64,000 bases of DNA, from contig NZ_RCFQ01000006.1 of NCBI RefSeq assembly GCF_003665155.1, positions 1-64,000 on the forward strand, in the 5' to 3' direction. This DNA is from Mariprofundus sp. EBB-1. Lineage in GTDB: Bacteria > Pseudomonadota > Zetaproteobacteria > Mariprofundales > Mariprofundaceae. This document shows, one piece after another, positions 1 through 64,000 of the stretch. The first letter of the stretch is position 1. Every line of letters begins with the position of its first letter. A program made the translations under genes and the position numbers. The notes beneath the pieces are model-generated. The model saw only the letters and a program-made list of their open reading frames with translations. It ran no database searches and was not told the origin of the DNA.

Positions 1-10
1 TTTTGTTAAT

Positions 11-130
11 TTGAACGAGCTAAGCTCGCCCCGAAGGGGTGAAGGGTAGGAGCTCTGAAAACAAAGCTGCAGGACGCAAGCTTTGAACGAGCTAAGCTCG
101 GCCCGCAGGGTGAAGGGCAGGATGCCCTGA
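11..130. repeat. Tandem pair of ~48-bp repeats
   Basis: Two imperfect direct copies lie at about 11-57 and 83-130. Both begin ttgaacgagctaagctcg, and both contain a G-rich centre (ggggtgaaggg / agggtgaaggg) and end in ctga. The gagctaagctc core is palindromic and could form a hairpin. No gene is visible in bases 1-278. The repeat may continue outside the window on the left. It could be a member of a dispersed intergenic family; only these two copies were seen here. Confidence 0.7.
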
Positions 131-278
131 GTAATCCATCTCTCTCGACTAGTACCCCCCCCCCAACATCATCCTCTTACGTGCAATCGACAAACACCTT
201 AAGGGAGAAAGACATGAGATTAACATCCCATATATCAATAGCACTTTCTTTTCATTCCCGCCCGGCTATCCTGCCCAC

Positions 279-785
279 ATGAAGCGCATTAACCTGCTTA
301 CCCACTCCCTGCTGATCATCGCTGTCGGTTTTTTCATCACCGCCTGCGAACAGCAACAAGCCGAACAGATTGAATGGCAACTTCCTCTAGCTGCCCCTGA
401 AGATCCTCATGGCAGCAAAAATCAGGTAAACACCATTCCTGATTGGGCTGTTGCCCGCCAGGGAGAGGCTGAAGTTGTCTGGCTAGAGAAAAACACCACA
501 CAAAGATTCACCACAAAATTAGCTTTGGGTGGTAGCTCCCATCTCAAAAACTGGGATATACAGCTGTTGGGACTAGCTTCCGGCCTCAGGGTGCAAAATA
601 GTGCTTTCATCAACGATGAAAATGTGGACAATGCCGCCGCTCTCGTAGAGTTACGCCGGGATGGAGAACTTATCTATCGCGGTTGGTTATATGAGCAATT
701 TCCCGAATTATTCGGCATGGATAATCCGGAGTGGAAAGTATGGTTGAAAGGCATTACTCTTCGGCCCGCTGAAAAAGAAGAATAA
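279..785 (+). CDS. DUF2155-type lipoprotein
   Basis: A 168-residue protein with a lipoprotein signal: a short basic N-terminus, a hydrophobic core and a lipobox ending ITAC at Cys23, so it is probably anchored in the envelope. Residues ~70-165 match the pattern of the DUF2155 family as I remember it: a threshold stretch around FTTKLALGG, then VELRRDGELIYRGWLYEQFP and a C-terminal VWLKGITL strand. DUF2155 has no established function. The gene stands alone before tRNA-Arg. No clear Shine-Dalgarno sequence precedes the ATG, but the signal peptide starts right there. The lipoprotein assignment is firm; the family assignment is from memory. Confidence 0.75.
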   Translation: MKRINLLTHSLLIIAVGFFITACEQQQAEQIEWQLPLAAPEDPHGSKNQVNTIPDWAVARQGEAEVVWLEKNTTQRFTTKLALGGSSHLKNWDIQLLGLASGLRVQNSAFINDENVDNAAALVELRRDGELIYRGWLYEQFPELFGMDNPEWKVWLKGITLRPAEKEE

Positions 786-793
786 CAACACAG

Positions 794-870
794 GCTCCCT
801 TAGCTCAGCTGGATAGAGCATCTGACTACGAATCAGAAGGCCGGGCGTTCGAATCGCTCAGGGAGCGCCA
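794..870 (+). tRNA. tRNA-Arg (anticodon ACG)
   Basis: The acceptor stem GCTCCCT pairs with AGGGAGC, followed by discriminator G and an encoded CCA. The D-arm (TAGCTCAGCTGGATAGAGC) and T-loop GTTCGAATC are canonical. The anticodon loop is CTACGAA, giving ACG. The wobble A is expected to be edited to inosine, which would need TadA elsewhere in the genome. Confidence 0.97.
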
Positions 871-875
871 TATTC

Positions 876-908
876 AAAAGGACTCACAGAAATGTGGGTC
901 CTTTTTTA
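876..908 (+). terminator. Rho-independent terminator after tRNA-Arg
   Basis: The hairpin AAAGGACTCACA / TGTGGGTCCTTT has a GAAA loop and runs into a T-rich tail. It lies directly after the tRNA CCA end. Confidence 0.85.
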
Positions 909-1094
909 TTTTGGCACAATTTACAGCCTCACATCAAAACACCTTATCGGCCTATTCCTTTCAGCACGGATCATCTGCCCTCATGCCCGGTCAGTTTCGT
1001 AAAAACAGGAAAGCACTATCGACCTACGAAGTCGTAGTAGTTATCATTGGACAGACATCAGATACATATTATAAGTCATAACATTGGATATCAC

Positions 1095-4000
1095 ATGAAT
1101 AACAACGCAGCGCCGGAAAATAAAAAAATTACATCTGCTCCCCATCAATGGCATCAACTCATCAACCTCAAGCTGGCAGCGCTCGGACAACCCACCTGCT
1201 GTCTCGATGATGGTGATTACTCGTACCTGACCATTGCAGACAGTCTACTTAAACGGTACGCACAACAACGACGCTTATTATCCGCTTACCGTTGCCCTGC
1301 CGACCAGCGCATTCAAAACTTTCTTAACAACTATCTATCTGAAAATGATGTGGATCAACAAATCGAACTGCCCGGTACAACCTTTATACTTGATCAAGCA
1401 GGCATGGCCCGGGAGGCATCCCTGCCACTGAATAATACGCATTTCCATTCTGAGCTGCTCGACTCCTATCGCCTGATACAAGGCGTGCTACACAACCCGA
1501 AAAATGACCGTCGCACCACCAAAGGTGTGTTTCATATCGCCGCTGGCGGATTGCCTGTACCCGCAGATAAACTCGAAGTACCCGTCACCACCTACGCCGC
1601 TCTGCTCAATGAAGCGCTGAATCCACCGCGTGATCTACTACAACTACCAGCTACCAGTGAAGAACCTGAGAAAGCAGAACTATGGGTTTCACTACTATTG
1701 CGGCCAACTGTGCGACCGGGTGTTCCTGGTGCTGTCGGTGTGGCAGGCCTCCTCTCCAACAAAAGCATGGAAATACGCATGTTCGCTCCTGGAGGACTGG
1801 TCTCAAACCTCGATTTTGTGGAATCGATATTCGGCAATGCCGGTGATCCATTCCTACCTGAAAATGATGCAGCCCTTGATATTGAACACTGGACTGGGCA
1901 GAGCGGCTGCATCATTCTCGCTCCGCATTTGATTCACTTAAAGAAAAAAGCCCTGGGGCTACCGTACATTGATGATGCTACAGAACGCCAGGTTCGCGAT
2001 GGCATGTACTGGCAGAATAAAGATGAATGCTACAACGATGGCAATGCATTTAAATTGGTCTGCCGGGATAAACGCGGTGTCATCGTCACCGTTATTGCCG
2101 ACAACTATTTCGGCTATAGCAAAAAAGAGATCAAGTCCCAGATTAGCTATTCAGCCAATATCTTCGGCGGTTGTGAGGAAGAACATGCCGGAGGAGCACT
2201 GGCTTTCCCGCGTTACAATCTTGGTGAAGTATATATCCCTCGCACCCGAGATATGCTGAAAAACCACAATTATTCAGACCTGCGTCATCGACTTGCTGAC
2301 AAGATTGAACTCAAAGAAGAGGGGTATGCTATTGACCGGCAATACCCTGACATTATTTATTTGCCTGAAGACGCACAAATCAGCTTGCATAATATGCAGG
2401 TATGCTGGCAGGGAACGAATGAACGCTCCCGAATCAAGCTAAGGGCTACTAATACATTCATCTACCCCAGCGGCTTCCGGGTACACATGGAACGCCATCC
2501 CGATGCACCAAGCTGGCATCTGATCGGCACATTGGGTGAAGGCACCTTCTGCCATAAACCCAGCACCGTGTCCGGTGGTGGTAAATCGGAAATTTCCAAA
2601 TCCATTGCTGGTGCAGTCATTTCCGGACCAACCTACGTCGATAACTTCGAACAGGACCTTCAACAGGTTCGAGTGATTTTCGAACGCGATTATTCCAATC
2701 GCTTCCGCCATCCGGAGAATCAGCCTGCAGATCAGCGCAACCTGCTCAGCAGAGAACGCAGCCTCGGATCTGTCATCACCCTGCTAACCCCTTCAAACAG
2801 CGACTATTCCGATGCATACAACCAATGGCTGGAGACTATTCCACACCATATTCTGGCACTCGCTTTTATGATCAAACGTTTCTACAGAAGCGCCTGGGGT
2901 GATAACTGGCATGAACATTTTTCTGTTGATACCGTCAACGGCAAACCCGGCAATGAATTGAGATATCACGGCCGCAAGCTGTTAGCCAGCTATCTGCGCG
3001 TAGGTTTTGGCGAGGATGGTAGCTGGCGTCTGTTCAAGCTGCGTCAGGATTTTGTTGCGTCGGACAAATTACAGATGGAAGATGACATTAGCGCATCTAT
3101 CGTCATTCCCACCTCATATGTAAGCGGACTGAGTCCTGAATATCATCATCCCTGTATCAAGTTGGTGGATAACTGCGAAAACAAACTATTCCAACGTCCT
3201 GATGAAGCGATCAACCGTGGTGCAGATGCGCAGACGGAAAGCGACCTTTCCAGTGGAAACAGTTTTATTTCCAATTTCGCTCCGTTGCAAAAAAATGATG
3301 CTCAGGAACTCATTGATGATGTCATGCATTTTGAAGCGTTCACCCAACCAATGCAGTCGCTCATAAAGCAAGCATCGGACATGCGTGATCCACTCTATTT
3401 TGTCTCTTCCGCCCATCCACGCATCGTTAATGGAGAACCCACCCTCAATGTACGCTACCTGCAAGATCGCCCTGACCTTACAGATCCTCAAGCCAGTTAT
3501 CTGGCTGAAATAAGCACACGCCTGAAACGTGGACTTGAACCGGAGCAGCCGGTTCATTTCCCGGTCAACGCTGTCTTAACCGGCCGCCGTAATAATCCAC
3601 CTGAGCCGGGCGTCAGATCGCTAGCCGTTTACAACCCGATCCACTATCAGGAACTACCTGAACTATTTATGGATTTCATCTGTAGCCTGACCGGAAAATC
3701 ACCATCAACAACAGGAGCCGGCTCTGAGGGCGCGCTAACCAAAGGCCCGTTCAATGCCTTGTCAGCCACGGCTGATCTCAATAATGCATTGGTATCCTTT
3801 ATCCTGTGTGGGTACAACGGATTCTCCACAGCGGCCGGATTTATCGGTAAAAATCGGCGTATTGATCACGACATCAGCATGCTCATACCTGAAATATGGT
3901 GCCGACTGCCAGCCGAACTGCAAGATCCCACCGAATTGATCAAACGCGGGTACCTGAAAAAAATGAAGGATTTTGAATATCAGGGTACTACCGTTTGCGC

Positions 4001-4562
4001 CAGCAGGCTTGGCTACCGAATGACAAAGCGCTTCGCACGCAATCAATTTGGTAAACTGTTTGATACACCTGTCGCGCTATTCGACAAAGCGATGTTAAAG
4101 CCTGAATCGCAGGACATGCATGCCTTTGTGGATGGCATCAACAATATTTGCCAGGCCCAGCAGCGTGTAGCGCTTGATTATTTTACAGACGGTTCCATCC
4201 ACGATGCCTGCCCACCACTGAAAGCACTACTGCATATCATGGCATACGGACACGTTGATCATAAACAGATAGACGATCCATCCATTCGACACATGTTCAC
4301 GCGCGACTATCTGCTACAGAGTGACTGGTACAAAGAACGTCTACTCATCAAGCAATCCCGTGATACGCAGCTATGGCTTCAGCACAAGGCCTACCTCAAC
4401 TCACAGATGCAAGCCCTCGATGAAGATGAGACTGATAGAAAGCTTCAGTTGGCAGAGCAGATCAGCGAAGCGGATGGTATGATCGAAAAGGTGAAAAGCC
4501 TGACCTATCTGGAACGCCTGCACGGCACGCTCGGTGCAGACTGGATTCATCGCGATCTGTAA
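1095..4562 (+). CDS. Probable PPi-type phosphoenolpyruvate carboxykinase
   Basis: An exceptionally long single-domain-like enzyme of 1155 residues from ATG 1095; a TTG 16 codons upstream is a poorer start. It has no signal peptide and no membrane segments. It carries a Gly-rich, P-loop-like KPSTVSGGGKSEISK near residue 490 and a second conserved-looking block, TGKSPSTTGAGSEGALTKGP, near residue 865, followed by NGFSTAAGFIGKNRRIDHD. Length and these blocks fit my memory of the PPi-dependent PEP carboxykinases (~1100-1200 residues, first described in Entamoeba and Propionibacterium), which convert PEP, CO2 and phosphate to oxaloacetate and PPi. The call rests on recall of the family, not an alignment. 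The gene is monocistronic, follows a terminator, and would make a link between glycolysis and the TCA cycle that saves pyrophosphate. Confidence 0.6.
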   Translation: MNNNAAPENKKITSAPHQWHQLINLKLAALGQPTCCLDDGDYSYLTIADSLLKRYAQQRRLLSAYRCPADQRIQNFLNNYLSENDVDQQIELPGTTFILDQAGMAREASLPLNNTHFHSELLDSYRLIQGVLHNPKNDRRTTKGVFHIAAGGLPVPADKLEVPVTTYAALLNEALNPPRDLLQLPATSEEPEKAELWVSLLLRPTVRPGVPGAVGVAGLLSNKSMEIRMFAPGGLVSNLDFVESIFGNAGDPFLPENDAALDIEHWTGQSGCIILAPHLIHLKKKALGLPYIDDATERQVRDGMYWQNKDECYNDGNAFKLVCRDKRGVIVTVIADNYFGYSKKEIKSQISYSANIFGGCEEEHAGGALAFPRYNLGEVYIPRTRDMLKNHNYSDLRHRLADKIELKEEGYAIDRQYPDIIYLPEDAQISLHNMQVCWQGTNERSRIKLRATNTFIYPSGFRVHMERHPDAPSWHLIGTLGEGTFCHKPSTVSGGGKSEISKSIAGAVISGPTYVDNFEQDLQQVRVIFERDYSNRFRHPENQPADQRNLLSRERSLGSVITLLTPSNSDYSDAYNQWLETIPHHILALAFMIKRFYRSAWGDNWHEHFSVDTVNGKPGNELRYHGRKLLASYLRVGFGEDGSWRLFKLRQDFVASDKLQMEDDISASIVIPTSYVSGLSPEYHHPCIKLVDNCENKLFQRPDEAINRGADAQTESDLSSGNSFISNFAPLQKNDAQELIDDVMHFEAFTQPMQSLIKQASDMRDPLYFVSSAHPRIVNGEPTLNVRYLQDRPDLTDPQASYLAEISTRLKRGLEPEQPVHFPVNAVLTGRRNNPPEPGVRSLAVYNPIHYQELPELFMDFICSLTGKSPSTTGAGSEGALTKGPFNALSATADLNNALVSFILCGYNGFSTAAGFIGKNRRIDHDISMLIPEIWCRLPAELQDPTELIKRGYLKKMKDFEYQGTTVCASRLGYRMTKRFARNQFGKLFDTPVALFDKAMLKPESQDMHAFVDGINNICQAQQRVALDYFTDGSIHDACPPLKALLHIMAYGHVDHKQIDDPSIRHMFTRDYLLQSDWYKERLLIKQSRDTQLWLQHKAYLNSQMQALDEDETDRKLQLAEQISEADGMIEKVKSLTYLERLHGTLGADWIHRDL

Positions 4563-4833
4563 TCATTGCTATAACCGGTAGCGATCAAGAGTGAAGGGTA
4601 CGGGAGTAAATGTGCCTTTCATCTTTCTTACAGCGACATGATTATAATCGCAACCTGATCCTCAGTATCAGATTTTTTTCGTCAGCAGGAACTGCGAATC
4701 AGATCAGGCACTAAGTGATTGATTTCATGCCTCACAGCACTAGGCGGCTCCCTTCTCTGTACCATTCCACTATCCTGTGAAATGGTATCTTCAGAGAGCT
4801 GTGTTTGGCAGGAGCCAATAAACCCACATCTCC

Positions 4834-5211
4834 CTAACTCTTTCCTTCGCCCTCATAGAGCCATTTTCTGGCAGCATTCATGCCTCTAAATACACTGACA
4901 TTGCCATGCTCATGACTGATATAGGCTTGAAATATTTTTGAACGACCAAAAATCAGGGGATCCGGAGCAATAATCGCTCGTCTGGAAACTCTGCCCCAAG
5001 GACTTCTATCAACCAGACCAATCACATTCGCCACTATATGGTCCACACTCACTTCACCGATACAGTCCATCAACTCAAACATATCAGGATTGAATTTCGG
5101 ATCACTTCTCAATTCGTTTTGATGAGCTATGATCTCAGCATTTGTTACATGGCCGGTAAACGTTGAAAATACTGTTTGTTGACCCAAATCTATAGTATAT
5201 GAAATAGTCAC
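4834..5211 (-). CDS. SpoIIAA/STAS-like protein of unknown function
   Basis: About 125 residues, soluble, with no signal peptide. The N-terminus (ISYTIDLGQQTVFSTFTGHV) and the later segment DPLIFGRSKIFQAYI, ending in FRGMNAARKWL, have the alternating strand-helix look of the small SpoIIAA-like/STAS-related proteins found in many environmental bacteria. In that group the ending 'F..l.eA..WL' is common. GGAGG upstream favours GTG 5211 over the adjacent GTG 5214. Monocistronic. The function is not known; family membership is a pattern judgement. Confidence 0.65.
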   Translation of the reverse strand: MTISYTIDLGQQTVFSTFTGHVTNAEIIAHQNELRSDPKFNPDMFELMDCIGEVSVDHIVANVIGLVDRSPWGRVSRRAIIAPDPLIFGRSKIFQAYISHEHGNVSVFRGMNAARKWLYEGEGKS

Positions 5212-5312
5212 CACTCCCTCCGCAAAATGCCTTCAATCAATTCACTAAGTATACTGCAACGAAAAAAACAAAACAGGGCTAGTGCCTGATCGTTTTGATC
5301 ATTGCAATCAGT

Positions 5313-5740
5313 TTAGATTTTTACCTTATCTCTTGTACGAAAGACACAATGATCCCTTAAATAGCCTCCTCTGAGCATATATAAATTAGTGCGTGTAATA
5401 AACATATGAACCTGCGAGATCTTCTTCTTTAGCCCGCGGTAGCGTATTTTCTTGAACCCAAATTGCTGTTTGATCACACGGAATACATGTTCAACCCGAG
5501 CCCTAATGGAAGATTGTTTTCGGTTTCGCTTTTTCTGACTCGCTGATAAATTCTTCTTGGGTTTACATTTGTCATTCACACAGTAACGCAAACAACCTTT
5601 TGCGCACCTCATTTGTAACTGTCACGGGTGTAACCTGCATCAACAAACACAACGACATCATCATGGCGTAGTAAATTGGGCAATTCATGTATATCTGCAA
5701 TATTAGCACGGACACTACAGACCCAACACTCACATGATGA
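5313..5740 (-). pseudogene. IS5-family transposase remnant (C-terminal half, frameshifted)
   Basis: On the minus strand, one frame (5740 to ~5626) reads RANIADIHELPNLL, then VVFVDAGYTR. This is the typical 'aNv.D...ll' and second-catalytic-Asp region of IS5-group DDE transposases, and it ends at a stop. The next part (5313-5612, another frame) reads [19 protein letters not shown] followed by KKIRYRGL, the E-containing C-terminal segment (catalytic Glu in RVEHVF). At least one, probably two, frameshifts separate the parts. The N-terminal half and the inverted repeats are not recognisable. This is a dead insertion sequence. Confidence 0.85.
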
Positions 5741-5762
5741 CATGCATGCAGCTCAAAGGGTT

Positions 5763-5891
5763 CTACTCCCAAGGGTTATAATAAAACGATATATTTTTCT
5801 TTTGATAATCTAAGTAAAGCCAAAAAATTGCGATAATGCCCGCCACTGACAAAAGGACCAATAATAAAATGTATATTTCCTGATTATTCAT
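5763..5891 (-). CDS. Tiny membrane protein (42 aa)
   Basis: The ORF starts at ATG 5889-5891 and ends with TAG 5763-5765. Its product is MNNQEIYILLLVLL, continuing into one ~20-residue hydrophobic helix and a charged aromatic tail (YLDYQKKNISFYYNPWE). The single membrane span, with a polar aromatic C-terminus, looks like a real small membrane protein and not random sequence. The ribosome site is weak (GGTAAG). It lies just past a terminator on the same strand and abuts the IS5 remnant, so its 3' context may have been altered. No family recognised. Confidence 0.45.
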   Translation of the reverse strand: MNNQEIYILLLVLLSVAGIIAIFWLYLDYQKKNISFYYNPWE

Positions 5892-5906
5892 CTTACCACT
5901 ATAGCA

Positions 5907-5930
5907 CAAAAAACCACCCATGGGGGTGGT
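5907..5930 (-). terminator. Terminator of the 38-aa small gene
   Basis: Read on the minus strand, ACCACCC pairs with GGGTGGT across a CCAT loop, followed at once by a run of six T. This is a classic intrinsic terminator 25 bases after the stop of the upstream small gene. Confidence 0.85.
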
Positions 5931-5955
5931 ATTTGCAATAAATCATTCTCGATGA

Positions 5956-6072
5956 TTATAACATGGCCGAAGTAAATCCCATGACACCAACAATCACTGT
6001 CATAATCACGATGGTTTCTACATCACTACGCAGATCATGCCCTTCTTCATATTTTTTCAATTTCTTTATCAT
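5956..6072 (-). CDS. Tiny membrane protein (38 aa)
   Basis: Start ATG 6070-6072 is preceded by a strong GGAGG with a 7-base spacer. The product has a basic N-terminal third (MIKKLKKYEEGHDLRSD) and a hydrophobic C-terminal helix (ETIVIMTVIVGVMGF). The strong ribosome site and own terminator make it a convincing gene despite its size. A longer upstream start exists in frame but would ignore the ribosome site. One transmembrane span with the basic end likely in the cytoplasm. No known family recognised. Confidence 0.7.
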   Translation of the reverse strand: MIKKLKKYEEGHDLRSDVETIVIMTVIVGVMGFTSAML

Positions 6073-6273
6073 ATTCAGCCTCCGTGTTGTTCCCTTGCAG
6101 CCAACTCTCGCGTCATGAAGCTCCACCTTATGTGACATGCATCACCCAGTACCAATACGCACGATATCCTTCACACAGACCAGACCAAGAGTGTGAACAT
6201 CTCTCCCTATTTTTTTGGTTGTGCCTGTCACCTTTCATTCTATAATATATCCAATGGCAGAAAGGAGTATTCG

Positions 6274-6570
6274 ATGCATACAATGATTGTTTATGTCCAT
6301 GTGAAACAGGAATACCTGGAGGCATTCATTCAAGCTTGTAAGCTGAATCATGAAGCTTCCGTTCTAGAGTCAGGCAACCGACGTTTTGATGTGCTGCAAT
6401 CTGATGAAGATTCCGCACGGCTTGTACTCTATGAGGCTTATGCCACCGCTACCGATGCTGCCGCACACAAAAATACTGCACACTATCGCCTATGGCGGGA
6501 TACCGTGGCCGAGATGATGGTAGAGCCACGCCAGGGAACGCCTTATCAGGGACTTTTTCCAAACACGTGA
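6274..6570 (+). CDS. ABM-fold quinol monooxygenase / LsrG-like protein
   Basis: A 98-residue single-domain protein of the antibiotic-biosynthesis-monooxygenase (ABM, dimeric ferredoxin-like) fold. Family features seen: N-terminal strand MIVYVHVKQEYLEAFIQAC, 'NHEASVLESGNRRFDVLQS', the 'YEAYATATDAAAHKNTAHY' segment with the conserved H..T.HY, and a C-terminal W. LsrG and YgiN relatives act on AI-2-P or quinols, but the substrate cannot be told. AAGGAG six bases before ATG 6274 fixes the start; the upstream in-frame extension is ruled out. It is followed 23 bases later by the FIST gene and likely co-transcribed. Confidence 0.85.
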   Translation: MHTMIVYVHVKQEYLEAFIQACKLNHEASVLESGNRRFDVLQSDEDSARLVLYEAYATATDAAAHKNTAHYRLWRDTVAEMMVEPRQGTPYQGLFPNT

Positions 6571-6592
6571 TTGAACGGTAGGAGCTTGTCAT

Positions 6593-7738
6593 ATGTATTT
6601 TGATCAAATTGATGAATCATCCCTGACTGAGGCAGTATCAAATGCTGCCGCACCCTATGACAGCCCTGTGGCTGTCATATTTCTATCAGAAAAGCATGCG
6701 GATAACGTCCCCGATCTAATCAAACGACTGAAAGCACTGAAAGTTCCATTTATTGGAGGTCTCTTCCCTGCCCTTATTCATGGTGAAAAGGCATACCACA
6801 GCGGTGCGATCATCAATGTATTCCCATCTGCACATGCCCCCATCGTTGTTACCGGATTGGATCAGGACAATTACACCGCCCCTGATTTAACTGAACTGCT
6901 GGAGGCAAACAGCAGTAGTCAGGCTACCGCAATTATTTTCATGGATGCCATGACTGTCAATAATACAGCACTGCTTTCCGATCTGTTTCACCATGTCGGC
7001 AACCGGTTACATTTTTTCGGCGGTGGAACCGGTTACAGCGACCTGCAACATCGCCCTTCCGTGTTTACCCGGGATGGTTTCATCAAAGATGCCGCCGTGA
7101 TTGCCTTTACCGGATTAACCAGCACCATCGGTGTCCGCCACGGCTGGCAGCGTATCAGTGAAGAGCCCCTGATTGCCACGCGCAGCCATAAAAATACCGT
7201 ATTTGAATTGAACTGGGAACCTGCTTTTGACATATATAAGGCATCGGTTCAGGAACATGGCCAAACCGATATCACCACCGGCGCTGATTTCCATGCCAAG
7301 GCCAGCCTGTTCCCGTTGGGCCTGTTCCGCGAGGGGCAGGAAGATGTGGTGCGTGACCCTATTGCCCTACAAGAGAGTGGGCATATCCAGTTTGTTTCCA
7401 GCGTGCCTGAAAATTCGGTGATGCATCTGCTGCATGGCAACAGCGCATCGCTTATTGAAGCTGCATCTATGGCTGTGGATGACTGTCAATGGGACAAACA
7501 TAAGCAGGCATCCCACTGCCTGATCATCGACTGTTATTCGCGCACACTGGCTCTGGGCGATGCCTTTGACACAGAACTGCAAGCCGTAAGTCGCAGGCTG
7601 AAAGAACATGGTCAGCATTGCCTGCCGGAAGGTGCCGTGACACTCGGAGAGATCTCCTCTTATGGCGATGACTATCTTGAACTATTCAATAAAACAGTTG
7701 TGATCGGTCTATTGCATGACGGTCTATTGCATGAATAG
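6593..7738 (+). CDS. FIST-domain sensory protein
   Basis: A 381-residue cytosolic protein with FIST_N (residues ~25-210: IGGLFPALIHGEKAYHSG, then FFGGGTGYSDLQHRPSVF, a Gly-rich ligand-site-like turn) followed by FIST_C (~215-375, with 'HCLIIDCYSRTLALGD' and 'GAVTLGEISSYGDDYLELFNKTVVIG'). FIST proteins are thought to sense small ligands, perhaps amino acids, and are usually coupled to signalling modules. Here the stop overlaps the start of a hybrid histidine kinase, so the FIST protein very likely supplies its input. AGGAG precedes ATG 6593. Confidence 0.9.
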   Translation: MYFDQIDESSLTEAVSNAAAPYDSPVAVIFLSEKHADNVPDLIKRLKALKVPFIGGLFPALIHGEKAYHSGAIINVFPSAHAPIVVTGLDQDNYTAPDLTELLEANSSSQATAIIFMDAMTVNNTALLSDLFHHVGNRLHFFGGGTGYSDLQHRPSVFTRDGFIKDAAVIAFTGLTSTIGVRHGWQRISEEPLIATRSHKNTVFELNWEPAFDIYKASVQEHGQTDITTGADFHAKASLFPLGLFREGQEDVVRDPIALQESGHIQFVSSVPENSVMHLLHGNSASLIEAASMAVDDCQWDKHKQASHCLIIDCYSRTLALGDAFDTELQAVSRRLKEHGQHCLPEGAVTLGEISSYGDDYLELFNKTVVIGLLHDGLLHE

Positions 7739-10145
7739 AGCATCCACCAATGCGGCCATCATCAATGATGTGTTGGTATTGTACGAACTGTCACTGGCGA
7801 TTGGCACGGCACTGGAGCCGCAGAAAAATTGTGAGGGGTTTCTCAATATTCTGCAGGCAAGGAAGAATATTCCACAGGTATCGGTCTGGGTTCGATCTGA
7901 ACTACTGGCTGCAAATGCGGACTCAGCGCTTGCTTTGCTCTATGCAAACCCGAGAAGAAGCTGCACTGCTCCTGATATTCAGGATACCAAGCACCCGTTT
8001 GCCCGGGTTGTCAGCAATCAACGCCCCCTACTGATTGAAGTCGGCAGTTCCGAAGCAGATATACTCAGAGGCGAACGGACACTGACAGGCGGTATATTTA
8101 TCATTTATCCGCTACCTCAGTTGGGTGTGTTGGAGCTCTATTCAGCATCGACGTCACTGTCACCAAAAGCCGTTAATCAGTTGAAAAGCGTGATCGATAA
8201 ATTTGCCGTTTCACTTGCCGGATCGCTGTCACATGCGCGAATGCTGCAAGCTGAAGCGTTGCTGAAACAGAGTGAACAGAAATATCGCACGCTGGTTGAA
8301 AATTTACCGCAACGCTTCTTTATCAAGGACAAGGATTCCCAATATATCTCGTGCAGTAAAAATTATGCCGATGACCTGGGTACCTCCCCCGAAGCTCTGG
8401 TCGGCAGAAATGATTATGATTTTTTTCCAGCTCATATTGCCAAAGGATACCAACGCGATGACAAGCGTATTATGTCCAACGGCACAACAGAAGACATTGA
8501 CGAAAGCATTGTGTTCGATGGTCAAGAACGCTTTATCCATACAGTAAAAGCGCCTGCCCGCGATGAGCACGGGCATATCAACGGCGTGCTCGGCATGTTC
8601 CTGGATGTGACTGAGCAGAAACAGGCCCGTGAACAGATAGCGCGGCTAGTGGCTTCGGTTGAACATGCCCAGGATGCCATCATCATTTCCGATCTGGATT
8701 CACGCATGCTCTATGTGAACCCGGCTTTTGAAACTATAACCGGATTTTCGGCCGAAGAGGCCGTGGGTCAGTACACCAAGATTCTGCGCAGCGGCAGGCA
8801 TCCGCGTTCTTTTTATGTCGAGATGCTGGAAACAGTCAGGCAGGGCAATGTCTGGCGCGGCGAAATCATCATCAAGTGTAAGGATGGCAGCTTTCGTTAC
8901 GTTGAGCGCAATGTTGCTCCGGTGCGCGATGAGTGTGGCAATATCATCTGCCAGGTTAACATCCAGCGCGATATCACTGAACACAAAAAGATGGAAGAGC
9001 AGCTGCTGCAGTCTCAGAAGATGGAGTCTCTGGGCACACTCGTTGGTGGCGTGGCGCATGAATTTAATAACGCACTCGCCGGTATGACAGGTCGGTTGTT
9101 TCTGCTCAAAAGTAAAACATCTGCCCTGCCATCAGCACGGAATGATATTGAGATGGTAGAGAAACTCTGCTTTCGTTCAGCCGACATGGTCAGACAGATG
9201 CTGGCATTTGCCAGAAAAAGTCCGCTGCAAAAGAAAGATCTTGATCTGACTGCTTTCGTCAAAGAAACCTTCAAACTGCATCGCTTGAGCATTCCCGAAA
9301 GTATTAACCTACAGACCTCATTTTCTCCCCAGCCCTTGCCGGTGCATGGTGATTCCATCCAAATTCAGCAGATTGTGATCAACCTGTTGAATAATGCGCG
9401 TGATGCGGTAGGTGGAAAAAAACATCCGGAAATCATTCTGAAAGTCAGCTCTTTTACACCCGACACAGCCTTCCTTGAAGCGCATCCGGAAGCTGGCGGC
9501 AAGCAATATGCGCATTTAATGGTCTCCGATAACGGTTGCGGTATTAGCGAAAAGAAACTGAAACATATTTTTGATCCATTTTATACCACCAAAGAGGTGG
9601 GAAAAGGCACCGGCCTTGGCTTGTCTATGGTGTACGGTGCCTGTGCGATGCATGGCGGTTTTGTCGATGTGGTTTCGTCGCAAGGAATCGGCAGCAGCAT
9701 GCACGTCTATCTGCCGCTGCTGATGACTGAAGCCAAGAAACCATCCCTCACATCCAGGCAAACTGAAGCTGGTCATGGCGAAACGATTCTACTGGTCGAT
9801 GATGAGAAAATACTCAGGAGTACGGGTAAAGCGGTGCTGGAAGCATTGGGTTATGTTGTGCTGGAAGCTGCCGATGGCATGCAGGCAGTCGAGATATTTG
9901 CGGCGCATCAGCATGAAATCAGGCTGGTACTGATGGATGTGGTCATGCCGAACATGGGCGGGGTTGAGTCGGCGGAGAAAATGCATCGCATCCGAAGCGA
10001 TACACCGGTGATTTTCTGTACAGGTTATGACAAGAGCGATGTGCTGGCCAACAGCGGCATCCAAGATGAGATGGTGCTGAGTAAACCCTACAGCGTCGAG
10101 ACCATCAGCCGGATAATGCGCGCCTGCCTCTCCGAAAGCGTATAA
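7731..10145 (+). CDS. Soluble hybrid histidine kinase (GAF-like, PAS-PAS-HisKA-HATPase-REC)
   Basis: About 804 residues with no membrane helices, so it is cytosolic. Order: a GAF-like N-terminal domain (~10-175), two PAS domains (~185-305 and ~310-425; 'VEHAQDAIIISDLDSRMLYVN'), HisKA with the phospho-His in GGVAHEFNNAL (~residue 441), and HATPase with N-box INLLNNARDAV, G1 DNGCGI, F-box FDPFYTTK and G2 GKGTGLGLS. A C-terminal receiver (~685-800) has DD, D in LVLMDVVMPN, and the KPYS lysine. It overlaps the FIST gene by 8 bases (ATG 7716 is an alternative start). No dedicated response regulator lies next door, so output may go through a separate phosphotransfer partner. Confidence 0.92.
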   Translation: MNRASTNAAIINDVLVLYELSLAIGTALEPQKNCEGFLNILQARKNIPQVSVWVRSELLAANADSALALLYANPRRSCTAPDIQDTKHPFARVVSNQRPLLIEVGSSEADILRGERTLTGGIFIIYPLPQLGVLELYSASTSLSPKAVNQLKSVIDKFAVSLAGSLSHARMLQAEALLKQSEQKYRTLVENLPQRFFIKDKDSQYISCSKNYADDLGTSPEALVGRNDYDFFPAHIAKGYQRDDKRIMSNGTTEDIDESIVFDGQERFIHTVKAPARDEHGHINGVLGMFLDVTEQKQAREQIARLVASVEHAQDAIIISDLDSRMLYVNPAFETITGFSAEEAVGQYTKILRSGRHPRSFYVEMLETVRQGNVWRGEIIIKCKDGSFRYVERNVAPVRDECGNIICQVNIQRDITEHKKMEEQLLQSQKMESLGTLVGGVAHEFNNALAGMTGRLFLLKSKTSALPSARNDIEMVEKLCFRSADMVRQMLAFARKSPLQKKDLDLTAFVKETFKLHRLSIPESINLQTSFSPQPLPVHGDSIQIQQIVINLLNNARDAVGGKKHPEIILKVSSFTPDTAFLEAHPEAGGKQYAHLMVSDNGCGISEKKLKHIFDPFYTTKEVGKGTGLGLSMVYGACAMHGGFVDVVSSQGIGSSMHVYLPLLMTEAKKPSLTSRQTEAGHGETILLVDDEKILRSTGKAVLEALGYVVLEAADGMQAVEIFAAHQHEIRLVLMDVVMPNMGGVESAEKMHRIRSDTPVIFCTGYDKSDVLANSGIQDEMVLSKPYSVETISRIMRACLSESV

Positions 10146-10317
10146 ATGCAACGCTTCCTATCAGAGATGGAAAAGCCATTTTCTACCGATAAAACAGATA
10201 GAGATACAATCTCTGAAATGAACGAATAAAAACATCAATTCCAATGTTTTATTTCCTCTCTACCTCTCCCTTTCACGTTGCAGGAACATGATGCATTCAC
10301 TGCAGAAGAATGCCCAT

Positions 10318-10857
10318 TTAGATTCGTGAAGCACTTCTCCAGCCGCGTTTTTCTACTGTGCGAATATTTTCCACCATTTGTAAGGTTTCCAAATATGGCA
10401 TCAACCGAATTAAGGCATCATCTGCGACATCACCCACAAACGGATCTATACGCAAAAGGTTTCCATAATTGCGTTTTAACTTCTCTGGAGAATCATCCAA
10501 AGCAATCACATGATTTAAATCTATGCCCTTACGTTTTACCTTTTTCAGATCTTTAATATAGATCGGTTCATAAGTGAATGTGTTCATCCGGGTAATGCAC
10601 TGCTCTCGATGCCAGAGAAATTTAAGCTCATCAGGATCACCTATAATTTCAGAGACAACACAATGCGCATAATCAGATGTGGCTGAAGTCCAAACAGCCA
10701 GCTCAAAGCGCTGCTTACAAAACGCAATAAATGCATCTACATGCGGGCGCTTATACGCAAAATAATCTTCTATTGTGAAATCATGTGAGATGGGCAGACG
10801 CGTTTTGGAGGCATGAAATAGCGTTTCATCCAGATCAAGGATCAATAACTTTCTCAT
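10318..10857 (-). CDS. FCP1/SCP-like HAD phosphatase (NIF domain)
   Basis: A 179-residue HAD-superfamily protein. The N-terminal LLILDLDETLFHA is the DxDxT catalytic motif of the NLI-interacting-factor/FCP1 family. It also has 'KRPHVDAF', 'AVWTSATSDYA' (motif II Thr/Ser) and 'VIALDDSPEKL' (motif IV Asp pair). In eukaryotes this family dephosphorylates RNA polymerase II CTD; in bacteria the substrate is unknown. Monocistronic on the minus strand, soluble. Family sure; substrate not. Confidence 0.88.
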   Translation of the reverse strand: MRKLLILDLDETLFHASKTRLPISHDFTIEDYFAYKRPHVDAFIAFCKQRFELAVWTSATSDYAHCVVSEIIGDPDELKFLWHREQCITRMNTFTYEPIYIKDLKKVKRKGIDLNHVIALDDSPEKLKRNYGNLLRIDPFVGDVADDALIRLMPYLETLQMVENIRTVEKRGWRSASRI

Positions 10858-11051
10858 ATCAAGGCCTCCGACGGAAAATTTATATGATCTACGCTAAATG
10901 ATCCATTTCCTTGTGCCAGCCATAAAACAATCATTACGCACCTAAAATCTTGATAACGCGTCAAGAAAAGAAACAGGAAGCAACAAAATCAGTAAAAAAA
11001 ACCGCGCAGCGCATATCATCATCTCAATGCATGCATCCCCATTCTATATGC

Positions 11052-11726
11052 TTACTTCTCATTCACTTGATACACGCGTTTATGAGATAAATTCAGTCGA
11101 TAGGTTCGTTCTGCTTCCAAAGGGTATCTGTTTCTATTTTCATCGTTCAAATTCTTAAGCGGGCCATCGGTAGAAAAACGCAATGCTTGCAGCTTGCCCG
11201 GCAACGCACGTAGATCCTCATTATTTTCCCAACCTTTTACATGAAGCGTGCCAGGATAAGGATTAAGAAAATATATTGGTTCAGGTTGCTTGTTCTGCTT
11301 TAGCCACAGTTGAAAATCATAAACCCCAAACATGGGATGCCCTTCTTCTGAAGTTTCCAATGCAATATATTTACCATGCCGATCAAGCTCGAACGACTCA
11401 ACTAAGCCGAAACTCTCTGAGCCCATTGCTGCGCGTGAACCAGAGCTATCGATTAAAAACCAGTATGGCTCATCTTCATCCATTCCCGTACAGAAGTGCT
11501 GCGGATCATCGGGGCTTATATCCACACAGAGAAGCTTTCCACTCTCATCAATGGTTGCAGCTTGCCTATGATGCTTAAAACCCTCTTCAAGAGTGCTTGC
11601 TGAAGCTCTGGCTACATGAGCAGAATCAACTTCTCCCCCGTTATTGTAAGATTGGCAACCTGAAACGAGCAATAGCGAGGCCATCGCAAAAACCAAGGTC
11701 TGAAATAACATAAGTATTCTAAGCAA
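11052..11726 (-). CDS. Lipoprotein of unknown function
   Basis: A 224-residue protein with a hydrophobic N-terminus and the lipobox LLVSGC at about Cys24, so it is probably a lipoprotein. The mature part has no transmembrane helices and no repeats I recognise. It contains a C-rich patch 'LLCVDISPDDPQHFCTGMDED' and a C-terminal 'YPLEAERTYRLNLSHKRVYQVNEK'. It is followed upstream, on the same strand, by another exported protein 37 bases away, so the two may be co-transcribed. Function not recognised. Confidence 0.75.
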   Translation of the reverse strand: MLRILMLFQTLVFAMASLLLVSGCQSYNNGGEVDSAHVARASASTLEEGFKHHRQAATIDESGKLLCVDISPDDPQHFCTGMDEDEPYWFLIDSSGSRAAMGSESFGLVESFELDRHGKYIALETSEEGHPMFGVYDFQLWLKQNKQPEPIYFLNPYPGTLHVKGWENNEDLRALPGKLQALRFSTDGPLKNLNDENRNRYPLEAERTYRLNLSHKRVYQVNEK

Positions 11727-11762
11727 GGTTAAGTGCCCTATAGCTTTTGCTTGGGCTAGGGA

Positions 11763-12224
11763 TCAACACCCACGCGCCCCTGTAAGAATAGCCGTGGCTG
11801 ATTTCCTCATTTTCTTAGAGACAGTCAGCGTGATTTGGACTGGCATCACTTCGCAATCTTCTCCAGAGCATGAAGGCTCCTCAGTAACAATCATATCTAC
11901 AGAATAACCGCCACCACCCCACGCCTGTTTGAGAACTGGTTTTCCATTCACTGTAATATGATCCTCTCCATATTGAGCCATCATAATATCCCGCCCATCA
12001 AGGTTCATGATCCACATCCCATCCAACATGCGCATGGCAGTTGGTTCAATTCTCAAATGTGGCGTTTTTAAACTGAGCGCATAGCCACAACGCTGGCTTG
12101 CTTCATGATCATTGAGTGACAAAGCTGAAATAATAATAGGTGTTTCAGCATCTTCTTCTGCCACTGCTGAAACATGGACACACAAGCTCAACACGAACAC
12201 CAACAAACACCGCTTAAGAATCAT
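11763..12224 (-). CDS. Exported protein of unknown function
   Basis: About 153 residues from ATG 12224, preceded by GGGAG; the longer frame upstream has no ribosome site. The signal peptide is MILKRCLLVFVLSLCVHVSAVAE-like with an AxA-type cleavage near residue 20. The mature domain has four cysteines, including SCSGEDCE and a C-terminal GC, that could form disulfides in the periplasm. First gene of a probable two-gene unit with the downstream lipoprotein. No family recognised. Confidence 0.7.
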   Translation of the reverse strand: MILKRCLLVFVLSLCVHVSAVAEEDAETPIIISALSLNDHEASQRCGYALSLKTPHLRIEPTAMRMLDGMWIMNLDGRDIMMAQYGEDHITVNGKPVLKQAWGGGGYSVDMIVTEEPSCSGEDCEVMPVQITLTVSKKMRKSATAILTGARGC

Positions 12225-12400
12225 CATTAACTCCCGTTGTTCTATGAAATCACGCACACAAAATCTACCCGTCTCTTCCGTGCTTTGCATGATGCATTGA
12301 ACAACGCTGCATTTTTAAAATGAATATTTATATAAAGTGGCTATCTGATTCATTCGACAATGACGCTTACGCCTTGGAAAGTCAGAAATATCAATATATG

Positions 12401-12446
12401 AAAGCCTGGCCCCAAATCTGCGAACGTGTGAGCCGAAGACCTTTTT
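12401..12446. repeat. Solitary copy of the RAYT-associated repeat
   Basis: AAAGCCTGGCCCC is followed by CTGCGAAC and then GAAGACCT, matching in order the sequence at the right flank of the RAYT gene (14621-14655). It sits ~1.2 kb from the RAYT element in otherwise gene-free sequence (12225-12478). Confidence 0.7.
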
Positions 12447-12478
12447 TGCAGTTTATCATTTATTAAATGGACCTGAAT

Positions 12479-12871
12479 TTACTTGATTTCTAACTTTGGA
12501 GGGCTCGTTTTCACAGGGTGAGCCACCATTTTGCTCAGCAACTTAAATCCCCCATCAATCAATTCATAACAGTGCTCTGCATGTTCGGTCCCTTCATGCA
12601 CAGCCCCACGCATAATCAGCAGGCGGCTATTGGATTGAAACTGCAACGGTTTCATCTCTCGTTGCAGTATCACGCAATCTGGTACGAAACATTAGGCCCT
12701 TTTCATCGGTCAAAATCACCTCTGCGACCGACCCGGAATAACTTGAATCACCGCATACATCACAAACGGCGAAACCTCTTGCTTTTGCTGTAAAACAGCA
12801 GCTACACACCATGATCCGCTCAACGACAGAAACATCGCAAGAAGAGAGATCACCAACATCACTTTATTCAT
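12479..12871 (-). pseudogene. Frameshifted exported-protein gene behind the toxin
   Basis: Starting at ATG 12871, which overlaps the toxin stop, one frame gives a signal peptide (MNKVMLVISLLAMFLSLSGS) and a few mature residues. The sense then moves to a second frame (RGFAVCDVCGDSSYSGSVAE, VILTDEKGLMFRTRL) and finally returns to the first frame (REMKPLQFQSN, then AVHEGTEHAEHCYELIDGG). Two compensating indels near 12780 and 12660 explain this. It is either a pseudogene or the result of sequence errors. No family recognised; the CxxC-containing middle suggests a periplasmic protein. Confidence 0.6.
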
Positions 12872-13127
12872 AGTGAGTCCAACAGCGTAAAATATGGATA
12901 ACTTTTTTTTCACTATCGACAGAATAGACCAAACGATGCTGAATATTGATTCGGCGGGAGTAAAAGCCTTTTAAATTACCGATCAGGCTTTCATATCGGG
13001 GAGGCATTACAAACGGGTCTTGCTGTATCTTTTCCAATAGCACTCTGGTTTTTAAGGCCAACCCAGCTTGTTTGATTTTTTTTAAATCCTTCACTGCCTG
13101 CTTGGACAGAATAACATCCCAGCTCAA
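12864..13127 (-). CDS. YoeB/Txe-family mRNA interferase toxin
   Basis: An 87-residue RelE-superfamily toxin of the Txe/YoeB branch. Seen: MSWDVILSKQAVKDLKKIKQ at the N-terminus, the PPRYESLIGNLKGFYSRRI block that holds the Glu and Arg of the active site, and the C-terminal 'ILRCWTHYE' whose His-Tyr pair is the YoeB signature. YoeB cleaves mRNA in the ribosomal A site and is held inactive by its antitoxin. The start overlaps the antitoxin stop by four bases, the usual order (antitoxin first). Confidence 0.95.
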   Translation of the reverse strand: MSWDVILSKQAVKDLKKIKQAGLALKTRVLLEKIQQDPFVMPPRYESLIGNLKGFYSRRINIQHRLVYSVDSEKKVIHILRCWTHYE

Positions 13128-13375
13128 AGATCTAGATTCTCAAGAGAAGTTCCTTCAGATAAGGGTTCATCATTAGCCTGATGAATTGAGTCCACAAGCC
13201 CTGAAAACTGGTTCAGATAAAGAGTTTCCTCAACAGCCCGCCAATCATCAGCTCCCAGAACTACAAAGTCACCACCATGCCGCCGCCGAACCTTAAGAAC
13301 ATCATGATTATTGATACAATCATCTACCTTCGCTTTGAGTGTCTGTCTAAATTCATTCGCGCTTGTTTCAATCAT
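13124..13375 (-). CDS. YefM/Phd-family antitoxin
   Basis: About 83 residues. The N-terminal part (ETSANEFRQTLKAKVDDCINN) and the 'VVLGADDWRAVEETLYL' segment are the DNA-binding Phd/YefM fold. The acidic C-terminal tail (NDEPLSEGTSLENLDL) is the flexible toxin-neutralising part. ATG 13375 has GGAGAG at the right distance; the GTG two codons upstream does not. It should repress its own promoter together with the toxin. Four-base overlap with the toxin gene. Confidence 0.93.
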   Translation of the reverse strand: MIETSANEFRQTLKAKVDDCINNHDVLKVRRRHGGDFVVLGADDWRAVEETLYLNQFSGLVDSIHQANDEPLSEGTSLENLDL

Positions 13376-13401
13376 GATCACTCTCCATATCTCACACCCA
13401 T

Positions 13402-13430
13402 ATCGTACTGTATTTCGGTACTGTTATCAA
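13402..13430 (-). promoter_or_regulatory. Promoter and operator of the toxin-antitoxin operon
   Basis: On the minus strand, -35 TTGATA and -10 TACGAT are separated by 17 bases. The spacer holds two direct copies of ACAGTAC, 13 bases apart. The position upstream of the antitoxin and the paired repeats fit autoregulation by the antitoxin-toxin complex. Confidence 0.6.
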
Positions 13431-13569
13431 TTTCTTAGAATATATACAACCGATTAACCATTGGATGTTGTGAAAGGTTTCTTGGCATCAGTAATAGCTA
13501 ACAACTACCCTGATTAGCCATAAATACACTTTTACCCATACTCTCAGAAAGTCTTGGCCCGACCCGGAA

Positions 13570-13656
13570 CACCTGGGAAAGGGGGCCAGGCTTTGGTTAT
13601 GGGGTTACATGAAAGGGGGCCAGATGAAAGGGGGCCAGGCTTTGGTTATGGGGTTA
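13570..13656. repeat. Left-flank repeats of the RAYT element
   Basis: The block aagggggccaggctttggtt followed by atggggtta occurs twice, at about 13575-13606 and 13625-13656, with an extra short copy of gaaagggggccag between. The second copy runs into the last codons of the transposase gene. The inverse form (ccaaagcctggcccct) lies at the other flank. Confidence 0.85.
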
Positions 13657-14581
13657 TGATGGTTCGGAGGCCTTCCACTTTATCTCGAACCGATGGGCAT
13701 TCACTCATTCTCACTTCTAGGTTATGAATTGCCCCGCTAAGCGTTGATACATCGCGGTGGAAATGTTTAGCGATATTGGTCAGTGATTCTTTTCCATATT
13801 CTTTCATCAGGTAAGCAACCACGCTCCTGGCTTCGGAGGGCAGGCGTTGGCTGCCAGCTCGGGATAAATCGTCTGACTGTAATTTATAAAAATCACACAC
13901 TTTTTCGATACAGTCATCTAAGGCTAGCGTTCTTTTCTCTTCGCCAATTTCTTTTAAAATTTGTTCAGCAAAATAATCATCACCGAGCACTCTGCTATCT
14001 TGCGCGCCTGAATGAAATTCATCTTTTCGTTTTTCATTTAAAGCACTTAAAACAAAATCTTCATATACGCATCGAGCATGGTTTAAATCCGAAGAAAAAC
14101 GGCTTAAGACTATATCGCATTCCAGCCAAGGTAATGTTTCGAGGCCCATATATGCACGATGGCTACTCCACAGGTAGTCAATCACCTTTTCAACCAGACC
14201 GATGCGAATAGGATTAAGGTGAGTATATCTAACCAGTTCAAGCAAATAGCTGTCTTCATCTACCAGAATTGCTTTGAAGCGCCCCTGAAACAAGTGTCCC
14301 ATCCGTTTTTGTCGGCTATTAAACCAACGCGTGTAACGAAATGATAAATTTTGCATTATCTTTGATAAGTCGGTCGTACCTACTTGAATGACCAGATGAA
14401 CATGGTTATTCATAAGGCAAAAGGCATGAACCTTATGTCCATACCTGTGCAGGCCCTCCTGAAGTAATAAAAGAAAGTGAGTGCGCTCAATATCATCATG
14501 AAAAATATTCATGCCGCCATTGCCTCTTAGCATGACATGGTAAAAGGCACCGGGGATGTGGATTCTAGGTTTGCGAGCCAT
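13646..14581 (-). CDS. REP-associated tyrosine transposase (RAYT)
   Basis: A 311-residue Y1/HUH-type transposase (TnpA_REP). The N-terminal domain has MARKPRIHIPGAFYHVMLRGNGG, the HUH pair in CLMNNHVHLVIQ, the catalytic-Tyr region LSFRYTRWFN, and 'YTHLNPIRIGLV'. The C-terminal ~90 residues ('RSVVAYLMKEYGKESLTNIAKHFHRDVSTLSGAIHNLE') are a DnaA-C-like helix-turn-helix found in the longer members of the family. RAYTs are domesticated enzymes thought to spread REP sequences. The gene is intact and framed by repeats of the kind it would act on. Confidence 0.93.
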   Translation of the reverse strand: MARKPRIHIPGAFYHVMLRGNGGMNIFHDDIERTHFLLLLQEGLHRYGHKVHAFCLMNNHVHLVIQVGTTDLSKIMQNLSFRYTRWFNSRQKRMGHLFQGRFKAILVDEDSYLLELVRYTHLNPIRIGLVEKVIDYLWSSHRAYMGLETLPWLECDIVLSRFSSDLNHARCVYEDFVLSALNEKRKDEFHSGAQDSRVLGDDYFAEQILKEIGEEKRTLALDDCIEKVCDFYKLQSDDLSRAGSQRLPSEARSVVAYLMKEYGKESLTNIAKHFHRDVSTLSGAIHNLEVRMSECPSVRDKVEGLRTIITP

Positions 14582-14614
14582 AATACTAATATAGGCTATA
14601 TCTATTCAAAACCC

Positions 14615-14692
14615 AATCACCAAAGCCTGGCCCCTAAGCCTGCGAACCGGAGACCTTCTCCTTACGAGTGAGATTTAATTACCTGAGTTAAA
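14615..14692. repeat. Right-flank repeat of the RAYT element, partly tRNA-like
   Basis: caaagcctggcccct is the inverse of the left-flank repeat. It continues into CTGCGAACCGGAGACCTTCTC. Read on the minus strand, the latter resembles the end of a tRNA: an anticodon-loop-like CTCGTAA, AAGGTC, then CCGGTTCGCAGG as a T-arm. The match is partial and the acceptor stem does not close. The rest of 14693-14811 shows no gene. Confidence 0.55.
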
Positions 14693-14811
14693 TCGATTCA
14701 CCGTTAAGGGATTAGGCGGCATGTTAACTGAATTATTTTACGCAAGAGAATTAGCCAGCTAACTGACGTATTTCATATTGCCAAAAGGTTACCTTAAAAG
14801 TTACCTCAGAC

Positions 14812-14846
14812 AAAAACAAAAGAGCCACCCAAAGGCAGCTCTTTGA
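14812..14846 (-). terminator. Terminator of the tRNA operon
   Basis: On the minus strand AAAGAGC(TGCC) pairs with (GGTG)GCTCTTT, followed by a T-rich tract. It lies 29 bases after the last tRNA (Lys). Confidence 0.7.
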
Positions 14847-14874
14847 TTTATGCCTTATAAAACAAGGCTTTATT

Positions 14875-14950
<76 letters not shown>

Positions 14951-14987
14951 GAATAAAATATAATGTATGTATGATTTGAAGAACACA

Positions 14988-15063
14988 TGGGGTGGACGAC
15001 GGGATTCGAACCCGCGACCACCGGCATCACAAGCCGGGGCTCTACCAACTGAGCTACGTCCAC
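14988..15063 (-). tRNA. tRNA-His (anticodon GTG)
   Basis: The acceptor starts GTGGACG and ends CGTCCAC with discriminator C and CCA. The extra 5' G opposite C73 is the His identity pair. The anticodon loop TTGTGAT gives GTG. Confidence 0.97.
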
Positions 15064-15080
15064 CATATTGTGTTAACCGA

Positions 15081-15157
15081 TGGCGCGCCTGGCAGGGCTC
15101 GAACCTGCAGCCTACAGCTTAGAAGGCTGTTGCTCTATCCAATTGAGCTACAGGCGC
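15081..15157 (-). tRNA. tRNA-Arg (anticodon TCT)
   Basis: Acceptor GCGCCTG/CAGGCGC, discriminator G, encoded CCA. The anticodon stem ACAGC/GCTGT encloses loop CTTCTAA, anticodon TCT, which reads AGA and AGG. Confidence 0.96.
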
Positions 15158-15205
15158 TCTCCAGATCGCGTCCAAATCATTACGTTCTTCACTGTTATGC
15201 TTAAA

Positions 15206-15282
<77 letters not shown>

Positions 15283-15360
15283 ATTATTTAAGTCTTCCTT
15301 GCGAAGGCGGCGGACAATAGGTATCTGCCAAGCGTTCGTCAATAGCAAAATTTATATTTT

Positions 15361-15765
15361 TTAAACGAACTTCAATAAGCCCTTCATCACCATATCCGTA
15401 TAGCTAATAATACCAACCACTTTACCCTGATCTACGACAGGTGCGCGTGACAAATGCAAACGTGAAAATAGCAGACTCGCATTACGAATATCCATCTCCG
15501 GATGCACTGTTACAGCAGGTTTGGTCATGATTTCATAAATACTGACGCGGTCAGGAGAGCGATCTACAGCTAATACAAGACGTGCGATATCACCAATCAC
15601 CACAATACCGTATTCATCCTGTTTATCTTTTTTATCAACAATCAGACATTTGGTCTCTACATGCTCCATCACAGATAGAGCCTGACGCACCGAACATACA
15701 CCATCCACGATATCGAATTCCGTTTTCATTACATCTTTAACCATAATCACAGCTGGTTTACTCAT
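15361..15765 (-). CDS. CBS-domain pair protein, partner of UmpAB operon
   Basis: 134 residues made of two CBS domains (~8-65 and ~75-134): 'VKDVMKTEFDIVDGVCSVRQAL' and 'IYEIMTKPAVTVHPEMDIRNASLLFSRLHLSRAPVVDQGKVVGIISYTDMV'. CBS pairs commonly bind adenosine nucleotides and gate transporters or enzymes. The start overlaps the stop of the PII-like gene by four bases, so it is translated together with the UmpB-UmpA-PII genes. I infer a role in sensing energy or nucleotide state for the antiporter. Confidence 0.92.
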   Translation of the reverse strand: MSKPAVIMVKDVMKTEFDIVDGVCSVRQALSVMEHVETKCLIVDKKDKQDEYGIVVIGDIARLVLAVDRSPDRVSIYEIMTKPAVTVHPEMDIRNASLLFSRLHLSRAPVVDQGKVVGIISYTDMVMKGLLKFV

Positions 15766-16112
15766 AACTTATCCCCCACTTCATCCATCAGACACATAAT
15801 CTGTCCACCCAATCCAACTGCATCTTCAATATCAATTTGAAAAGCCACACCTGACCCCGGATTCTCATCAAAACCACCTTCAGAGGAGATACATTCAAGG
15901 ATATTACGGCTTAAATGCTCTTCAACCACAAACAATACCATATCTCGCTGTGTCTCAAGCGTCAGGCCAAAAAATGTCTTTTTCGGATTCAACCCCTCAC
16001 CACGCGCATCACCCACGACTGTAGCTCCGGTAGCTCCAGCATCGCGTGCAGCGGCCATAATTTTATCGGTGTCGGTGTCTGCCACCAGTGCAATCAACAA
16101 TTTAAAGCGCAT
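15762..16112 (-). CDS. PII-like nitrogen-regulatory-fold protein
   Basis: A 116-residue protein with the PII (ferredoxin-like trimeric) layout: N-terminal KLLIALVADTDTDKIMAAARDAGATGATVVGDARGEG, where the T-loop would follow with 'LNPKKTFFGLTLETQRDMVLFVVEEHLSRNILECI'. The classical uridylylated Tyr51 motif is absent, so it belongs with the PII-like (PstA/CPII/SbtB-type) effectors and not with GlnB. Such proteins bind nucleotides and often regulate a neighbouring transporter. It lies between umpB and the CBS gene, spaced by two bases and a four-base overlap. Confidence 0.85.
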   Translation of the reverse strand: MRFKLLIALVADTDTDKIMAAARDAGATGATVVGDARGEGLNPKKTFFGLTLETQRDMVLFVVEEHLSRNILECISSEGGFDENPGSGVAFQIDIEDAVGLGGQIMCLMDEVGDKL

Positions 16113-16114
16113 TA

Positions 16115-16918
16115 CTACCCCCCTTCCTCTACTTTACTTATTCTACGTTGTTCCTGCCAGCGACTGATCTGAGCATACGCCATGACACTCATAATCGGAA
16201 AAACGCTGGCAAATGCGATCAAACCAAAACCGTCAATGAGCGGACTTCGGCCTGGAATCGTTGCCGCTAGCCCCAGCCCCAGCGCCGCCAACAATGGAAC
16301 GGTTACGGTTGAGGTGGTTACACCACCGGAATCATAGGCCAGTGGAATAATCATTTTTGGCGCCCACATGGTTTGAAAAATCACAACCACATAGGCCACA
16401 ACAATATAGAGCCAAAGATCGGTGCCGGTCACAATACGGAAACAGCCCAGCGATACCCCCACGGCGACACCCAAGGATACAGCCAACCTGAGCCCCCATG
16501 CCGAGATCGCACCACCGGATACCTGTTGCGCTTTCATGCCTACTGCGATCAGAGATGGCTCAGCCAGCGTAGTCGCTAGCCCTATCGAAAAGGCAAACAC
16601 ATAGACCCATGCATAATCCTGCCAGTGAATGGATGTGATCACTGTGACCCCCTCCTGATACAGCTCGCCATACAGAAACGCCGGATTGGTCAATTGCGTC
16701 GCCATCACCTCACCAAGAGGGAAAATAGCTTCCTGTAAGCCCATCAAAAACAGCGCCAGTCCAAGCAGGACATAAACAAAACCACGAAATACCCGCCATG
16801 GATGGGCAATTTTTTGTCGCAATACCAACAGCTGAAAACCGAGCAATACGACAGCAATGGGGATCACATCACGCAAGGTTGAAAGCATGGTGTCGAGAAA
16901 CAGAGTCAGATGACTCAT
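16115..16918 (-). CDS. umpB: DUF1538 membrane protein, UmpB-type antiporter subunit
   Basis: 267 residues, about seven hydrophobic helices, DUF1538. Family motifs include '[27 protein letters not shown]' and '[51 protein letters not shown]'. DUF1538 pairs were reported as the two-component Na+/H+ antiporter UmpAB in Halomonas; that is family knowledge, not shown here. It is homologous to the gene just upstream (a duplication) and overlaps it by four bases. Subunit names A/B are assigned by order only. Confidence 0.8.
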
Positions 16919-17649
16919 GTCGTCACAATCCCGAAAACCATTACAAAAATCATTGGCACCAATGATGCAAAAGCAATCAGACCAAAACCATCCAGCATAG
17001 GATTGCGCCCACGAATCGAAGATGCCAGCCCAACACCAAGAGCGGTCACCAAAGGAACCGTAATCGTTGATGTGGTAACGCCCCCGGAATCATAAGCAAT
17101 ACCGATAATTTCAGGCGGCGCAAAATAGGTCATGACCACCACAATGAAATAACCGCCAATAATACAGAAGTGCAATGGCCAACCTTTGAGAATCCGCAAC
17201 ACACCGAGCACAATCGCAATCCCTACGGAGAGAGCCACGGTCATGCGCAATCCATTAGCATACGCGTCCATCGCAGCTTGAGTTGAATCAATCACACCGG
17301 CCTGCGCTGCGACTTGGGCCGCCTTACCAGCCACGGCGATTAATGCGGGCTCTGCAACGGTAGTGCCAAAGCCGAGCAAGAATGCAAACAGAAGTAGCCA
17401 CATCACATTGCCTTTTTTGGCAAAAGCAAAAGCCATCGACTCACCCAATGGAAACAAACCGATTTCCAGCCCCCGTACAAACAGAGCCAAGCCGATCAAA
17501 ACCAGAAGCATACCAACCAGAATGCCTTCCATATTCGGTATAGGCTGTTTAAGCACCAGTTCCTGAAAAAATAGAATCACAAGCACGATAGGTGTCAAAT
17601 CGCGTGCCGCCTCAAATAGTGGCCGCAATGCCTTCATTAAACCCTTCAT
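16915..17649 (-). CDS. umpA: DUF1538 membrane protein, UmpA-type antiporter subunit
   Basis: 244 residues with six to seven membrane helices and the DUF1538 block seen in its neighbour: '[23 protein letters not shown]' and '[51 protein letters not shown]'. The Asp-Ser-Gly-Gly-Val-Thr-Thr core within a helix is likely part of the ion path (inference). First gene of the umpA-umpB-PII-CBS unit. 33 bases separate it from the M50 protease gene, so the protease may be part of the same transcript. Confidence 0.8.
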
Positions 17650-17682
17650 GATAATTTAAAAAAGCCCAGCTTCTGCATATTC

Positions 17683-18342
17683 CTACAATGAGAGCGCAAG
17701 GTTGATCAAAAAGCCCGCACTATCCATCACCAGCGGCCCAATCACCGATTGCAAGAGACCAAAAACCAATAACAATACGATAATCAAAAAACCGAATGGT
17801 TCGATACGGGAGAGCTGGTATGCGATCGGACCGGGCAACAAACCCACCGCCACTCGACCACCATCCAACGGTGGCAATGGCAATAGATTAAAGATCAAGA
17901 GCACCATATTGATAATGATCGAAGCCTGACACATTAATGCTAACGGCTCAGAGACCCAGGATAAGGAAGCAGGCATATGGACCGTTACAGCCAGCAATGC
18001 AGTTGATAGCAGGGCCAGAATCAAATTCATGACCGGGCCTGCCAACGCAACCCAGATCATATCACGTTTGGGATTGTTCAGTTTTCCGAAATTAACCGGC
18101 ACCGGTTTGGCATAACCAAACAGAAAAGGAGAACCTGAAACCAGCAATATAACAGGAATCAGGATAGTACCAATCGGATCAATATGCTTTAAGGGGTTCA
18201 GTGTCAGCCGCCCCATAAAACGGGCCGTATTATCTCCCAGCCTGTCTGCTACCCAGCCGTGCGCCACTTCATGCAGCACAATGGCAAACAGCACCGGCAA
18301 AGCCCAAATGCTGATCCCCTGCATAATGGCATCGATATTCAT
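17683..18342 (-). CDS. Site-2 protease family (M50) membrane metalloprotease
   Basis: 219 residues, about six transmembrane helices. Zinc-binding HEVAH in 'FAIVLHEVAHGWVADRLGD' near residue 24 and the third ligand in 'NLLPLPPLDGGRV' near residue 155. It has no PDZ domain, so it belongs to the compact M50 group (YwhC/SpoIVFB-like), not to RseP. It would cut a substrate within the membrane; the substrate is unknown. It lies upstream of umpA on the same strand. Confidence 0.92.
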   Translation of the reverse strand: MNIDAIMQGISIWALPVLFAIVLHEVAHGWVADRLGDNTARFMGRLTLNPLKHIDPIGTILIPVILLVSGSPFLFGYAKPVPVNFGKLNNPKRDMIWVALAGPVMNLILALLSTALLAVTVHMPASLSWVSEPLALMCQASIIINMVLLIFNLLPLPPLDGGRVAVGLLPGPIAYQLSRIEPFGFLIIVLLLVFGLLQSVIGPLVMDSAGFLINLALSL

Positions 18343-18413
18343 TTCTATACTCCTATCAAGCCAAGGCTTGTTAACATAAATTTCTCTGGAAACGTCTTAT
18401 GACCGCAAAATAT

Positions 18414-19097
18414 TCAGAACCAGCCATTCTCTTTAAATGACAGCACATCTGTGCCTGCAACCAGGAAATGATCCAGTATTTTAATATCCAGTGGTGCACA
18501 CGCTTCTACCATACGATGGGTTAAAGTAATATCTTCACTGCTAGCGCGTTTGGTTCCACCCGGATGATTATGAAACAGAATCAATCCTTTGGCATCCAGC
18601 TCCAACGCCCGCTTCATCAGATTACGCGGATAAACTGCGGTACGATCCACGGTTCCTTCAAACAAAATTTGCGTGGCCAGATGGCGATGCTGTTGATCGG
18701 TAAAAATCGCCCCAAAACATTCCATCCCACGCCCCTGCATTTGCATACGCAAATAGGCTTTCACCTTTTCAGGCCGATCATAGACATTTTTACCCTGCAG
18801 ATCAGAGGCCAGATAACGAATTTCTACATGCTTGATCAAGGATAAAAAAACAGCAGCCTGCTCACCGACCCCTTCGGTCTGCTGGAGTTCAACCAATGGC
18901 GCATCAAACACACCAGCCAATGTCCCGAAATTCTTCAGCAATCTTTTTCCAATAGGTTTTACATCTTTGCGCGGGATCGCATAGGTAAGCAACAGTTCCA
19001 ATACTTCGTAATCATGAAAGCCATCAAAAGCATGGGCAGCGAAACGCTGTCGGAGTCTCTCTCTATGCCCTTTGATACTTGCATCCATAGCACTCAT
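18414..19097 (-). CDS. radC: RadC-family JAB/MPN protein
   Basis: About 227 residues from ATG 19097; the ORF reaches 20 codons further up but with poor sequence. The N-terminal helix-hairpin-helix-like part is 'HDYEVLELLLTYAIPRKDVKPIGKRLLKNFG'. The C-terminal JAMM domain has E in 'LFEGTVDRTAVYPRNLMKRAL', the metal site HNHPGG and the later Asp in 'LDHFLVAG'. The name RadC dates from a misassigned repair phenotype; the biochemical role remains unclear. Divergent from the gdh gene. Confidence 0.93.
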   Translation of the reverse strand: MSAMDASIKGHRERLRQRFAAHAFDGFHDYEVLELLLTYAIPRKDVKPIGKRLLKNFGTLAGVFDAPLVELQQTEGVGEQAAVFLSLIKHVEIRYLASDLQGKNVYDRPEKVKAYLRMQMQGRGMECFGAIFTDQQHRHLATQILFEGTVDRTAVYPRNLMKRALELDAKGLILFHNHPGGTKRASSEDITLTHRMVEACAPLDIKILDHFLVAGTDVLSFKENGWF

Positions 19098-19185
19098 GCA
19101 AACGAAGATTGCACACTTCGTCAAATAGTCTTTTGGATCTATTGGAGATATCGACATCGGGCATGCTTAAGATTACGCTATAGCC

Positions 19186-22100
19186 ATGCGCCAACTACGT
19201 CACCAACTCATCGACCTGCTTGATCAAGCCCGCAGTCAGCACCGTATGGATGCAGTGCCACCCAGACTGATGGCGGCTTTGGTACAGGATTTTCTCTCCC
19301 TATTGCCCAAGGGTAAAAGTAAAAACATTGCCATGCATTGCCGCACCCTTACGCATGGTAATTTGCATCGGCATATCTTCACCATTCGTTGTCCTGATCA
19401 GGCATTTTATCTGGATGCCATCAAGGGGTATATGATTCGCAGTGGCATTCAGCCTATCGGTCAGCAAACCATGGTTGCACGCATGGAGTGTGGCCCGGAG
19501 GGTTGTGACCTTGCATTGAAACAACCAAAATCAGACGATACTCATGCATCCGATGATGGTAATTTCATGTTTATCGCCCTGCATCTTTCAGCCACCATCT
19601 CACCGAATCCCGAATCCATTCGATTGGATATCCAGGCTATCTTGCAGGCAGTAAGCCTCTCTGTGCACGATTTTAAGAATATGCGTAAGACCGTAGCGCA
19701 ATCCGTTGCACGTTTAATGATAGATTCACCCGATGCAGCAGCGTTACTGGATTGGATGAACGATAATCACTATCTCTATTTTGGACTACAGCATCAACAC
19801 AAGCGCATGGGATTAATGAAAAACAGCAGGGTACTCAATCGCATTGCCCCTGGTCTGGCGGAAGATATTGATGCCATGGCTACTGCCACAGAAGCAGGCA
19901 TTGAATGGATTAACCTGTGTAGCAGCCAACACTACCTCTACAGTTCCGCCAGCATAGAAGTCGTACGCATCAGCTGGTTGCAAGAGAGCACTACAGATGC
20001 ACCCGCCAAGATGGAATCAGCTATTATTATCGGCCACTTCTCCCGCAGCGCCCGCTATGCCAATGCCAGTTATCTACCTGTATTGGCCAACAGCTGGCGC
20101 AGCCTGGCCAGTGATACATTAATGTTACATTCAGCCTTCTATCGTCGCGAGATTCGCACCCTGTTCGACCGTATGCCCAAACGCTCCCTGTTAGCTACTC
20201 GTGCCAACGACTGGCTGGAACCTCTCAAGGCAATCATTGATCTGGCTGATCCTTTGCAAGTTGTTGCCAATATCATTCCATCCACACATGGCAACCTTGA
20301 TACCCTGCTCATTGCCATATCTTCAAAACGATTCGGGCCAGTGGTGATGCAACGCATGCTGGATGCGTTTGCCAAGGCCGGTTTGAATCACCAGGGATAT
20401 GAATCACTCGGCATCGGACCGCACCGCATCATCCTTGTTTCCATTGCGCGCAAGGATGAGATGATCAAGGCGGAGGATCTGCACGCATTGATTCGTCACT
20501 GCATTGTATTCTGGAAAGATAGTGCAAAAGCAGAAGTACTGCGCCATGCAGATATCTTTGATATCCCGGCCACATTGCAAGAGCTTGAACGTATCCCGCC
20601 GCTCTATCAGGAGTTATTCCCTCCGGCTCAGTTCAGCAGGGATGTGCAAATGCGGCGACGGGTATTGGGAAATCACCGTACCGTTGTACATGTACGCCCT
20701 AAAAGCGGTTCGCAGCACGATGTAGAGCTACACATTCATTCTCTGCATCAACCTTCTCTCGGCACGCTGGTTGATATTATCCGTGCCTTTGACCTCGACC
20801 CTGTACAGGAATCAGTTGTCCCCTTCGGTACGACAGACACAGATAACTGCATCCACATCAGCGCGCTTACATGCCGGGCGACACGCCAGTTGAGCAGTGA
20901 TGATGCCTCACACCTCAAACGCGGATTGGCACTGGTACTCAATAATGAAGCCGATCATGACATCATCAATGCATTAATAATCCGTGCCAGTCTCGATATT
21001 GATGCCATTTCTCATCTGATTACCTTGCGCAATCATCTGATTCAACTGATGCCGGATGCCGCCAAACTACCACTTTCAGATATGATGTTGCGCCACCCTG
21101 AGGTAAGTGCAGCACTGCACCGCCTGTTTGCCGCCCATCATTTGATCGCCATGCCCGAAGACTTCCTCATTCAGGCACGTTCAAGCTTTCACGAGGCGAT
21201 GATCAAGGTAGCCAGCTTAAGTGATGACCGATGGTTCCGTGCCATGGCCGAACTGGTTGAGGCAGGTCTGAGGACCAATGCCTTCATTCATCAGAGAAAC
21301 ATGCCTATCGGCATCAAAATTGATACCAGTCAGTTGAGCTTTGCGCCGCACCCCACACCTTACCGTGAAATTTTCGTGCATGGTGTCCATGTTGAAGGCA
21401 TTCATCTACGCGCAGGCCCTATTGCACGCGGAGGCCTGCGTTTCTCGGATCGCCCAACTGATTTTCGCACGGAAGTGCTGGAGTTGATGAGTACACAGAC
21501 GGTAAAAAATGGTCAGATTGTACCCACCGGATCCAAGGGCGGCTTTGTCATCAGAGACGGCCAAGGGCCGGCTTTTATTCTTGAGCAGTATCGCAACTTC
21601 ATTCGCACCCTGTTGGCACTGACCGACAACTTAATCGACGGGCATGTTGTCCCTCCTGAAGGCATGAAAATATCCAAACAGGATCAAAATGACCCCTACC
21701 TGGTGGTCGCAGCAGATAAAGGGACAGCACGTTTTTCAGATGATGCCAATGTAGAGTCTCAAGCAGTCGAATTCTGGCTTGATGATGCCTTCGCCAGTGG
21801 TGGCAAGCACGGATATGATCATAAAGTGGTAGGCATTACCGCACGTGGTGCATGGATATGCGCCGGCCACCATTTTGCCAAATTCGGTATTGATGCCAAC
21901 ATTGATCCAATAAAATGCGTGGCCATTGGTGATATGGGTGGCGATGTCTTCGGCAATGGCATGCTGTTAAATCCTGCCCTTGAACTGATCGCAGCCTTTA
22001 ATCACCAGCACATCTTTATCGACCCATGGCCCGATAAAGCAGGGCAATGCTTTGCCGAACGCCAGCGACTCTTTTCATCCGGCAGTGGTTGGAACGCCTA

Positions 22101-23799
22101 CGACACCTCGTTGATCAGCGCAGGCGGTGGTGTGTTTGAACGCAGTGCCAAAAGCATCACGCTCTCAAGTAGCGTGCAGAGTGCACTCGGCATCAATAGC
22201 AATGCCTTATCAGGAGAGTCGTTGATTCAAGCCATTCTCTCAGCCCCTGTAGATCTGCTGTATAACGGTGGCATCGGCACCTATGTCAAAGCCAGCGATG
22301 AAAGCCACGCGGATGTACGTGACCCTGCCAACAACCCTGTACGCATCAATGCAGATGATCTGCGCTGCAAGGTAGTTTGCGAAGGCGGCAACCTTGGATT
22401 CACGCAAAAAGCACGCATCGAATTCGCTACAAAAGGTGGCATCATCAATACCGATGCCATGGACAACTCCGCCGGTGTGGACATGTCCGACCATGAAGTA
22501 AACCTGAAGATTCTGCTTGCTTCACTACCTAAACCACTGATAGGCAAACCACGCAACAAGCTATTGCAGCAACTTACTCAGGCTGTGACAGAGCAGTGTC
22601 TGGAAGACAATCTGCTACAATCACGCGTATTAACACTGGCTGAACTCGATGCCATTGAGCATCCACCCCGTCTGCAACGGCTGCGAGACCAGCTCTCACA
22701 ACTTGGTTGGCTCGACCCTGCCGTAGCACCACGCATAGATGACAATACCTTGTTACACCTCAGACCACAGTTGTCCATACTGTTGGGACAGGAAAAAAAC
22801 CGTATTCATGCGCAGCTCGCCGAACAATCATTTGATCAGATGAGTGCCTTTAGCCAAAGCCTGCTGGAGAGCTATTTTCCACAGGCGCTACATCACAAAT
22901 ATAGTCGTCATTTCGACAAACACCCGCTTGCCAGTGAGATCATTCATACGCAAGCCAGTAATCATATCATCAATCACATAGGTCTTGCTTCCATGCTGCA
23001 TATTCAAAGCATGCTCGATGCCAGTGCCAGTGAGATTGTCGAAGCCCTGTTCATTGCCGAGGATATTCTGGATGCCAAAGCACTACGTGCCGCTATCTGG
23101 GACAGCTCGCAGGATATGGAAATCACACTCTATCTACAGCGCTCCCTGCAAGAGCAATTGATGCTATTTGCTGAGACGCTGCTGCGCCTGTGCGATATTT
23201 CCATGCTGGATGCGCGCTGGATCAACAAACAAAAGCAAGGGCTTGCCCGCTTCTTGAGAAGTATATCTGATCCGGGGTTATCTGCGCTGGCAGGCTGCAA
23301 CCATGCCGAACTACTTGATAATATTGCCAATTCAAATTTAACAAAATTGCATGCCCTGCATATGGCTGCCATGCCACATATGGCGCGGTCAGCCTGTGCT
23401 GTGCATCTGGCATCTCAGCTGAACATGCCCTTACAACGCTGCCTGCTGGCCAGTCAGGCTTGCTTGAAAATCCTGCCGATTGAAATCATGGAGATTCCTC
23501 TGCGCAGCCCTGACTGGGGAGGCGAAGATGCACATAACTTACGCCGTGAATGGCTACACCGATTAACCCTGTTACAAAACCGTGCCATTACCCAGTTGTT
23601 AGAACACCCAGGTAAACAGTTCGACAAGATTGGCGAAAAACTGTGGATGCAACACCGTCACTGGCCCAATGTAGAGGCTTACCGCTCAGCGCACCTGCAA
23701 TCAACAGAAAGCTCCCCGGAAGACCGCCGCAATGCATCCAAACATATGCGCCTGCTGCTGGCCCTTACACAACTGGAATCGATTATTGACCAGCATTAA
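19186..23799 (+). CDS. gdhB: Large NAD-specific glutamate dehydrogenase (GDH-180 class)
   Basis: A 1537-residue enzyme of the Bac_GDH family, catalysing oxidative deamination of glutamate to 2-oxoglutarate with NAD. The long N-terminal ~700 residues hold the ACT-like regulatory part. The catalytic core begins near residue 740 with 'AGPIARGGLRFSDRPTDFRTEVLELM' and 'TVKNGQIVPTGSKGGFV', and the dinucleotide domain continues with 'VVAADKGTARFSDDANVES', 'VAIGDMGGDVFGNGML' and 'KVVCEGGNLGFTQKARIEFA'. Length is close to the usual ~1600. It is monocistronic. Downstream sucAB would use its product. The gene symbol is used loosely. Confidence 0.93.
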   Translation: MRQLRHQLIDLLDQARSQHRMDAVPPRLMAALVQDFLSLLPKGKSKNIAMHCRTLTHGNLHRHIFTIRCPDQAFYLDAIKGYMIRSGIQPIGQQTMVARMECGPEGCDLALKQPKSDDTHASDDGNFMFIALHLSATISPNPESIRLDIQAILQAVSLSVHDFKNMRKTVAQSVARLMIDSPDAAALLDWMNDNHYLYFGLQHQHKRMGLMKNSRVLNRIAPGLAEDIDAMATATEAGIEWINLCSSQHYLYSSASIEVVRISWLQESTTDAPAKMESAIIIGHFSRSARYANASYLPVLANSWRSLASDTLMLHSAFYRREIRTLFDRMPKRSLLATRANDWLEPLKAIIDLADPLQVVANIIPSTHGNLDTLLIAISSKRFGPVVMQRMLDAFAKAGLNHQGYESLGIGPHRIILVSIARKDEMIKAEDLHALIRHCIVFWKDSAKAEVLRHADIFDIPATLQELERIPPLYQELFPPAQFSRDVQMRRRVLGNHRTVVHVRPKSGSQHDVELHIHSLHQPSLGTLVDIIRAFDLDPVQESVVPFGTTDTDNCIHISALTCRATRQLSSDDASHLKRGLALVLNNEADHDIINALIIRASLDIDAISHLITLRNHLIQLMPDAAKLPLSDMMLRHPEVSAALHRLFAAHHLIAMPEDFLIQARSSFHEAMIKVASLSDDRWFRAMAELVEAGLRTNAFIHQRNMPIGIKIDTSQLSFAPHPTPYREIFVHGVHVEGIHLRAGPIARGGLRFSDRPTDFRTEVLELMSTQTVKNGQIVPTGSKGGFVIRDGQGPAFILEQYRNFIRTLLALTDNLIDGHVVPPEGMKISKQDQNDPYLVVAADKGTARFSDDANVESQAVEFWLDDAFASGGKHGYDHKVVGITARGAWICAGHHFAKFGIDANIDPIKCVAIGDMGGDVFGNGMLLNPALELIAAFNHQHIFIDPWPDKAGQCFAERQRLFSSGSGWNAYDTSLISAGGGVFERSAKSITLSSSVQSALGINSNALSGESLIQAILSAPVDLLYNGGIGTYVKASDESHADVRDPANNPVRINADDLRCKVVCEGGNLGFTQKARIEFATKGGIINTDAMDNSAGVDMSDHEVNLKILLASLPKPLIGKPRNKLLQQLTQAVTEQCLEDNLLQSRVLTLAELDAIEHPPRLQRLRDQLSQLGWLDPAVAPRIDDNTLLHLRPQLSILLGQEKNRIHAQLAEQSFDQMSAFSQSLLESYFPQALHHKYSRHFDKHPLASEIIHTQASNHIINHIGLASMLHIQSMLDASASEIVEALFIAEDILDAKALRAAIWDSSQDMEITLYLQRSLQEQLMLFAETLLRLCDISMLDARWINKQKQGLARFLRSISDPGLSALAGCNHAELLDNIANSNLTKLHALHMAAMPHMARSACAVHLASQLNMPLQRCLLASQACLKILPIEIMEIPLRSPDWGGEDAHNLRREWLHRLTLLQNRAITQLLEHPGKQFDKIGEKLWMQHRHWPNVEAYRSAHLQSTESSPEDRRNASKHMRLLLALTQLESIIDQH

Positions 23800-23874
23800 G
23801 ATAGAGAGCGTTGATAAGGCTCTACTTACTGGCTTATATCCGGAAGATGCTTAATAAATCAGCCCTCCCTCAGG

Positions 23875-26483
23875 TTATAGAAGAATCTCTTGCAGCTTGT
23901 TAAGCATGCTTTCCGGCTCGTATGGTTTTTGAATGAAGCCAGCCAGACCTTTACCGGCAAAACGATTGGTCGCATCCTGCTCATTATAACCGGAAGAAAG
24001 AATCACTTTCACATCGGGCTGAATATTTCTTAAGGCACTAAAGCACGCTTTGCCATCCATTTTGGGCATAGTCATATCCATCAACACCAGTGTGATATCA
24101 TTCTGATGCTGACGGAATTGTTCAATACCTTCGAGACCATTTTCAGCCGTTATCACATCAAAACCAAACTCTTCCAGCAACATCACAGCGTATTCACGTA
24201 CACCCTCTTCATCATCCACCACCAGTACTGTTCCGGAACCCCGAAAAAGAGGATTAGCATTTTTTTCAGGTTCAATGTGTACCGTATGTTCATGGGATAC
24301 CGGAAAGGAAACTTTAATCGACGTTCCCTCACCCGGCTCAGAATAAATGCGTAAGCCGCCATGATGCCCTTTCACAATACCAAGCATGGCACTCATACCA
24401 ATCCGCGCCCTGAAAATTTAGTGGTGAAAAATGGATCGAAGACTTTCCTCTGTGTTGCAGCATCCATGCCGCAACCGGTATCTGATACTTCGAGAAATAT
24501 GTATCGACCAGTCTCAAGATTTTCAGACCCGATATAACCGTTCAGATAGTCTGCATCCGCGTGCATCACACCGGTAGTGATGGATATCACACCACTTTTC
24601 CCTTCAATTGCCTCTGAAGCATTGGTGATCAAATTCAGAACAATCTGCTGCATTTGGGCCACATCTGCATCAATAGGAGGCAAGTGCGCATGCAAATGAT
24701 ATTTAAGTACAACATTCTTTGCTAACGACACATCAATCAACTTGCCCATTTTTTCCACCAGCTCAGACAAGCTGACTGGCTTGACTACAAACATGCCCTT
24801 GCCCGAATAAGCCAACATCTGCTTGCATAGATCGGCGGCACTATGGCTGGCATTTTCTATCGCGTTCAAATGTTTAGATGCGGGCGAGGCATCATCCATT
24901 TTTCGTTGTGCCAGTGCAGCATTACCCAAAATAGCGGTCAGTAGATTGTTAAAATCATGCGCAATGCCACCGGCCAATACACCGAGCGATTCAACCCTGT
25001 CTGTATGTTGCAGTTTATCCTGCACTTTACGTAAATGGGTTACATCCCGCTGTACAGAAGCAAAACCACTGACGTTTCCTTTCTCATCCATAATGGGTGT
25101 GATCGATTGGGACACTTCATAATAATCACCATTCTTAGCCCGGTTGGTAAAATCGCCATGCCATGTTTTACCGGCCAATATAGCATTCCACATGGCCGCA
25201 TAATAATGATCCGTATGTTTATTACTTTTCACGATACGGGGTGTTTACCCGAGCACCTCTTCTGCACTGTAACCACTGATGCGTTCAAAGGCCGGATTGA
25301 CATATTCGATGATACCATCTGCATTCGTAACTACGATAATCTCATCGGCCTGATCAACCACCGTAGCTAATTTACTGATTTGTGCAGAAGATGCTTTCTG
25401 ATCTGTAATATCGGTGGCAATGCCGCAAACGGCATACATTTTCTTGTGCGTATCATAGAGCGGAAATTTCAGAGAATAGTAATGTCTGAGCCCACGTCGG
25501 TCAGGTACACTCTCTTCCAGCACCATTGCATCACCGCGTTCAATCACTTCCTCATCATGTTTACTCAGCGCTGCTGCCAGGCTTGCATCAAAAACATCGG
25601 CATCCGTTTTACCCACAATATCTTCATGACGTATATTGAAAATATCCTCATAGCGACTATTGATTAATATATACCGACCTTCAAGGTCTTTGATAAAGAT
25701 CACTGCCGGAGAATTATCAATTAAACTTTTCAGCAGTGCTTCATTTTCTATCAATTGCCGATTTTTTGCGATAATGGCTTGATCGGCTTGTTGCATGGAA
25801 ACAGCCAATGCCTTGATTTCATCCGGTGTATGTCTGAAACTTTTTATCTCGACTTCACCATCGCCAATATGTGCTGCCAAACGGGACAAGCGCTGCAATG
25901 GTGCAGAGACCCGAAACGACATGCCAATCGCAATCAATAATGCAACTAGCATGGCAAAGGCCATCGAAACACCGATCTCCTGTCTTAATTTTGCCAATTC
26001 AGCATCAATAGAGGATGCATCAAATGTCAGTATAACAACGCCAATCACACGACCATCAGAAGGGTGTAAAACAGATTGCACAACCTGAATATCATGCCCG
26101 TTCCAGACTGCACCATCAGCAGGCACAGGCATTTGTTTCATAACCGGATAATGCACCGCATCACTGTGTGTAAGCACCAGATGCTTGTCATCCAGCACAG
26201 CAAATTCACGTAAAATAACATTATCATCATTAAAGCGCTCTTTGATGCGCTTCATCTGCTTCCACAAAGGAAAGGCTTTACGGTAGAGCACTTCGTTACT
26301 GACACTCGTTGCAATCAACCTGGTGGATTCAACTGCATCCCGTTGTGCAACAATAGGTAACCGTTCTGATTCATCTGAATACTGATGCCAGGAAAGTCCA
26401 CCCACCACGATGGTCGTGCCAAGCAGAAAGATCAAACCGGTTTGTACAGATAGCTTATTGATGAACATACAACACTTTATCAT
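23875..26483 (-). pseudogene. Broken hybrid histidine kinase (HAMP-PAS-PAS-HisKA-HATPase-REC)
   Basis: Three colinear pieces form one ~870-residue kinase. Piece 1 (26483-25245) has two transmembrane helices flanking a periplasmic sensor, HAMP and a PAS, ending SGYSAEEVLG before an in-frame TAA (25245-25247) where a Lys codon is expected. The same frame resumes with TPRIVKSNKH, the usual PAS continuation. Piece 2 has the second PAS, HisKA (GGIAHDFNNLL) and half of the ATPase domain, breaking at GRGL. There one base of GGG is missing, and the receiver piece (24396-23875) continues in another frame with GMSAMLGIVKGHHGG. Compare the intact paralogue at 57991-60723. Confidence 0.9.
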
Positions 26484-26484
26484 A

Positions 26485-27345
26485 TTATTGATGCACCGCA
26501 TTGAGCATATCAGCAATGGGCTGGTAAAATGAGACTGGCTTCACTACAAAGCCATCCAAACCGAACTGCTTCAACATAGTCGCCCCTTGTGCATCTTCAC
26601 GCATACTGACTAATGCCTGCTGCAAGCGTACCACCGTGGATTCAGGTACATCTTTACCAGCAACAATCGGAGTAAATGGAAATGGCCCCAAGCGTTCAAG
26701 AATGACAAGTTTGTCTTTCATATCCGGATTGGCCTTAAAATATTCGTCCACCACATACTCATCAATATTCGCTACGTCGGCTTGCCCGGCCAGCAACGCC
26801 TCCAAAGAATATTCATGCAACCCGGTATGCATCAGATAGCGAAAATGCTGATGAATATCTATACCTTGCTGTTTCAAAGCATACGAAGGAGCTAAAAAAC
26901 CTGAATTGGAACGTGGGTCGGAGTAGGCAAACACCTGCCCTTTGAAATCAGCCAGTGTTTTTTCTGTGCGCCCGGCACGTGTCATGACAAAAGAACGGTA
27001 CACGGGTGCACCATGAAACAGTGGTATCGCAATCAACTGCTGTTGGTCTGCAGCATGATCTTCGACAAAAGGGGCGCCACAGGTCCAGGCTAGCGCCTTT
27101 GAGTTTTCTCGCAAAACATCACTCAAGCCCTGATAACTATCAGTAAACTGCGTTGTGAGTGGATAGTCCGCCTGCTTGGCCAGCCATTGGGAAAATTGTT
27201 TAAGCAGAGGATTATTACCCTGTTCAAGCACCACACCACTGAACACCAATGAATGTGTCTCTTCAGCTTCAAGCTCATCGATTGAAAGAAACGAAGTAAC
27301 AAGAATAAGACTTAACACGGGAAAGAAATATCTCAATAGCTGCAT
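26485..27345 (-). CDS. PhnD-like phosphate/phosphonate-type solute-binding protein
   Basis: About 286 residues from ATG 27345 with a signal peptide (LLRYFFPVLSLILVTSF). It has the PhnD/SsuA-type periplasmic fold: 'WLAKQADYPLTTQFTDSYQGLSDVL' (the classical Y-hinge region), 'CGAPFVEDHA', 'YSDPRSNSGFLAPSYAL' and 'GLHEYSLEALLAGQADVANIDEYVVDEY', a strong PhnD-family block. No ABC permease or ATPase is near. The gene stops one base before the broken hybrid kinase starts, so the protein was probably the kinase's ligand sensor and not a transport component. The frame is intact, unlike its partner. Confidence 0.85.
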   Translation of the reverse strand: MQLLRYFFPVLSLILVTSFLSIDELEAEETHSLVFSGVVLEQGNNPLLKQFSQWLAKQADYPLTTQFTDSYQGLSDVLRENSKALAWTCGAPFVEDHAADQQQLIAIPLFHGAPVYRSFVMTRAGRTEKTLADFKGQVFAYSDPRSNSGFLAPSYALKQQGIDIHQHFRYLMHTGLHEYSLEALLAGQADVANIDEYVVDEYFKANPDMKDKLVILERLGPFPFTPIVAGKDVPESTVVRLQQALVSMREDAQGATMLKQFGLDGFVVKPVSFYQPIADMLNAVHQ

Positions 27346-27490
27346 CACAAACATCCCTCTCATGACAAATCGCATGTTAACAGACCACACGTGGATCCAT
27401 CATTGATGACTAACTATTGTCCTCTCGACTAGGATTGCAAGCTGTTTTAAATCGTCTAAGGCATCAATTTAAAAAAGATATATCAATATT

Positions 27491-28480
27491 TTACGCATTC
27501 ACCATACGACGGCTCGACGGGGTAGGCATTTGCATCGGGCGCAAACCAAGCTTATCAAACAAAAGCTGATCGCTGCTAGCAGCCTGATTGCCCGTGGTAA
27601 GTAATTTTTCACCATAAAAAATTGAGTTAGCTCCCGCCAGGAAGCAGAGCGACTGCATCTCTTCAGACATCTCTTCGCGCCCCGCTGAAAGTCGCACATG
27701 AGAGCCCGGCATGGTGATGCGTGAAACAGCGATAGTACGAATGAATTCGAAGTTATCGAGCGTATCTGCAAACTGCGTATCTTCTGCGACCGGGGTACCT
27801 TCCACCTTCACCAGCATATTAATCGGCACTGATTCCGGGTGAGGAGACATGCGAGCAAGCTGAGCAACCAGACCGGCACGATGACGACGAGATTCACCCA
27901 TACCAACAATACCACCACAGCAAATACTCATGCCTTCAGTTCGCACGTGTTTCAGGGTATCGAGCCGCTCATCGTAAGTGCGCGTGCTGATCACCTCTTT
28001 GTAATATTCAGGATCGGAATCAAGATTATGATTATAATAATCCAGCCCTGCACCCTTGAGTTTACTCGCCTGATCAGCATTCAGCATGCCGAGCGTGGCA
28101 CACGCTTCCATATCCAGCTCTTTAATCTCGGTAATCATATCGCAGACCAGATCAAAGGCGCGACCCTTTGGTTCACGCCAGGCCGCACCAATACAGAATC
28201 GTGAAGCGCCTTTCTCTTTAGCCGCTTTGGCAGCTTCAATCACCTGCTCTTTTTTCATCAGCAGTTCAGATTCAACATCGGTGTTATAGCGTGAGGATTG
28301 CGGACAATATTTACAATCTTCAGGGCAACCACCTGTTTTAATAGAGAGTAATGTAGATAGTTGGACTTCATTGGCATCAAAGTTTGCCCGGTGAGCCTGT
28401 TGGGCTCGCCACATCAGATCATTAAAGGGCAGTGTAAACAGTGCCTCAATTTCATCTACCGTCCAATCATAACGCATCAT
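27491..28480 (-). CDS. bioB: Biotin synthase
   Basis: 329 residues, radical-SAM enzyme that inserts sulfur into dethiobiotin. The radical-SAM cluster motif CPEDCKYC follows SIKTGG. It also has '[32 protein letters not shown]' and '[19 protein letters not shown]' with the Arg that binds the second (2Fe-2S) cluster. Typical length. No bioA/C/D/F neighbours are in the window, so it is separated from the rest of the pathway. GGGAG precedes the start; ATG 28477 is equally possible. Confidence 0.97.
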
Positions 28481-28591
28481 TACTCTCCCTACTCATTGGT
28501 TAACCTTCGAGCGCGCAAGGGTAAACAGCTTTGTCGCATTCAGCAAAAGGAGTTTGCATGCAAAGCATGCAGATAGACGTAAATTGTGCAG

Positions 28592-30313
28592 CTATATAGA
28601 TAAAGGCTGGTATTTTTCTCTACTCAAAAACTGTCGTACCATCAGAATATTATTCAAACTCATCGACAAATGATCCATATCAAGATTCAGGAATGTCGAA
28701 ACCCATTCTGGTTCGGCAGCCAATTCACCACACACTGATATCGGAATAGCTACTTTTCTAGCCGCCAAAGTTGCCAATATAATCAAACGCAAAATGGCTG
28801 ATTCACCCGTCTTAAACAAACTTGCCAATTCGTCATCATTGCGATCAGCTGCCAAGGTATATTGCAATAAATCATTGGTACCAATTGAGAAAAAGTCGCT
28901 GACAGCTGCAATTTCATCAGCCATCAAGGCCGCCGCCGGCACTTCAATCATTGCGCCAACAGGGACTGCTTGCGTGATCCCCAGGCGTTTACGGCAAGCG
29001 TCCATCGCATCATGCACCTGTTCCATCTCTTCCCTGGCCGTCACCATAGGCACCAGAATTTGTACCGGGCCAATTTCAGCAGCCCTGAGCATGGCGGAGA
29101 GTTGAATCTCCATCAGTTCCTTATTGCAAAGCAACAGACGAATGCCACGCAATCCCATAGCTGGATTGCTGCCTCCATATTGATGCCCGGCAAAATCACG
29201 ATACAACCACGGGCGATCACCACCAATATCCAGCAATCGCATCGTAAGTGGCTTACCATTCATACGCTTCACTAGAGCGGCATATTGCACAAATTGATGA
29301 TCTTCATCCGGCATTTTCGCTTCATTGATGAATAAAAACTCACTACGATAAAGGCCCACTCCGTCAATACCGATGCTTTCAGCCGCATCCAGTTCCTCTG
29401 GAAATTCGATATTGGCCATCAGTTTTAACGCATGACCATCTGCACTTAAGGATGGTTTGCATGCAAAGGCCTGTAAGCCCTTTTTGCTGGCCGCAATGGC
29501 ATCAATAAATTTTAAATAAGCAGCCTGTTCAGTTGACGATGGATTCAACACCCATGAGCCCTGTTCAGCATCCAGAATCAGCGTATCGCCATCCTCAATA
29601 TCAGAGAGAATACCGCCGGCGCCAACCAGCGTAGGCAGACCAACACCACGGGCGACAATGATATTATGTGCATCAGCACCACCCTGCTCAGTAATGATGC
29701 CAGCAACGCCATGACGCCACATGCTGACAATATCAGTAACAGAAAAATCATCACCGACATAGATTATATCTTCACTATCACTGCTGATTACAGACCAGCC
29801 GTCGAGCTGCTCACCCGGTGCCAATGCCAATGCATCAGTAGCCATCAAATGACTCAGAATCCTTCTGCCCGCGTGTTCAATATCATGTGTGCGGTTACGT
29901 AAATATTCATCTTCTACCTGCTCAAGAATAGCCTGAATCACATCCATTTCCTGTCGCAGTGCCCATTCGGCATTGATACAATCATTGTGAATACGAGAAA
30001 TAGCTCTATCCAACAAATCCGGATCCATAATCAACATACGATGCACATCAAGTATGGTCAGCGAATCTTTAATACCTGTTTTATTGAGGTGATCACGTTC
30101 AATATCTATATCTGCTTTGGCCGCCTCAATCGCAGCCAACAAACGAGCCACTTCATGTTCAATATGTTCTCTGGCAACATCCCGTGCAGGGATGGGGTGA
30201 CGGCCATGCAACAACTTCTGAACACGCCCGATAATAATGCCTGAACTTGAGGCCACCGCCGATCCTTCTCTACGGATCGGTATGCGTGCCTCTCCCTGCA
30301 CTGAATTACTCAC
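28592..30313 (-). CDS. ptsI: PTS enzyme I
   Basis: 573 residues, PEP-protein phosphotransferase. The HPr-interacting N-terminal domain is followed by the phospho-His loop 'TEQGGADAHNIIVARGVGLPTLVG' (His in GGADAHN) and the PEP-binding C-domain with 'DGVGLYRSEFLFI', 'RLLDIGGDRPW', 'LGLRGIRLLL-like' (written here GLRGIRLLLCN), and 'FFSIGTNDLLQYTLAADRND' with the CGE catalytic Cys (SVCGELA). It starts four bases inside the HPr gene end. It passes phosphate from PEP to HPr. Confidence 0.96.
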   Translation of the reverse strand: MSNSVQGEARIPIRREGSAVASSSGIIIGRVQKLLHGRHPIPARDVAREHIEHEVARLLAAIEAAKADIDIERDHLNKTGIKDSLTILDVHRMLIMDPDLLDRAISRIHNDCINAEWALRQEMDVIQAILEQVEDEYLRNRTHDIEHAGRRILSHLMATDALALAPGEQLDGWSVISSDSEDIIYVGDDFSVTDIVSMWRHGVAGIITEQGGADAHNIIVARGVGLPTLVGAGGILSDIEDGDTLILDAEQGSWVLNPSSTEQAAYLKFIDAIAASKKGLQAFACKPSLSADGHALKLMANIEFPEELDAAESIGIDGVGLYRSEFLFINEAKMPDEDHQFVQYAALVKRMNGKPLTMRLLDIGGDRPWLYRDFAGHQYGGSNPAMGLRGIRLLLCNKELMEIQLSAMLRAAEIGPVQILVPMVTAREEMEQVHDAMDACRKRLGITQAVPVGAMIEVPAAALMADEIAAVSDFFSIGTNDLLQYTLAADRNDDELASLFKTGESAILRLIILATLAARKVAIPISVCGELAAEPEWVSTFLNLDMDHLSMSLNNILMVRQFLSREKYQPLSI

Positions 30314-30594
30314 CCACCCTCTCCAAAATAAGCGTTTACCAGTGCTGTAATCGCATCAAGCGCATCCTCAGCATCAGATCCTTCAGCGCGAAGTTTTAGC
30401 TGAGTCCCTTTGCAGGCAGCCAACATCATTATACCCATGATACTTTTACAATTCACTTCTATATCATCCTTGATCAGCATGATATTAGCCTCAAAACGAC
30501 TTGCTTCTGTCGCCAGCTTGGCCGATGCACGGGCATGCAAACCAAGTTTATTCTGAATATAAATAGCCTTCTCAGCGGTAAGCGCTTTAGACAT
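30310..30594 (-). CDS. ptsH: HPr phosphocarrier protein
   Basis: 94 residues from ATG 30594. The phospho-His is in KLGLHARASAKL; the regulatory Ser is in NCKSIMGIMML, the HPr-kinase target that matches the hprK gene in the same operon. A GTG six codons upstream is an alternative; ATG 30594 overlaps the EIIA stop, which suggests coupled translation. It is the regulatory-type HPr/NPr partner for EIIA-Ntr and the Man-type EIIA. Confidence 0.95.
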   Translation of the reverse strand: MSKALTAEKAIYIQNKLGLHARASAKLATEASRFEANIMLIKDDIEVNCKSIMGIMMLAACKGTQLKLRAEGSDAEDALDAITALVNAYFGEGG

Positions 30595-31012
30595 CTCCGC
30601 ACTCGGTAGCACGCGAAATATTTAGTTGCTGTGCTATTTGAATATATTGTTTACCAGATACCACAACCTGATCTGCCAATACTTTCAAATCTTTTTCATG
30701 GTGTCGCAAACTCGTAGCTTTAATCAGCAATGGTAAATTAAATCCTGAAATGACTTCCACATGCCCGGGTTTCAAACAGCCCATGGCAATATTGCACGGA
30801 GTCCCACCAAACATATCCGCCAGCAACAACACCCCCTTACCAACATCACACGCCTTAATTTTTTCATTCAACACTTTCGCAAGTGATTCAGGTTCATAAT
30901 CATCACCGACATCCACACTAGCGATTAAGGGCTCTTCTCCGACCACATGCTGCAGCGCAATCAGCATTTCACTGGCAATGTGAGCGTGTCCAATCAACAC
31001 AATTCCAATCAC
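30587..31012 (-). CDS. Mannose-family PTS EIIA protein
   Basis: 141 residues, the EIIA-Man fold. The active-site His is in IGIVLIGHAHIASEM; 'KGVLLLADMFGGTPCNIAM' is the second family motif. No IIB, IIC or IID gene is present, so the protein probably serves as a regulatory phosphate sink as in other proteobacteria with this cluster. It overlaps the HPr start by eight bases and starts four bases inside rapZ. Confidence 0.92.
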   Translation of the reverse strand: MIGIVLIGHAHIASEMLIALQHVVGEEPLIASVDVGDDYEPESLAKVLNEKIKACDVGKGVLLLADMFGGTPCNIAMGCLKPGHVEVISGFNLPLLIKATSLRHHEKDLKVLADQVVVSGKQYIQIAQQLNISRATECGDV

Positions 31013-31920
31013 GCAACTACTCCAGCAGCTCTCTTTTTATCACTGGCATATTGCACAATACCCAGTTCACGATGCTGAATAGCAGGTTCCACCATTGCCT
31101 TGCCTTGCAACCATGACGCTATCTGCTCTGCCATATACACCGAGCGATGACGGCCACCACTACAGCCGAATGCAATCGTGAAATAATGTTTTCGCTCCTT
31201 TTGCAATTGCGGCCAGATAAATGCAAGCCATTGCTCTACATAGCGTTCTGCCTGCCCCACTTCCTTATATTGTTGCAAAAATGTTATCACGCTCTGATCT
31301 TGCCCTGTGCATGGTGCCAGCTCAGGCTGATAATGGGGATTGGGTAAGAAACGCATATCAAACACAATATCCGCATGCGCTGGTAAACCATTTTTATAGC
31401 TGAACGACATGACAGTACATGCCATTGCATTGGCTTTCTGCTTGTTTACCTTCCCAGCTTCCCTTAAACAAAAGAAATCGACCTTTTCAGCCAACTCGTA
31501 TGGCGTTAAATGACTGCTATCAAGTACAATATCAGCCATGTCGCGCAAAGGCTTCAAACCCTCACGTTCCAGATGAATCGATGCCACCAAATCACGGTTG
31601 GAAGGGAACGGGTGGCGACGCCTGACCGTGGAAAACCGGCGCTGTAGCACCTCATCATCCGCTTCAACAAATACAAAGGACCAATCAGATGGCACAGCCA
31701 TGTCTTCAATGACAGCTTTAATGGCCAGCGCACTAAAACCACTGCGCGTATCAAGACATACTGCAGCCTGCTGATTCTTACACTGCATGCTCAGAATCCA
31801 GTCTTGTAACATTTCCAATGGCAAGTTATCCGTACAGAAAAAACCGGCATCTTCCAGCGCATGCAATACTGTACTTTTACCTGCTCCGGATAGCCCGCTG
31901 ATCAACAATATATCAGTCAT
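31009..31920 (-). CDS. rapZ: RapZ/YvcJ family RNase adapter and nucleotide-binding protein
   Basis: 303 residues. Walker A 'ISGLSGAGKSTVL' at the N-terminus, 'FFCTDNLPLEML', 'VFVEADDEVLQRRFSTVRRRHPF' (Walker B-like region) and C-terminal 'FTIAFGCSGGRHRSVYMAE', the signature of the family. In Enterobacteria RapZ guides GlmZ sRNA decay; elsewhere it is a P-loop regulator with unknown targets. It sits between hprK and the EIIA gene, with four-base overlaps on both sides, so it belongs firmly to the PTS operon. Confidence 0.95.
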   Translation of the reverse strand: MTDILLISGLSGAGKSTVLHALEDAGFFCTDNLPLEMLQDWILSMQCKNQQAAVCLDTRSGFSALAIKAVIEDMAVPSDWSFVFVEADDEVLQRRFSTVRRRHPFPSNRDLVASIHLEREGLKPLRDMADIVLDSSHLTPYELAEKVDFFCLREAGKVNKQKANAMACTVMSFSYKNGLPAHADIVFDMRFLPNPHYQPELAPCTGQDQSVITFLQQYKEVGQAERYVEQWLAFIWPQLQKERKHYFTIAFGCSGGRHRSVYMAEQIASWLQGKAMVEPAIQHRELGIVQYASDKKRAAGVVA

Positions 31921-32870
31921 TGCTCTGCTGTCCCTCGCTCTATCCGATCCTGCAATGCTTGCACAAAGCTCTCGCCACTATGGATACCACGCTGTTTTAA
32001 TAATTGATTTCGGGTTGCTACCTCAACCAGCACGGCCAATGATCGTCCTGAACGAATCGGGATAGGCACACGTGGAATGTTCACTTCCATGAAATCTACT
32101 TCTCCCTCGTCACCCAACACGCGATCTTCCGGTTTAATCTGATCCCATGGAACCAATTCAACCACCAGCTTCAGTCGCTTCGTATCGGTAATGGCTGCGG
32201 CACCATAAAGGTCCCGGATATTCAAGATGCCTAAACCACGAATCTCCATATGGTAACGCAAATTTTCAGGGCTGCGTCCAACGATGATATTCTGGCTCTC
32301 ATGCGTAAATTCCACCATATCGTCTGCAATCAGACGATGCCCACGCGAAATCAACTCCAGACCAATTTCACTTTTACCAATACCACTGGCTCCGGTAATC
32401 AACACACCGAGTCCAAAAATATCCATATACACACCATGTTGATGCAGCATCGGTGCTAAACGATGTGACAAATAGAGCATCATATGGGTCATAAATGCGG
32501 AAGAAGATAATGCCGATAACAATAGCGGGGTATCGGTGCGCTTAGCTGCCTCCAGGATAGTATCCGGCACCACCTGATTGCGCGTAATCACTACACCCGC
32601 CAGTTTCAAATCAAACACAGCATCAATAACCTGTTTCTGTTCCGATGCTGTACGTGTAGACAAAAATTGCAGTTCAGTCTTACCAATAATTTGCAAGCGA
32701 TAATCACTCAGATTTTCAAGGAAGCCGGCAAAGGCCAGGGATGGCTTTTGCATACGAGGATGATCTATATAGCGATGCAGGCCGGCTTCTCCAGCCAATA
32801 GATGCATTTTTACTGCTTTTCCCTGCTCACTCAGCAGCTCACGAATCGTGATCCTGCGCTGTTTAGGCAC
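31917..32870 (-). CDS. hprK: HPr kinase/phosphorylase
   Basis: 317 residues. The N-terminal regulatory domain is followed by the kinase domain with Walker A 'LITGASGIGKSEIGLEL', 'DDMVEF', and the signature 'MEIRGLGILNIRDLYG'. The C-terminal part has 'VPVAPGRPLAVLVE-like' region (seen as PIRSGRSLAVLVEVA). GTG start 32870 shares one base with the ptsN stop and has GGAGG before it. It phosphorylates the regulatory Ser of HPr (found in ptsH) using ATP or PPi. Confidence 0.95.
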   Translation of the reverse strand: MPKQRRITIRELLSEQGKAVKMHLLAGEAGLHRYIDHPRMQKPSLAFAGFLENLSDYRLQIIGKTELQFLSTRTASEQKQVIDAVFDLKLAGVVITRNQVVPDTILEAAKRTDTPLLLSALSSSAFMTHMMLYLSHRLAPMLHQHGVYMDIFGLGVLITGASGIGKSEIGLELISRGHRLIADDMVEFTHESQNIIVGRSPENLRYHMEIRGLGILNIRDLYGAAAITDTKRLKLVVELVPWDQIKPEDRVLGDEGEVDFMEVNIPRVPIPIRSGRSLAVLVEVATRNQLLKQRGIHSGESFVQALQDRIERGTAEQ

Positions 32871-33304
32871 TAGGCCTCCGAAACCTTACCGGCAAACAGA
32901 GCCGCCACGGTTTCACTGTCTTCCGCTTGCATAATTTGCTCACGAAATGATTCTTGTTGTAAATTTCTAGCCAGCTGCGCCAGTAGTTCAAGATGCTGAC
33001 GATCATCAGAATCAGGCACCAACAGCAACACGACAATATGTACCGGTTTGCCATCTATTGAATCAAAATCCACACCTTCAGCATGCCTTGTCAGCACCAG
33101 CACCGGACTAGTCAGATCAGGCATACGACCATGGGGTATAGCAACCCCATGGCCAATTCCTGTACTGCCCAGCTGCTCACGTGCCATCACCACTTCCATC
33201 ACTCTATCCGGATCAATAGAGGTCAGGAAATGGGCCATTTCGGTAATAATAGCCCGTTTGCTATGTGCCTGTGAATCCAGACAAATATGTTCAGTTGTGA
33301 TCAT
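32870..33304 (-). CDS. ptsN: PTS EIIA-Ntr
   Basis: 144 residues. The active His is in 'GIGHGVAIPHGRMPDL'; 'VVLLLVPDSDDRQHLELLAQLAR' is the family segment. It takes phosphate from HPr/NPr and in other bacteria controls potassium uptake, RpoN-linked genes or stress responses. It lies 18 bases downstream of hpf and overlaps hprK by one base. Confidence 0.95.
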   Translation of the reverse strand: MITTEHICLDSQAHSKRAIITEMAHFLTSIDPDRVMEVVMAREQLGSTGIGHGVAIPHGRMPDLTSPVLVLTRHAEGVDFDSIDGKPVHIVVLLLVPDSDDRQHLELLAQLARNLQQESFREQIMQAEDSETVAALFAGKVSEA

Positions 33305-33322
33305 GCATAGGCTCCGATTGGA

Positions 33323-33883
33323 TCAAGCTTCCGGTTCAATCCAGCTTAACGCACCATCCGGGCGACGATAAACTGCATTCAATGATGACGTTTCATCATT
33401 GGTGAAAAATATAATATCACGACTGCCCAACTCCAGCTGCATCACAGCCTCATCAACACTCATCGGTTTCGCATCCAGCTGTTCATGACGCAACGTTGCC
33501 GGCTGATGATCTTCACTGAACTCTTCATTCTCTTGCGCCAGATCCAACACCTTATGCGACACTTTAATTTCACGCCCCTGTTGCTGCGCAACATTGCGAT
33601 GGCGACGTAGCTTGGCCCGATAACGTTTCAACTGACGATTCAATTTATCCACTACACCATCAATCGATGCATACATATCGTCAGTTTCATGGCGACCATG
33701 AATATTGATGCCACTGGCCTGCATGCTCACTTCACATCGTTGCCGAAACTTCTCCACCGAAAGCACTACGTGAACATCTACAACATGATCAAACGAATGT
33801 TTTAGATGCTGTAGCTTGTCATCGACGTAAGATTTTAGCGGGTCTGTGAGTTCCACATGACGCCCTGTGATGGATACTTGCAT
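33323..33883 (-). CDS. hpf: Ribosome hibernation promoting factor, long form
   Basis: 186 residues. The N-terminal HPF domain (MQVSITGRHVELTDPLKSYVDDKLQHLKHSF, ~1-100) is followed by a charged linker and the C-terminal dimerisation domain 'KPMSVDEAVMQLELGSRDIIFFTNDETSSLNAVYRRPDG' (~130-186). The long form joins 70S ribosomes into 100S dimers by itself; the short gammaproteobacterial HPF cannot. ATG is preceded by GGAGG. Located between rpoN and ptsN. Confidence 0.95.
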   Translation of the reverse strand: MQVSITGRHVELTDPLKSYVDDKLQHLKHSFDHVVDVHVVLSVEKFRQRCEVSMQASGINIHGRHETDDMYASIDGVVDKLNRQLKRYRAKLRRHRNVAQQQGREIKVSHKVLDLAQENEEFSEDHQPATLRHEQLDAKPMSVDEAVMQLELGSRDIIFFTNDETSSLNAVYRRPDGALSWIEPEA

Positions 33884-33913
33884 ATTTTGTCCTCCGTTCT
33901 ATTTTGTTGAAGT

Positions 33914-34060
33914 CGTAAAAAAATCCATCCATGGCCTTTTTACGCCTCTGGAAGTGAAAAGCATTACTTTCACTCCCCTTATAAATCAAGCTCTTGCGAA
34001 TAAAACACTTGATTTGCGCGCCCGTCCATGGGCGCGTTGATGACTCCTACGAAGTCATCA
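33914..34060 (-). repeat. Array of five consecutive hairpins between rpoN and hpf
   Basis: Five inverted repeats follow one another almost without gap: TGATGACT/AGTCATCA (34038-34060), CGCGCCC/GGGCGCG (34017-34036), AAATCAAG/CTTGATTT (33983-34015), GTGAAA/TTTCAC (33954-33973) and GTAAAAA/TTTTTAC (33914-33943). They fill the ~200-bp leader before hpf. None is followed by a T-run of terminator type on the minus strand. They may be mosaic REP-like elements or a structured hpf leader. Confidence 0.75.
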
Positions 34061-34096
34061 GTTTTAATAACGATGCTTTAACGAATCAAAACACCT

Positions 34097-35500
34097 TTAG
34101 CGTGTTTTAACGGCACGCCGCCGCTGGCTGCTTGGAGGCAAGCCCAACTGCTCGCGATATTTCGCTACAGTCCTTCGTGCAATTTCTATACCTTCAGCCT
34201 GCAAACGATCAGCAATGGCCTGATCGGAAATAGGGTGAGCTGTTGGTTCGGATTCAATCAAAGCTTTCACCCGTTGCTGTACGCGGTAAACAGATATTGA
34301 GCCTCCGCCACGCGTTGGCAACCCGGCCGAAAAGAAGCGCCGAAGCTCAATTAAACCAATTGGAGTATCCGCGTATTTACCATTGGTAACTCGGGAAATA
34401 GTAGATTCATGCAGGCCGACATCTTCAGCAACATCCTGCAAGGTTAAAGGCTTCAACCCCAGCACTCCGAACTCAAGAAATGCGCGTTGCCGCTCAGCCA
34501 GACACAGTGCCACTTTCAAAAGCGTTTCGCTGCGTTGATCCAATGCATGCATCAACCACTTGGCTTCTTTCATAGCCTGGGACATAAATTCTTTATCTTT
34601 GCCCTTCCATTCATGATCTTTCCACTGCTCATTCAGTCGCATTCCGCGCCATCCAGTGCCGGGAATATCTACTTCTATTTCCTGATCATTATTGCGTCTG
34701 AATATAATTTCAGGGCGAATATAAAAGTTATTATCTCCACGCATACCGTGGCCGGGGAACGGATCAAGCCTGCGCATTCGCATTCTAGCCTGTTGAATAA
34801 TTTCAAGACTGCAATCAACTTTTTCAGCAAGCAGATCATCGGATTCATGCAACAGATCGGAAAAGTGCAATAAAAGACGCATGACCCATGTATCAATCTC
34901 TTGATCGGTATCCAACTGCAGCAATAAACATTCCGTCAAATCCCTGGCTCCAAGGCCACCGGGTTCGAGCTGTTGAATCACTTCTTCAAGCACCTTTTCA
35001 ACAACGGCAGCATCGGTCACAATCTGATCGGCTATTTCAATTGCGAATTCAGCCGGATCAGCACGGAAATAACCATCATCATCCAGTGAATCAATCAGGA
35101 TATGAGCGACTTCACGCTCAAGTTCAGGCATTGGCTCACGATTGACCTGATCATGCAAGGATTCGCTCAGGCTTAGTTCTCCCTGCCATGTTTGTTCACG
35201 CTCACTAAAACCATCACCACCTGAATCACGGCTCGAAGAAGAATACATGGATTCCCAACGATCATCCCCCACCTCTTTCCACTGCTCACGCTCAGCCACT
35301 TCCAGAGCGCGTTCCTGGTTGGGTGTTTCATTAGCCGCACTGGCATTGGGGTCCATCTCCAACATCGGATTAGATTCAACGGACTCTTCCAGATAATTTT
35401 CCAGTTCCATGCAATTCATAGCCAGCACTTTCAGGCTTTGGGTAAGTTGAGGGGTTAGCGCTAAACGCTGACCCAGTTTGTGACTAAGCTTGGTTTGCAT
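34097..35500 (-). CDS. rpoN: RNA polymerase sigma-54 factor
   Basis: 467 residues with the sigma-54 layout. The activator-interacting region I is 'SHKLGQRLALTPQLTQSLKVLAMN'. Region II is acidic. The core-binding domain is followed by the HTH ('TLQDVAEDVGLHESTISRVTNGKY') and the C-terminal RpoN box 'ARRTVAKYREQLGLP'. First gene of the rpoN-hpf-ptsN-hprK-rapZ-EIIA-ptsH-ptsI run. The LptB gene usually found just upstream is absent here. Confidence 0.97.
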   Translation of the reverse strand: MQTKLSHKLGQRLALTPQLTQSLKVLAMNCMELENYLEESVESNPMLEMDPNASAANETPNQERALEVAEREQWKEVGDDRWESMYSSSSRDSGGDGFSEREQTWQGELSLSESLHDQVNREPMPELEREVAHILIDSLDDDGYFRADPAEFAIEIADQIVTDAAVVEKVLEEVIQQLEPGGLGARDLTECLLLQLDTDQEIDTWVMRLLLHFSDLLHESDDLLAEKVDCSLEIIQQARMRMRRLDPFPGHGMRGDNNFYIRPEIIFRRNNDQEIEVDIPGTGWRGMRLNEQWKDHEWKGKDKEFMSQAMKEAKWLMHALDQRSETLLKVALCLAERQRAFLEFGVLGLKPLTLQDVAEDVGLHESTISRVTNGKYADTPIGLIELRRFFSAGLPTRGGGSISVYRVQQRVKALIESEPTAHPISDQAIADRLQAEGIEIARRTVAKYREQLGLPPSSQRRRAVKTR

Positions 35501-35704
35501 CAGTAAGCTATCTCGGCAGCAAAAGCAGTTTTTTGGTTGTGCAAGCGCACAGGTGGTGAATAACCACGTTCACAGATTTCATGATAATCAAAACCGGAAT
35601 CAATCAGCATCAACATCCTAGCTGTAGCTCATGGATTACCGCCAACTCTTGTCCAACCAGCCAACAAAGAATAAAAATACGGCGCTACAGAGCTTACCTT
35701 ACGC

Positions 35705-36025
35705 TTATTTTTTATACGGCGCTAGCAATTCTTCCAGCTCGCCACCGTCATGCATTTCAGAGACTATATCACAGCCACCGACGAACTCAGCGTTAACATA
35801 CAATTGGGGAATAGTTGGCCAGTCAGAATAGGCTTTAATACCCTCACGCACATCATTACTAAGCAGCACATTTACCGCAGAAAACGGTATCTCATATGAA
35901 TTCAGAATAGCGGCTACGCGCTGGGAAAAACCGCATTGAGGAAAGTCGGGGGTCCCCTTCATAAACAAAACAACATCATTGTTTTTTACTACCTGTTCAA
36001 TCTGCTGGGATACTGAATCACTCAT
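35705..36025 (-). CDS. grxD: Monothiol glutaredoxin (Grx4/GrxD type)
   Basis: 106 residues, CGFS-type glutaredoxin: 'VVLFMKGTPDFPQCGFSQRVAAIL', with TIPQLY and GGCDIV for glutathione and Fe-S binding. It partners with BolA in iron-sulfur cluster trafficking. AAGGAG seven bases before ATG 36025. The start overlaps the bolA stop by four bases. Confidence 0.96.
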   Translation of the reverse strand: MSDSVSQQIEQVVKNNDVVLFMKGTPDFPQCGFSQRVAAILNSYEIPFSAVNVLLSNDVREGIKAYSDWPTIPQLYVNAEFVGGCDIVSEMHDGGELEELLAPYKK

Positions 36026-36261
36026 GTGTTCTCCTTAGGGGTGGATGTTTTCAATGCAAGGGCATGGATAGCTTGTTTCATTTGCTCACCAAGGGCTGCA
36101 TAAACCATTTTATGTTGTTGAATGCGCGTTTTACCTGAGAAACTTGAGGAGATCACTCGCAATTCAAAATGATCATCTCCGGAATATACATTCACTTCAA
36201 CAACTGCATCAGGAATACTCTGACGAATCATATCAACGACTTCTTCTGGTTTTGGTGCCAT
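36022..36261 (-). CDS. BolA-family protein
   Basis: 79 residues from ATG 36261 (AGGA upstream); the six-codon-longer frame lacks a ribosome site. It has 'IRQSIPDAVVEVNVYSGDDHFELRVISSSFSGKTRIQQHKMVYAALGEQM', including the RV..SF.GK....H..V.. motif of BolA/IbaG. BolA-like proteins form [2Fe-2S] complexes with CGFS glutaredoxins; the grxD overlap fits that. First gene of the pair, likely IbaG-like. Confidence 0.93.
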   Translation of the reverse strand: MAPKPEEVVDMIRQSIPDAVVEVNVYSGDDHFELRVISSSFSGKTRIQQHKMVYAALGEQMKQAIHALALKTSTPKENT

Positions 36262-36432
36262 TTCACATCCTGTTATCATTTATTCATGCCAAGGCTGACA
36301 ATCACCCCTTTGATATTCAACCCTCTATTCTCTGTGTATAGCGTAATCACAAAGCTGTGCATCAAGGTACAAATCAACAGACGGCATCAATCCGCAAACG
36401 AAATCGATATACGACATCATTTCATATCAATA

Positions 36433-36468
36433 CAAAAAAGCCTGCAATCACGAAGATCACAGGCTCTC
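36433..36468 (-). terminator. Terminator of tRNA(CAT)
   Basis: On the minus strand GCCTGtGATC pairs with GATtGCAGGC over a TTCGT loop, followed by six T, 10 bases after the tRNA CCA end. Confidence 0.85.
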
Positions 36469-36476
36469 TTGTTGTA

Positions 36477-36553
36477 TGGTGGGCTCACTAGGACTCGAAC
36501 CTAGAACCAACCGGTTATGAGCCGGTTGCGCTAACCAGTTGCGCCATGAGCCC
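36477..36553 (-). tRNA. tRNA with CAT anticodon (Ile2 or elongator Met)
   Basis: Acceptor GGGCTCA/TGAGCCC, discriminator A, encoded CCA. The anticodon stem ACCGG/CCGGT encloses loop CTCATAA, anticodon CAT. It lacks the three G-C pairs in the anticodon stem typical of initiator tRNA (GGG/CCC). The choice between elongator Met and lysidine-modified Ile2 needs identity-element analysis. Confidence 0.93.
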
Positions 36554-36606
36554 TTTTTCAGTTCTTACGGGCGGCAGACTAATCAGCGCTTGGTGGCGTT
36601 GCAATC

Positions 36607-37941
36607 ATGCAGCGCGTAAGCTTCCCCGCCATGAAACAGACGCTGGTCATCCAACCCACCTTATTTACTGAATTAAAACTGCCTGAGACGCTGCAAAAAG
36701 GCATTGAGTCGCTTGGCTTTACCGAGATGACTGATGTGCAGCAAACAGCGCTACCAATCACTTTGGCAGGCAAAGATGTTGCAGGACAAGGACGCACAGG
36801 CACGGGCAAAACAGCAACTTTTTTAATTACCGCCATCAACCGCCTGCTCACAACCGAACCCAAAAAGGGCCGCACAACACATCATCCCCGTGTACTGATC
36901 ATTGCACCGACGCGTGAGTTGGTTGTTCAAATCGGTGAAGATGCCAGAAAATTAGCGCAATTCACTGATTTGAAATTACATTCTGTATATGGCGGCGTGG
37001 ATTATGAAAAACAGCGATTGGGTTTTGAAGATGGCGTAGATATTCTGATTGGCACCCCCGGCCGATTGATCGACTATTTAAAGAAACGTGTATATTCGCT
37101 ATCTAAAGCCGATATGCTGATTATTGATGAAGCCGATCGCATGTTTGATCTCGGCTTCATTAATGACCTGCGCTTTATGCTACGCCGCCTACCCAACTAC
37201 AATGAACGCCAATCGCTGATGTTCTCTGCCACGCTGTCGCATCGCGTACTGGAAATGGCCTATGAGCACATGAATTCTCCAGAGAAATTGCGTGCTGAAG
37301 AGGGGGATCTGATCGCCTCTGGCATTACTGAATCGATGTACCACACCAGCATGGAAGATAAGTTTCCTATCCTTGTTCACCTGCTGCGTGAATCTAAGGT
37401 CGAACGCGGCATGATTTTCATCAATGAAAAACGTACCGGTGAACGTGTGGCAAAAAATTTGGCCCGCTACGGCTTTTCCGTAGGTATTTTATCCGGCGAT
37501 GTACGCCAGAAAAAACGCATGCGCATTTTAGAGGATTTCACCAGTGGAAAATTGCATCTGCTCGTTGCAACTGATGTGGCCAGTCGCGGCCTGCATATCG
37601 ATGGTGTAACGCACGTATTCAATTATGATTTACCCGAAGATGCGGAAAACTATGTCCACCGTATTGGCCGTACAGCTCGCGCAGGCGCCAGTGGCACAGC
37701 CATTTCATTTTCATGTGAACGCTTTTGTTTTGGGTTGCCTGATATAGAAGCCTATATCAGTCGCCAAATACCAATCACGCATATCGAGCCGGAGATGCTG
37801 GAGATTGGCAAACCAACGGCTCCGGGAGCGACTGCTGAAGGCATGCAAGCAGGTGACCGCGCCGAACAACACAACAGCAAACCCGGCGGACGCCCTAATG
37901 GCAACAGACAGAATAGAGGCAGAAGACCTCAGCGTAAATAG
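36607..37941 (+). CDS. DEAD-box RNA helicase (RhlB/RhlE-like)
   Basis: 444 residues. Q motif 'ESLGFTEMTDVQQTALP', motif I GRTGTGKT, Ia PTRELVVQ, GG (YGGVDYEKQ), Ib TPGRLIDYL, II DEAD, III SAT, then domain 2 with IV-VI ('IFINEKRTGERVAKNL', 'VATDVASRGLHIDGV', 'YVHRIGRTARAGASG'). The C-terminal ~40 residues are Gly/Arg/Asn-rich (RGRRPQRK), typical for RNA binding by RhlB/RhlE. ATG 36631 (eight codons on) is an alternative start. Probable roles: RNA unwinding in decay or ribosome assembly. Confidence 0.95.
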   Translation: MQRVSFPAMKQTLVIQPTLFTELKLPETLQKGIESLGFTEMTDVQQTALPITLAGKDVAGQGRTGTGKTATFLITAINRLLTTEPKKGRTTHHPRVLIIAPTRELVVQIGEDARKLAQFTDLKLHSVYGGVDYEKQRLGFEDGVDILIGTPGRLIDYLKKRVYSLSKADMLIIDEADRMFDLGFINDLRFMLRRLPNYNERQSLMFSATLSHRVLEMAYEHMNSPEKLRAEEGDLIASGITESMYHTSMEDKFPILVHLLRESKVERGMIFINEKRTGERVAKNLARYGFSVGILSGDVRQKKRMRILEDFTSGKLHLLVATDVASRGLHIDGVTHVFNYDLPEDAENYVHRIGRTARAGASGTAISFSCERFCFGLPDIEAYISRQIPITHIEPEMLEIGKPTAPGATAEGMQAGDRAEQHNSKPGGRPNGNRQNRGRRPQRK

Positions 37942-38107
37942 AGTATCCACTAAAGAGAGATACTTGAACAGCAACTATTGCCCTCTTCTGACCATTTTAC
38001 GGATAACCTGACAGACAACACACCTGCCTACGACACCACTATAGGGTGCCATAGATGCACCACCCCGGGTGGTTGATATCGTCCTCTCTCACCTAGATAA
38101 ATAGATG

Positions 38108-38120
38108 TATAATGTATAAT
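38108..38120 (+). promoter_or_regulatory. Possible promoter of the desaturase gene (two TATAAT boxes)
   Basis: Two perfect TATAAT hexamers (38108-38113, 38115-38120) lie 35-45 bases before the desaturase start. No good -35 hexamer is seen at the matching distance, so the call is tentative. Confidence 0.35.
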
Positions 38121-38154
38121 GGTAAGAGTGGAACACTGTTGCTAAGGGGAAAAT

Positions 38155-39270
38155 GTGAGTATAAACAGTTACCACAAGGTAGATCGAAAACAGCTAGCAC
38201 AAGATCTGGATCAGATTCATCATGATGTGATCGCACGCATGGGCGAAGCTGATTTCACACACCTGAAGAAAATGGAACGCTGGGGCCGAGTATGCACACT
38301 CTTTGGTTATGCAACTGCGTGGATCTTCCCCAACCCTGTTTCCGCCTTGTTGATCAGCCAGGGTAGCTTCACACGCTGGACACAGATGACCCACCCTATT
38401 GTACATAAAGGTTATGATAAAATAGACAACATCCCAAACTCATATTCCAGCAAGACATTTGCACGCGGATGGCGACGCTTTATCGACTGGCCTGACTGGA
38501 TCACACCCGATGCATGGCATCAGGAACATGATATTTTACACCACTATAATTTAGGTGAAAAACGTGACCCTGACCACCTGCAGCATAATATGGCGTGGTT
38601 GCGACAATCCAACATCCCCATGGCTGTACGCTTTCTTATCATTATCTTGTTTACAGCTATTTGGAAAATAGCCTACTACACACCCAGAACCCATAAAGAA
38701 CTGCGCATCAGCCAGGCCCGACAAAACGGTGAGCCTGAGCCGAAAATGGTCAGAGGAGGAAGCTGGAGCTTGTTCACCAAACGCGGACGAGCCTTATGGC
38801 TGAATAGCATTCTACCCTACGTTGCCTTTCGATTTACTCTGCTGCCACTGCTATTTTTTCCGCTAGGGACTTCTGCAATGATCAGTGTATTGCTAACGTC
38901 TATCATGGCCGAATTCTTCACCAACATGCACTCTTTTCTGGTTATCGTACCCAATCATGCGGGCGATGATGTGATGATGTTTGAAGATCGAGGCAAAGGA
39001 AAAGGTGAGTTCTATCTGAGACAAATTCTCGGCTCGGTCAATTACCCAACCGGTTCTGATTCAAATGATTTCTTTTATGGCTGGTTAAATTATCAGATTG
39101 AGCATCACCTGTGGCCTGACATACCATTAAATCAATACCAATATGCGCAACCCCGGGTCGTTGAAGTATGCAAAAAACATGGTATCCCCTACTGCCAGGA
39201 CTCTGTATTTAAGCGCCTATTAAAGGCCATCGACATTATGGCGGGACGCAGCTCCATGTTAACACCATAG
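38155..39270 (+). CDS. Front-end-type fatty acid desaturase
   Basis: 371 residues, integral membrane di-iron enzyme with four or so hydrophobic helices. Histidine boxes: HQEHDILHHYN (~residue 121; contains HxxxHH) and 'QIEHHLWPDIP' near residue 313, the QxEHH type that marks front-end (delta-5/6) and related membrane desaturases. Between them 'MHSFLVIVPNHAGDD' supplies the middle histidines. No cytochrome b5 domain is fused. GTG start with AAGGGG upstream. It would insert double bonds in membrane lipids, perhaps as cold adaptation (inference). Exact regiospecificity unknown. Confidence 0.88.
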   Translation: MSINSYHKVDRKQLAQDLDQIHHDVIARMGEADFTHLKKMERWGRVCTLFGYATAWIFPNPVSALLISQGSFTRWTQMTHPIVHKGYDKIDNIPNSYSSKTFARGWRRFIDWPDWITPDAWHQEHDILHHYNLGEKRDPDHLQHNMAWLRQSNIPMAVRFLIIILFTAIWKIAYYTPRTHKELRISQARQNGEPEPKMVRGGSWSLFTKRGRALWLNSILPYVAFRFTLLPLLFFPLGTSAMISVLLTSIMAEFFTNMHSFLVIVPNHAGDDVMMFEDRGKGKGEFYLRQILGSVNYPTGSDSNDFFYGWLNYQIEHHLWPDIPLNQYQYAQPRVVEVCKKHGIPYCQDSVFKRLLKAIDIMAGRSSMLTP

Positions 39271-39538
39271 CATCCAGATCAATCATAAAAGTTACTGATT
39301 ATTAGCTGGAAGCCATGATTCAGCACCATTTAAAAGGATGATTAACAGGACAATCGCATGAAAACATGCCGGGGGCACATCCTGATGTAGAAATATTTAC
39401 CACATAGGTCGAAAAGGGCATCCCAGAGTGAACTTTGCTCAGCTTTAGTCTGATTACCTTTGGAAAATTGCAAGGCTGCCTTGTCCTCAGCCTGATGATT
39501 GCTATAGTAATGCCAAAATTAAGTTAGAGGTTTCACCC

Positions 39539-39682
39539 ATGCGATTAATTATTGTTTTATGCCTGTCCCTATTCATGTTGTCCTCTTGCTCTTACGTGCG
39601 TTATGGGTTGGTGACCACCATGGATGTAATCACAGCCCCATATCACTTTATCTTTGATGATGAAGAGGATCTGGATGATTGA
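39539..39682 (+). CDS. Small lipoprotein (47 aa)
   Basis: A short gene with a clear lipoprotein signal: MRLIIVLCLSLFMLSSC (lipobox LSSC at Cys17). The ~30-residue mature peptide ends in a very acidic tail (FDDEEDLDD). GAGG ten bases upstream of the ATG. The pattern 'YVRYGLVTTMDVITAPYHFIF' suggests it is not random. No family recognised. It lies just before the YdcF-like gene; a functional link is not established. The preceding 270 bases (39271-39538) hold no gene I can see. Confidence 0.65.
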   Translation: MRLIIVLCLSLFMLSSCSYVRYGLVTTMDVITAPYHFIFDDEEDLDD

Positions 39683-39745
39683 GCATCTACACGCTCACAT
39701 GATTAAACTTTCATCACGACCAAGCTAATATCTACAGCTGCCATC

Positions 39746-40525
39746 ATGCTATTTATCACCAAATCTATCGCCCTGCTGTTGCTGCCTCCGGCAGGCCTTA
39801 TTCTGCTTGCAGCGCTCGGTTTGCTTTTTTTAAAATTTCGCGGCGGCAAAGAACTGGTCATTATATCGTTGACGCTGCTCTGGGTACTCTCCACAGAGCC
39901 GGTGCGTGATGTATTAATTTCTCCTTTAGAAACCCACTATGCAGCCCTGAAAACCGATCCGACAACACTGCGGCAACTAGCAAAAGAGCATACTGCAATC
40001 ATCCTCCTAGGAGCTGGCATTTATGAAAATGCGCCTGAATTTGGTGGCCGCAATGCCTTATCTGATCATGCCCTGATGCGTACCATCTATGCTGCGGATT
40101 TAGAAAAAACAACAGCGCTGGACATCTACACCACTGGCGGCCATGGCATTTCGGGCAAGCTAGAATCAGAAGGCAAAGTAATGCAACGCTGGTTGATCAA
40201 ACTCGGCGTTGCACCTGAGAAAATTTTCAGTGAGAACACTGCCAAAACCACGTGGGAAAACGCTATCCATATTCAACAGATACTGCAGAAAAAAGGTATC
40301 AAAAAAATTATTCTGGTTACGACTGCCTGGCATATGCCGCGTGCCGTCCACGTATTTAAAGCCCAAGGCTTGAGTGTGATCCCGGCCCCCTGCGCGTATG
40401 TGGAAACAAAAGGGGCATATAATGTGCTTAGTTTTTTGCCACAAGCACATGTGCTAGCAGACTCATCTGATGCATTGCATGAATATATGGGGATATTATG
40501 GTATCAATGGGCCTATGCAGAGTGA
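39746..40525 (+). CDS. YdcF/ElyC-family membrane protein (DUF218)
   Basis: 259 residues. Two N-terminal membrane helices (residues ~5-27 and 34-52), then the DUF218 domain: 'TAIILLGAGIYENAPEFGGRN', 'DIYTTGGHGISGKLESEGKVM', 'ENTAKTTWENAIHI' and 'KIILVTTAWHMPRAVHVFKAQGL'. The arrangement matches ElyC (formerly YcbC), which affects envelope/peptidoglycan precursor metabolism at low temperature in E. coli, and the SanA/YdcF relatives. Enzymatic activity not established. Monocistronic before sucA. Confidence 0.88.
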   Translation: MLFITKSIALLLLPPAGLILLAALGLLFLKFRGGKELVIISLTLLWVLSTEPVRDVLISPLETHYAALKTDPTTLRQLAKEHTAIILLGAGIYENAPEFGGRNALSDHALMRTIYAADLEKTTALDIYTTGGHGISGKLESEGKVMQRWLIKLGVAPEKIFSENTAKTTWENAIHIQQILQKKGIKKIILVTTAWHMPRAVHVFKAQGLSVIPAPCAYVETKGAYNVLSFLPQAHVLADSSDALHEYMGILWYQWAYAE

Positions 40526-40581
40526 CAAAAAACACTAGTCTACATTATTCATGAATGGATAGGTTTATATCTGGAGGTCAT

Positions 40582-43470
40582 GTGAGCGGTAAACAAACAA
40601 CGACAGATACTGCACAGGATGAATTATATAGTGCTGGCAGCATTTATCTGGAAGAGCTGTACGCACAATATCTCAAACAACCGGATTCCGTATCGGCCCA
40701 GTGGGCCGCCTATTTCTCCACCCTTAAAGATGAAACAACTGATACGCAGCCAAGCCATCACTCCATGCTGGAAACAATGCGCCCTACAGCGCGCCCATTT
40801 TCTCAAACAGCAAGCGAAGTCGCGCCACGGTCTGCTCTGCAACAAACTTCAGGCAACGCTCGTTCACAAGATAATCAGGATGATATCGAGTTTCCATCAC
40901 GCGCTATTTATATGATCCAAGCCTATCGCATGCATGGTCACCTGCATGCCGATCTGGATCCACTAAAGCTCAACCCACGCGCCTCCAGCCCTGAGCTGGA
41001 GATGGCCTATTATGGGCTTTCCGAAGCGGATATGGATCAACTGTTTCCGACAGGTAATTTAAGCGGTGATGCTCGCATGCCATTGCGCGACATTGTATCC
41101 CTTCTGCAACAGACCTATTGCGGCCATATCGGACTTGAATTCATGCACATCACCAATTCGGCCCGCCGCCATTGGCTGCAATCACGCTTGGAACGCATTC
41201 ATTCCACCCCCAGCTATGATGAAGAAACACGCCGCCATATTTTTGGCAAGGTGATGCATGCCGAAGAATTTGAACGTTTCCTCCACACGCGTTATGTCGG
41301 CCAAAAACGTTTTTCACTCGAAGGTGGTGAAAGCCTGATCCCCATGCTGGACACCTTGATTCAGCATGCTGGCAGCAACAAAACCAAAGAAATCATTCTC
41401 GGCATGGCCCATCGCGGTCGCTTAAATGTGCTCGCCAATATCATGGGCAAATCGCTGGCCGATATTTTTTCCGAATTTGAAGGCGCTAATTTTGAGGATG
41501 ATGCACAAGGACAAGGCGATGTTAAATATCACCTGGGCTTCTCATCGGACGTACCTACCCCGGGTGGCACTGTACATATGTCGCTGGGTTTTAACCCCTC
41601 TCACCTGGAAATCATTACACCGGTTGTGCTCGGCAGTGTGCGAGCCAGACAATGCCGCCGCAAAGATAAAACAAAACGTGAAGTGATGAGTGTATTGTTG
41701 CATGGTGATGCGGCATTTGCAGGTCAGGGTGTGGTGGCAGAATCACTTGAACTCTCCAAGCTGCGCGGTTTCCGTACCGGCGGCACTATCCATATTGTCG
41801 TTAACAATCAGATTGGTTTCACCGTGAATCCCCATGATGCACGCTCTTCCACCTACTGCACCGATATTGCCAAAATTGTGCAGGCACCGATCCTGCATGT
41901 TAATGGTGATGACCCTGAGGCATGCTGTCTGGCCACTGAAATCGCTGTCGAATACCGCAACACATTCCGTGAAGACATTGTCCTCGATTTGATCTGTTAC
42001 CGCCGCCATGGTCACAATGAATCCGATGCACCGGAAGTCACCCAACCACTGATGTATCGACGCATTGCCAGTCATCCGACCGTAGGCATGCTCTATCGCA
42101 ACCGCCTTATTGAGGATGGCATCATCAGCGATACCGATTACACAGCCATGGTTGCCACCTATCGCGACTGCCTTGATAAAGTACGTCGCAGCCGCAATAA
42201 AGACCGCCCTGCCCCAAGCCCCGTAAATAGCCTGCAAGGGCGCTGGGAAGGATTCACTTCCGGCCATGCCGAAGAACCCGACACAACAGTACACGGCGAT
42301 TTACTCAAAGAACTGGTGCGCAAGGTACACCGCCTACCTGCTAATTTTTCACTGCACCCCAAGGTAGAAAAGATATTTGATGGTCGCATCCAGATGATGG
42401 ATGGCAAGCAGCCCATCGACTGGGGCTGTGGTGAGGCGATGGCCTATGCCACGCTGGTCAATGAGGGCCACTGGGTACGCCTCTCCGGAGAAGATTCCGG
42501 CCGTGGCACCTTTTTCCATCGTCATGCTGTGGTCTATGACCAAATCACCGGCAAAGCATTTGTTCCGCTGCGTGAAACAGAAAACGGGCCACTCTCTCAC
42601 TTCCTTGTGGTCGATTCGATGTTATCGGAAATGGCCGTACTGGGTTATGAGTATGGTTACTCCATCGCCGAACCGAGAGCATTGGTGATCTGGGAAGCGC
42701 AGTATGGTGATTTTGCTAATGTTGCGCAGGTGGTGATTGATCAATTCATTGCTGCTGGCGAAACCAAATGGAGCCGCATGTCCGGTCTGGTGCTGTGGTT
42801 GCCCCACGGTTATGAAGGTCAAGGTGCTGAGCACTCATCGGCCAGACTTGAACGCTATTTACAACTCTGTGCTGAAGACAATATGCAGGTGGTTTACCCG
42901 ACTACTCCTGCCCAACTGTTTCATCTGTTTAGAAGGCAACTATTAAGCCAAGCCCGCAAACCACTGATTATGATGGCGCCCAAGAGTATGTTGAGAAACA
43001 AAGCCTCATTCTCAGCCCTTGAAGATTTCACCTCCGGTCAATTCAATCCGATATTAGAGGAAACCGATCAGAGTATCGGTGCCGCACACGTGCGTCGTCT
43101 GATTATCTGCTCGGGTAAAGTCTATTACGACCTGTTGGCAGAGCGCCAAAAACGTGCCATCACAGACATCGCCATTATTCGTCTGGAGCGCCTCTATCCA
43201 TTCCCCGACACACAACTGCGCCAACAACTGCAACGTTATAAAACAACAAACGAAGTGTACTGGGTACAGGAAGAGCCTGAAAATCAGGGGGCATGGCTAT
43301 TGCTCAATAGCTCTATGCGCCAGACTCTTCTCAAAACGCAAAAAATATACGGCATCACACGCCCCGGCTCAGCCGCACCAGCAGTTGGTTCCATTTCTCG
43401 TCATAAACGGGAACTGGCAAAACTGGTTGATAGCGCGCTGGCCGACAGCACTAATGATCGTCTGATTTAA
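40582..43470 (+). CDS. sucA: 2-oxoglutarate dehydrogenase E1 component
   Basis: 962 residues from GTG 40582, chosen because GGAGG lies four bases before it; an ATG nine codons upstream has none. Thiamine-diphosphate enzyme that decarboxylates 2-oxoglutarate in the TCA cycle. N-terminal E2-binding segment '[25 protein letters not shown]'; ThDP site '[17 protein letters not shown]' and '[14 protein letters not shown]-like' (here [19 protein letters not shown]), then GD...N '[13 protein letters not shown]'; C-terminal '[15 protein letters not shown]', '[35 protein letters not shown]'. It is 20 bases from sucB. No lpd (E3) in the window. Confidence 0.97.
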
Positions 43471-43489
43471 AGAAACAAGGAGATTAAGC

Positions 43490-44590
43490 ATGGATATCGA
43501 GATCAAGGTTCCCAGTTTGGGTGAGTCCGAATCAGAGGCAACACTTATTTCCTGGCTCAAAAAGGAGGGGGATGCCGTTGTCGTTGATGATGTGCTGGCT
43601 GAAATTGAGAGTGATAAAATCACCATGGAAATCACCGCGCTCGATGCAGGCATCCTCAAAAGTATCTCCAAACAGGTTGATGACACTGTTGAACCGGGTG
43701 AAGTCATCGGACTGATTGATGGCAGTGAACAGGCGGTAAAAGCAGCTTCAACGAGCACTGCTGCAGATACCACGCCCACTGATGAAGCGGTCTCAGAAGT
43801 AGAAGTGAAAGAAACCACAGCCGAGGCACCCGCTACAGATGCACCTGCACCAGTGACTAAAACAGTGACAACAGCTCCCCTCAGCAATCAGCGCAGTGAA
43901 GAACGTGTGCCAATGAGCCGCCTGCGCAAACGCATTGCTGAACGCTTAAAAAGCGCCCAGAACACGGCCGCTATGCTCACCACCTTCAATGAAGTGAATC
44001 TGCAACCCGTCATGGATCTACGCAGCCGTTATGGTCAGGCGTTCCAGAACAAACACGGTGTAAAACTAGGCTTTATGTCTTTCTTTGTACGCGCTGTTTC
44101 TCAAGCCATCTCACAACACCCTGCCCTCAATGCCTATATCGAAGCGGATAATATTGTTTATCATAATTACCTTGATGTCGGCATTGCCGTGAGTACGGAA
44201 AAAGGTTTAGTGGTACCCACATTAAGAGATGCGCATCTGATGAATCTGGCACAAATTGAGCAGGGCATTAGCGACCTGGCAGGCAAAGCCCGTGATGGTG
44301 GCCTGCTGCCCGATGATCTGAAAGGTGGCACTTTCTCCATCACCAATGGCGGTGTGTTCGGTTCCATGCTCTCCACACCGATTTTGAATCCGCCACAGAG
44401 CGGCATTCTCGGCATGCACACCATTCAAAAACGTGCGGTTGTGGAAAATGATACGATTGTCATTCGCCCCATGATGTATCTGGCTCTGTCATATGATCAT
44501 CGTCTCATTGACGGCTCCGATGCAGTGCGTTTTCTGGTGGCTGTAAAAGAAGCACTGGAGTATCCGGGAAGTCTGACACTCGATCTGTAA
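43490..44590 (+). CDS. sucB: 2-oxoglutarate dehydrogenase E2 (dihydrolipoyl succinyltransferase)
   Basis: 366 residues. One lipoyl domain (1-77) with the modified Lys in '[11 protein letters not shown]'; a Thr/Ala/Glu/Pro-rich linker (~83-135); then the catalytic domain from '[30 protein letters not shown]' to the active-site block '[16 protein letters not shown]'. It is about 40 residues shorter than typical SucB because the ~35-residue E3-binding (PSBD) domain between linker and core is not visible. AAGGAG precedes the start. The E3-binding mode is therefore an open question; see findings. Confidence 0.95.
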
Positions 44591-44649
44591 CCACACGACC
44601 AACAGGACACGCTTTTGGCTCTGTAATACAGCGCTAAAAGCGTGCTGGT

Positions 44650-44897
44650 CTACAAACGGCCATCGGCATCGTCACAGTAGGCAGTGGTACCCTGCTCGCC
44701 TAGACCGGAGTAGTCGGACAAGAAACCATGCTTTCCGAAGATACCGTGCTGAAAGTACGCACTGCCTATCTGTTTATTCCGGTAATCTTTTTAAGCCTGG
44801 CCGTACTATCGATGTGGCGCTACCCCGCGAACGCGTAACAGAGATTCAATTTCAACTGCGTGCGCCGCAGCAACAACAAAACGATCAACCGCACTGA
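44650..44897 (+). pseudogene. C-terminal remnant of a GPH/MFS-type transporter
   Basis: One frame from 44650 gives LQTAIGIVTVGSGTLLA, then a stop, then TGVVGQETMLSEDT and the hydrophobic helix 'RTAYLFIPVIFLSLAVLSMW' with RYP. A +1 frame goes on with RERVTEIQFQLRAPQ to a stop at 44895-44897. This is the end of a transporter such as the Na+/sugar GPH family ('R.ay..ip.i....a...l..YPl..er..ei..el'). It has a nonsense codon and a frameshift and lacks the first ~350 residues. A relic. Confidence 0.65.
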
Positions 44898-44928
44898 AAC
44901 TAGAAAATCTTAAGGAGCACCCAGAAAC

Positions 44929-45015
44929 ATCGGCACTATAATCGGCACACTTAATTATAAGTATAAACTTAAACTATTGTTTTACAAAATAATTAACAGC
45001 ATTTATGATCGGCAC
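44929..45015 (+). promoter_or_regulatory. Three ATCGGCAC repeats upstream of fic
   Basis: ATCGGCAC occurs at 44929-44936, 44941-44948 and 45008-45015, the last ending two bases before the fic start codon. The AT-rich tract between (44950-45000) contains the palindrome AAGTATAAACTT and could hold the promoter. Three copies in 87 bp is unlikely by chance and suggests an operator; the regulator is not known. Confidence 0.4.
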
Positions 45016-45017
45016 TT

Positions 45018-46202
45018 ATGGGCCATCATAAAACATTAAATCCCAGCCTGATGGAGCCGCTGATGCCGGAGGACAGGCAGCACCGGCTTGAAAATCTCGC
45101 ATTTGATCTGGCTGGTAAATCGCAGGGGCTGGCATCAACCCTGAATGGAGAGGTCATTCGCTCTGTTGGTGATCTGGTACGTTCGATGAACTGCTATTAC
45201 AGTAATCTGATTGAAGGGCACAACACCCACCCTACCAATATCGAGAAGGCGCTCAGAGATGATTATTCTGATGACCCCGAAATTCGTGATCTTCAGCTGG
45301 AAGCCCGTGCTCATATCGAGGTGCAGCGCCTGATTGATGAAGGCAAAGCACCTCCGCATGCACTCACAGGGGCATTTGCACTATGGGCACATAAAGAATT
45401 CTGTAAGCGCCTTCCCAATGCATTGCTATCTGTCACCAACCCCGAAACAGGCGAGAATGTAAATGTGATCCCCGGTCAACTCAGGAGTGGTGATGTACAG
45501 GTTGGCCGCCATGTTGCCGTTTCGGTTGATGAGCTAAACCTGTTCATGGGCCGATTTGAGGAGGCCTATGGCTCCGTGCCATCTCGCGCACGACAGGTGA
45601 TTGCTGTGGCTGCAGCACACCATCGCATGCTCTGGATTCACCCTTTTTATGACGGCAATGGCCGAGTCGTTCGACTGCAGTCTTACGCCTGTTTCCGGGA
45701 GCTTGGGATCGGCAGCGCGCTCTGGTCGGTGGCACGAGGTTTAGGGCGCAATGTGCAAGAATACAAACTGCGCCTTCAAGCTGCTGATATGCCAAGGCAA
45801 GGTGATCTGGATGGCAGGGGTAATCTGTCACTCAAAGGATTAGAAGAGTTCTGCGAATTCTTCCTCACGGTTTGCATTGATCAGGTTAACTATATGCAGT
45901 CGATTCTGGAACCGAATGAACTCCTGCGCAGGATTGGACTCTACTGCCGTGATGAGGTGGATGCCGGACGTTTAATGAAAGGCTCCTTCAACCTGTTGCG
46001 GGAAGCACTGCTTAGCGGCTCACTTGAGCGCGGCAGAGCACCTGAGATTACCGGTTATGCCGACAGACAGGCACGCAAAGTACTCAAAGGCTTGCTGGAC
46101 AGGAGGCTTCTCGTATCCGATTCGCCCAAGGGCGCAGTGCGTCTCAGTTTTCCTGAGCATGTACTGGAATCATGGTTACCAAGGCTTTACCCAACAGCTT
46201 AA
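45018..46202 (+). CDS. Fic-family AMPylase-type protein
   Basis: 394 residues. N-terminal helix with the inhibitory motif in 'NCYYSNLIEGHNTHP' (S..IEG, the class II arrangement). Fic core with the active-site loop 'HPFYDGNGRVVRL' at residue ~207 (HPFxxGNGR). Following helices ('RELGIGSALWSVARGLGRN') and a C-terminal winged-helix-like region ('EITGYADRQARKVLKGLLDRRLLVSDSPKGAVRLSF'). Likely AMP transferase (or similar) on an unknown target, kept in check by its own N-terminal helix. No classical ribosome site. A decayed copy of its last ~200 bases is found at 50557-50758. Confidence 0.93.
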   Translation: MGHHKTLNPSLMEPLMPEDRQHRLENLAFDLAGKSQGLASTLNGEVIRSVGDLVRSMNCYYSNLIEGHNTHPTNIEKALRDDYSDDPEIRDLQLEARAHIEVQRLIDEGKAPPHALTGAFALWAHKEFCKRLPNALLSVTNPETGENVNVIPGQLRSGDVQVGRHVAVSVDELNLFMGRFEEAYGSVPSRARQVIAVAAAHHRMLWIHPFYDGNGRVVRLQSYACFRELGIGSALWSVARGLGRNVQEYKLRLQAADMPRQGDLDGRGNLSLKGLEEFCEFFLTVCIDQVNYMQSILEPNELLRRIGLYCRDEVDAGRLMKGSFNLLREALLSGSLERGRAPEITGYADRQARKVLKGLLDRRLLVSDSPKGAVRLSFPEHVLESWLPRLYPTA

Positions 46203-46315
46203 CAATGCACATTTTCCATATTGCTAATGAGTGTTAAGCGTATTTAGTAATACTGTCACCGAAACCCTCTTTGCTACGAAAGGTAAACCTCTTCCTTTCA
46301 CTCCAATAGCACCCT

Positions 46316-46966
46316 TCAGACAGTGATCAATCCGTGCCGGATAGCCAGCTTGGTCAGCTCGATGTGATTACTGACCCCCATCTTTTTCATAATATTGGCA
46401 TGGTGGTTGGCAACCGTGTGTGCGCTGATAAACAGGTTTTCGCCAATTTGTCGCTGGTTTAAGCCATCCAGCATCATGCGAATAATCTCAAACTCCCTAA
46501 GCGTGAGGGTTGAAAATGGGCTGAATGAACTGTTTGATTCCTGTAATGCAATAGATTGGGCGATATTGGTGTCAATATAGGTGCCCCCTGCTGCGATCAC
46601 CCGAATGGCGCGAAATAAAATCATGGGCGGCGTATGGCCGCAGATAACGCCATTTACCCTCAGATCTAGCAGGCGCCTGGCAATATGAACGTCCTCTATC
46701 ATGCAGAGGACGAGGATTTTTATATCCGCGTTGCGGTGCTTGATTTGACTGATGCATTCCAGCCCGCATTTCAAGCCGGAATTCATCACCATTAACAAAA
46801 TATCGGGGGCTGAATTCGTACATGCTATGCAACATCCCGACTCGCAAGTGACAGGCTTCAGCAGTTTGAAATCATATTCCTTTTCCAGTAAGCAGCGAAA
46901 GCCCGCCTCGCTGATGGGCACTTCTTCAATCAACCGGATTCGAATGGCGCTGTCTAATGTTCCCAC
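46316..46966 (-). CDS. LuxR/NarL-type regulator with degenerate receiver
   Basis: About 216 residues from GTG 46966, with AGGGGA six bases upstream. The N-terminal domain has the NarL-receiver outline (IRIRLIEEVPISEAGFRCLL), but the phospho-acceptor region reads DILLMVMNSG where an Asp is expected (LLMD), so it is probably not phosphorylated. A C-C pair lies in 'CESGCCIACTNSAPD'. The C-terminal HTH is complete: 'STLTLREFEIIRMMLDGLNQRQIGENLFISAHTVANHHANIMKKMGVSNHIELTKLAI'. Divergent from the Kelch gene, so it likely controls it. What it senses is not visible; the cysteines are a candidate. Confidence 0.88.
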   Translation of the reverse strand: MGTLDSAIRIRLIEEVPISEAGFRCLLEKEYDFKLLKPVTCESGCCIACTNSAPDILLMVMNSGLKCGLECISQIKHRNADIKILVLCMIEDVHIARRLLDLRVNGVICGHTPPMILFRAIRVIAAGGTYIDTNIAQSIALQESNSSFSPFSTLTLREFEIIRMMLDGLNQRQIGENLFISAHTVANHHANIMKKMGVSNHIELTKLAIRHGLITV

Positions 46967-47025
46967 GGTTGTTCCCCTGCTAACAACATCAGTATAGCCG
47001 AAATACAGCAAGTTGCATTACATCG

Positions 47026-47060
47026 GGATAAAACCCCGGGTAAATACAGGATAAATCCCC
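47026..47060. promoter_or_regulatory. Paired GGATAAA(A/T)CCCC sites between regulator and Kelch gene
   Basis: GGATAAAACCCC (47026-47037) and GGATAAATCCCC (47049-47060) are direct repeats 23 bases apart, i.e. about two DNA turns, in the divergent promoter region. They are plausible binding sites of the LuxR-type regulator; a search of the rest of the window by eye showed no further copies. Confidence 0.45.
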
Positions 47061-47125
47061 ATATATTTTCTCCGCCCCATAAACTTTACTAGTACCGCAT
47101 AGATATTTTTTTGGAGGTATCAATC

Positions 47126-50100
47126 ATGACTTACTCAATCTGGCAAAAATTCATAGCAAAATGTACTGAGTCTGGTTTCTTAAGCCCTATACGAGTGGCA
47201 CTGGTATTACTAATCATGATCAGCATTGCCCCTATGGGGTTTGTTGCGACGGCTGCGGGTACATGGGCCACCAAAACTACCTACCCTGCTACCAATATAG
47301 TCATGGCCTCGGCTGAAGCTATCGGCGGTAAAATCTATGTGGTTGGCGGCAGTGATCCCGTGACTGGCTTAAGCACAAATTCCCTGGGGATTTACAACTC
47401 AGCCACCGATACATGGGCCTCTGGTTTACCGATGCCAAGCAAGCGTTTGCGTACAGTTACAGGTGTTATTGATGGTAAATTGTATGTGGCCGGAGGGCTC
47501 TCAAACAACATTACCTTTATGCAGAGAGACAGCCTTGAGATTTACGATCCTGCAACGGATATATGGACGACTGGTACCCCGATGCCTGCTGCACGGGATA
47601 CAGCCATGGGTGGAGTGATTGGAGGAAAGATGTATGTGGTTGGTGGAAGCTCCGGATGTTGTCCATCAACAGCTCATGCCGATCTCTTTGTATACGATCC
47701 TGCCACCAACACATGGGCGACCAAGGCTCCGATGGCGGCGGGCACTCGCTTTTCGGGAGGCGCTGGCGTTGTGAATGGCAAGCTCTATGTGGCTGGCGGA
47801 GAAACCTGGCCATCCAGTCCATCTGTGACTCGGTTGGAAGAGTATGATCCTGCTACAGACACATGGATCACCAAAGCACCCATGCCGGGGGTGAATCATT
47901 TATTCGCAACTGGTGTTATCAATAACAAGTTCTATGTTATCGGGGGGCGCTTCAATCCATTTAATGATGTTCAGCGCGACAGTGTTTGGGTTTATGATCC
48001 TGCATCGGATAGCTGGACCGTCGATCCAGCGACAATGCCCACAGCAAGAAGCGGCTCTGCTCCAACGGTGTTGCTTAATCAGCTACATATCATTGGTGGC
48101 TTCCTTACTCCACCAGCACCATCGACTAATGTGCATGAGGTATATATTCCGGCGGGAGTACCTGCTCCTTCCGCAGTAGTGACCGTGGACTTCGACAGCC
48201 TCGATACAACGGCGGGCAGGGTGTCCGGTGCAGCACTGGATAATTACCTGGCCGGTTTCGGTATCACCATCACCAGTCAGGTGGGAGCAACTTTGACGGT
48301 GGCGTCGGCAGATCCAGCCCTCCCAAACTTCGGGGGACAGAATGTTGTGGCCTCGTCATCGCCTAATGTGTTGGAGATGTTTCCTGGTAACACGAACGTT
48401 TCCTTCACACTGGAATTTTCCACCCCGATTGACAGCTTGAGCTTTACGAGGGCTGCTCGTTGTACCTCCCTGGCATACCCACCATGGGATGCGGTAGTGA
48501 AAAATTCACTTGGAGTGGTGATTGGTACCGCCTCTGAAAGTGGTGGTGGTACTGGTGCCTCATGCGCCAGTCCATTTCCACCAGCTCAAGTATTATCGTT
48601 CACCGGGCCGGGCATCAAATCGCTGACGATTGACAGCGGCAATTTCGGATTTTACGGTCGGCAGGGGCCTGCTCTGGATGATTTGGTTATGACACTGCAG
48701 GCAGGGAGCGGGAATCATCCTCCTGTTGCCAATGCCGGAGCTAATCAAACGGTACAATGTAGCGGCGCATCCAGTGCGGATGTTACGCTGAATGGATCTG
48801 CTTCTGATCTGGACCCAGCCGATACACTGACTTACAACTGGTCATGGGCCGGAGGTGGCTCTGCAACGGGCACCAACCCGACGGCTTCCTTCCCACGCGG
48901 TGCTACAACAGTGACATTGACTGTAAGTGACGGAAACGGTGGGTCGAATACAGCTACTACCGTTGTTACAGTGGAAGACACTACTGCGCCTGTCGTCAAT
49001 GCAGGTGCAGATGTTACGCTGAATGCCACAGGCCCGGGTGGTGCAGTATTTGATGTGCTGACTCAGGCGACATCCAGTGATAATTGCTGCGGTGTTTCAC
49101 TGACAGTGGATCCAGTAGGATCTTACCCGATTGGCACTACGCCGGTTACAGTGACGGCTACGGATTGTGCCAGCAATCACAGCAGCGATCAGATGAATGT
49201 GATTGTGAATGAAGTAAATTCGATTCCGAACCTGCCGCTACCTTACGCTGGGACGGTGAGCATCACGACACCTCCGGGTCAGACGTTGTTTGCTAGCACT
49301 ACCGGTATCCCTTTTGGAGGCCCTGCCGGTATCAGCTTCCCGTTTGCTTCGGTTGCATACAGTGTGACGTCGCCAGTCGGTGGTAGTGTGACGGTGACAC
49401 TGACATTCAGCTCTGCACTGCCTACACCGTTCCTGCTCTTTAAAACAGGTGGTGTGCCGCCGTTTATGATGATTCCTAGCAGTCTCTGGACACAGACAAG
49501 CCCGAACTCCATCCAGATTACTCTGACTGATGGTGGGCCATATGATCTGGACGGGGTGGTTAACGGCGTGATTATTGATCCGGTAGCGATTGGTGTTGAC
49601 ACTGATCCACCGGTGTTTTCAACACCACCTATTGATATTACAGGGGTTGAAGCGACGTCTGTAGCTGGTGCTGTGGTTACGTTCAGCTTACCTGTTGCTG
49701 TCGATAATATTGACCCGAACCCAGTAGTCAGCTGTTTGCCGGCTTCCGGTAGCACTTTTGGTCTGGGTAGCTCAACAGTAACATGTACGGCGACGGATGC
49801 TTCGAATAACAGCAGTAGCAGCAGCTTTACTGTTACGGTGTTAGATACCACACCACCGGTTCTGACTGTGCCTGTTGATGTGAGTTATGGGTCCATGTGT
49901 CCTCTGACTCCGGTGGCGATCGGGCAGGCGACAGCGACGGATTTCTTTCCACCGGTGATTGTGACATCTGATGCGCCTTTGGCCTATGGTCAGGGTACAA
50001 CAACAGTGATCCACTGGACGGCAGAAGATGCTAATCATAATTCTTCTGTAGGGCAGCAGAATGTCACTGTTGTAAACGTTCCTGTACCTGTGCTGACAGC

Positions 50101-50506
50101 GAGTCTGGTGCCGTACAGTGCTGGTGATGAGGATGATCAGGAATATGGTCGTGACTCTGATGAGGGACGTTTCATCGTGCACTTCGCTGTGTCGAGTATG
50201 GTGAATGTGGATCATGTCACAGCCCAGCTGGTGATCGCTGGTTATGCAACACCAATCACTGTAACCGATGGTCAAATCATCGAATTTGAATACGAAGATG
50301 AGAAGACCGAGGTTGAAGTGGAAAATGGTGTGTATGAAATCGAGGCACCGGCCATGTTGATGCGTGTTACAGCAGTGGTAACTGAATCATGTGCCAGTGA
50401 TGTCGTAGCTGAGGCTCAGCCCCAGGGGCTGACGCGCGATAATGATGATGACTATTATGGAAGCCATGGTAAGAAACAGGGTAAACATACGAGACATGAT
50501 GACTGA
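47126..50506 (+). CDS. Large secreted Kelch-PKD-HYR repeat protein
   Basis: 1126 residues from ATG 47126 (GGAGG 8 bases before). N-terminal signal/anchor helix (VALVLLIMISIAPMGFVA). Residues ~40-345: six Kelch repeats (GKIYVVGG/GKLYVAGG motifs with 'YDPATD.W') forming a beta-propeller. ~350-525: a domain beginning VTVDFDSLDTTAG, seen in exported PEP-CTERM-like proteins. ~530-620: PKD-like (NHPPVANAGANQTVQ). ~622-700: HYR (DTTAPVVNAGADVTL). Two further HYR-like units at ~820-985. C-terminal ~140 residues end acidic then basic (GKKQGKHTRHDD). No sortase or PEP-CTERM anchor seen. Probably an extracellular or surface adhesion or matrix protein. Confidence 0.85.
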   Translation: MTYSIWQKFIAKCTESGFLSPIRVALVLLIMISIAPMGFVATAAGTWATKTTYPATNIVMASAEAIGGKIYVVGGSDPVTGLSTNSLGIYNSATDTWASGLPMPSKRLRTVTGVIDGKLYVAGGLSNNITFMQRDSLEIYDPATDIWTTGTPMPAARDTAMGGVIGGKMYVVGGSSGCCPSTAHADLFVYDPATNTWATKAPMAAGTRFSGGAGVVNGKLYVAGGETWPSSPSVTRLEEYDPATDTWITKAPMPGVNHLFATGVINNKFYVIGGRFNPFNDVQRDSVWVYDPASDSWTVDPATMPTARSGSAPTVLLNQLHIIGGFLTPPAPSTNVHEVYIPAGVPAPSAVVTVDFDSLDTTAGRVSGAALDNYLAGFGITITSQVGATLTVASADPALPNFGGQNVVASSSPNVLEMFPGNTNVSFTLEFSTPIDSLSFTRAARCTSLAYPPWDAVVKNSLGVVIGTASESGGGTGASCASPFPPAQVLSFTGPGIKSLTIDSGNFGFYGRQGPALDDLVMTLQAGSGNHPPVANAGANQTVQCSGASSADVTLNGSASDLDPADTLTYNWSWAGGGSATGTNPTASFPRGATTVTLTVSDGNGGSNTATTVVTVEDTTAPVVNAGADVTLNATGPGGAVFDVLTQATSSDNCCGVSLTVDPVGSYPIGTTPVTVTATDCASNHSSDQMNVIVNEVNSIPNLPLPYAGTVSITTPPGQTLFASTTGIPFGGPAGISFPFASVAYSVTSPVGGSVTVTLTFSSALPTPFLLFKTGGVPPFMMIPSSLWTQTSPNSIQITLTDGGPYDLDGVVNGVIIDPVAIGVDTDPPVFSTPPIDITGVEATSVAGAVVTFSLPVAVDNIDPNPVVSCLPASGSTFGLGSSTVTCTATDASNNSSSSSFTVTVLDTTPPVLTVPVDVSYGSMCPLTPVAIGQATATDFFPPVIVTSDAPLAYGQGTTTVIHWTAEDANHNSSVGQQNVTVVNVPVPVLTASLVPYSAGDEDDQEYGRDSDEGRFIVHFAVSSMVNVDHVTAQLVIAGYATPITVTDGQIIEFEYEDEKTEVEVENGVYEIEAPAMLMRVTAVVTESCASDVVAEAQPQGLTRDNDDDYYGSHGKKQGKHTRHDD

Positions 50507-50518
50507 TTCATCATCATA

Positions 50519-50550
50519 ACAACAAGGCTCGCCAATGGCGGGCCTTGTTT
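50519..50550 (+). terminator. Terminator of the Kelch gene
   Basis: AACAAGGCtCGCC pairs with GGCGgGCCTTGTT across an AAT loop; a short T-rich tail follows. The decayed fic copy starts within ten bases of its end. Confidence 0.8.
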
Positions 50551-50556
50551 ATTGCT

Positions 50557-50758
50557 GGAAGCACTGCTTAGCGGCTCCGTTAAGCGCGACAGAGCACCAA
50601 AAATGAACACCGGTTATGCCGACAGACAGGCACGTAAGACATTCAAAGCTTGCTGAATCGAGGCCTTTTCGTATGCGATTCGCTCAAAGGTTCAGTGCAT
50701 ATCGACTTCTCGACATATCCTGGAATTATGGCCGCAAGGCTTTACCCAACACCTTAAT
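50557..50758 (+). pseudogene. Decayed copy of the fic 3' end
   Basis: From ggaagcactgcttagcggct to aaggctttacccaaca it follows the last ~200 bases of the fic gene (46001-46197) base by base with many substitutions and a few indels. Shared long runs include ttatgccgacagacaggcac. No open frame. About 85% similar in the best part by eye. The two copies flank the regulator-Kelch pair in the same orientation. Confidence 0.9.
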
Positions 50759-50797
50759 CATTCAGAGTTGTTAAACTCCATCCCCTGCACACGACAA

Positions 50798-51994
50798 TCA
50801 AAGTGATAATTGCTCAGCTACAAAATCAGCATCCTTATCCCCTCTTCCTGAAAGGTTCACAAGTATTGTCGCATCACTGGACATTGTTTTAGCAACTTTC
50901 ATGGCATGCGCCACAGCATGGGCGCTCTCAAGTGCAGGAATAATACCCTCCAAGCGGGAAAGCTGCATAAAGGCATCCAGGCACTCCTTGTCATCAACGG
51001 ATTCATATTTTACGCGTTTAATATCCTTTAGATAGCAGTGTTGCGGGCCAACGGCGGGATAATCCAGACCTGAAGCAATTGAGTAAACGGGTAACGGATT
51101 TCCTTCACTATCTTGAAGGTTATAGCACTCAAATCCATGAATAGCCCCTTTCACACCAAGCGTAAGCGTAGCAGCATGATCTTTGGTATCCAGCCCTTTT
51201 CCTGCAGGTTCAACCCCAATCATCTTGACTGACTCATCATCCAGAAAGGCTGTAAACAGACCGATCGCATTAGACCCGCCGCCCACACAGGCAATAAGCA
51301 GATCGGGAAGCTTCCCCTCCCTCAGCATAAACTGCTCTCTCGCCTCTTTGCCAACAATACTCTGGAAATCACGCACTATCTTTGGAAACGGGTGTGGCCC
51401 TACCACCGAACCAATTGCATAAAAGTAGTTCACAGGATCCTTCATATATTCTTCAAAGGCACTATCAACGGCATCTTTCAATGTTCTGGTACCGCGAGAT
51501 ACAGGAACAAGTTTGCAACCCAGAATTTTCATTTTGGTGACATTCGGGTGCTCTTTTGCTATATCAATCTCACCCATATGAATCTCACATTCAATACCAA
51601 CTAGCGCGCAAGCTGTTGCCAGCGCCACCCCATGCTGGCCGGCTCCTGTTTCTGCCAGCACCTTGGTTTTACCCATATGCTTGGCTAACAGTGCCTCCCC
51701 AATACAGTGATTAATCTTATGGGCTCCCGTATGGTTCAAGTCTTCGCGTTTAAGAAAAATACGTGCGCCGCCAATACTCTCACTCAATCGTTTGGCATAA
51801 TAAATCGGGCTGGGGCGACCAACGTAATCCGCAAACAACTGTTTCTGCTCTTGCTGAAATGCATCCGTTTTGGTGACCGCCTCATAAGAGTCATTAATTT
51901 CATTCATAATAGCAATCATTTGCGGTGGAAGAATCTGCCCTCCATACTCGCCAAAATAACCCTTTGCATCAGGCATTTCTATAGTTTTATCACC
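50798..51994 (-). CDS. trpB: Tryptophan synthase beta chain, solo
   Basis: 398 residues from ATG 51994, which has GGAGGAG upstream. PLP enzyme: PLP-Lys in '[15 protein letters not shown]', '[20 protein letters not shown]', '[12 protein letters not shown]' phosphate site, and the C-terminal '[11 protein letters not shown]'. Unlike typical TrpB, the loop after the first domain reads '[20 protein letters not shown]', where 'DIERQ.LNVFRM' is usual. No trpA or trpF neighbours. It could be a second, divergent TrpB or the only copy; the function as indole-plus-serine synthase is inferred from family. Confidence 0.9.
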
Positions 51995-52151
51995 CATTTC
52001 AATCTCCTCCAAACAGTACCCGGAACCCAGATTACCCATTTACTCTTCGACTTCCAATACATCATACTTCATTGCTATAGTTTAACCTCATACATTCACC
52101 TCTGAGGACTAGCCTCTTGCTTTGATGGGGGGGCTATCTATCGTTCCGGAC

Positions 52152-54227
52152 ATGAATGAAACCACGACAGCACTAACTTCCAATCCAATCCTGCAAGGGA
52201 TCACTACTAAACTGCCTCTTTTTGATCAGATCAAGCCAGAGCATGTATTGCCGGCGATTTATGCGGAGCTTACGCAGGCACGCAAGACTGTGGCTGAGCT
52301 TACGCAAATCGCTGATCCTGATTGGGATTCGCTGATGCTGCCGCTGGAAGTCATTGAGGAACGTCTCGGACGTGTCTGGGGGCCGGTTAGCCATTTCAAT
52401 GGGGTGTGTGATTCCGACGAACTGCGCCCGATCTATCAGCAAGGTGTGGCGAAGATGACCGAATGGTCAAGTGAACTGGGGCAGAATGAAGCACTGTATG
52501 CTGCCATTCGCAAGGTCTCTGAGCGTAATGATTTCCCATCTCTCTCCGAAGAACGGCAACAAGTCGTCAACCATGCCTTGCGGGATTTCAAACTCTCCGG
52601 TGCTGAGCTTGTGGGCGATGACAAAACCCGCTTCACTGAAATTCAGATGCGGCTTTCAGAGCTGGCAACCAGCTTCAGTGAACATGTGATGGATGCCACC
52701 CGCGCCTTTGAACTGCACCTGACAGATAAAAGCGATGTTGCGGGCCTGCCGGAGTCAGTGCGGGCCTCTGCCGCACAGCGCGCCACCCAGTCAGACAAGC
52801 TCAAAGAATCAGGTAACAACAACGGCTGGTTGATCACCCTTGATGCACCCTCCTACATTCCATTCATGCAATTTGCTGAGAATCGCAACTTACGCGAGAC
52901 AATGTATCGCGAATATGTCACACGGGCTTCAACCGGTGAGCTGGATAATGGCCCTGTCATCAATGAAATCCTCGCCCTGCGTAGCGAGGCTGCAGCGCTG
53001 CTTGGTTTTGAGCACTACGCCGCATCATCGTTAGCCAGCAAGATGGCAACCGATGTGGAAGAAGTGACAGGCTTTTTGCGTGAGCTGGCAGACAAAAGTA
53101 AATCGATTGCACAAAAAGAATTTGCCGAGCTACAACTTTTTGCAGATACCGAACTTGGCATTGATAAGCTACAGGCATGGGATATCTCTTTTGCATCGGA
53201 AAGACTGCGCCTGAAAACCTATGCTATCTCCCAAGAAGAGCTCAAACCCTACTTCCCTGAACAGAACGTCATCAACGGCATGTTCGGGCTGGTGGAGAAA
53301 CTCTACGGTATCACCATCCGTGAACGTGATGATGCTCCCGTTTGGCATGAGAGTGCCCGTTATTTTGAAGTCAGTGATGCCACTGGCACACAGATCTCTG
53401 CCTTCTATCTCGACCCCTATGCGCGGGCGCATAAACGCGGTGGTGCCTGGATGGATGAATGTATCGTGCGCTGGCAGCGCCCGGACGGCGTACTACAATT
53501 GCCGGTGGCATATCTGGTCTGCAACTTTGATGCCCCTGTAGGCAATAGGCCCGCCCTGTGGACACATGATGAGGTAACCACGCTGTTCCACGAATTTGGC
53601 CATGGTCTGCATCATATGCTTACGACTGTGTCCGAGCTTGGAGTATCCGGCATTCGTGGTGTGCCATGGGATGCCGTGGAGCTGCCAAGTCAGTTTATGG
53701 AGAACTTCTGCTGGGAACGTCAAGTAGTTGACCTTTTTGCCAAACATTATGAAACGGGTGAAACACTCCCGGATGCACTGTTTGACAAGATGCTCGCTGC
53801 CAAAAACTTCCAGTCGGCCATGATCATGCTGCGCCAGATCGAGTTTTCTCTATTTGATGTGCTGGTGCACTCTCAATTTGATGTGAATGGTGATGAAACT
53901 GTTCAGCAATTACTGGATAAGGTGCGTGAAGAAATATCCGTCTTTTCACCACCATCCTTCAACCGTTTTCAGAACAGCTTCTCGCATATCTTTGCAGGCG
54001 GTTATGCAGCAGGTTATTACTCTTACAAATGGGCCGAAGTATTATCGGCCGATATCTACGCCACCTTTGAAGAGGAGGGTGTCTTGAACGCTGATACAGC
54101 AGCTCGTTTGCGCAACGAACTGTTATCCATTGGTGGCAGTCGCGAGATCATGGATGCGTTTGTAGCATTCCGTGGTCGTAAACCGTCGGTAGATGCACTG
54201 CTGCGCCATTCCGGTCTGTCCGATTAG
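52152..54227 (+). CDS. prlC: Oligopeptidase A (M3 metallopeptidase)
   Basis: About 691 residues from ATG 52152; the ORF goes on upstream to TTG 52122. The M3 zinc motif HEFGH in 'TTLFHEFGHGLHHMLTTV' lies near residue 479, with the third ligand Glu in the segment 'VELPSQFMENFCWE'. The C-terminal 'FNRFQNSFSHIFAGGYAAGYYSYKWAEVLSADIYATFEEEG' holds the Tyr and His used in substrate binding. It degrades signal peptides and short peptides in the cytosol. Followed 66 bases later by a parvulin gene, probably co-transcribed. Confidence 0.95.
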   Translation: MNETTTALTSNPILQGITTKLPLFDQIKPEHVLPAIYAELTQARKTVAELTQIADPDWDSLMLPLEVIEERLGRVWGPVSHFNGVCDSDELRPIYQQGVAKMTEWSSELGQNEALYAAIRKVSERNDFPSLSEERQQVVNHALRDFKLSGAELVGDDKTRFTEIQMRLSELATSFSEHVMDATRAFELHLTDKSDVAGLPESVRASAAQRATQSDKLKESGNNNGWLITLDAPSYIPFMQFAENRNLRETMYREYVTRASTGELDNGPVINEILALRSEAAALLGFEHYAASSLASKMATDVEEVTGFLRELADKSKSIAQKEFAELQLFADTELGIDKLQAWDISFASERLRLKTYAISQEELKPYFPEQNVINGMFGLVEKLYGITIRERDDAPVWHESARYFEVSDATGTQISAFYLDPYARAHKRGGAWMDECIVRWQRPDGVLQLPVAYLVCNFDAPVGNRPALWTHDEVTTLFHEFGHGLHHMLTTVSELGVSGIRGVPWDAVELPSQFMENFCWERQVVDLFAKHYETGETLPDALFDKMLAAKNFQSAMIMLRQIEFSLFDVLVHSQFDVNGDETVQQLLDKVREEISVFSPPSFNRFQNSFSHIFAGGYAAGYYSYKWAEVLSADIYATFEEEGVLNADTAARLRNELLSIGGSREIMDAFVAFRGRKPSVDALLRHSGLSD

Positions 54228-54293
54228 AAGATCAAAAACTTTTACCACGAAGACACAAACACACTAAGAAAAGCAATAACAAGGAGCACAAAC

Positions 54294-54596
54294 ATGTGGG
54301 GACGCAAAAAGAAAGCTACAGCTGCAGCACGTCATATCCTGGTAGCCGATGAGGCGCAGTGCGCGGCACTGAAAGCTGAGATTGAGGCTGGTGCTGACTT
54401 CGCTACATTAGCCGAAGAGCACTCTACCTGCCCATCCGGCAAAAAAGGTGGTGACCTGGGTACATTCCGTGAGCGCCAGATGGTCAAAGAATTCAATGAT
54501 GTCGTCTTTACCGATGAACTGCACAAGGTACATGGCCCGATCAAAACACAATTCGGCTATCATCTCATTGAGATTACCGAACGCAATAAACCTTAA
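54294..54596 (+). CDS. ppiC: Parvulin-type peptidyl-prolyl isomerase (PpiC)
   Basis: 100 residues, single rotamase domain with no signal peptide, so cytosolic like PpiC. Seen: AARHILVADEAQCAALKAEIE, 'FATLAEEHSTCPSGKKGGDLGTF', 'MVKEFNDVVF', 'GPIKTQFGYHLIEI' (C-terminal GYH). AAGGAG before the ATG. A strong terminator follows. It catalyses cis-trans isomerisation of Xaa-Pro bonds. Confidence 0.96.
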   Translation: MWGRKKKATAAARHILVADEAQCAALKAEIEAGADFATLAEEHSTCPSGKKGGDLGTFRERQMVKEFNDVVFTDELHKVHGPIKTQFGYHLIEITERNKP

Positions 54597-54620
54597 CAGA
54601 CACTGTTCGAGAATAAACTT

Positions 54621-54647
54621 AGAGGGTGCCCATGGGCACCCTCTTTA
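54621..54647 (+). terminator. Terminator after ppiC
   Basis: AGAGGGTGCCC pairs perfectly with GGGCACCCTCT, loop AT, followed by TTTATCTT. It lies 24 bases past the ppiC stop. Confidence 0.9.
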
Positions 54648-54673
54648 TCTTCAATAGTTGGCCTTACAAATAA

Positions 54674-55090
54674 CTAGACAACAGGGAATGTGGCAGCGTA
54701 GTGATCAATCCATTCCAAGGCGGCCTGTTCCTGATTCAGTTGTCTGCCTTCATGATCTAAAGCATGTTGGCGATAATCTTCGATCTGGCATAGCTGCTCC
54801 AGCATACGCATGCGGAATGCCTCTGTTTCAGACTGAAATGACATCGCAATCATAAAGCCATGACCGGACTGGGAAATTGATGTCACCTGCCCTTTCAACT
54901 TTTCCTGTGCATTAATGCTTGGAATACAAATACTCAACAACACACCGACTGCAATCATCATAGGAAAATGAAAACTGAGCTGCCCGCAAACCGCCTGTTT
55001 GCGATCGGCCTGATCATCAGCAGCAAGCACCGCTTTTACCTCAAGCGGAATATCAACGGGGTGGCGAATCATATCATATGCAGTGCTCAT
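54674..55090 (-). CDS. PilZ-like domain protein
   Basis: About 138 residues from ATG 55090 (GGAGAAAGAT upstream). It starts MSTAYDMIRHPVDIPLEVKAVL, like the RxxxR... beginning of single-domain PilZ proteins, and has the beta-strands 'QLSFHFPMMIAVGVLLSICIPS' and 'EKLKGQVTSISQSGHGFMIAMSF'. The usual arginines that bind c-di-GMP are not clear (HPVD), so nucleotide binding is uncertain. The C-terminal ~45 residues are helical and charged. Monocistronic. The PilZ assignment is a pattern judgement; an unrelated beta-barrel is possible. Confidence 0.55.
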   Translation of the reverse strand: MSTAYDMIRHPVDIPLEVKAVLAADDQADRKQAVCGQLSFHFPMMIAVGVLLSICIPSINAQEKLKGQVTSISQSGHGFMIAMSFQSETEAFRMRMLEQLCQIEDYRQHALDHEGRQLNQEQAALEWIDHYAATFPVV

Positions 55091-55330
55091 ATCTTTCTCC
55101 ATGCATACATCGTACCAAGTTAGAAATCTGCTGATACGCTGTTAAACTGCACCCTCAGGATAAATATTTCCTCCTTATGTACCCTGAACGGCAAAATCGG
55201 CAAAACATTTATCTATTCAGATTGGCTCTGATTTTTCTGAGGAAAAGGCGAAAAGCGCAGCTTACTGCAGTAAGTGAGCACGTTTAACGCAGTCATCGGG
55301 ACAATCAGGGATGCGCTGAATAGTTAATGC

Positions 55331-56569
55331 TTATATCTTATTCTTCGCCTCAATCCACCTCGACATGAATTCTGTGCTACGATGTTGATGGTGGCGTAGC
55401 ATCGAACCGGTAAAGTTTCGCAAGCGATGCTGCTCAATATTGGCGCGCAAATCCTGGATGCGCCGGATCAATGCAGGCCCATTTATCGACATATCAAATT
55501 GACTGAACACTATATCAAAACCATCACCCTGAGCCTTTTTCCAAGCATCTTCCTGCTGATACAGTCGCACTGCAGCATCGGCAAAAGCGTTAGCATCATC
55601 GGTAACCATGCCACCCCAACTCAAACCTCCAGTCATGCCCTCTGCACCGACACTGGTAGTAATACTCGGCGTACCATTGCGCATCGCATCAGCCAGTTTG
55701 GTTTTAATACCTGCACCAAAGCGCAACGGGGCCAGACAAATTTTCGCCTGCATCATCACCGCATCGACATCAGGCACCCGCCCCAATACATGAAAACCAG
55801 ACCGGGCATCATGCAGCGCTGTCGCTTTCGGTGGTGCATATGCGCCATACACATGCAGTTCTGCTCTAGGGAGCCGGGCGCGTATCAACGGCCATATCTG
55901 CTGCTTAAGCCATAACACCGCATCCCAATTGGGTGCATGCCGGAAATTTCCAATGGTCATAAAATGCTGCCGCTGTTCAAAATCAGGCAAGGGCGTCGGG
56001 TAATCCGACGCATCAAACAGATAAGCAGAATGACAGATCAGTTCATCCGGCATCGAAAAACGCTCTTGCAACAACGCCATCTCATAACTGGAAGTCAGAA
56101 TGGATAAGTCAGAACGAAAGATCGAGGCAATTTCACGCTGCGCGACTTCACTATACAGGTCGGAAGCTTCTACATGCTGTACCACTTCAGCATGGCGTTT
56201 AAACTGCATATGACGGGCATGGCGCAAACAGTGCAGATCGATGGTTTCGAGCAGGCGCAAAGCATTCGGGCACACTTTTTCCACCCGCCAAGCAAACTGC
56301 TCTTCCATGCTGAAACGATCAAACAACACAATATCCGGCTGCAGTTGCTGTAAGAACTCATCAAAGGAGTTTTCATTCACCTCTACCGGCACACAGACAA
56401 CAGATAACGCTTCAAGGTCTGCCATAAACTCGCTCTCTGCCGCTGTGCTGACAAAAGTTACAGACCATCCTTGCTGCCTGAACAGCTTGATATATTGCAT
56501 CAGGCGCAAGCTGGCTCCAGAGGAGGCAGGCTCTGGCCACACAGAGCCAATCATGAGTATCTGTAACAT
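55331..56569 (-). CDS. GT4-type glycosyltransferase
   Basis: 412 residues, GT-B fold. The N-terminal domain begins 'MIGSVWPEPASSGASLRLMQYIKLFRQQGWSVTFVS'. The C-terminal donor domain has 'FMTIGNFRHAPNWDAVLWLKQQIWPLI', 'AELHVYGAYAPP', and 'VMMQAKICLAPLRFGAGIKTKLADAMRNGTPSITTSVGAEGM', in which E/GAGIK and the GTPSITT loop bind the nucleotide sugar in the GT4 family. Unlinked to other polysaccharide genes, so the acceptor is unknown. Minus strand, monocistronic. Confidence 0.88.
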   Translation of the reverse strand: MLQILMIGSVWPEPASSGASLRLMQYIKLFRQQGWSVTFVSTAAESEFMADLEALSVVCVPVEVNENSFDEFLQQLQPDIVLFDRFSMEEQFAWRVEKVCPNALRLLETIDLHCLRHARHMQFKRHAEVVQHVEASDLYSEVAQREIASIFRSDLSILTSSYEMALLQERFSMPDELICHSAYLFDASDYPTPLPDFEQRQHFMTIGNFRHAPNWDAVLWLKQQIWPLIRARLPRAELHVYGAYAPPKATALHDARSGFHVLGRVPDVDAVMMQAKICLAPLRFGAGIKTKLADAMRNGTPSITTSVGAEGMTGGLSWGGMVTDDANAFADAAVRLYQQEDAWKKAQGDGFDIVFSQFDMSINGPALIRRIQDLRANIEQHRLRNFTGSMLRHHQHRSTEFMSRWIEAKNKI

Positions 56570-56787
56570 CGCGCCAGACTAGCCTAAGGGTCTGCTCAGT
56601 TGAACGCTAAGGTTAAACCCTGATTTTAAATAACCGCGTCAAAATCGCTCACCGCGAAGGACGCAGAGAAAACCATACTACTGTAGGTGTGTTTTTTGCA
56701 TCGCCTTGGCATAACTCTGCGCACTTTGCAGCAAATTAGATTAGGCGACGCGAAGCGGGTTGAGGCGCCATTGATGAATAGTCCGGC

Positions 56788-57423
56788 TTACACCCAGCCA
56801 GGCAACGGCAACATATACAGGCCCGCGCCCACAGCCATATACAGCAATAGATATGACAGCCACGAGGATGGGCTAAACAGGGTCAGCGCAGTGCCAAAGG
56901 AGGCTTTTAAACTACGCCCCATAAAATCAACACTGTAGAACTCATCTAATAACAGGTGCACCAGGTAGCCACCACACATGAAAAATGCTGCCAACCATGA
57001 AAAATCAACACTCCAGTGCAATCCATACAGGCCAAGCATCACAATCGACAAGGCAAATAGCATTGCCGCAGGCAGGGAATGGAACAGCCCCCGATGCTCT
57101 GTTACCGAAGCAAATAGTGGATAGACAATATATTGAACTGCAAATATCGCCAACAAAGCCAGACCAAGCAGATAAATAAGTGGCAACTGATTCACAAAAC
57201 AGGCCACCACAAGCCCCGCAGACAGTACACTTAACAATTTAAACAACATACGCGTGGGTACCGAATAATCAGAGTCCACATCGGGTAAAATACCAGCCAA
57301 CACGCCCAATGCAAACAGGATCACAGCCTGTTGATGTGATATTACATCCGCCTGCATGCATGAGAGCGTCGCAGTTGCTGAGGCCACGACTGCAACAGTA
57401 ATATGGGTGCGGAAATTGGCCAC
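56788..57423 (-). CDS. YdjM-like membrane metal-dependent hydrolase (DUF457)
   Basis: 211 residues with about six membrane helices. GTG start with AAGGAG upstream. N-terminal 'FRTHITVAVVASATATL', then LAGILPDVDSDYS, where H and the DxD motif are the metal ligands, 'HRGLFHSLPAAML', and 'FMCGGYLVHLLLDEFYSVDFMGRSLKASFG' with the later H and D. This is the LexA-binding inner-membrane-associated hydrolase family (PF04307). The physiological substrate is not known. Confidence 0.85.
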   Translation of the reverse strand: MANFRTHITVAVVASATATLSCMQADVISHQQAVILFALGVLAGILPDVDSDYSVPTRMLFKLLSVLSAGLVVACFVNQLPLIYLLGLALLAIFAVQYIVYPLFASVTEHRGLFHSLPAAMLFALSIVMLGLYGLHWSVDFSWLAAFFMCGGYLVHLLLDEFYSVDFMGRSLKASFGTALTLFSPSSWLSYLLLYMAVGAGLYMLPLPGWV

Positions 57424-57519
57424 ATGAACTCCTTGGGCAGGTTTATATTTCTAAAATGAGAACCTGCCGATTCACCCTTATAAAACCGTGAGTGTTATCA
57501 CATAAGAAGTGTTTTTCCC

Positions 57520-57852
57520 TTACAGTGCCAATGTCTCCGCATCATCCTCTTGCACAAATGGTTTAAGCAACTGATCCAGCCACTCTTGCATTTTCTGCAT
57601 GCCTTCGCGCACATCATTGAAATCTTTATTGGATAACACCCCATCATGGTTTCTGTCCATGCCATCAAACGCTTTGCGCGCAGATCGCTCCACTTTTGTC
57701 ATCACCTCTTCAAAGGTTATCTGCCCATCACCATTGGCATCAAAATCCTGCGATGTATTGGCTCCAGCCCATGCAGATGAGGCACAAAACAGGCCTATGA
57801 TCAAAAGAACTGATAAGAGTAAAGGATTGCTTGTTCGTCTTGGTGTATTCAT
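57520..57852 (-). CDS. Exported EF-hand calcium-binding protein
   Basis: About 110 residues. Start ATG 57852 or 57855; GGAGG precedes a run of three ATG. Signal peptide 'TSNPLLLSVLLIIGLFCASSAWAG' with AWA cleavage. Two EF-hand loops: 'DANGDGQITFEEV' and 'DRNHDGVLSNKDF', each with the DxNxDG pattern. It likely binds Ca2+ in the periplasm or outside the cell. The C-terminal segment is amphipathic. Monocistronic between the YdjM-like gene and the kinase operon. Confidence 0.88.
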   Translation of the reverse strand: MNTPRRTSNPLLLSVLLIIGLFCASSAWAGANTSQDFDANGDGQITFEEVMTKVERSARKAFDGMDRNHDGVLSNKDFNDVREGMQKMQEWLDQLLKPFVQEDDAETLAL

Positions 57853-57990
57853 CATCATCACCTCCATATTCAAGCGCATATGCTTATCAATGTCGGCATA
57901 GGTGAATAGCCACACGTTTCACCCCATCCGGTGCATAAATTCCAGCAAGCAAGATTCTGATCTTTGTTATATCACCTGTTATAACAACGA

Positions 57991-60723
57991 TTAGCCAACA
58001 AGTATTTCAAATAGTTTCTGGCGCAAGTGACCAAGTTGATATGGCTTCTGAATAAATCCGGCCAGACCTTTACCAGCAAAGTGGCTGGTGGCTTCCTGCT
58101 CATTGTAACCGCTGGAGAGAATGACTTTGGCTTCAGGGTCAATCTTACGCATCTCCTGGAAAGCGGTTTTTCCATCCATGTTCGGCATAGTCATATCCAG
58201 CAATACGGCATCGATTTGTGCATACTCACGTGCAAATAGTTCCACGCCATCTACACCATCGACCGCTGTCATCACATCAAAGCCGATATCCTCAAGCATC
58301 AGACGGGCTGTTTGTCTCAGACTAGCTTCATCATCAACAACCAGAATCCGGCCATAACCTTGCCACGCTTCCGTTTTACTGTTTTCTGATGATTCATTCT
58401 CACGTTGAGCCATATCGATGGCCGGGAACAGCACCTTGAATGTCGTTCCTTTATCGACTTCAGAATAGACTTTAATAGCGCCCTTATGGCCGCGAACAAT
58501 GCCCAGAATAGCACTCATGCCCAACCCTCGACCAGTAAACTTGGTGGTGAAGAAGGGGTCGTACAGCTTATTCAGAGTGTCGCTGTCCATGCCGCATCCA
58601 TCATCGGAAATTTCCATGAACACATACTGGCCGCCCGGCAGGGATTCATTAACATAAGTGGTCTGCAGATAATTCTCATCAACATCGATGATGCCGGTGT
58701 GCATCACAATATTGCCACTATCCTCGCCAATGGCTTCGGATGCATTGATGACCAGATTCATGATGATCTGTTGCATTTGCGCCTTGTCCGCTTCAATGGC
58801 GGGTATTTGCGTATCCAGATCAGTACGCAGACTGACATTTTTGTTGATTGAAATATTAAGCAGTCCGAGAATTTCATCAATCAGACTACTGAGATTAATC
58901 GGCACCACCACAAATTTACCCTTGCCCGAATAGGCCAGCATCTGTTTGCACAGATCAGCGGCACGTTCACTGGCATCTTCGATATGTTTCAGATTGATGG
59001 CGACAGGATTGTCATCAGGCATGCGGCGGCGGGCAATGCCTGCGTTGCCGAGAATCGCGGTCAGTAAATTATTGAAATCATGCGCGATACCTCCAGCCAG
59101 TACACCGAGTGATTCAAGCCGCTGGGTGTGTTCGAGTTGCTGTTGCTGTTGACGCTCTTGGGTAACATCACGCTGAACAGATACAAAGCCGGCAATGTTA
59201 CCCTCCTCATTTTTGATAGGAGAAATTGCCTGCTCCACTTCATACAATTCGCCCGCCTTGTTCCGATTGATAAAATCGGCTTGCCAGTTGCCACCCGCCA
59301 AAATGGTGTTCCACATCTGTTCATAGAACTGCTTCGACATTTCACCGCTTTTTACCATATTGGCTCTGCGTCCGACCGCTTCTTTGGCTGTGTAACCGGA
59401 AATCTTCTCAAAGGCCGGGTTGACATACTGGATAATGGCATCCCGGTTAGTGATGAGTACTACTTCATGGGTCTGTTCAACAGCAGCCTGCAACCGCGAT
59501 AATTCAGCGGTACGCGCTTTCACTTTATCCTCCAGTTCGCGCTGGTAACTGAGAATCTCATCTGACATATTATTAAATGAGGCGGAGAGCAGATTGATTT
59601 CGGCAATAGGGGTATCTGTGGGGGTATCGATATAGAAACGACGACCTTTAGCAATACTGGTAGCGGCCTGCGTCAGACGTGATAGTGGTTGAATGATATG
59701 ATTTGCTCGCCAGGCAACAAAGCCGATCATCAGTAACAAAATCACAATCACGGAAAGGATCAGTTTGTCCCTGATCAATGCCAACCCTTCCAGGGCTTCA
59801 TCCTGATCGATTTTCGCAACCAGTCCCCAGTTAAGGCTGGGTAGGTAGACCCAGGCTGCGATCACTTCGATGCCGCGCAGATCAGATAATATACCCTGAC
59901 CGATAATGCCTTGCGTAGCTTCCCTGATGGGGCGGGCCAGGGCGCTGGTTCTTGGAATCGAATGTTTGAAGGCGGCATCGGGCTCATGACGCGTGGGCGC
60001 AGTAATAACCACACTGTCGCCGATATCGGTGCCAAGAATGATTTCTCCGCTGCTACCTAAGCCATCCAGATTACCGGCAATGGAATAAAAGGTGTCTGTA
60101 TTCAATTGGAAAGCAAGCGCGCCCAGTAGTTTGCCTTCGTGGAATACCGGCGCAGCAATAAATGCAGCGGGTTCATCGGATGGTTCATAATAGGTAAAGC
60201 TGGAGTGATCAGGAGAGAGCATCCTTAGTGCATCTCTATAGACATGAGCAAGGCCTGAATCATGGTAGGGTCCGGTGCGCAAATTGGTAGCAAAATCATT
60301 TTCATGCGTCACGCTGAAGACAATGTCACCTTCCACATTGATGAGAAAAATATCGTAATAATCCCAGCGCTGAAGCATGGAGATAAACCATTGCCTATAC
60401 TTTTCATCTGTCTGTTCATAGGCCTGCGAATCTGGCCCTTGCTGAAATACCAGCCCCAACTGCCCAAGTGCTGCTACCGTTTCAATGGATTGACTGCTTT
60501 GAATCAGATTCTGAATCTGGTTGTCCATGTACGCTTCAATCTGGCTGGCTCTCTGGTTTGCAATCGTATGCTGCGTTTGCAGCGTTTGCTGCTGTTGCTG
60601 CTCTTTTAATAATTGATAAGCAATAGTTCCAGTCAACGCTGCAACGATAAGGATTGAAAGTACGCAGATCAAAATAACTTCTGTGCGAATAGAACGCCCT
60701 TGTACTTGCTTGAGAGCGTTCAT
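57991..60723 (-). CDS. Membrane hybrid histidine kinase (Cache-HAMP-PAS-HisKA-HATPase-REC)
   Basis: 910 residues. TM helix ~18-38, periplasmic double-Cache sensor (~45-300), TM ~318-338, HAMP (~340-395), PAS/PAC (~412-530), HisKA with 'SLGVLAGGIAHDFNNLLTAIL' (~548), and an HATPase domain with N-box 'NLVINASEAIG', 'SDDGCGM', 'FDPFFTTKFTGRGLGMSA'. Receiver at the C-terminus ('ILVVDDEASLRQTARL', D in 'AVLLDMTMPNMDG', 'IQKPYQ'). It overlaps by four bases the upstream solute-binding protein. The core is closely similar to the broken kinase at 23875-26483, showing a duplication. Confidence 0.93.
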   Translation of the reverse strand: MNALKQVQGRSIRTEVILICVLSILIVAALTGTIAYQLLKEQQQQQTLQTQHTIANQRASQIEAYMDNQIQNLIQSSQSIETVAALGQLGLVFQQGPDSQAYEQTDEKYRQWFISMLQRWDYYDIFLINVEGDIVFSVTHENDFATNLRTGPYHDSGLAHVYRDALRMLSPDHSSFTYYEPSDEPAAFIAAPVFHEGKLLGALAFQLNTDTFYSIAGNLDGLGSSGEIILGTDIGDSVVITAPTRHEPDAAFKHSIPRTSALARPIREATQGIIGQGILSDLRGIEVIAAWVYLPSLNWGLVAKIDQDEALEGLALIRDKLILSVIVILLLMIGFVAWRANHIIQPLSRLTQAATSIAKGRRFYIDTPTDTPIAEINLLSASFNNMSDEILSYQRELEDKVKARTAELSRLQAAVEQTHEVVLITNRDAIIQYVNPAFEKISGYTAKEAVGRRANMVKSGEMSKQFYEQMWNTILAGGNWQADFINRNKAGELYEVEQAISPIKNEEGNIAGFVSVQRDVTQERQQQQQLEHTQRLESLGVLAGGIAHDFNNLLTAILGNAGIARRRMPDDNPVAINLKHIEDASERAADLCKQMLAYSGKGKFVVVPINLSSLIDEILGLLNISINKNVSLRTDLDTQIPAIEADKAQMQQIIMNLVINASEAIGEDSGNIVMHTGIIDVDENYLQTTYVNESLPGGQYVFMEISDDGCGMDSDTLNKLYDPFFTTKFTGRGLGMSAILGIVRGHKGAIKVYSEVDKGTTFKVLFPAIDMAQRENESSENSKTEAWQGYGRILVVDDEASLRQTARLMLEDIGFDVMTAVDGVDGVELFAREYAQIDAVLLDMTMPNMDGKTAFQEMRKIDPEAKVILSSGYNEQEATSHFAGKGLAGFIQKPYQLGHLRQKLFEILVG

Positions 60724-62066
60724 TCCGGACGACTCGTTGCTGCATTATTGGCTGGCGCGGTTGAAGCTGCAGGGACAGGAGCCGACCACTGGCGATTCCA
60801 ATCGCTGTACAGTCGATTGAGCATCCACTCGGCTTCATGCTTGCTGACAAAGAGAGGGTATGGGAATGGTTTCAGCGCATGCTCAGATGACCAGATAACA
60901 TCAAACTGATGTTGGCGATTCACCTGTCCAATATACGCTGTTTTCCATAGATGGTTGCTGCCCTGATCCACCGAAACGATGCCTTCAGGAGCCGCCAAGC
61001 TCTGCTGTAGAATATTATTGTGGATGGCTTTCGGGTCACTGGTACGCGCCCCACGCACCGCATTGGCCCACATCTGCACACCGACCCAGGCAGCCTCCAT
61101 CGGATCACTGACAGGTTGCTCGCCAAAGTGTTGATACAGTGCGCTGATAAAGGCTTTGTTCTGCGCTGATGGCAAACTCTGGAAATAGTTCCAAACGGCA
61201 TAATGGCCAGCGATTTCATCAATGGGCATCAGCCTGATTCCGGATTCAGCCAGACTGAATGATACAACAGGCATCTCTTTGGCACTGATGCCAGCCTCTC
61301 TCAGGGCATGAAAAAAGGCCACGTTAGAGTCGCCGTTGATACTATTGAAAATAACATCGGGCTGTTTGTCTTGAATATCATTGATTATGTCAGAGACATC
61401 ATTCGAGCCTAGCAAAATATATTGCTCACCGACAACTTCAGCATTGATCAGCGGTAGCTGCCTGTTGATCAGCCAGTTAGCTACTCGCGGAAATATATAA
61501 TTTGAACCTATCAGATAAACGCGCGGCCCGAATTTTTTCACAGCCCAGCTCACAGCCGGAACAATCTGCTGATTGGGAGCTGCACCGGTGTAAATAATAT
61601 GGTCGGATGATTCCAGCCCCTCATATTGCACCGGATAAAAGAGCAGATGATCGAGTTTTTCCACCACGAGTTTGACAGCTTTACGGCTAGCTGAAGTCCA
61701 GCAGCCGAATAGTACATCGACATGCTCTTCTGTAATCAGGCGTTCGGCTTCAGCGGCAAATACGTTTTCATCTGATTTTCCATCGGCGATGACAGCCTCA
61801 ACCCGCCTGCCGAGGAGTCCGCCGTTAGCATTGATCTGTTCGATGGCCAGCAGGGTTGCGTTGATGACAGGTTTCTCACTGCGGGCCATGGTGCCGGTTT
61901 GAGAGTGCAGAATGCCGACACGGATGGGACCGGAAGCAGGCTGGGAAAAAGATGCGGCAGGGAGCATGACCAAGCTCAGAAAAACCGTGGTCAGAAACGC
62001 AAAAAGTCGATTCGTCAGCCTATAGTTCAAGTTAAATCCACTATCATGATAGTAGTATAGATGCAT
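60720..62066 (-). CDS. UrtA/FmdD-like solute-binding protein
   Basis: 448 residues with signal peptide (LFAFLTTVFLSLVMLPAASF). Type I periplasmic binding fold: 'IRVGILHSQTGTMARSEKPVINATLLAIEQINANGGLLGRR', 'GCWTSASRKAVKLVVEKLDHLLFYPVQYEGLESS', 'IYTGAAPNQQIVPAV', as in the urea/short-chain amide binding proteins UrtA/FmdD. No transporter genes nearby; the stop overlaps the hybrid kinase start. It therefore probably brings a ligand to the kinase's periplasmic domain. Ligand (urea, amide, branched amino acid) not determinable here. The start codon may be further down (a TTG after a GGATTTAAC stretch). Confidence 0.87.
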   Translation of the reverse strand: MHLYYYHDSGFNLNYRLTNRLFAFLTTVFLSLVMLPAASFSQPASGPIRVGILHSQTGTMARSEKPVINATLLAIEQINANGGLLGRRVEAVIADGKSDENVFAAEAERLITEEHVDVLFGCWTSASRKAVKLVVEKLDHLLFYPVQYEGLESSDHIIYTGAAPNQQIVPAVSWAVKKFGPRVYLIGSNYIFPRVANWLINRQLPLINAEVVGEQYILLGSNDVSDIINDIQDKQPDVIFNSINGDSNVAFFHALREAGISAKEMPVVSFSLAESGIRLMPIDEIAGHYAVWNYFQSLPSAQNKAFISALYQHFGEQPVSDPMEAAWVGVQMWANAVRGARTSDPKAIHNNILQQSLAAPEGIVSVDQGSNHLWKTAYIGQVNRQHQFDVIWSSEHALKPFPYPLFVSKHEAEWMLNRLYSDWNRQWSAPVPAASTAPANNAATSRPE

Positions 62067-62113
62067 AGAGTGAAAACAAGCAAGTTCAATGCCTTAAAAG
62101 CTGAATAGTTACG

Positions 62114-62620
62114 TCATTCTCCAAAATGGTAGCGTGTTAACTGATCTAATCGTGTTTCGGCTTCCTCTGTCTGGAACTCGCTGAACACGGATATGCCATG
62201 CTGTGCCAGCAAACACGCCGTCACACCCTGCCCACTGATTTTTATGCCTGAAAAACTACCATCATTGAGTCTGTTTACGCCACAGGATGGGCTGCCTTCT
62301 TTCAGGATTGCAATACGGATATCGTGCTGCATACATAGAGCCAAAGCCATTTCAGCACCAGCCATAAAAGCTTCTGTAACATCGCTGCCATCTTTGCGGC
62401 GAATAGCCCCCTCACCTTTAATGACAGCTTTAGCGTCCCCTGCTTCGATTTCCGCAGGCGGTCTTGGAATAGGCAGGCCACCTGCCACTTCCGGACATAA
62501 CGGGATCAAACGGCCCTGTTGTTCCCACGCTTGTAAAACGTCTGAATGAATTGAACTGTGTTTGCCATCATAACGGACGCGCTCTCCCAGCAGACAGGCA
62601 CTGATAAGTATTTTATGCAT
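62114..62620 (-). CDS. DUF523-family protein
   Basis: About 168 residues from ATG 62620, preceded by GGAGG with a six-base spacer. Family motifs: 'KILISACLLGERVRYDGKHS', 'IPLCPEVAGGLPIPRPPAEI', 'AILKEGSPSCGVNRLNDGSFSG', with three or four conserved cysteines that suggest an iron-sulfur or metal site. Function not established. It overlaps the PfkB kinase gene by eight bases, so the two are one unit. Confidence 0.9.
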   Translation of the reverse strand: MHKILISACLLGERVRYDGKHSSIHSDVLQAWEQQGRLIPLCPEVAGGLPIPRPPAEIEAGDAKAVIKGEGAIRRKDGSDVTEAFMAGAEMALALCMQHDIRIAILKEGSPSCGVNRLNDGSFSGIKISGQGVTACLLAQHGISVFSEFQTEEAETRLDQLTRYHFGE

Positions 62621-63500
62621 GCACGGCCTCCAAAAAGTCATACATCGCACCATGGCATGGCAAACCACAGCGCGCTCCCAGCCTTGTACAGGTCAATGCC
62701 CCGGCAGCCGAAGCAAAACGAAGTAGCTCAGACCAGACCATATCACGCGCCAAAGCCAGAGCGAACGCACCGTGGAAGGCATCACCTGCACCTGTGGAAT
62801 CGACTACATCGACGTTGAATGCATTCATCTCACCTGACTCCCCATTACTGCTCCAAATCAATCCTGCGTCGCCCTGAGTAATCACTACATGTTCGCAATG
62901 CTTGGACAAACGGTGCAAAGCAATAGTGAGATCATGCGTTTCACAGTAGTGTCGGGCAAACGTTTCAGATGCCACCAGGTAATCTACTTCTGTGGTTAAT
63001 TCACGTGTACCCTGATGCAGGGAGCCCGCATCAAGCACAGTGATGATACCCTGCTCTTTTGCCCATCTACATAAAGACAGTGATAACAGTGGTTCATGAC
63101 CATCAAACAGCATCACTTTTGGATATTGAGAAATACTTACTGCATCAGGCCCAAGAAAAGGAGTATCCCCTTTATAATTCACCACAGACCTGCGGCCATC
63201 CGGTTTGGCCAGAATTTGCGAAACGGGAGTGGCATCGGCCCCTCGCACCAGATTAGAAATATCCACCCCTTCGGCCCGAAACTCCCGCACATGCGCCTCA
63301 CCAAACAGATCATTGCCCAAATAACCACAGAAACCCGCCACTCCACCTAAACGCGACACGCACACCGCCGCATTGGCAGCGGGGCCACCACCAGCCAACT
63401 GCATCGCATCAGCGAAACTCTTCTCATCCGGATCAGGGTGATGAGAGAGAGCCATCGAAATATCGTATGAAGCGTGTCCCACGCATAATACATCTAACAT
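62613..63500 (-). CDS. PfkB-family carbohydrate kinase
   Basis: 295 residues, ribokinase fold. 'MLDVLCVGHASYDISMAL' start, Gly-rich 'LAGGGPAANAAVCVSRLGG' sugar-binding segment, and the PfkB signature 'DVVDSTGAGDAFHGAFALAL' with the catalytic Asp. It may phosphorylate a sugar or nucleoside; there are no neighbouring sugar genes to tell which. First gene of the pair with DUF523. Confidence 0.92.
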   Translation of the reverse strand: MLDVLCVGHASYDISMALSHHPDPDEKSFADAMQLAGGGPAANAAVCVSRLGGVAGFCGYLGNDLFGEAHVREFRAEGVDISNLVRGADATPVSQILAKPDGRRSVVNYKGDTPFLGPDAVSISQYPKVMLFDGHEPLLSLSLCRWAKEQGIITVLDAGSLHQGTRELTTEVDYLVASETFARHYCETHDLTIALHRLSKHCEHVVITQGDAGLIWSSNGESGEMNAFNVDVVDSTGAGDAFHGAFALALARDMVWSELLRFASAAGALTCTRLGARCGLPCHGAMYDFLEAVHA

Positions 63501-63529
63501 AAGCAGAGCGTATCAGTAATACCATGACA

Positions 63530-63535
63530 TTGACA
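63530..63535 (+). promoter_or_regulatory. Perfect -35 box upstream of mrp
   Basis: TTGACA, followed after 17 bases by TATTTA (63553-63558), a weak -10. It is placed to start a transcript near 63565 that would run into the terminator-like hairpin before mrp. Confidence 0.4.
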
Positions 63536-63612
63536 AATTCAAATTTATCCACTATTTACTTAACATCACACATGTTTGCCGCACCACAGTCTCCCCTGTC
63601 TTTGGTGCAGCG

Positions 63613-63645
63613 GTGGCCCGACACTTGTCGGGGCATTTTTTATAC
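63613..63645 (+). terminator. Terminator-like hairpin in the mrp upstream region
   Basis: GCCCGACA pairs with TGTCGGGGC over two bases, followed by ATTTTTTAT. No plus-strand gene precedes it. With the preceding hairpin (CACCA/TGGTG) it may end a short leader or small RNA. Confidence 0.6.
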
Positions 63646-63747
63646 CCCTGTTCTTATAATCTTGACAGTTTTACTCGGGTTTATGACGATGCTGACCCAA
63701 CACGGCATGCATCATTGCTTGGCATGATGCTGCATAAGGAGTTTCTC

Positions 63748-64000
63748 ATGGTTTCCCAGGCTGATATTCTTAAAGCACTCTCTGTCATCATCGACCCCGA
63801 TTTCAAAAAGGACATTGTCTCACTTGGTTTTGTGAAAGACATTGTTATCGGCAATGCGTCCGTTGCACTCACCATCGAATTAACCACCCCTGCCTGTCCG
63901 GTCAAAGAAGAGTTCAAACGTCAGGCCGATGCAGCACTGTTAGCACTGCCGGGTATTGACCAAGTCAATGTCACCATGAGCTCCAATGTTGTAGCAGCTA
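63748..64000 (+). CDS. mrp: Mrp/ApbC-type Fe-S P-loop protein, N-terminal part
   Basis: The gene runs off the window. AAGGAG six bases before ATG 63748. The visible 84 residues are the MIP18/DUF59-like domain: 'ILKALSVIIDPDFKKDIVSLGFVKDIVI', 'ALTIELTTPACPVKEEFKRQADAALLALPGIDQVNVTMSS', with the TTPACP Cys motif. Full-length Mrp/ApbC proteins load [4Fe-4S] clusters; the ATPase part must lie to the right. Confidence 0.9.
   Translation, partial: MVSQADILKALSVIIDPDFKKDIVSLGFVKDIVIGNASVALTIELTTPACPVKEEFKRQADAALLALPGIDQVNVTMSSNVVAA

Follow-up and report, generated by a model that had tools for sequence, protein, structure and literature searches.

Closest described systems

The e14 prophage of E. 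coli K-12 has an integrase. It is inserted in icd, and the last 163–165 bp of that gene are duplicated as the icdC pseudogene (PMC11148124, PMC6379469). A second relevant process, homology-facilitated illegitimate recombination, is defined in PMC3240628, and from that definition it should be able to leave the anchor gene partly repeated, with no need for an element-coded enzyme.

The window analyzed here is a stretch of 64,000 nt from Mariprofundus sp. EBB-1 (Bacteria; Pseudomonadota; Zetaproteobacteria; Mariprofundales; Mariprofundaceae in GTDB), that is, positions 1–64,000 of the forward strand of NZ_RCFQ01000006.1 in assembly GCF_003665155.1. Its genome (2.88 Mb) is referred to as G000, its relatives as G001–G021 and three loci in relatives as L033, L069 and L134. 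In this window the 3' end of a fic gene is found again beyond two other genes, and our analyses identified this repeat as a true scar left by recombination around an acquired pair of genes, for the most part an ordinary event, but one whose record is unusually legible.

Gene content of the fic locus

The intact fic gene (45,018–46,202, + strand) encodes a 394-residue protein with a Pfam Fic domain (1.3e-10). A motif scan identified SNLIEG at residue 62 and HPFYDGNGR at residue 208, the latter conforming to the Fic consensus HPFx[D/E]GN[G/K]R. Two genes lie between the copies of the fic end, as the initial annotation had described. The first, at 46,316–47,011 on the − strand, encodes a LuxR/NarL-type regulator of 231 residues (Pfam GerE, 1.3e-16; an NCBIfam match to UvrY/SirA/GacA-like proteins was below cut-off). 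The second, at 47,126–50,506 on the + strand, encodes a secreted-looking protein of 1126 residues with Kelch, PKD, choice-of-anchor U and HYR domains (Pfam, NCBIfam), the N-terminus of which has a hydrophobic stretch visible by eye in the sequence. A hairpin at 50,521–50,549 (+ strand; fold z = −4.3) forms the terminator of the Kelch gene. Only the LuxR and Kelch genes are present between the fic copies, with no recombinase, and on this point also the initial annotation was correct. Rfam identified no RNA within the interval, and the closest tRNA is 8 kb from it.

Foreign base composition of the pair was considered and set aside as not informative, the GC of the two genes (0.48 and 0.52) being inside the range of their surroundings (0.46–0.52). 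Elsewhere in the window are a Y1 transposase fused to a DnaA C-terminal DNA-binding domain (Pfam PF01797 + PF08299; 13,646–14,581) and a DDE transposase gene fragment (5313–5612). In G010 (L069:1486–3497), a related LuxR regulator is likewise divergently paired, there with a collagen-like surface protein. A regulator with a divergent surface protein gene, as in the window at 46,316–50,506 and in G010, may be a recurring module.

The repeated fic end

The last 207 bases of fic (45,996–46,202) recur in the same orientation at 50,552–50,757 with approximately 80% identity. Local alignment of 45,996–46,214 with 50,552–50,769 gave 173 identities, 41 mismatches and 9 gap positions; the first copy therein comprises fic codons 327 to the stop and approximately 12 bp of weak similarity past it. 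Under stricter scoring the local score was 188, against 27 or less in 300 shuffles. Within the repeat, three blocks aligned without gaps (47, 40 and 35 nt, with 89, 88 and 83% identity), and these direct repeats kept their order and orientation. A search of the whole G000 genome for the repeat identified these two places and no third copy.

The second copy, hereafter fic', changes frame, reading LLEALLSGSVKRDRAPKMNTGYADRQARKTFKAC up to a stop in one frame and continuing in another, and it has stops in every frame across its length; fic' is therefore not a gene. These data bore out the original description of a degenerate, non-coding repeat of the approximately 200-base fic end, whose coordinates the pairwise alignment shifted by 2–5 bases. 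The start of fic', placed by that description within ten bases of the Kelch terminator, is 2–3 nt past the hairpin.

A related genome without the pair

The initial annotation had called for a search of relatives for fic with and without the intervening pair, and a site of the latter kind is present in G006, a member of the same genus. The neighbours from the helicase gene to past the M3 peptidase gene are in unchanged order there, and the proteins of the two genomes in this region have about 98% identity, with most neighbours at 95–99%. The G006 order is sucB, a remnant of an MFS-transporter gene, the last 112 bp of fic and trpB2, and only about 250 bp separate sucB from trpB2. In alignments to G006, window positions 44,000–44,696 were 97% and positions 50,649–52,252 95% identical, and the last 112 bp of fic aligned at 90%. 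The gene trpB2 (50,798–52,039, − strand), a second tryptophan synthase beta gene, is in G006 the native right neighbour of the fic end. Another trpB-like gene of G000 is located at G000:C62:80709-81881.

The LuxR and Kelch genes are absent from the G006 site. In the whole G006 genome no close LuxR homolog was found (best match 29%), and the Kelch protein had only a partial match of 33%, to its repeat-rich C-terminal half. The interpretation in the initial annotation was thus upheld in part: the same surroundings without the pair, with the fic end natively beside trpB2, indicate that LuxR–Kelch were placed into the locus at the 3' end of fic. No intact tandem fic genes were found in the 61 genomes searched.

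The G006 site carries a truncated fic, not an intact target gene. There the MFS remnant and the fic end are joined in frame (AIGIVALGSGTLL-DRGLLVSD...), and the fusion point is a short shared sequence, or microhomology (TACCTTGCTGG compared with TACCCTGCTCG and GGCTTGCTGG). Judged from the sequence, this junction is what a microhomology deletion of the fic 5' part would be expected to leave. The site without the pair is known from G006 only, a fragmented assembly that is 86% complete; with a single such genome, and with fic truncated in it, gain in G000 and loss in G006 are indistinguishable.

Position of the exchange

A 16-bp block, CAAGGCTTTACCCAAC, is present in both copies of the fic end (46,180–46,195 and 50,735–50,750, + strand). 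Upstream of the block G006 matched intact fic, with 22 sites at which the remnant alone differed against 5 at which fic alone differed. Downstream, G006 matched the remnant and its flank, with no remnant-only and 5–6 fic-only sites, the latter lying partly past the stop codon, where intact fic has a different flank anyway. The switch at the block had a Fisher p of 0.0004 on the chosen split and a scan-corrected permutation p of 0.007. A firmer statement than the downstream fic-only count is that the remnant has no change of its own in the last 33 columns, though a quarter of the upstream sites had changed. In addition, the C-terminal residues are ARLYPTP in G006 and the remnant and PRLYPTA in fic, and the flank TAATCATTCAGA is common to G006 and the remnant. 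By this site pattern, the arrangements of G000 and G006 are one exchange apart, between fic ends and within or next to the 16-bp block that immediately precedes the stop. Integration in G000 and excision in G006 would give an identical pattern.

A near-exact 22-bp pattern around the block was found at the two places in the window and in G006 only, and it was therefore rejected as an att site recurring across the genus.

Decay and age of the remnant

Differences between fic and the remnant were distributed 16/10/16 over the three codon positions, compared with 13/5/37 between fic and its L033 ortholog (p = 0.013), and this even spread indicates that nearly all change in fic' occurred as non-coding DNA. 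Over 86 comparable bases, the intact fic appears to be the closer of the two window copies to the G006 fic end. The remnant branch (0.29) was about five times those of fic and G006 (both 0.055). A four-taxon tree test rejected no placement of the remnant (AU 0.67/0.33/0.33).

These branch lengths bear on the initial annotation's proposal of a small integration unit with duplication of the target gene end. In one explicit version, a tyrosine-recombinase element would have integrated at the 3' end of fic, made the gene whole again with a copy of its own and pushed the original end aside, with LuxR–Kelch left once the integrase was lost. A direct repeat of the target gene end is indeed present at both borders, in the same orientation and reaching the end of the gene, and at about 200 bp its length is close to the 163–165 bp of icd/icdC. 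However, the divergent, foreign-looking copy is the remnant and not the intact fic end, whose branch is no longer than that of G006 and whose closeness to G006 matches the genome-wide level. In addition, no integrase lies between the copies and no recombinase in or beside the unit, the shared block does not recur as an att site in the genus, and the cargo is from native-looking families. Searches of viral contigs identified no relative of fic, and plasmids showed domain-level similarity to Kelch only. A swap of the e14/icd kind is accordingly unsupported, and we regard this origin as unlikely.

The long remnant branch also bears on a recent duplication confined to the G000 lineage, in which the pair was inserted after the split from G006, the fic end was exactly duplicated and very rapid change followed in the spare copy. 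This requires the fewest events, makes G006 the ancestral site with a 5' deletion and is compatible with a tree topology that does not settle the placement of the remnant. Four-fold sites of G000 and G006, however, differ by 10%, or about 5% per lineage, and 22 changes in 86 bp, in addition to indels, exceed what that neutral rate would give in a copy made after the split; nor would such a copy be expected to have none of its changes in the last 33 columns. We consider a recent duplication improbable, slightly more so than the integrase-driven origin. Unusual divergence was also seen in the 28 bp that separate the block from trpB2, and local rate variation could account for part of the remnant's long branch. 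From these comparisons it is probable, rather than proven, that the fic end was duplicated before G000 and G006 separated or arrived already decayed with the pair.

Turnover of the wider locus

In G009, a less close relative whose sucA is 88% identical, sucB is followed by a 326-residue GH130-like phosphorylase, an intact 612-residue GPH/MFS transporter (named GPH symporter by NCBIfam, below cut-off) and the M3 peptidase. The window retains approximately 270 bp of this transporter gene right after sucB (44,626–44,894, + strand). At the DNA level this stretch is 75% identical to the final part of the G009 gene, and it has a TAG near 44,700 and a frameshift near 44,818. The remnant is also present in G006, up to the deletion point, and its protein has matches in 10 other genomes of the genus. 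The G009 order and the window remnant together show that G009 has the pre-island gene order and that fic–trpB2 was itself an insertion, made between the transporter and M3 peptidase genes in the ancestor that G000 and G006 share. The MFS transporter was cut back to its 3' end and its neighbour was lost. The gene trpB2 appears to have entered the locus together with fic. Other fic orthologs sit elsewhere, that of G016 (L033) between purH and a hydrogenase-like cluster.

Three genes are thus reduced to their 3' ends here (the transporter, fic in G006 and the spare fic end in G000), and the interval from sucB to the M3 peptidase is a turnover spot in the genus. Such trimming is relevant to the proposal that LuxR–Kelch were inserted between two tandem fic genes, the second of which would have been cut short at its 5' side by a deletion extending into it from the Kelch terminator. 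The start of the remnant directly after that terminator and the two other genes cut back to 3' ends would both agree with it. The window, however, has no full-length second copy, none of the 61 genomes searched has two, and the even codon-position differences show that the remnant was no long-lived functional paralog. A tandem origin is therefore doubtful, although it is the least unlikely of the alternatives considered here.

The short repeat near the left border

A short dispersed repeat, GTTAAGCGTATTTAGTAATACTGTCACCGAAACCC (46,233–46,267, + strand; core TTTAGTAA-ACTGTCACCG), begins 31 bp past fic and is the single copy in G000. Exact matches to the core are absent from G006 and G009. The repeat is found in other members of the genus, with 11 exact core matches in G019 and multiple copies in G021, several of them within 1.2 kb at L134:409–1596. 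The window copy resembles the ends flanking a Y1-type transposase (Y1_Tnp) gene in G001, where the two copies are inverted. This distribution hints at another lineage of the genus as the source of the left part of the region that holds the pair. No second copy was found in the window as a right border. A 4.55-kb unit (fic end, transposon-end-like repeat, LuxR and Kelch) travelling among the fic loci of this family with no recombinase of its own, docking at the fic 3' end and with the Y1-transposase-type repeat just inside its left border, is conceivable, and we consider it very improbable. The locus gives no pointer to a new kind of mobile element.

Proposed origin

An older island, fic to trpB2, sits between the MFS-transporter and M3 peptidase genes in the background shared by G000 and G006. 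In G000 the pair stands between intact fic and the decayed fic end, which has kept its native flank toward trpB2. The pair probably entered beside fic through recombination anchored in the fic end, before or near the separation of the two lineages. The end state is that expected of LuxR–Kelch DNA recombining via fic-end homology, either by a Campbell-type single crossover of a circular molecule carrying fic' and the pair or by homology-facilitated illegitimate recombination, in which one side would be homologous and the other end-joined. Neither route requires an enzyme encoded by the element, and no such enzyme is present. A cassette may have brought the fic end along with the pair, as the initial annotation suggested. 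G006 would either never have received the pair or have lost it by a crossover between the fic ends, and it would separately have lost the fic 5' part by the microhomology deletion. On balance, we favor as reasonably likely that fic' is a displaced, decaying fic 3' end left by recombination at a repeatedly rebuilt locus, with the pair entering in this manner.

A family-wide search with the remnant and its flank identified no donor locus for the pair; outside the window, long matches were limited to G006 and to the ordinary fic gene of G016. A Kelch relative in G014 was considered as a donor locus and rejected, as it adjoins ribosomal protein genes and is without fic. The scar itself serves no function, and fic is intact. 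The locus is a small, clean example of accessory genes entering beside a gene without breaking it and leaving a readable scar, in which the junction pattern places the exchange in or beside the 16-bp block.

Comparison with known systems

Class II-like Fic proteins carry their inhibitory motif before the Fic core, and the SNLIEG and HPFYDGNGR motifs of the window protein appear to have the same arrangement. The duplicated portion here is the C-terminal 68 codons only. The likeness to e14/icd lies in an intact gene followed, beyond inserted DNA, by a 5'-truncated copy of its end in the same orientation. Whereas e14 carries phage genes, the window has two genes only and no recombinase; and whereas e14 supplies the new end of icd, the divergent copy in the window is the displaced one, so that the parallel is in geometry and not in mechanism. 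Homology-facilitated illegitimate recombination is known as an experimental process, whereas at this locus its end product alone would be seen.
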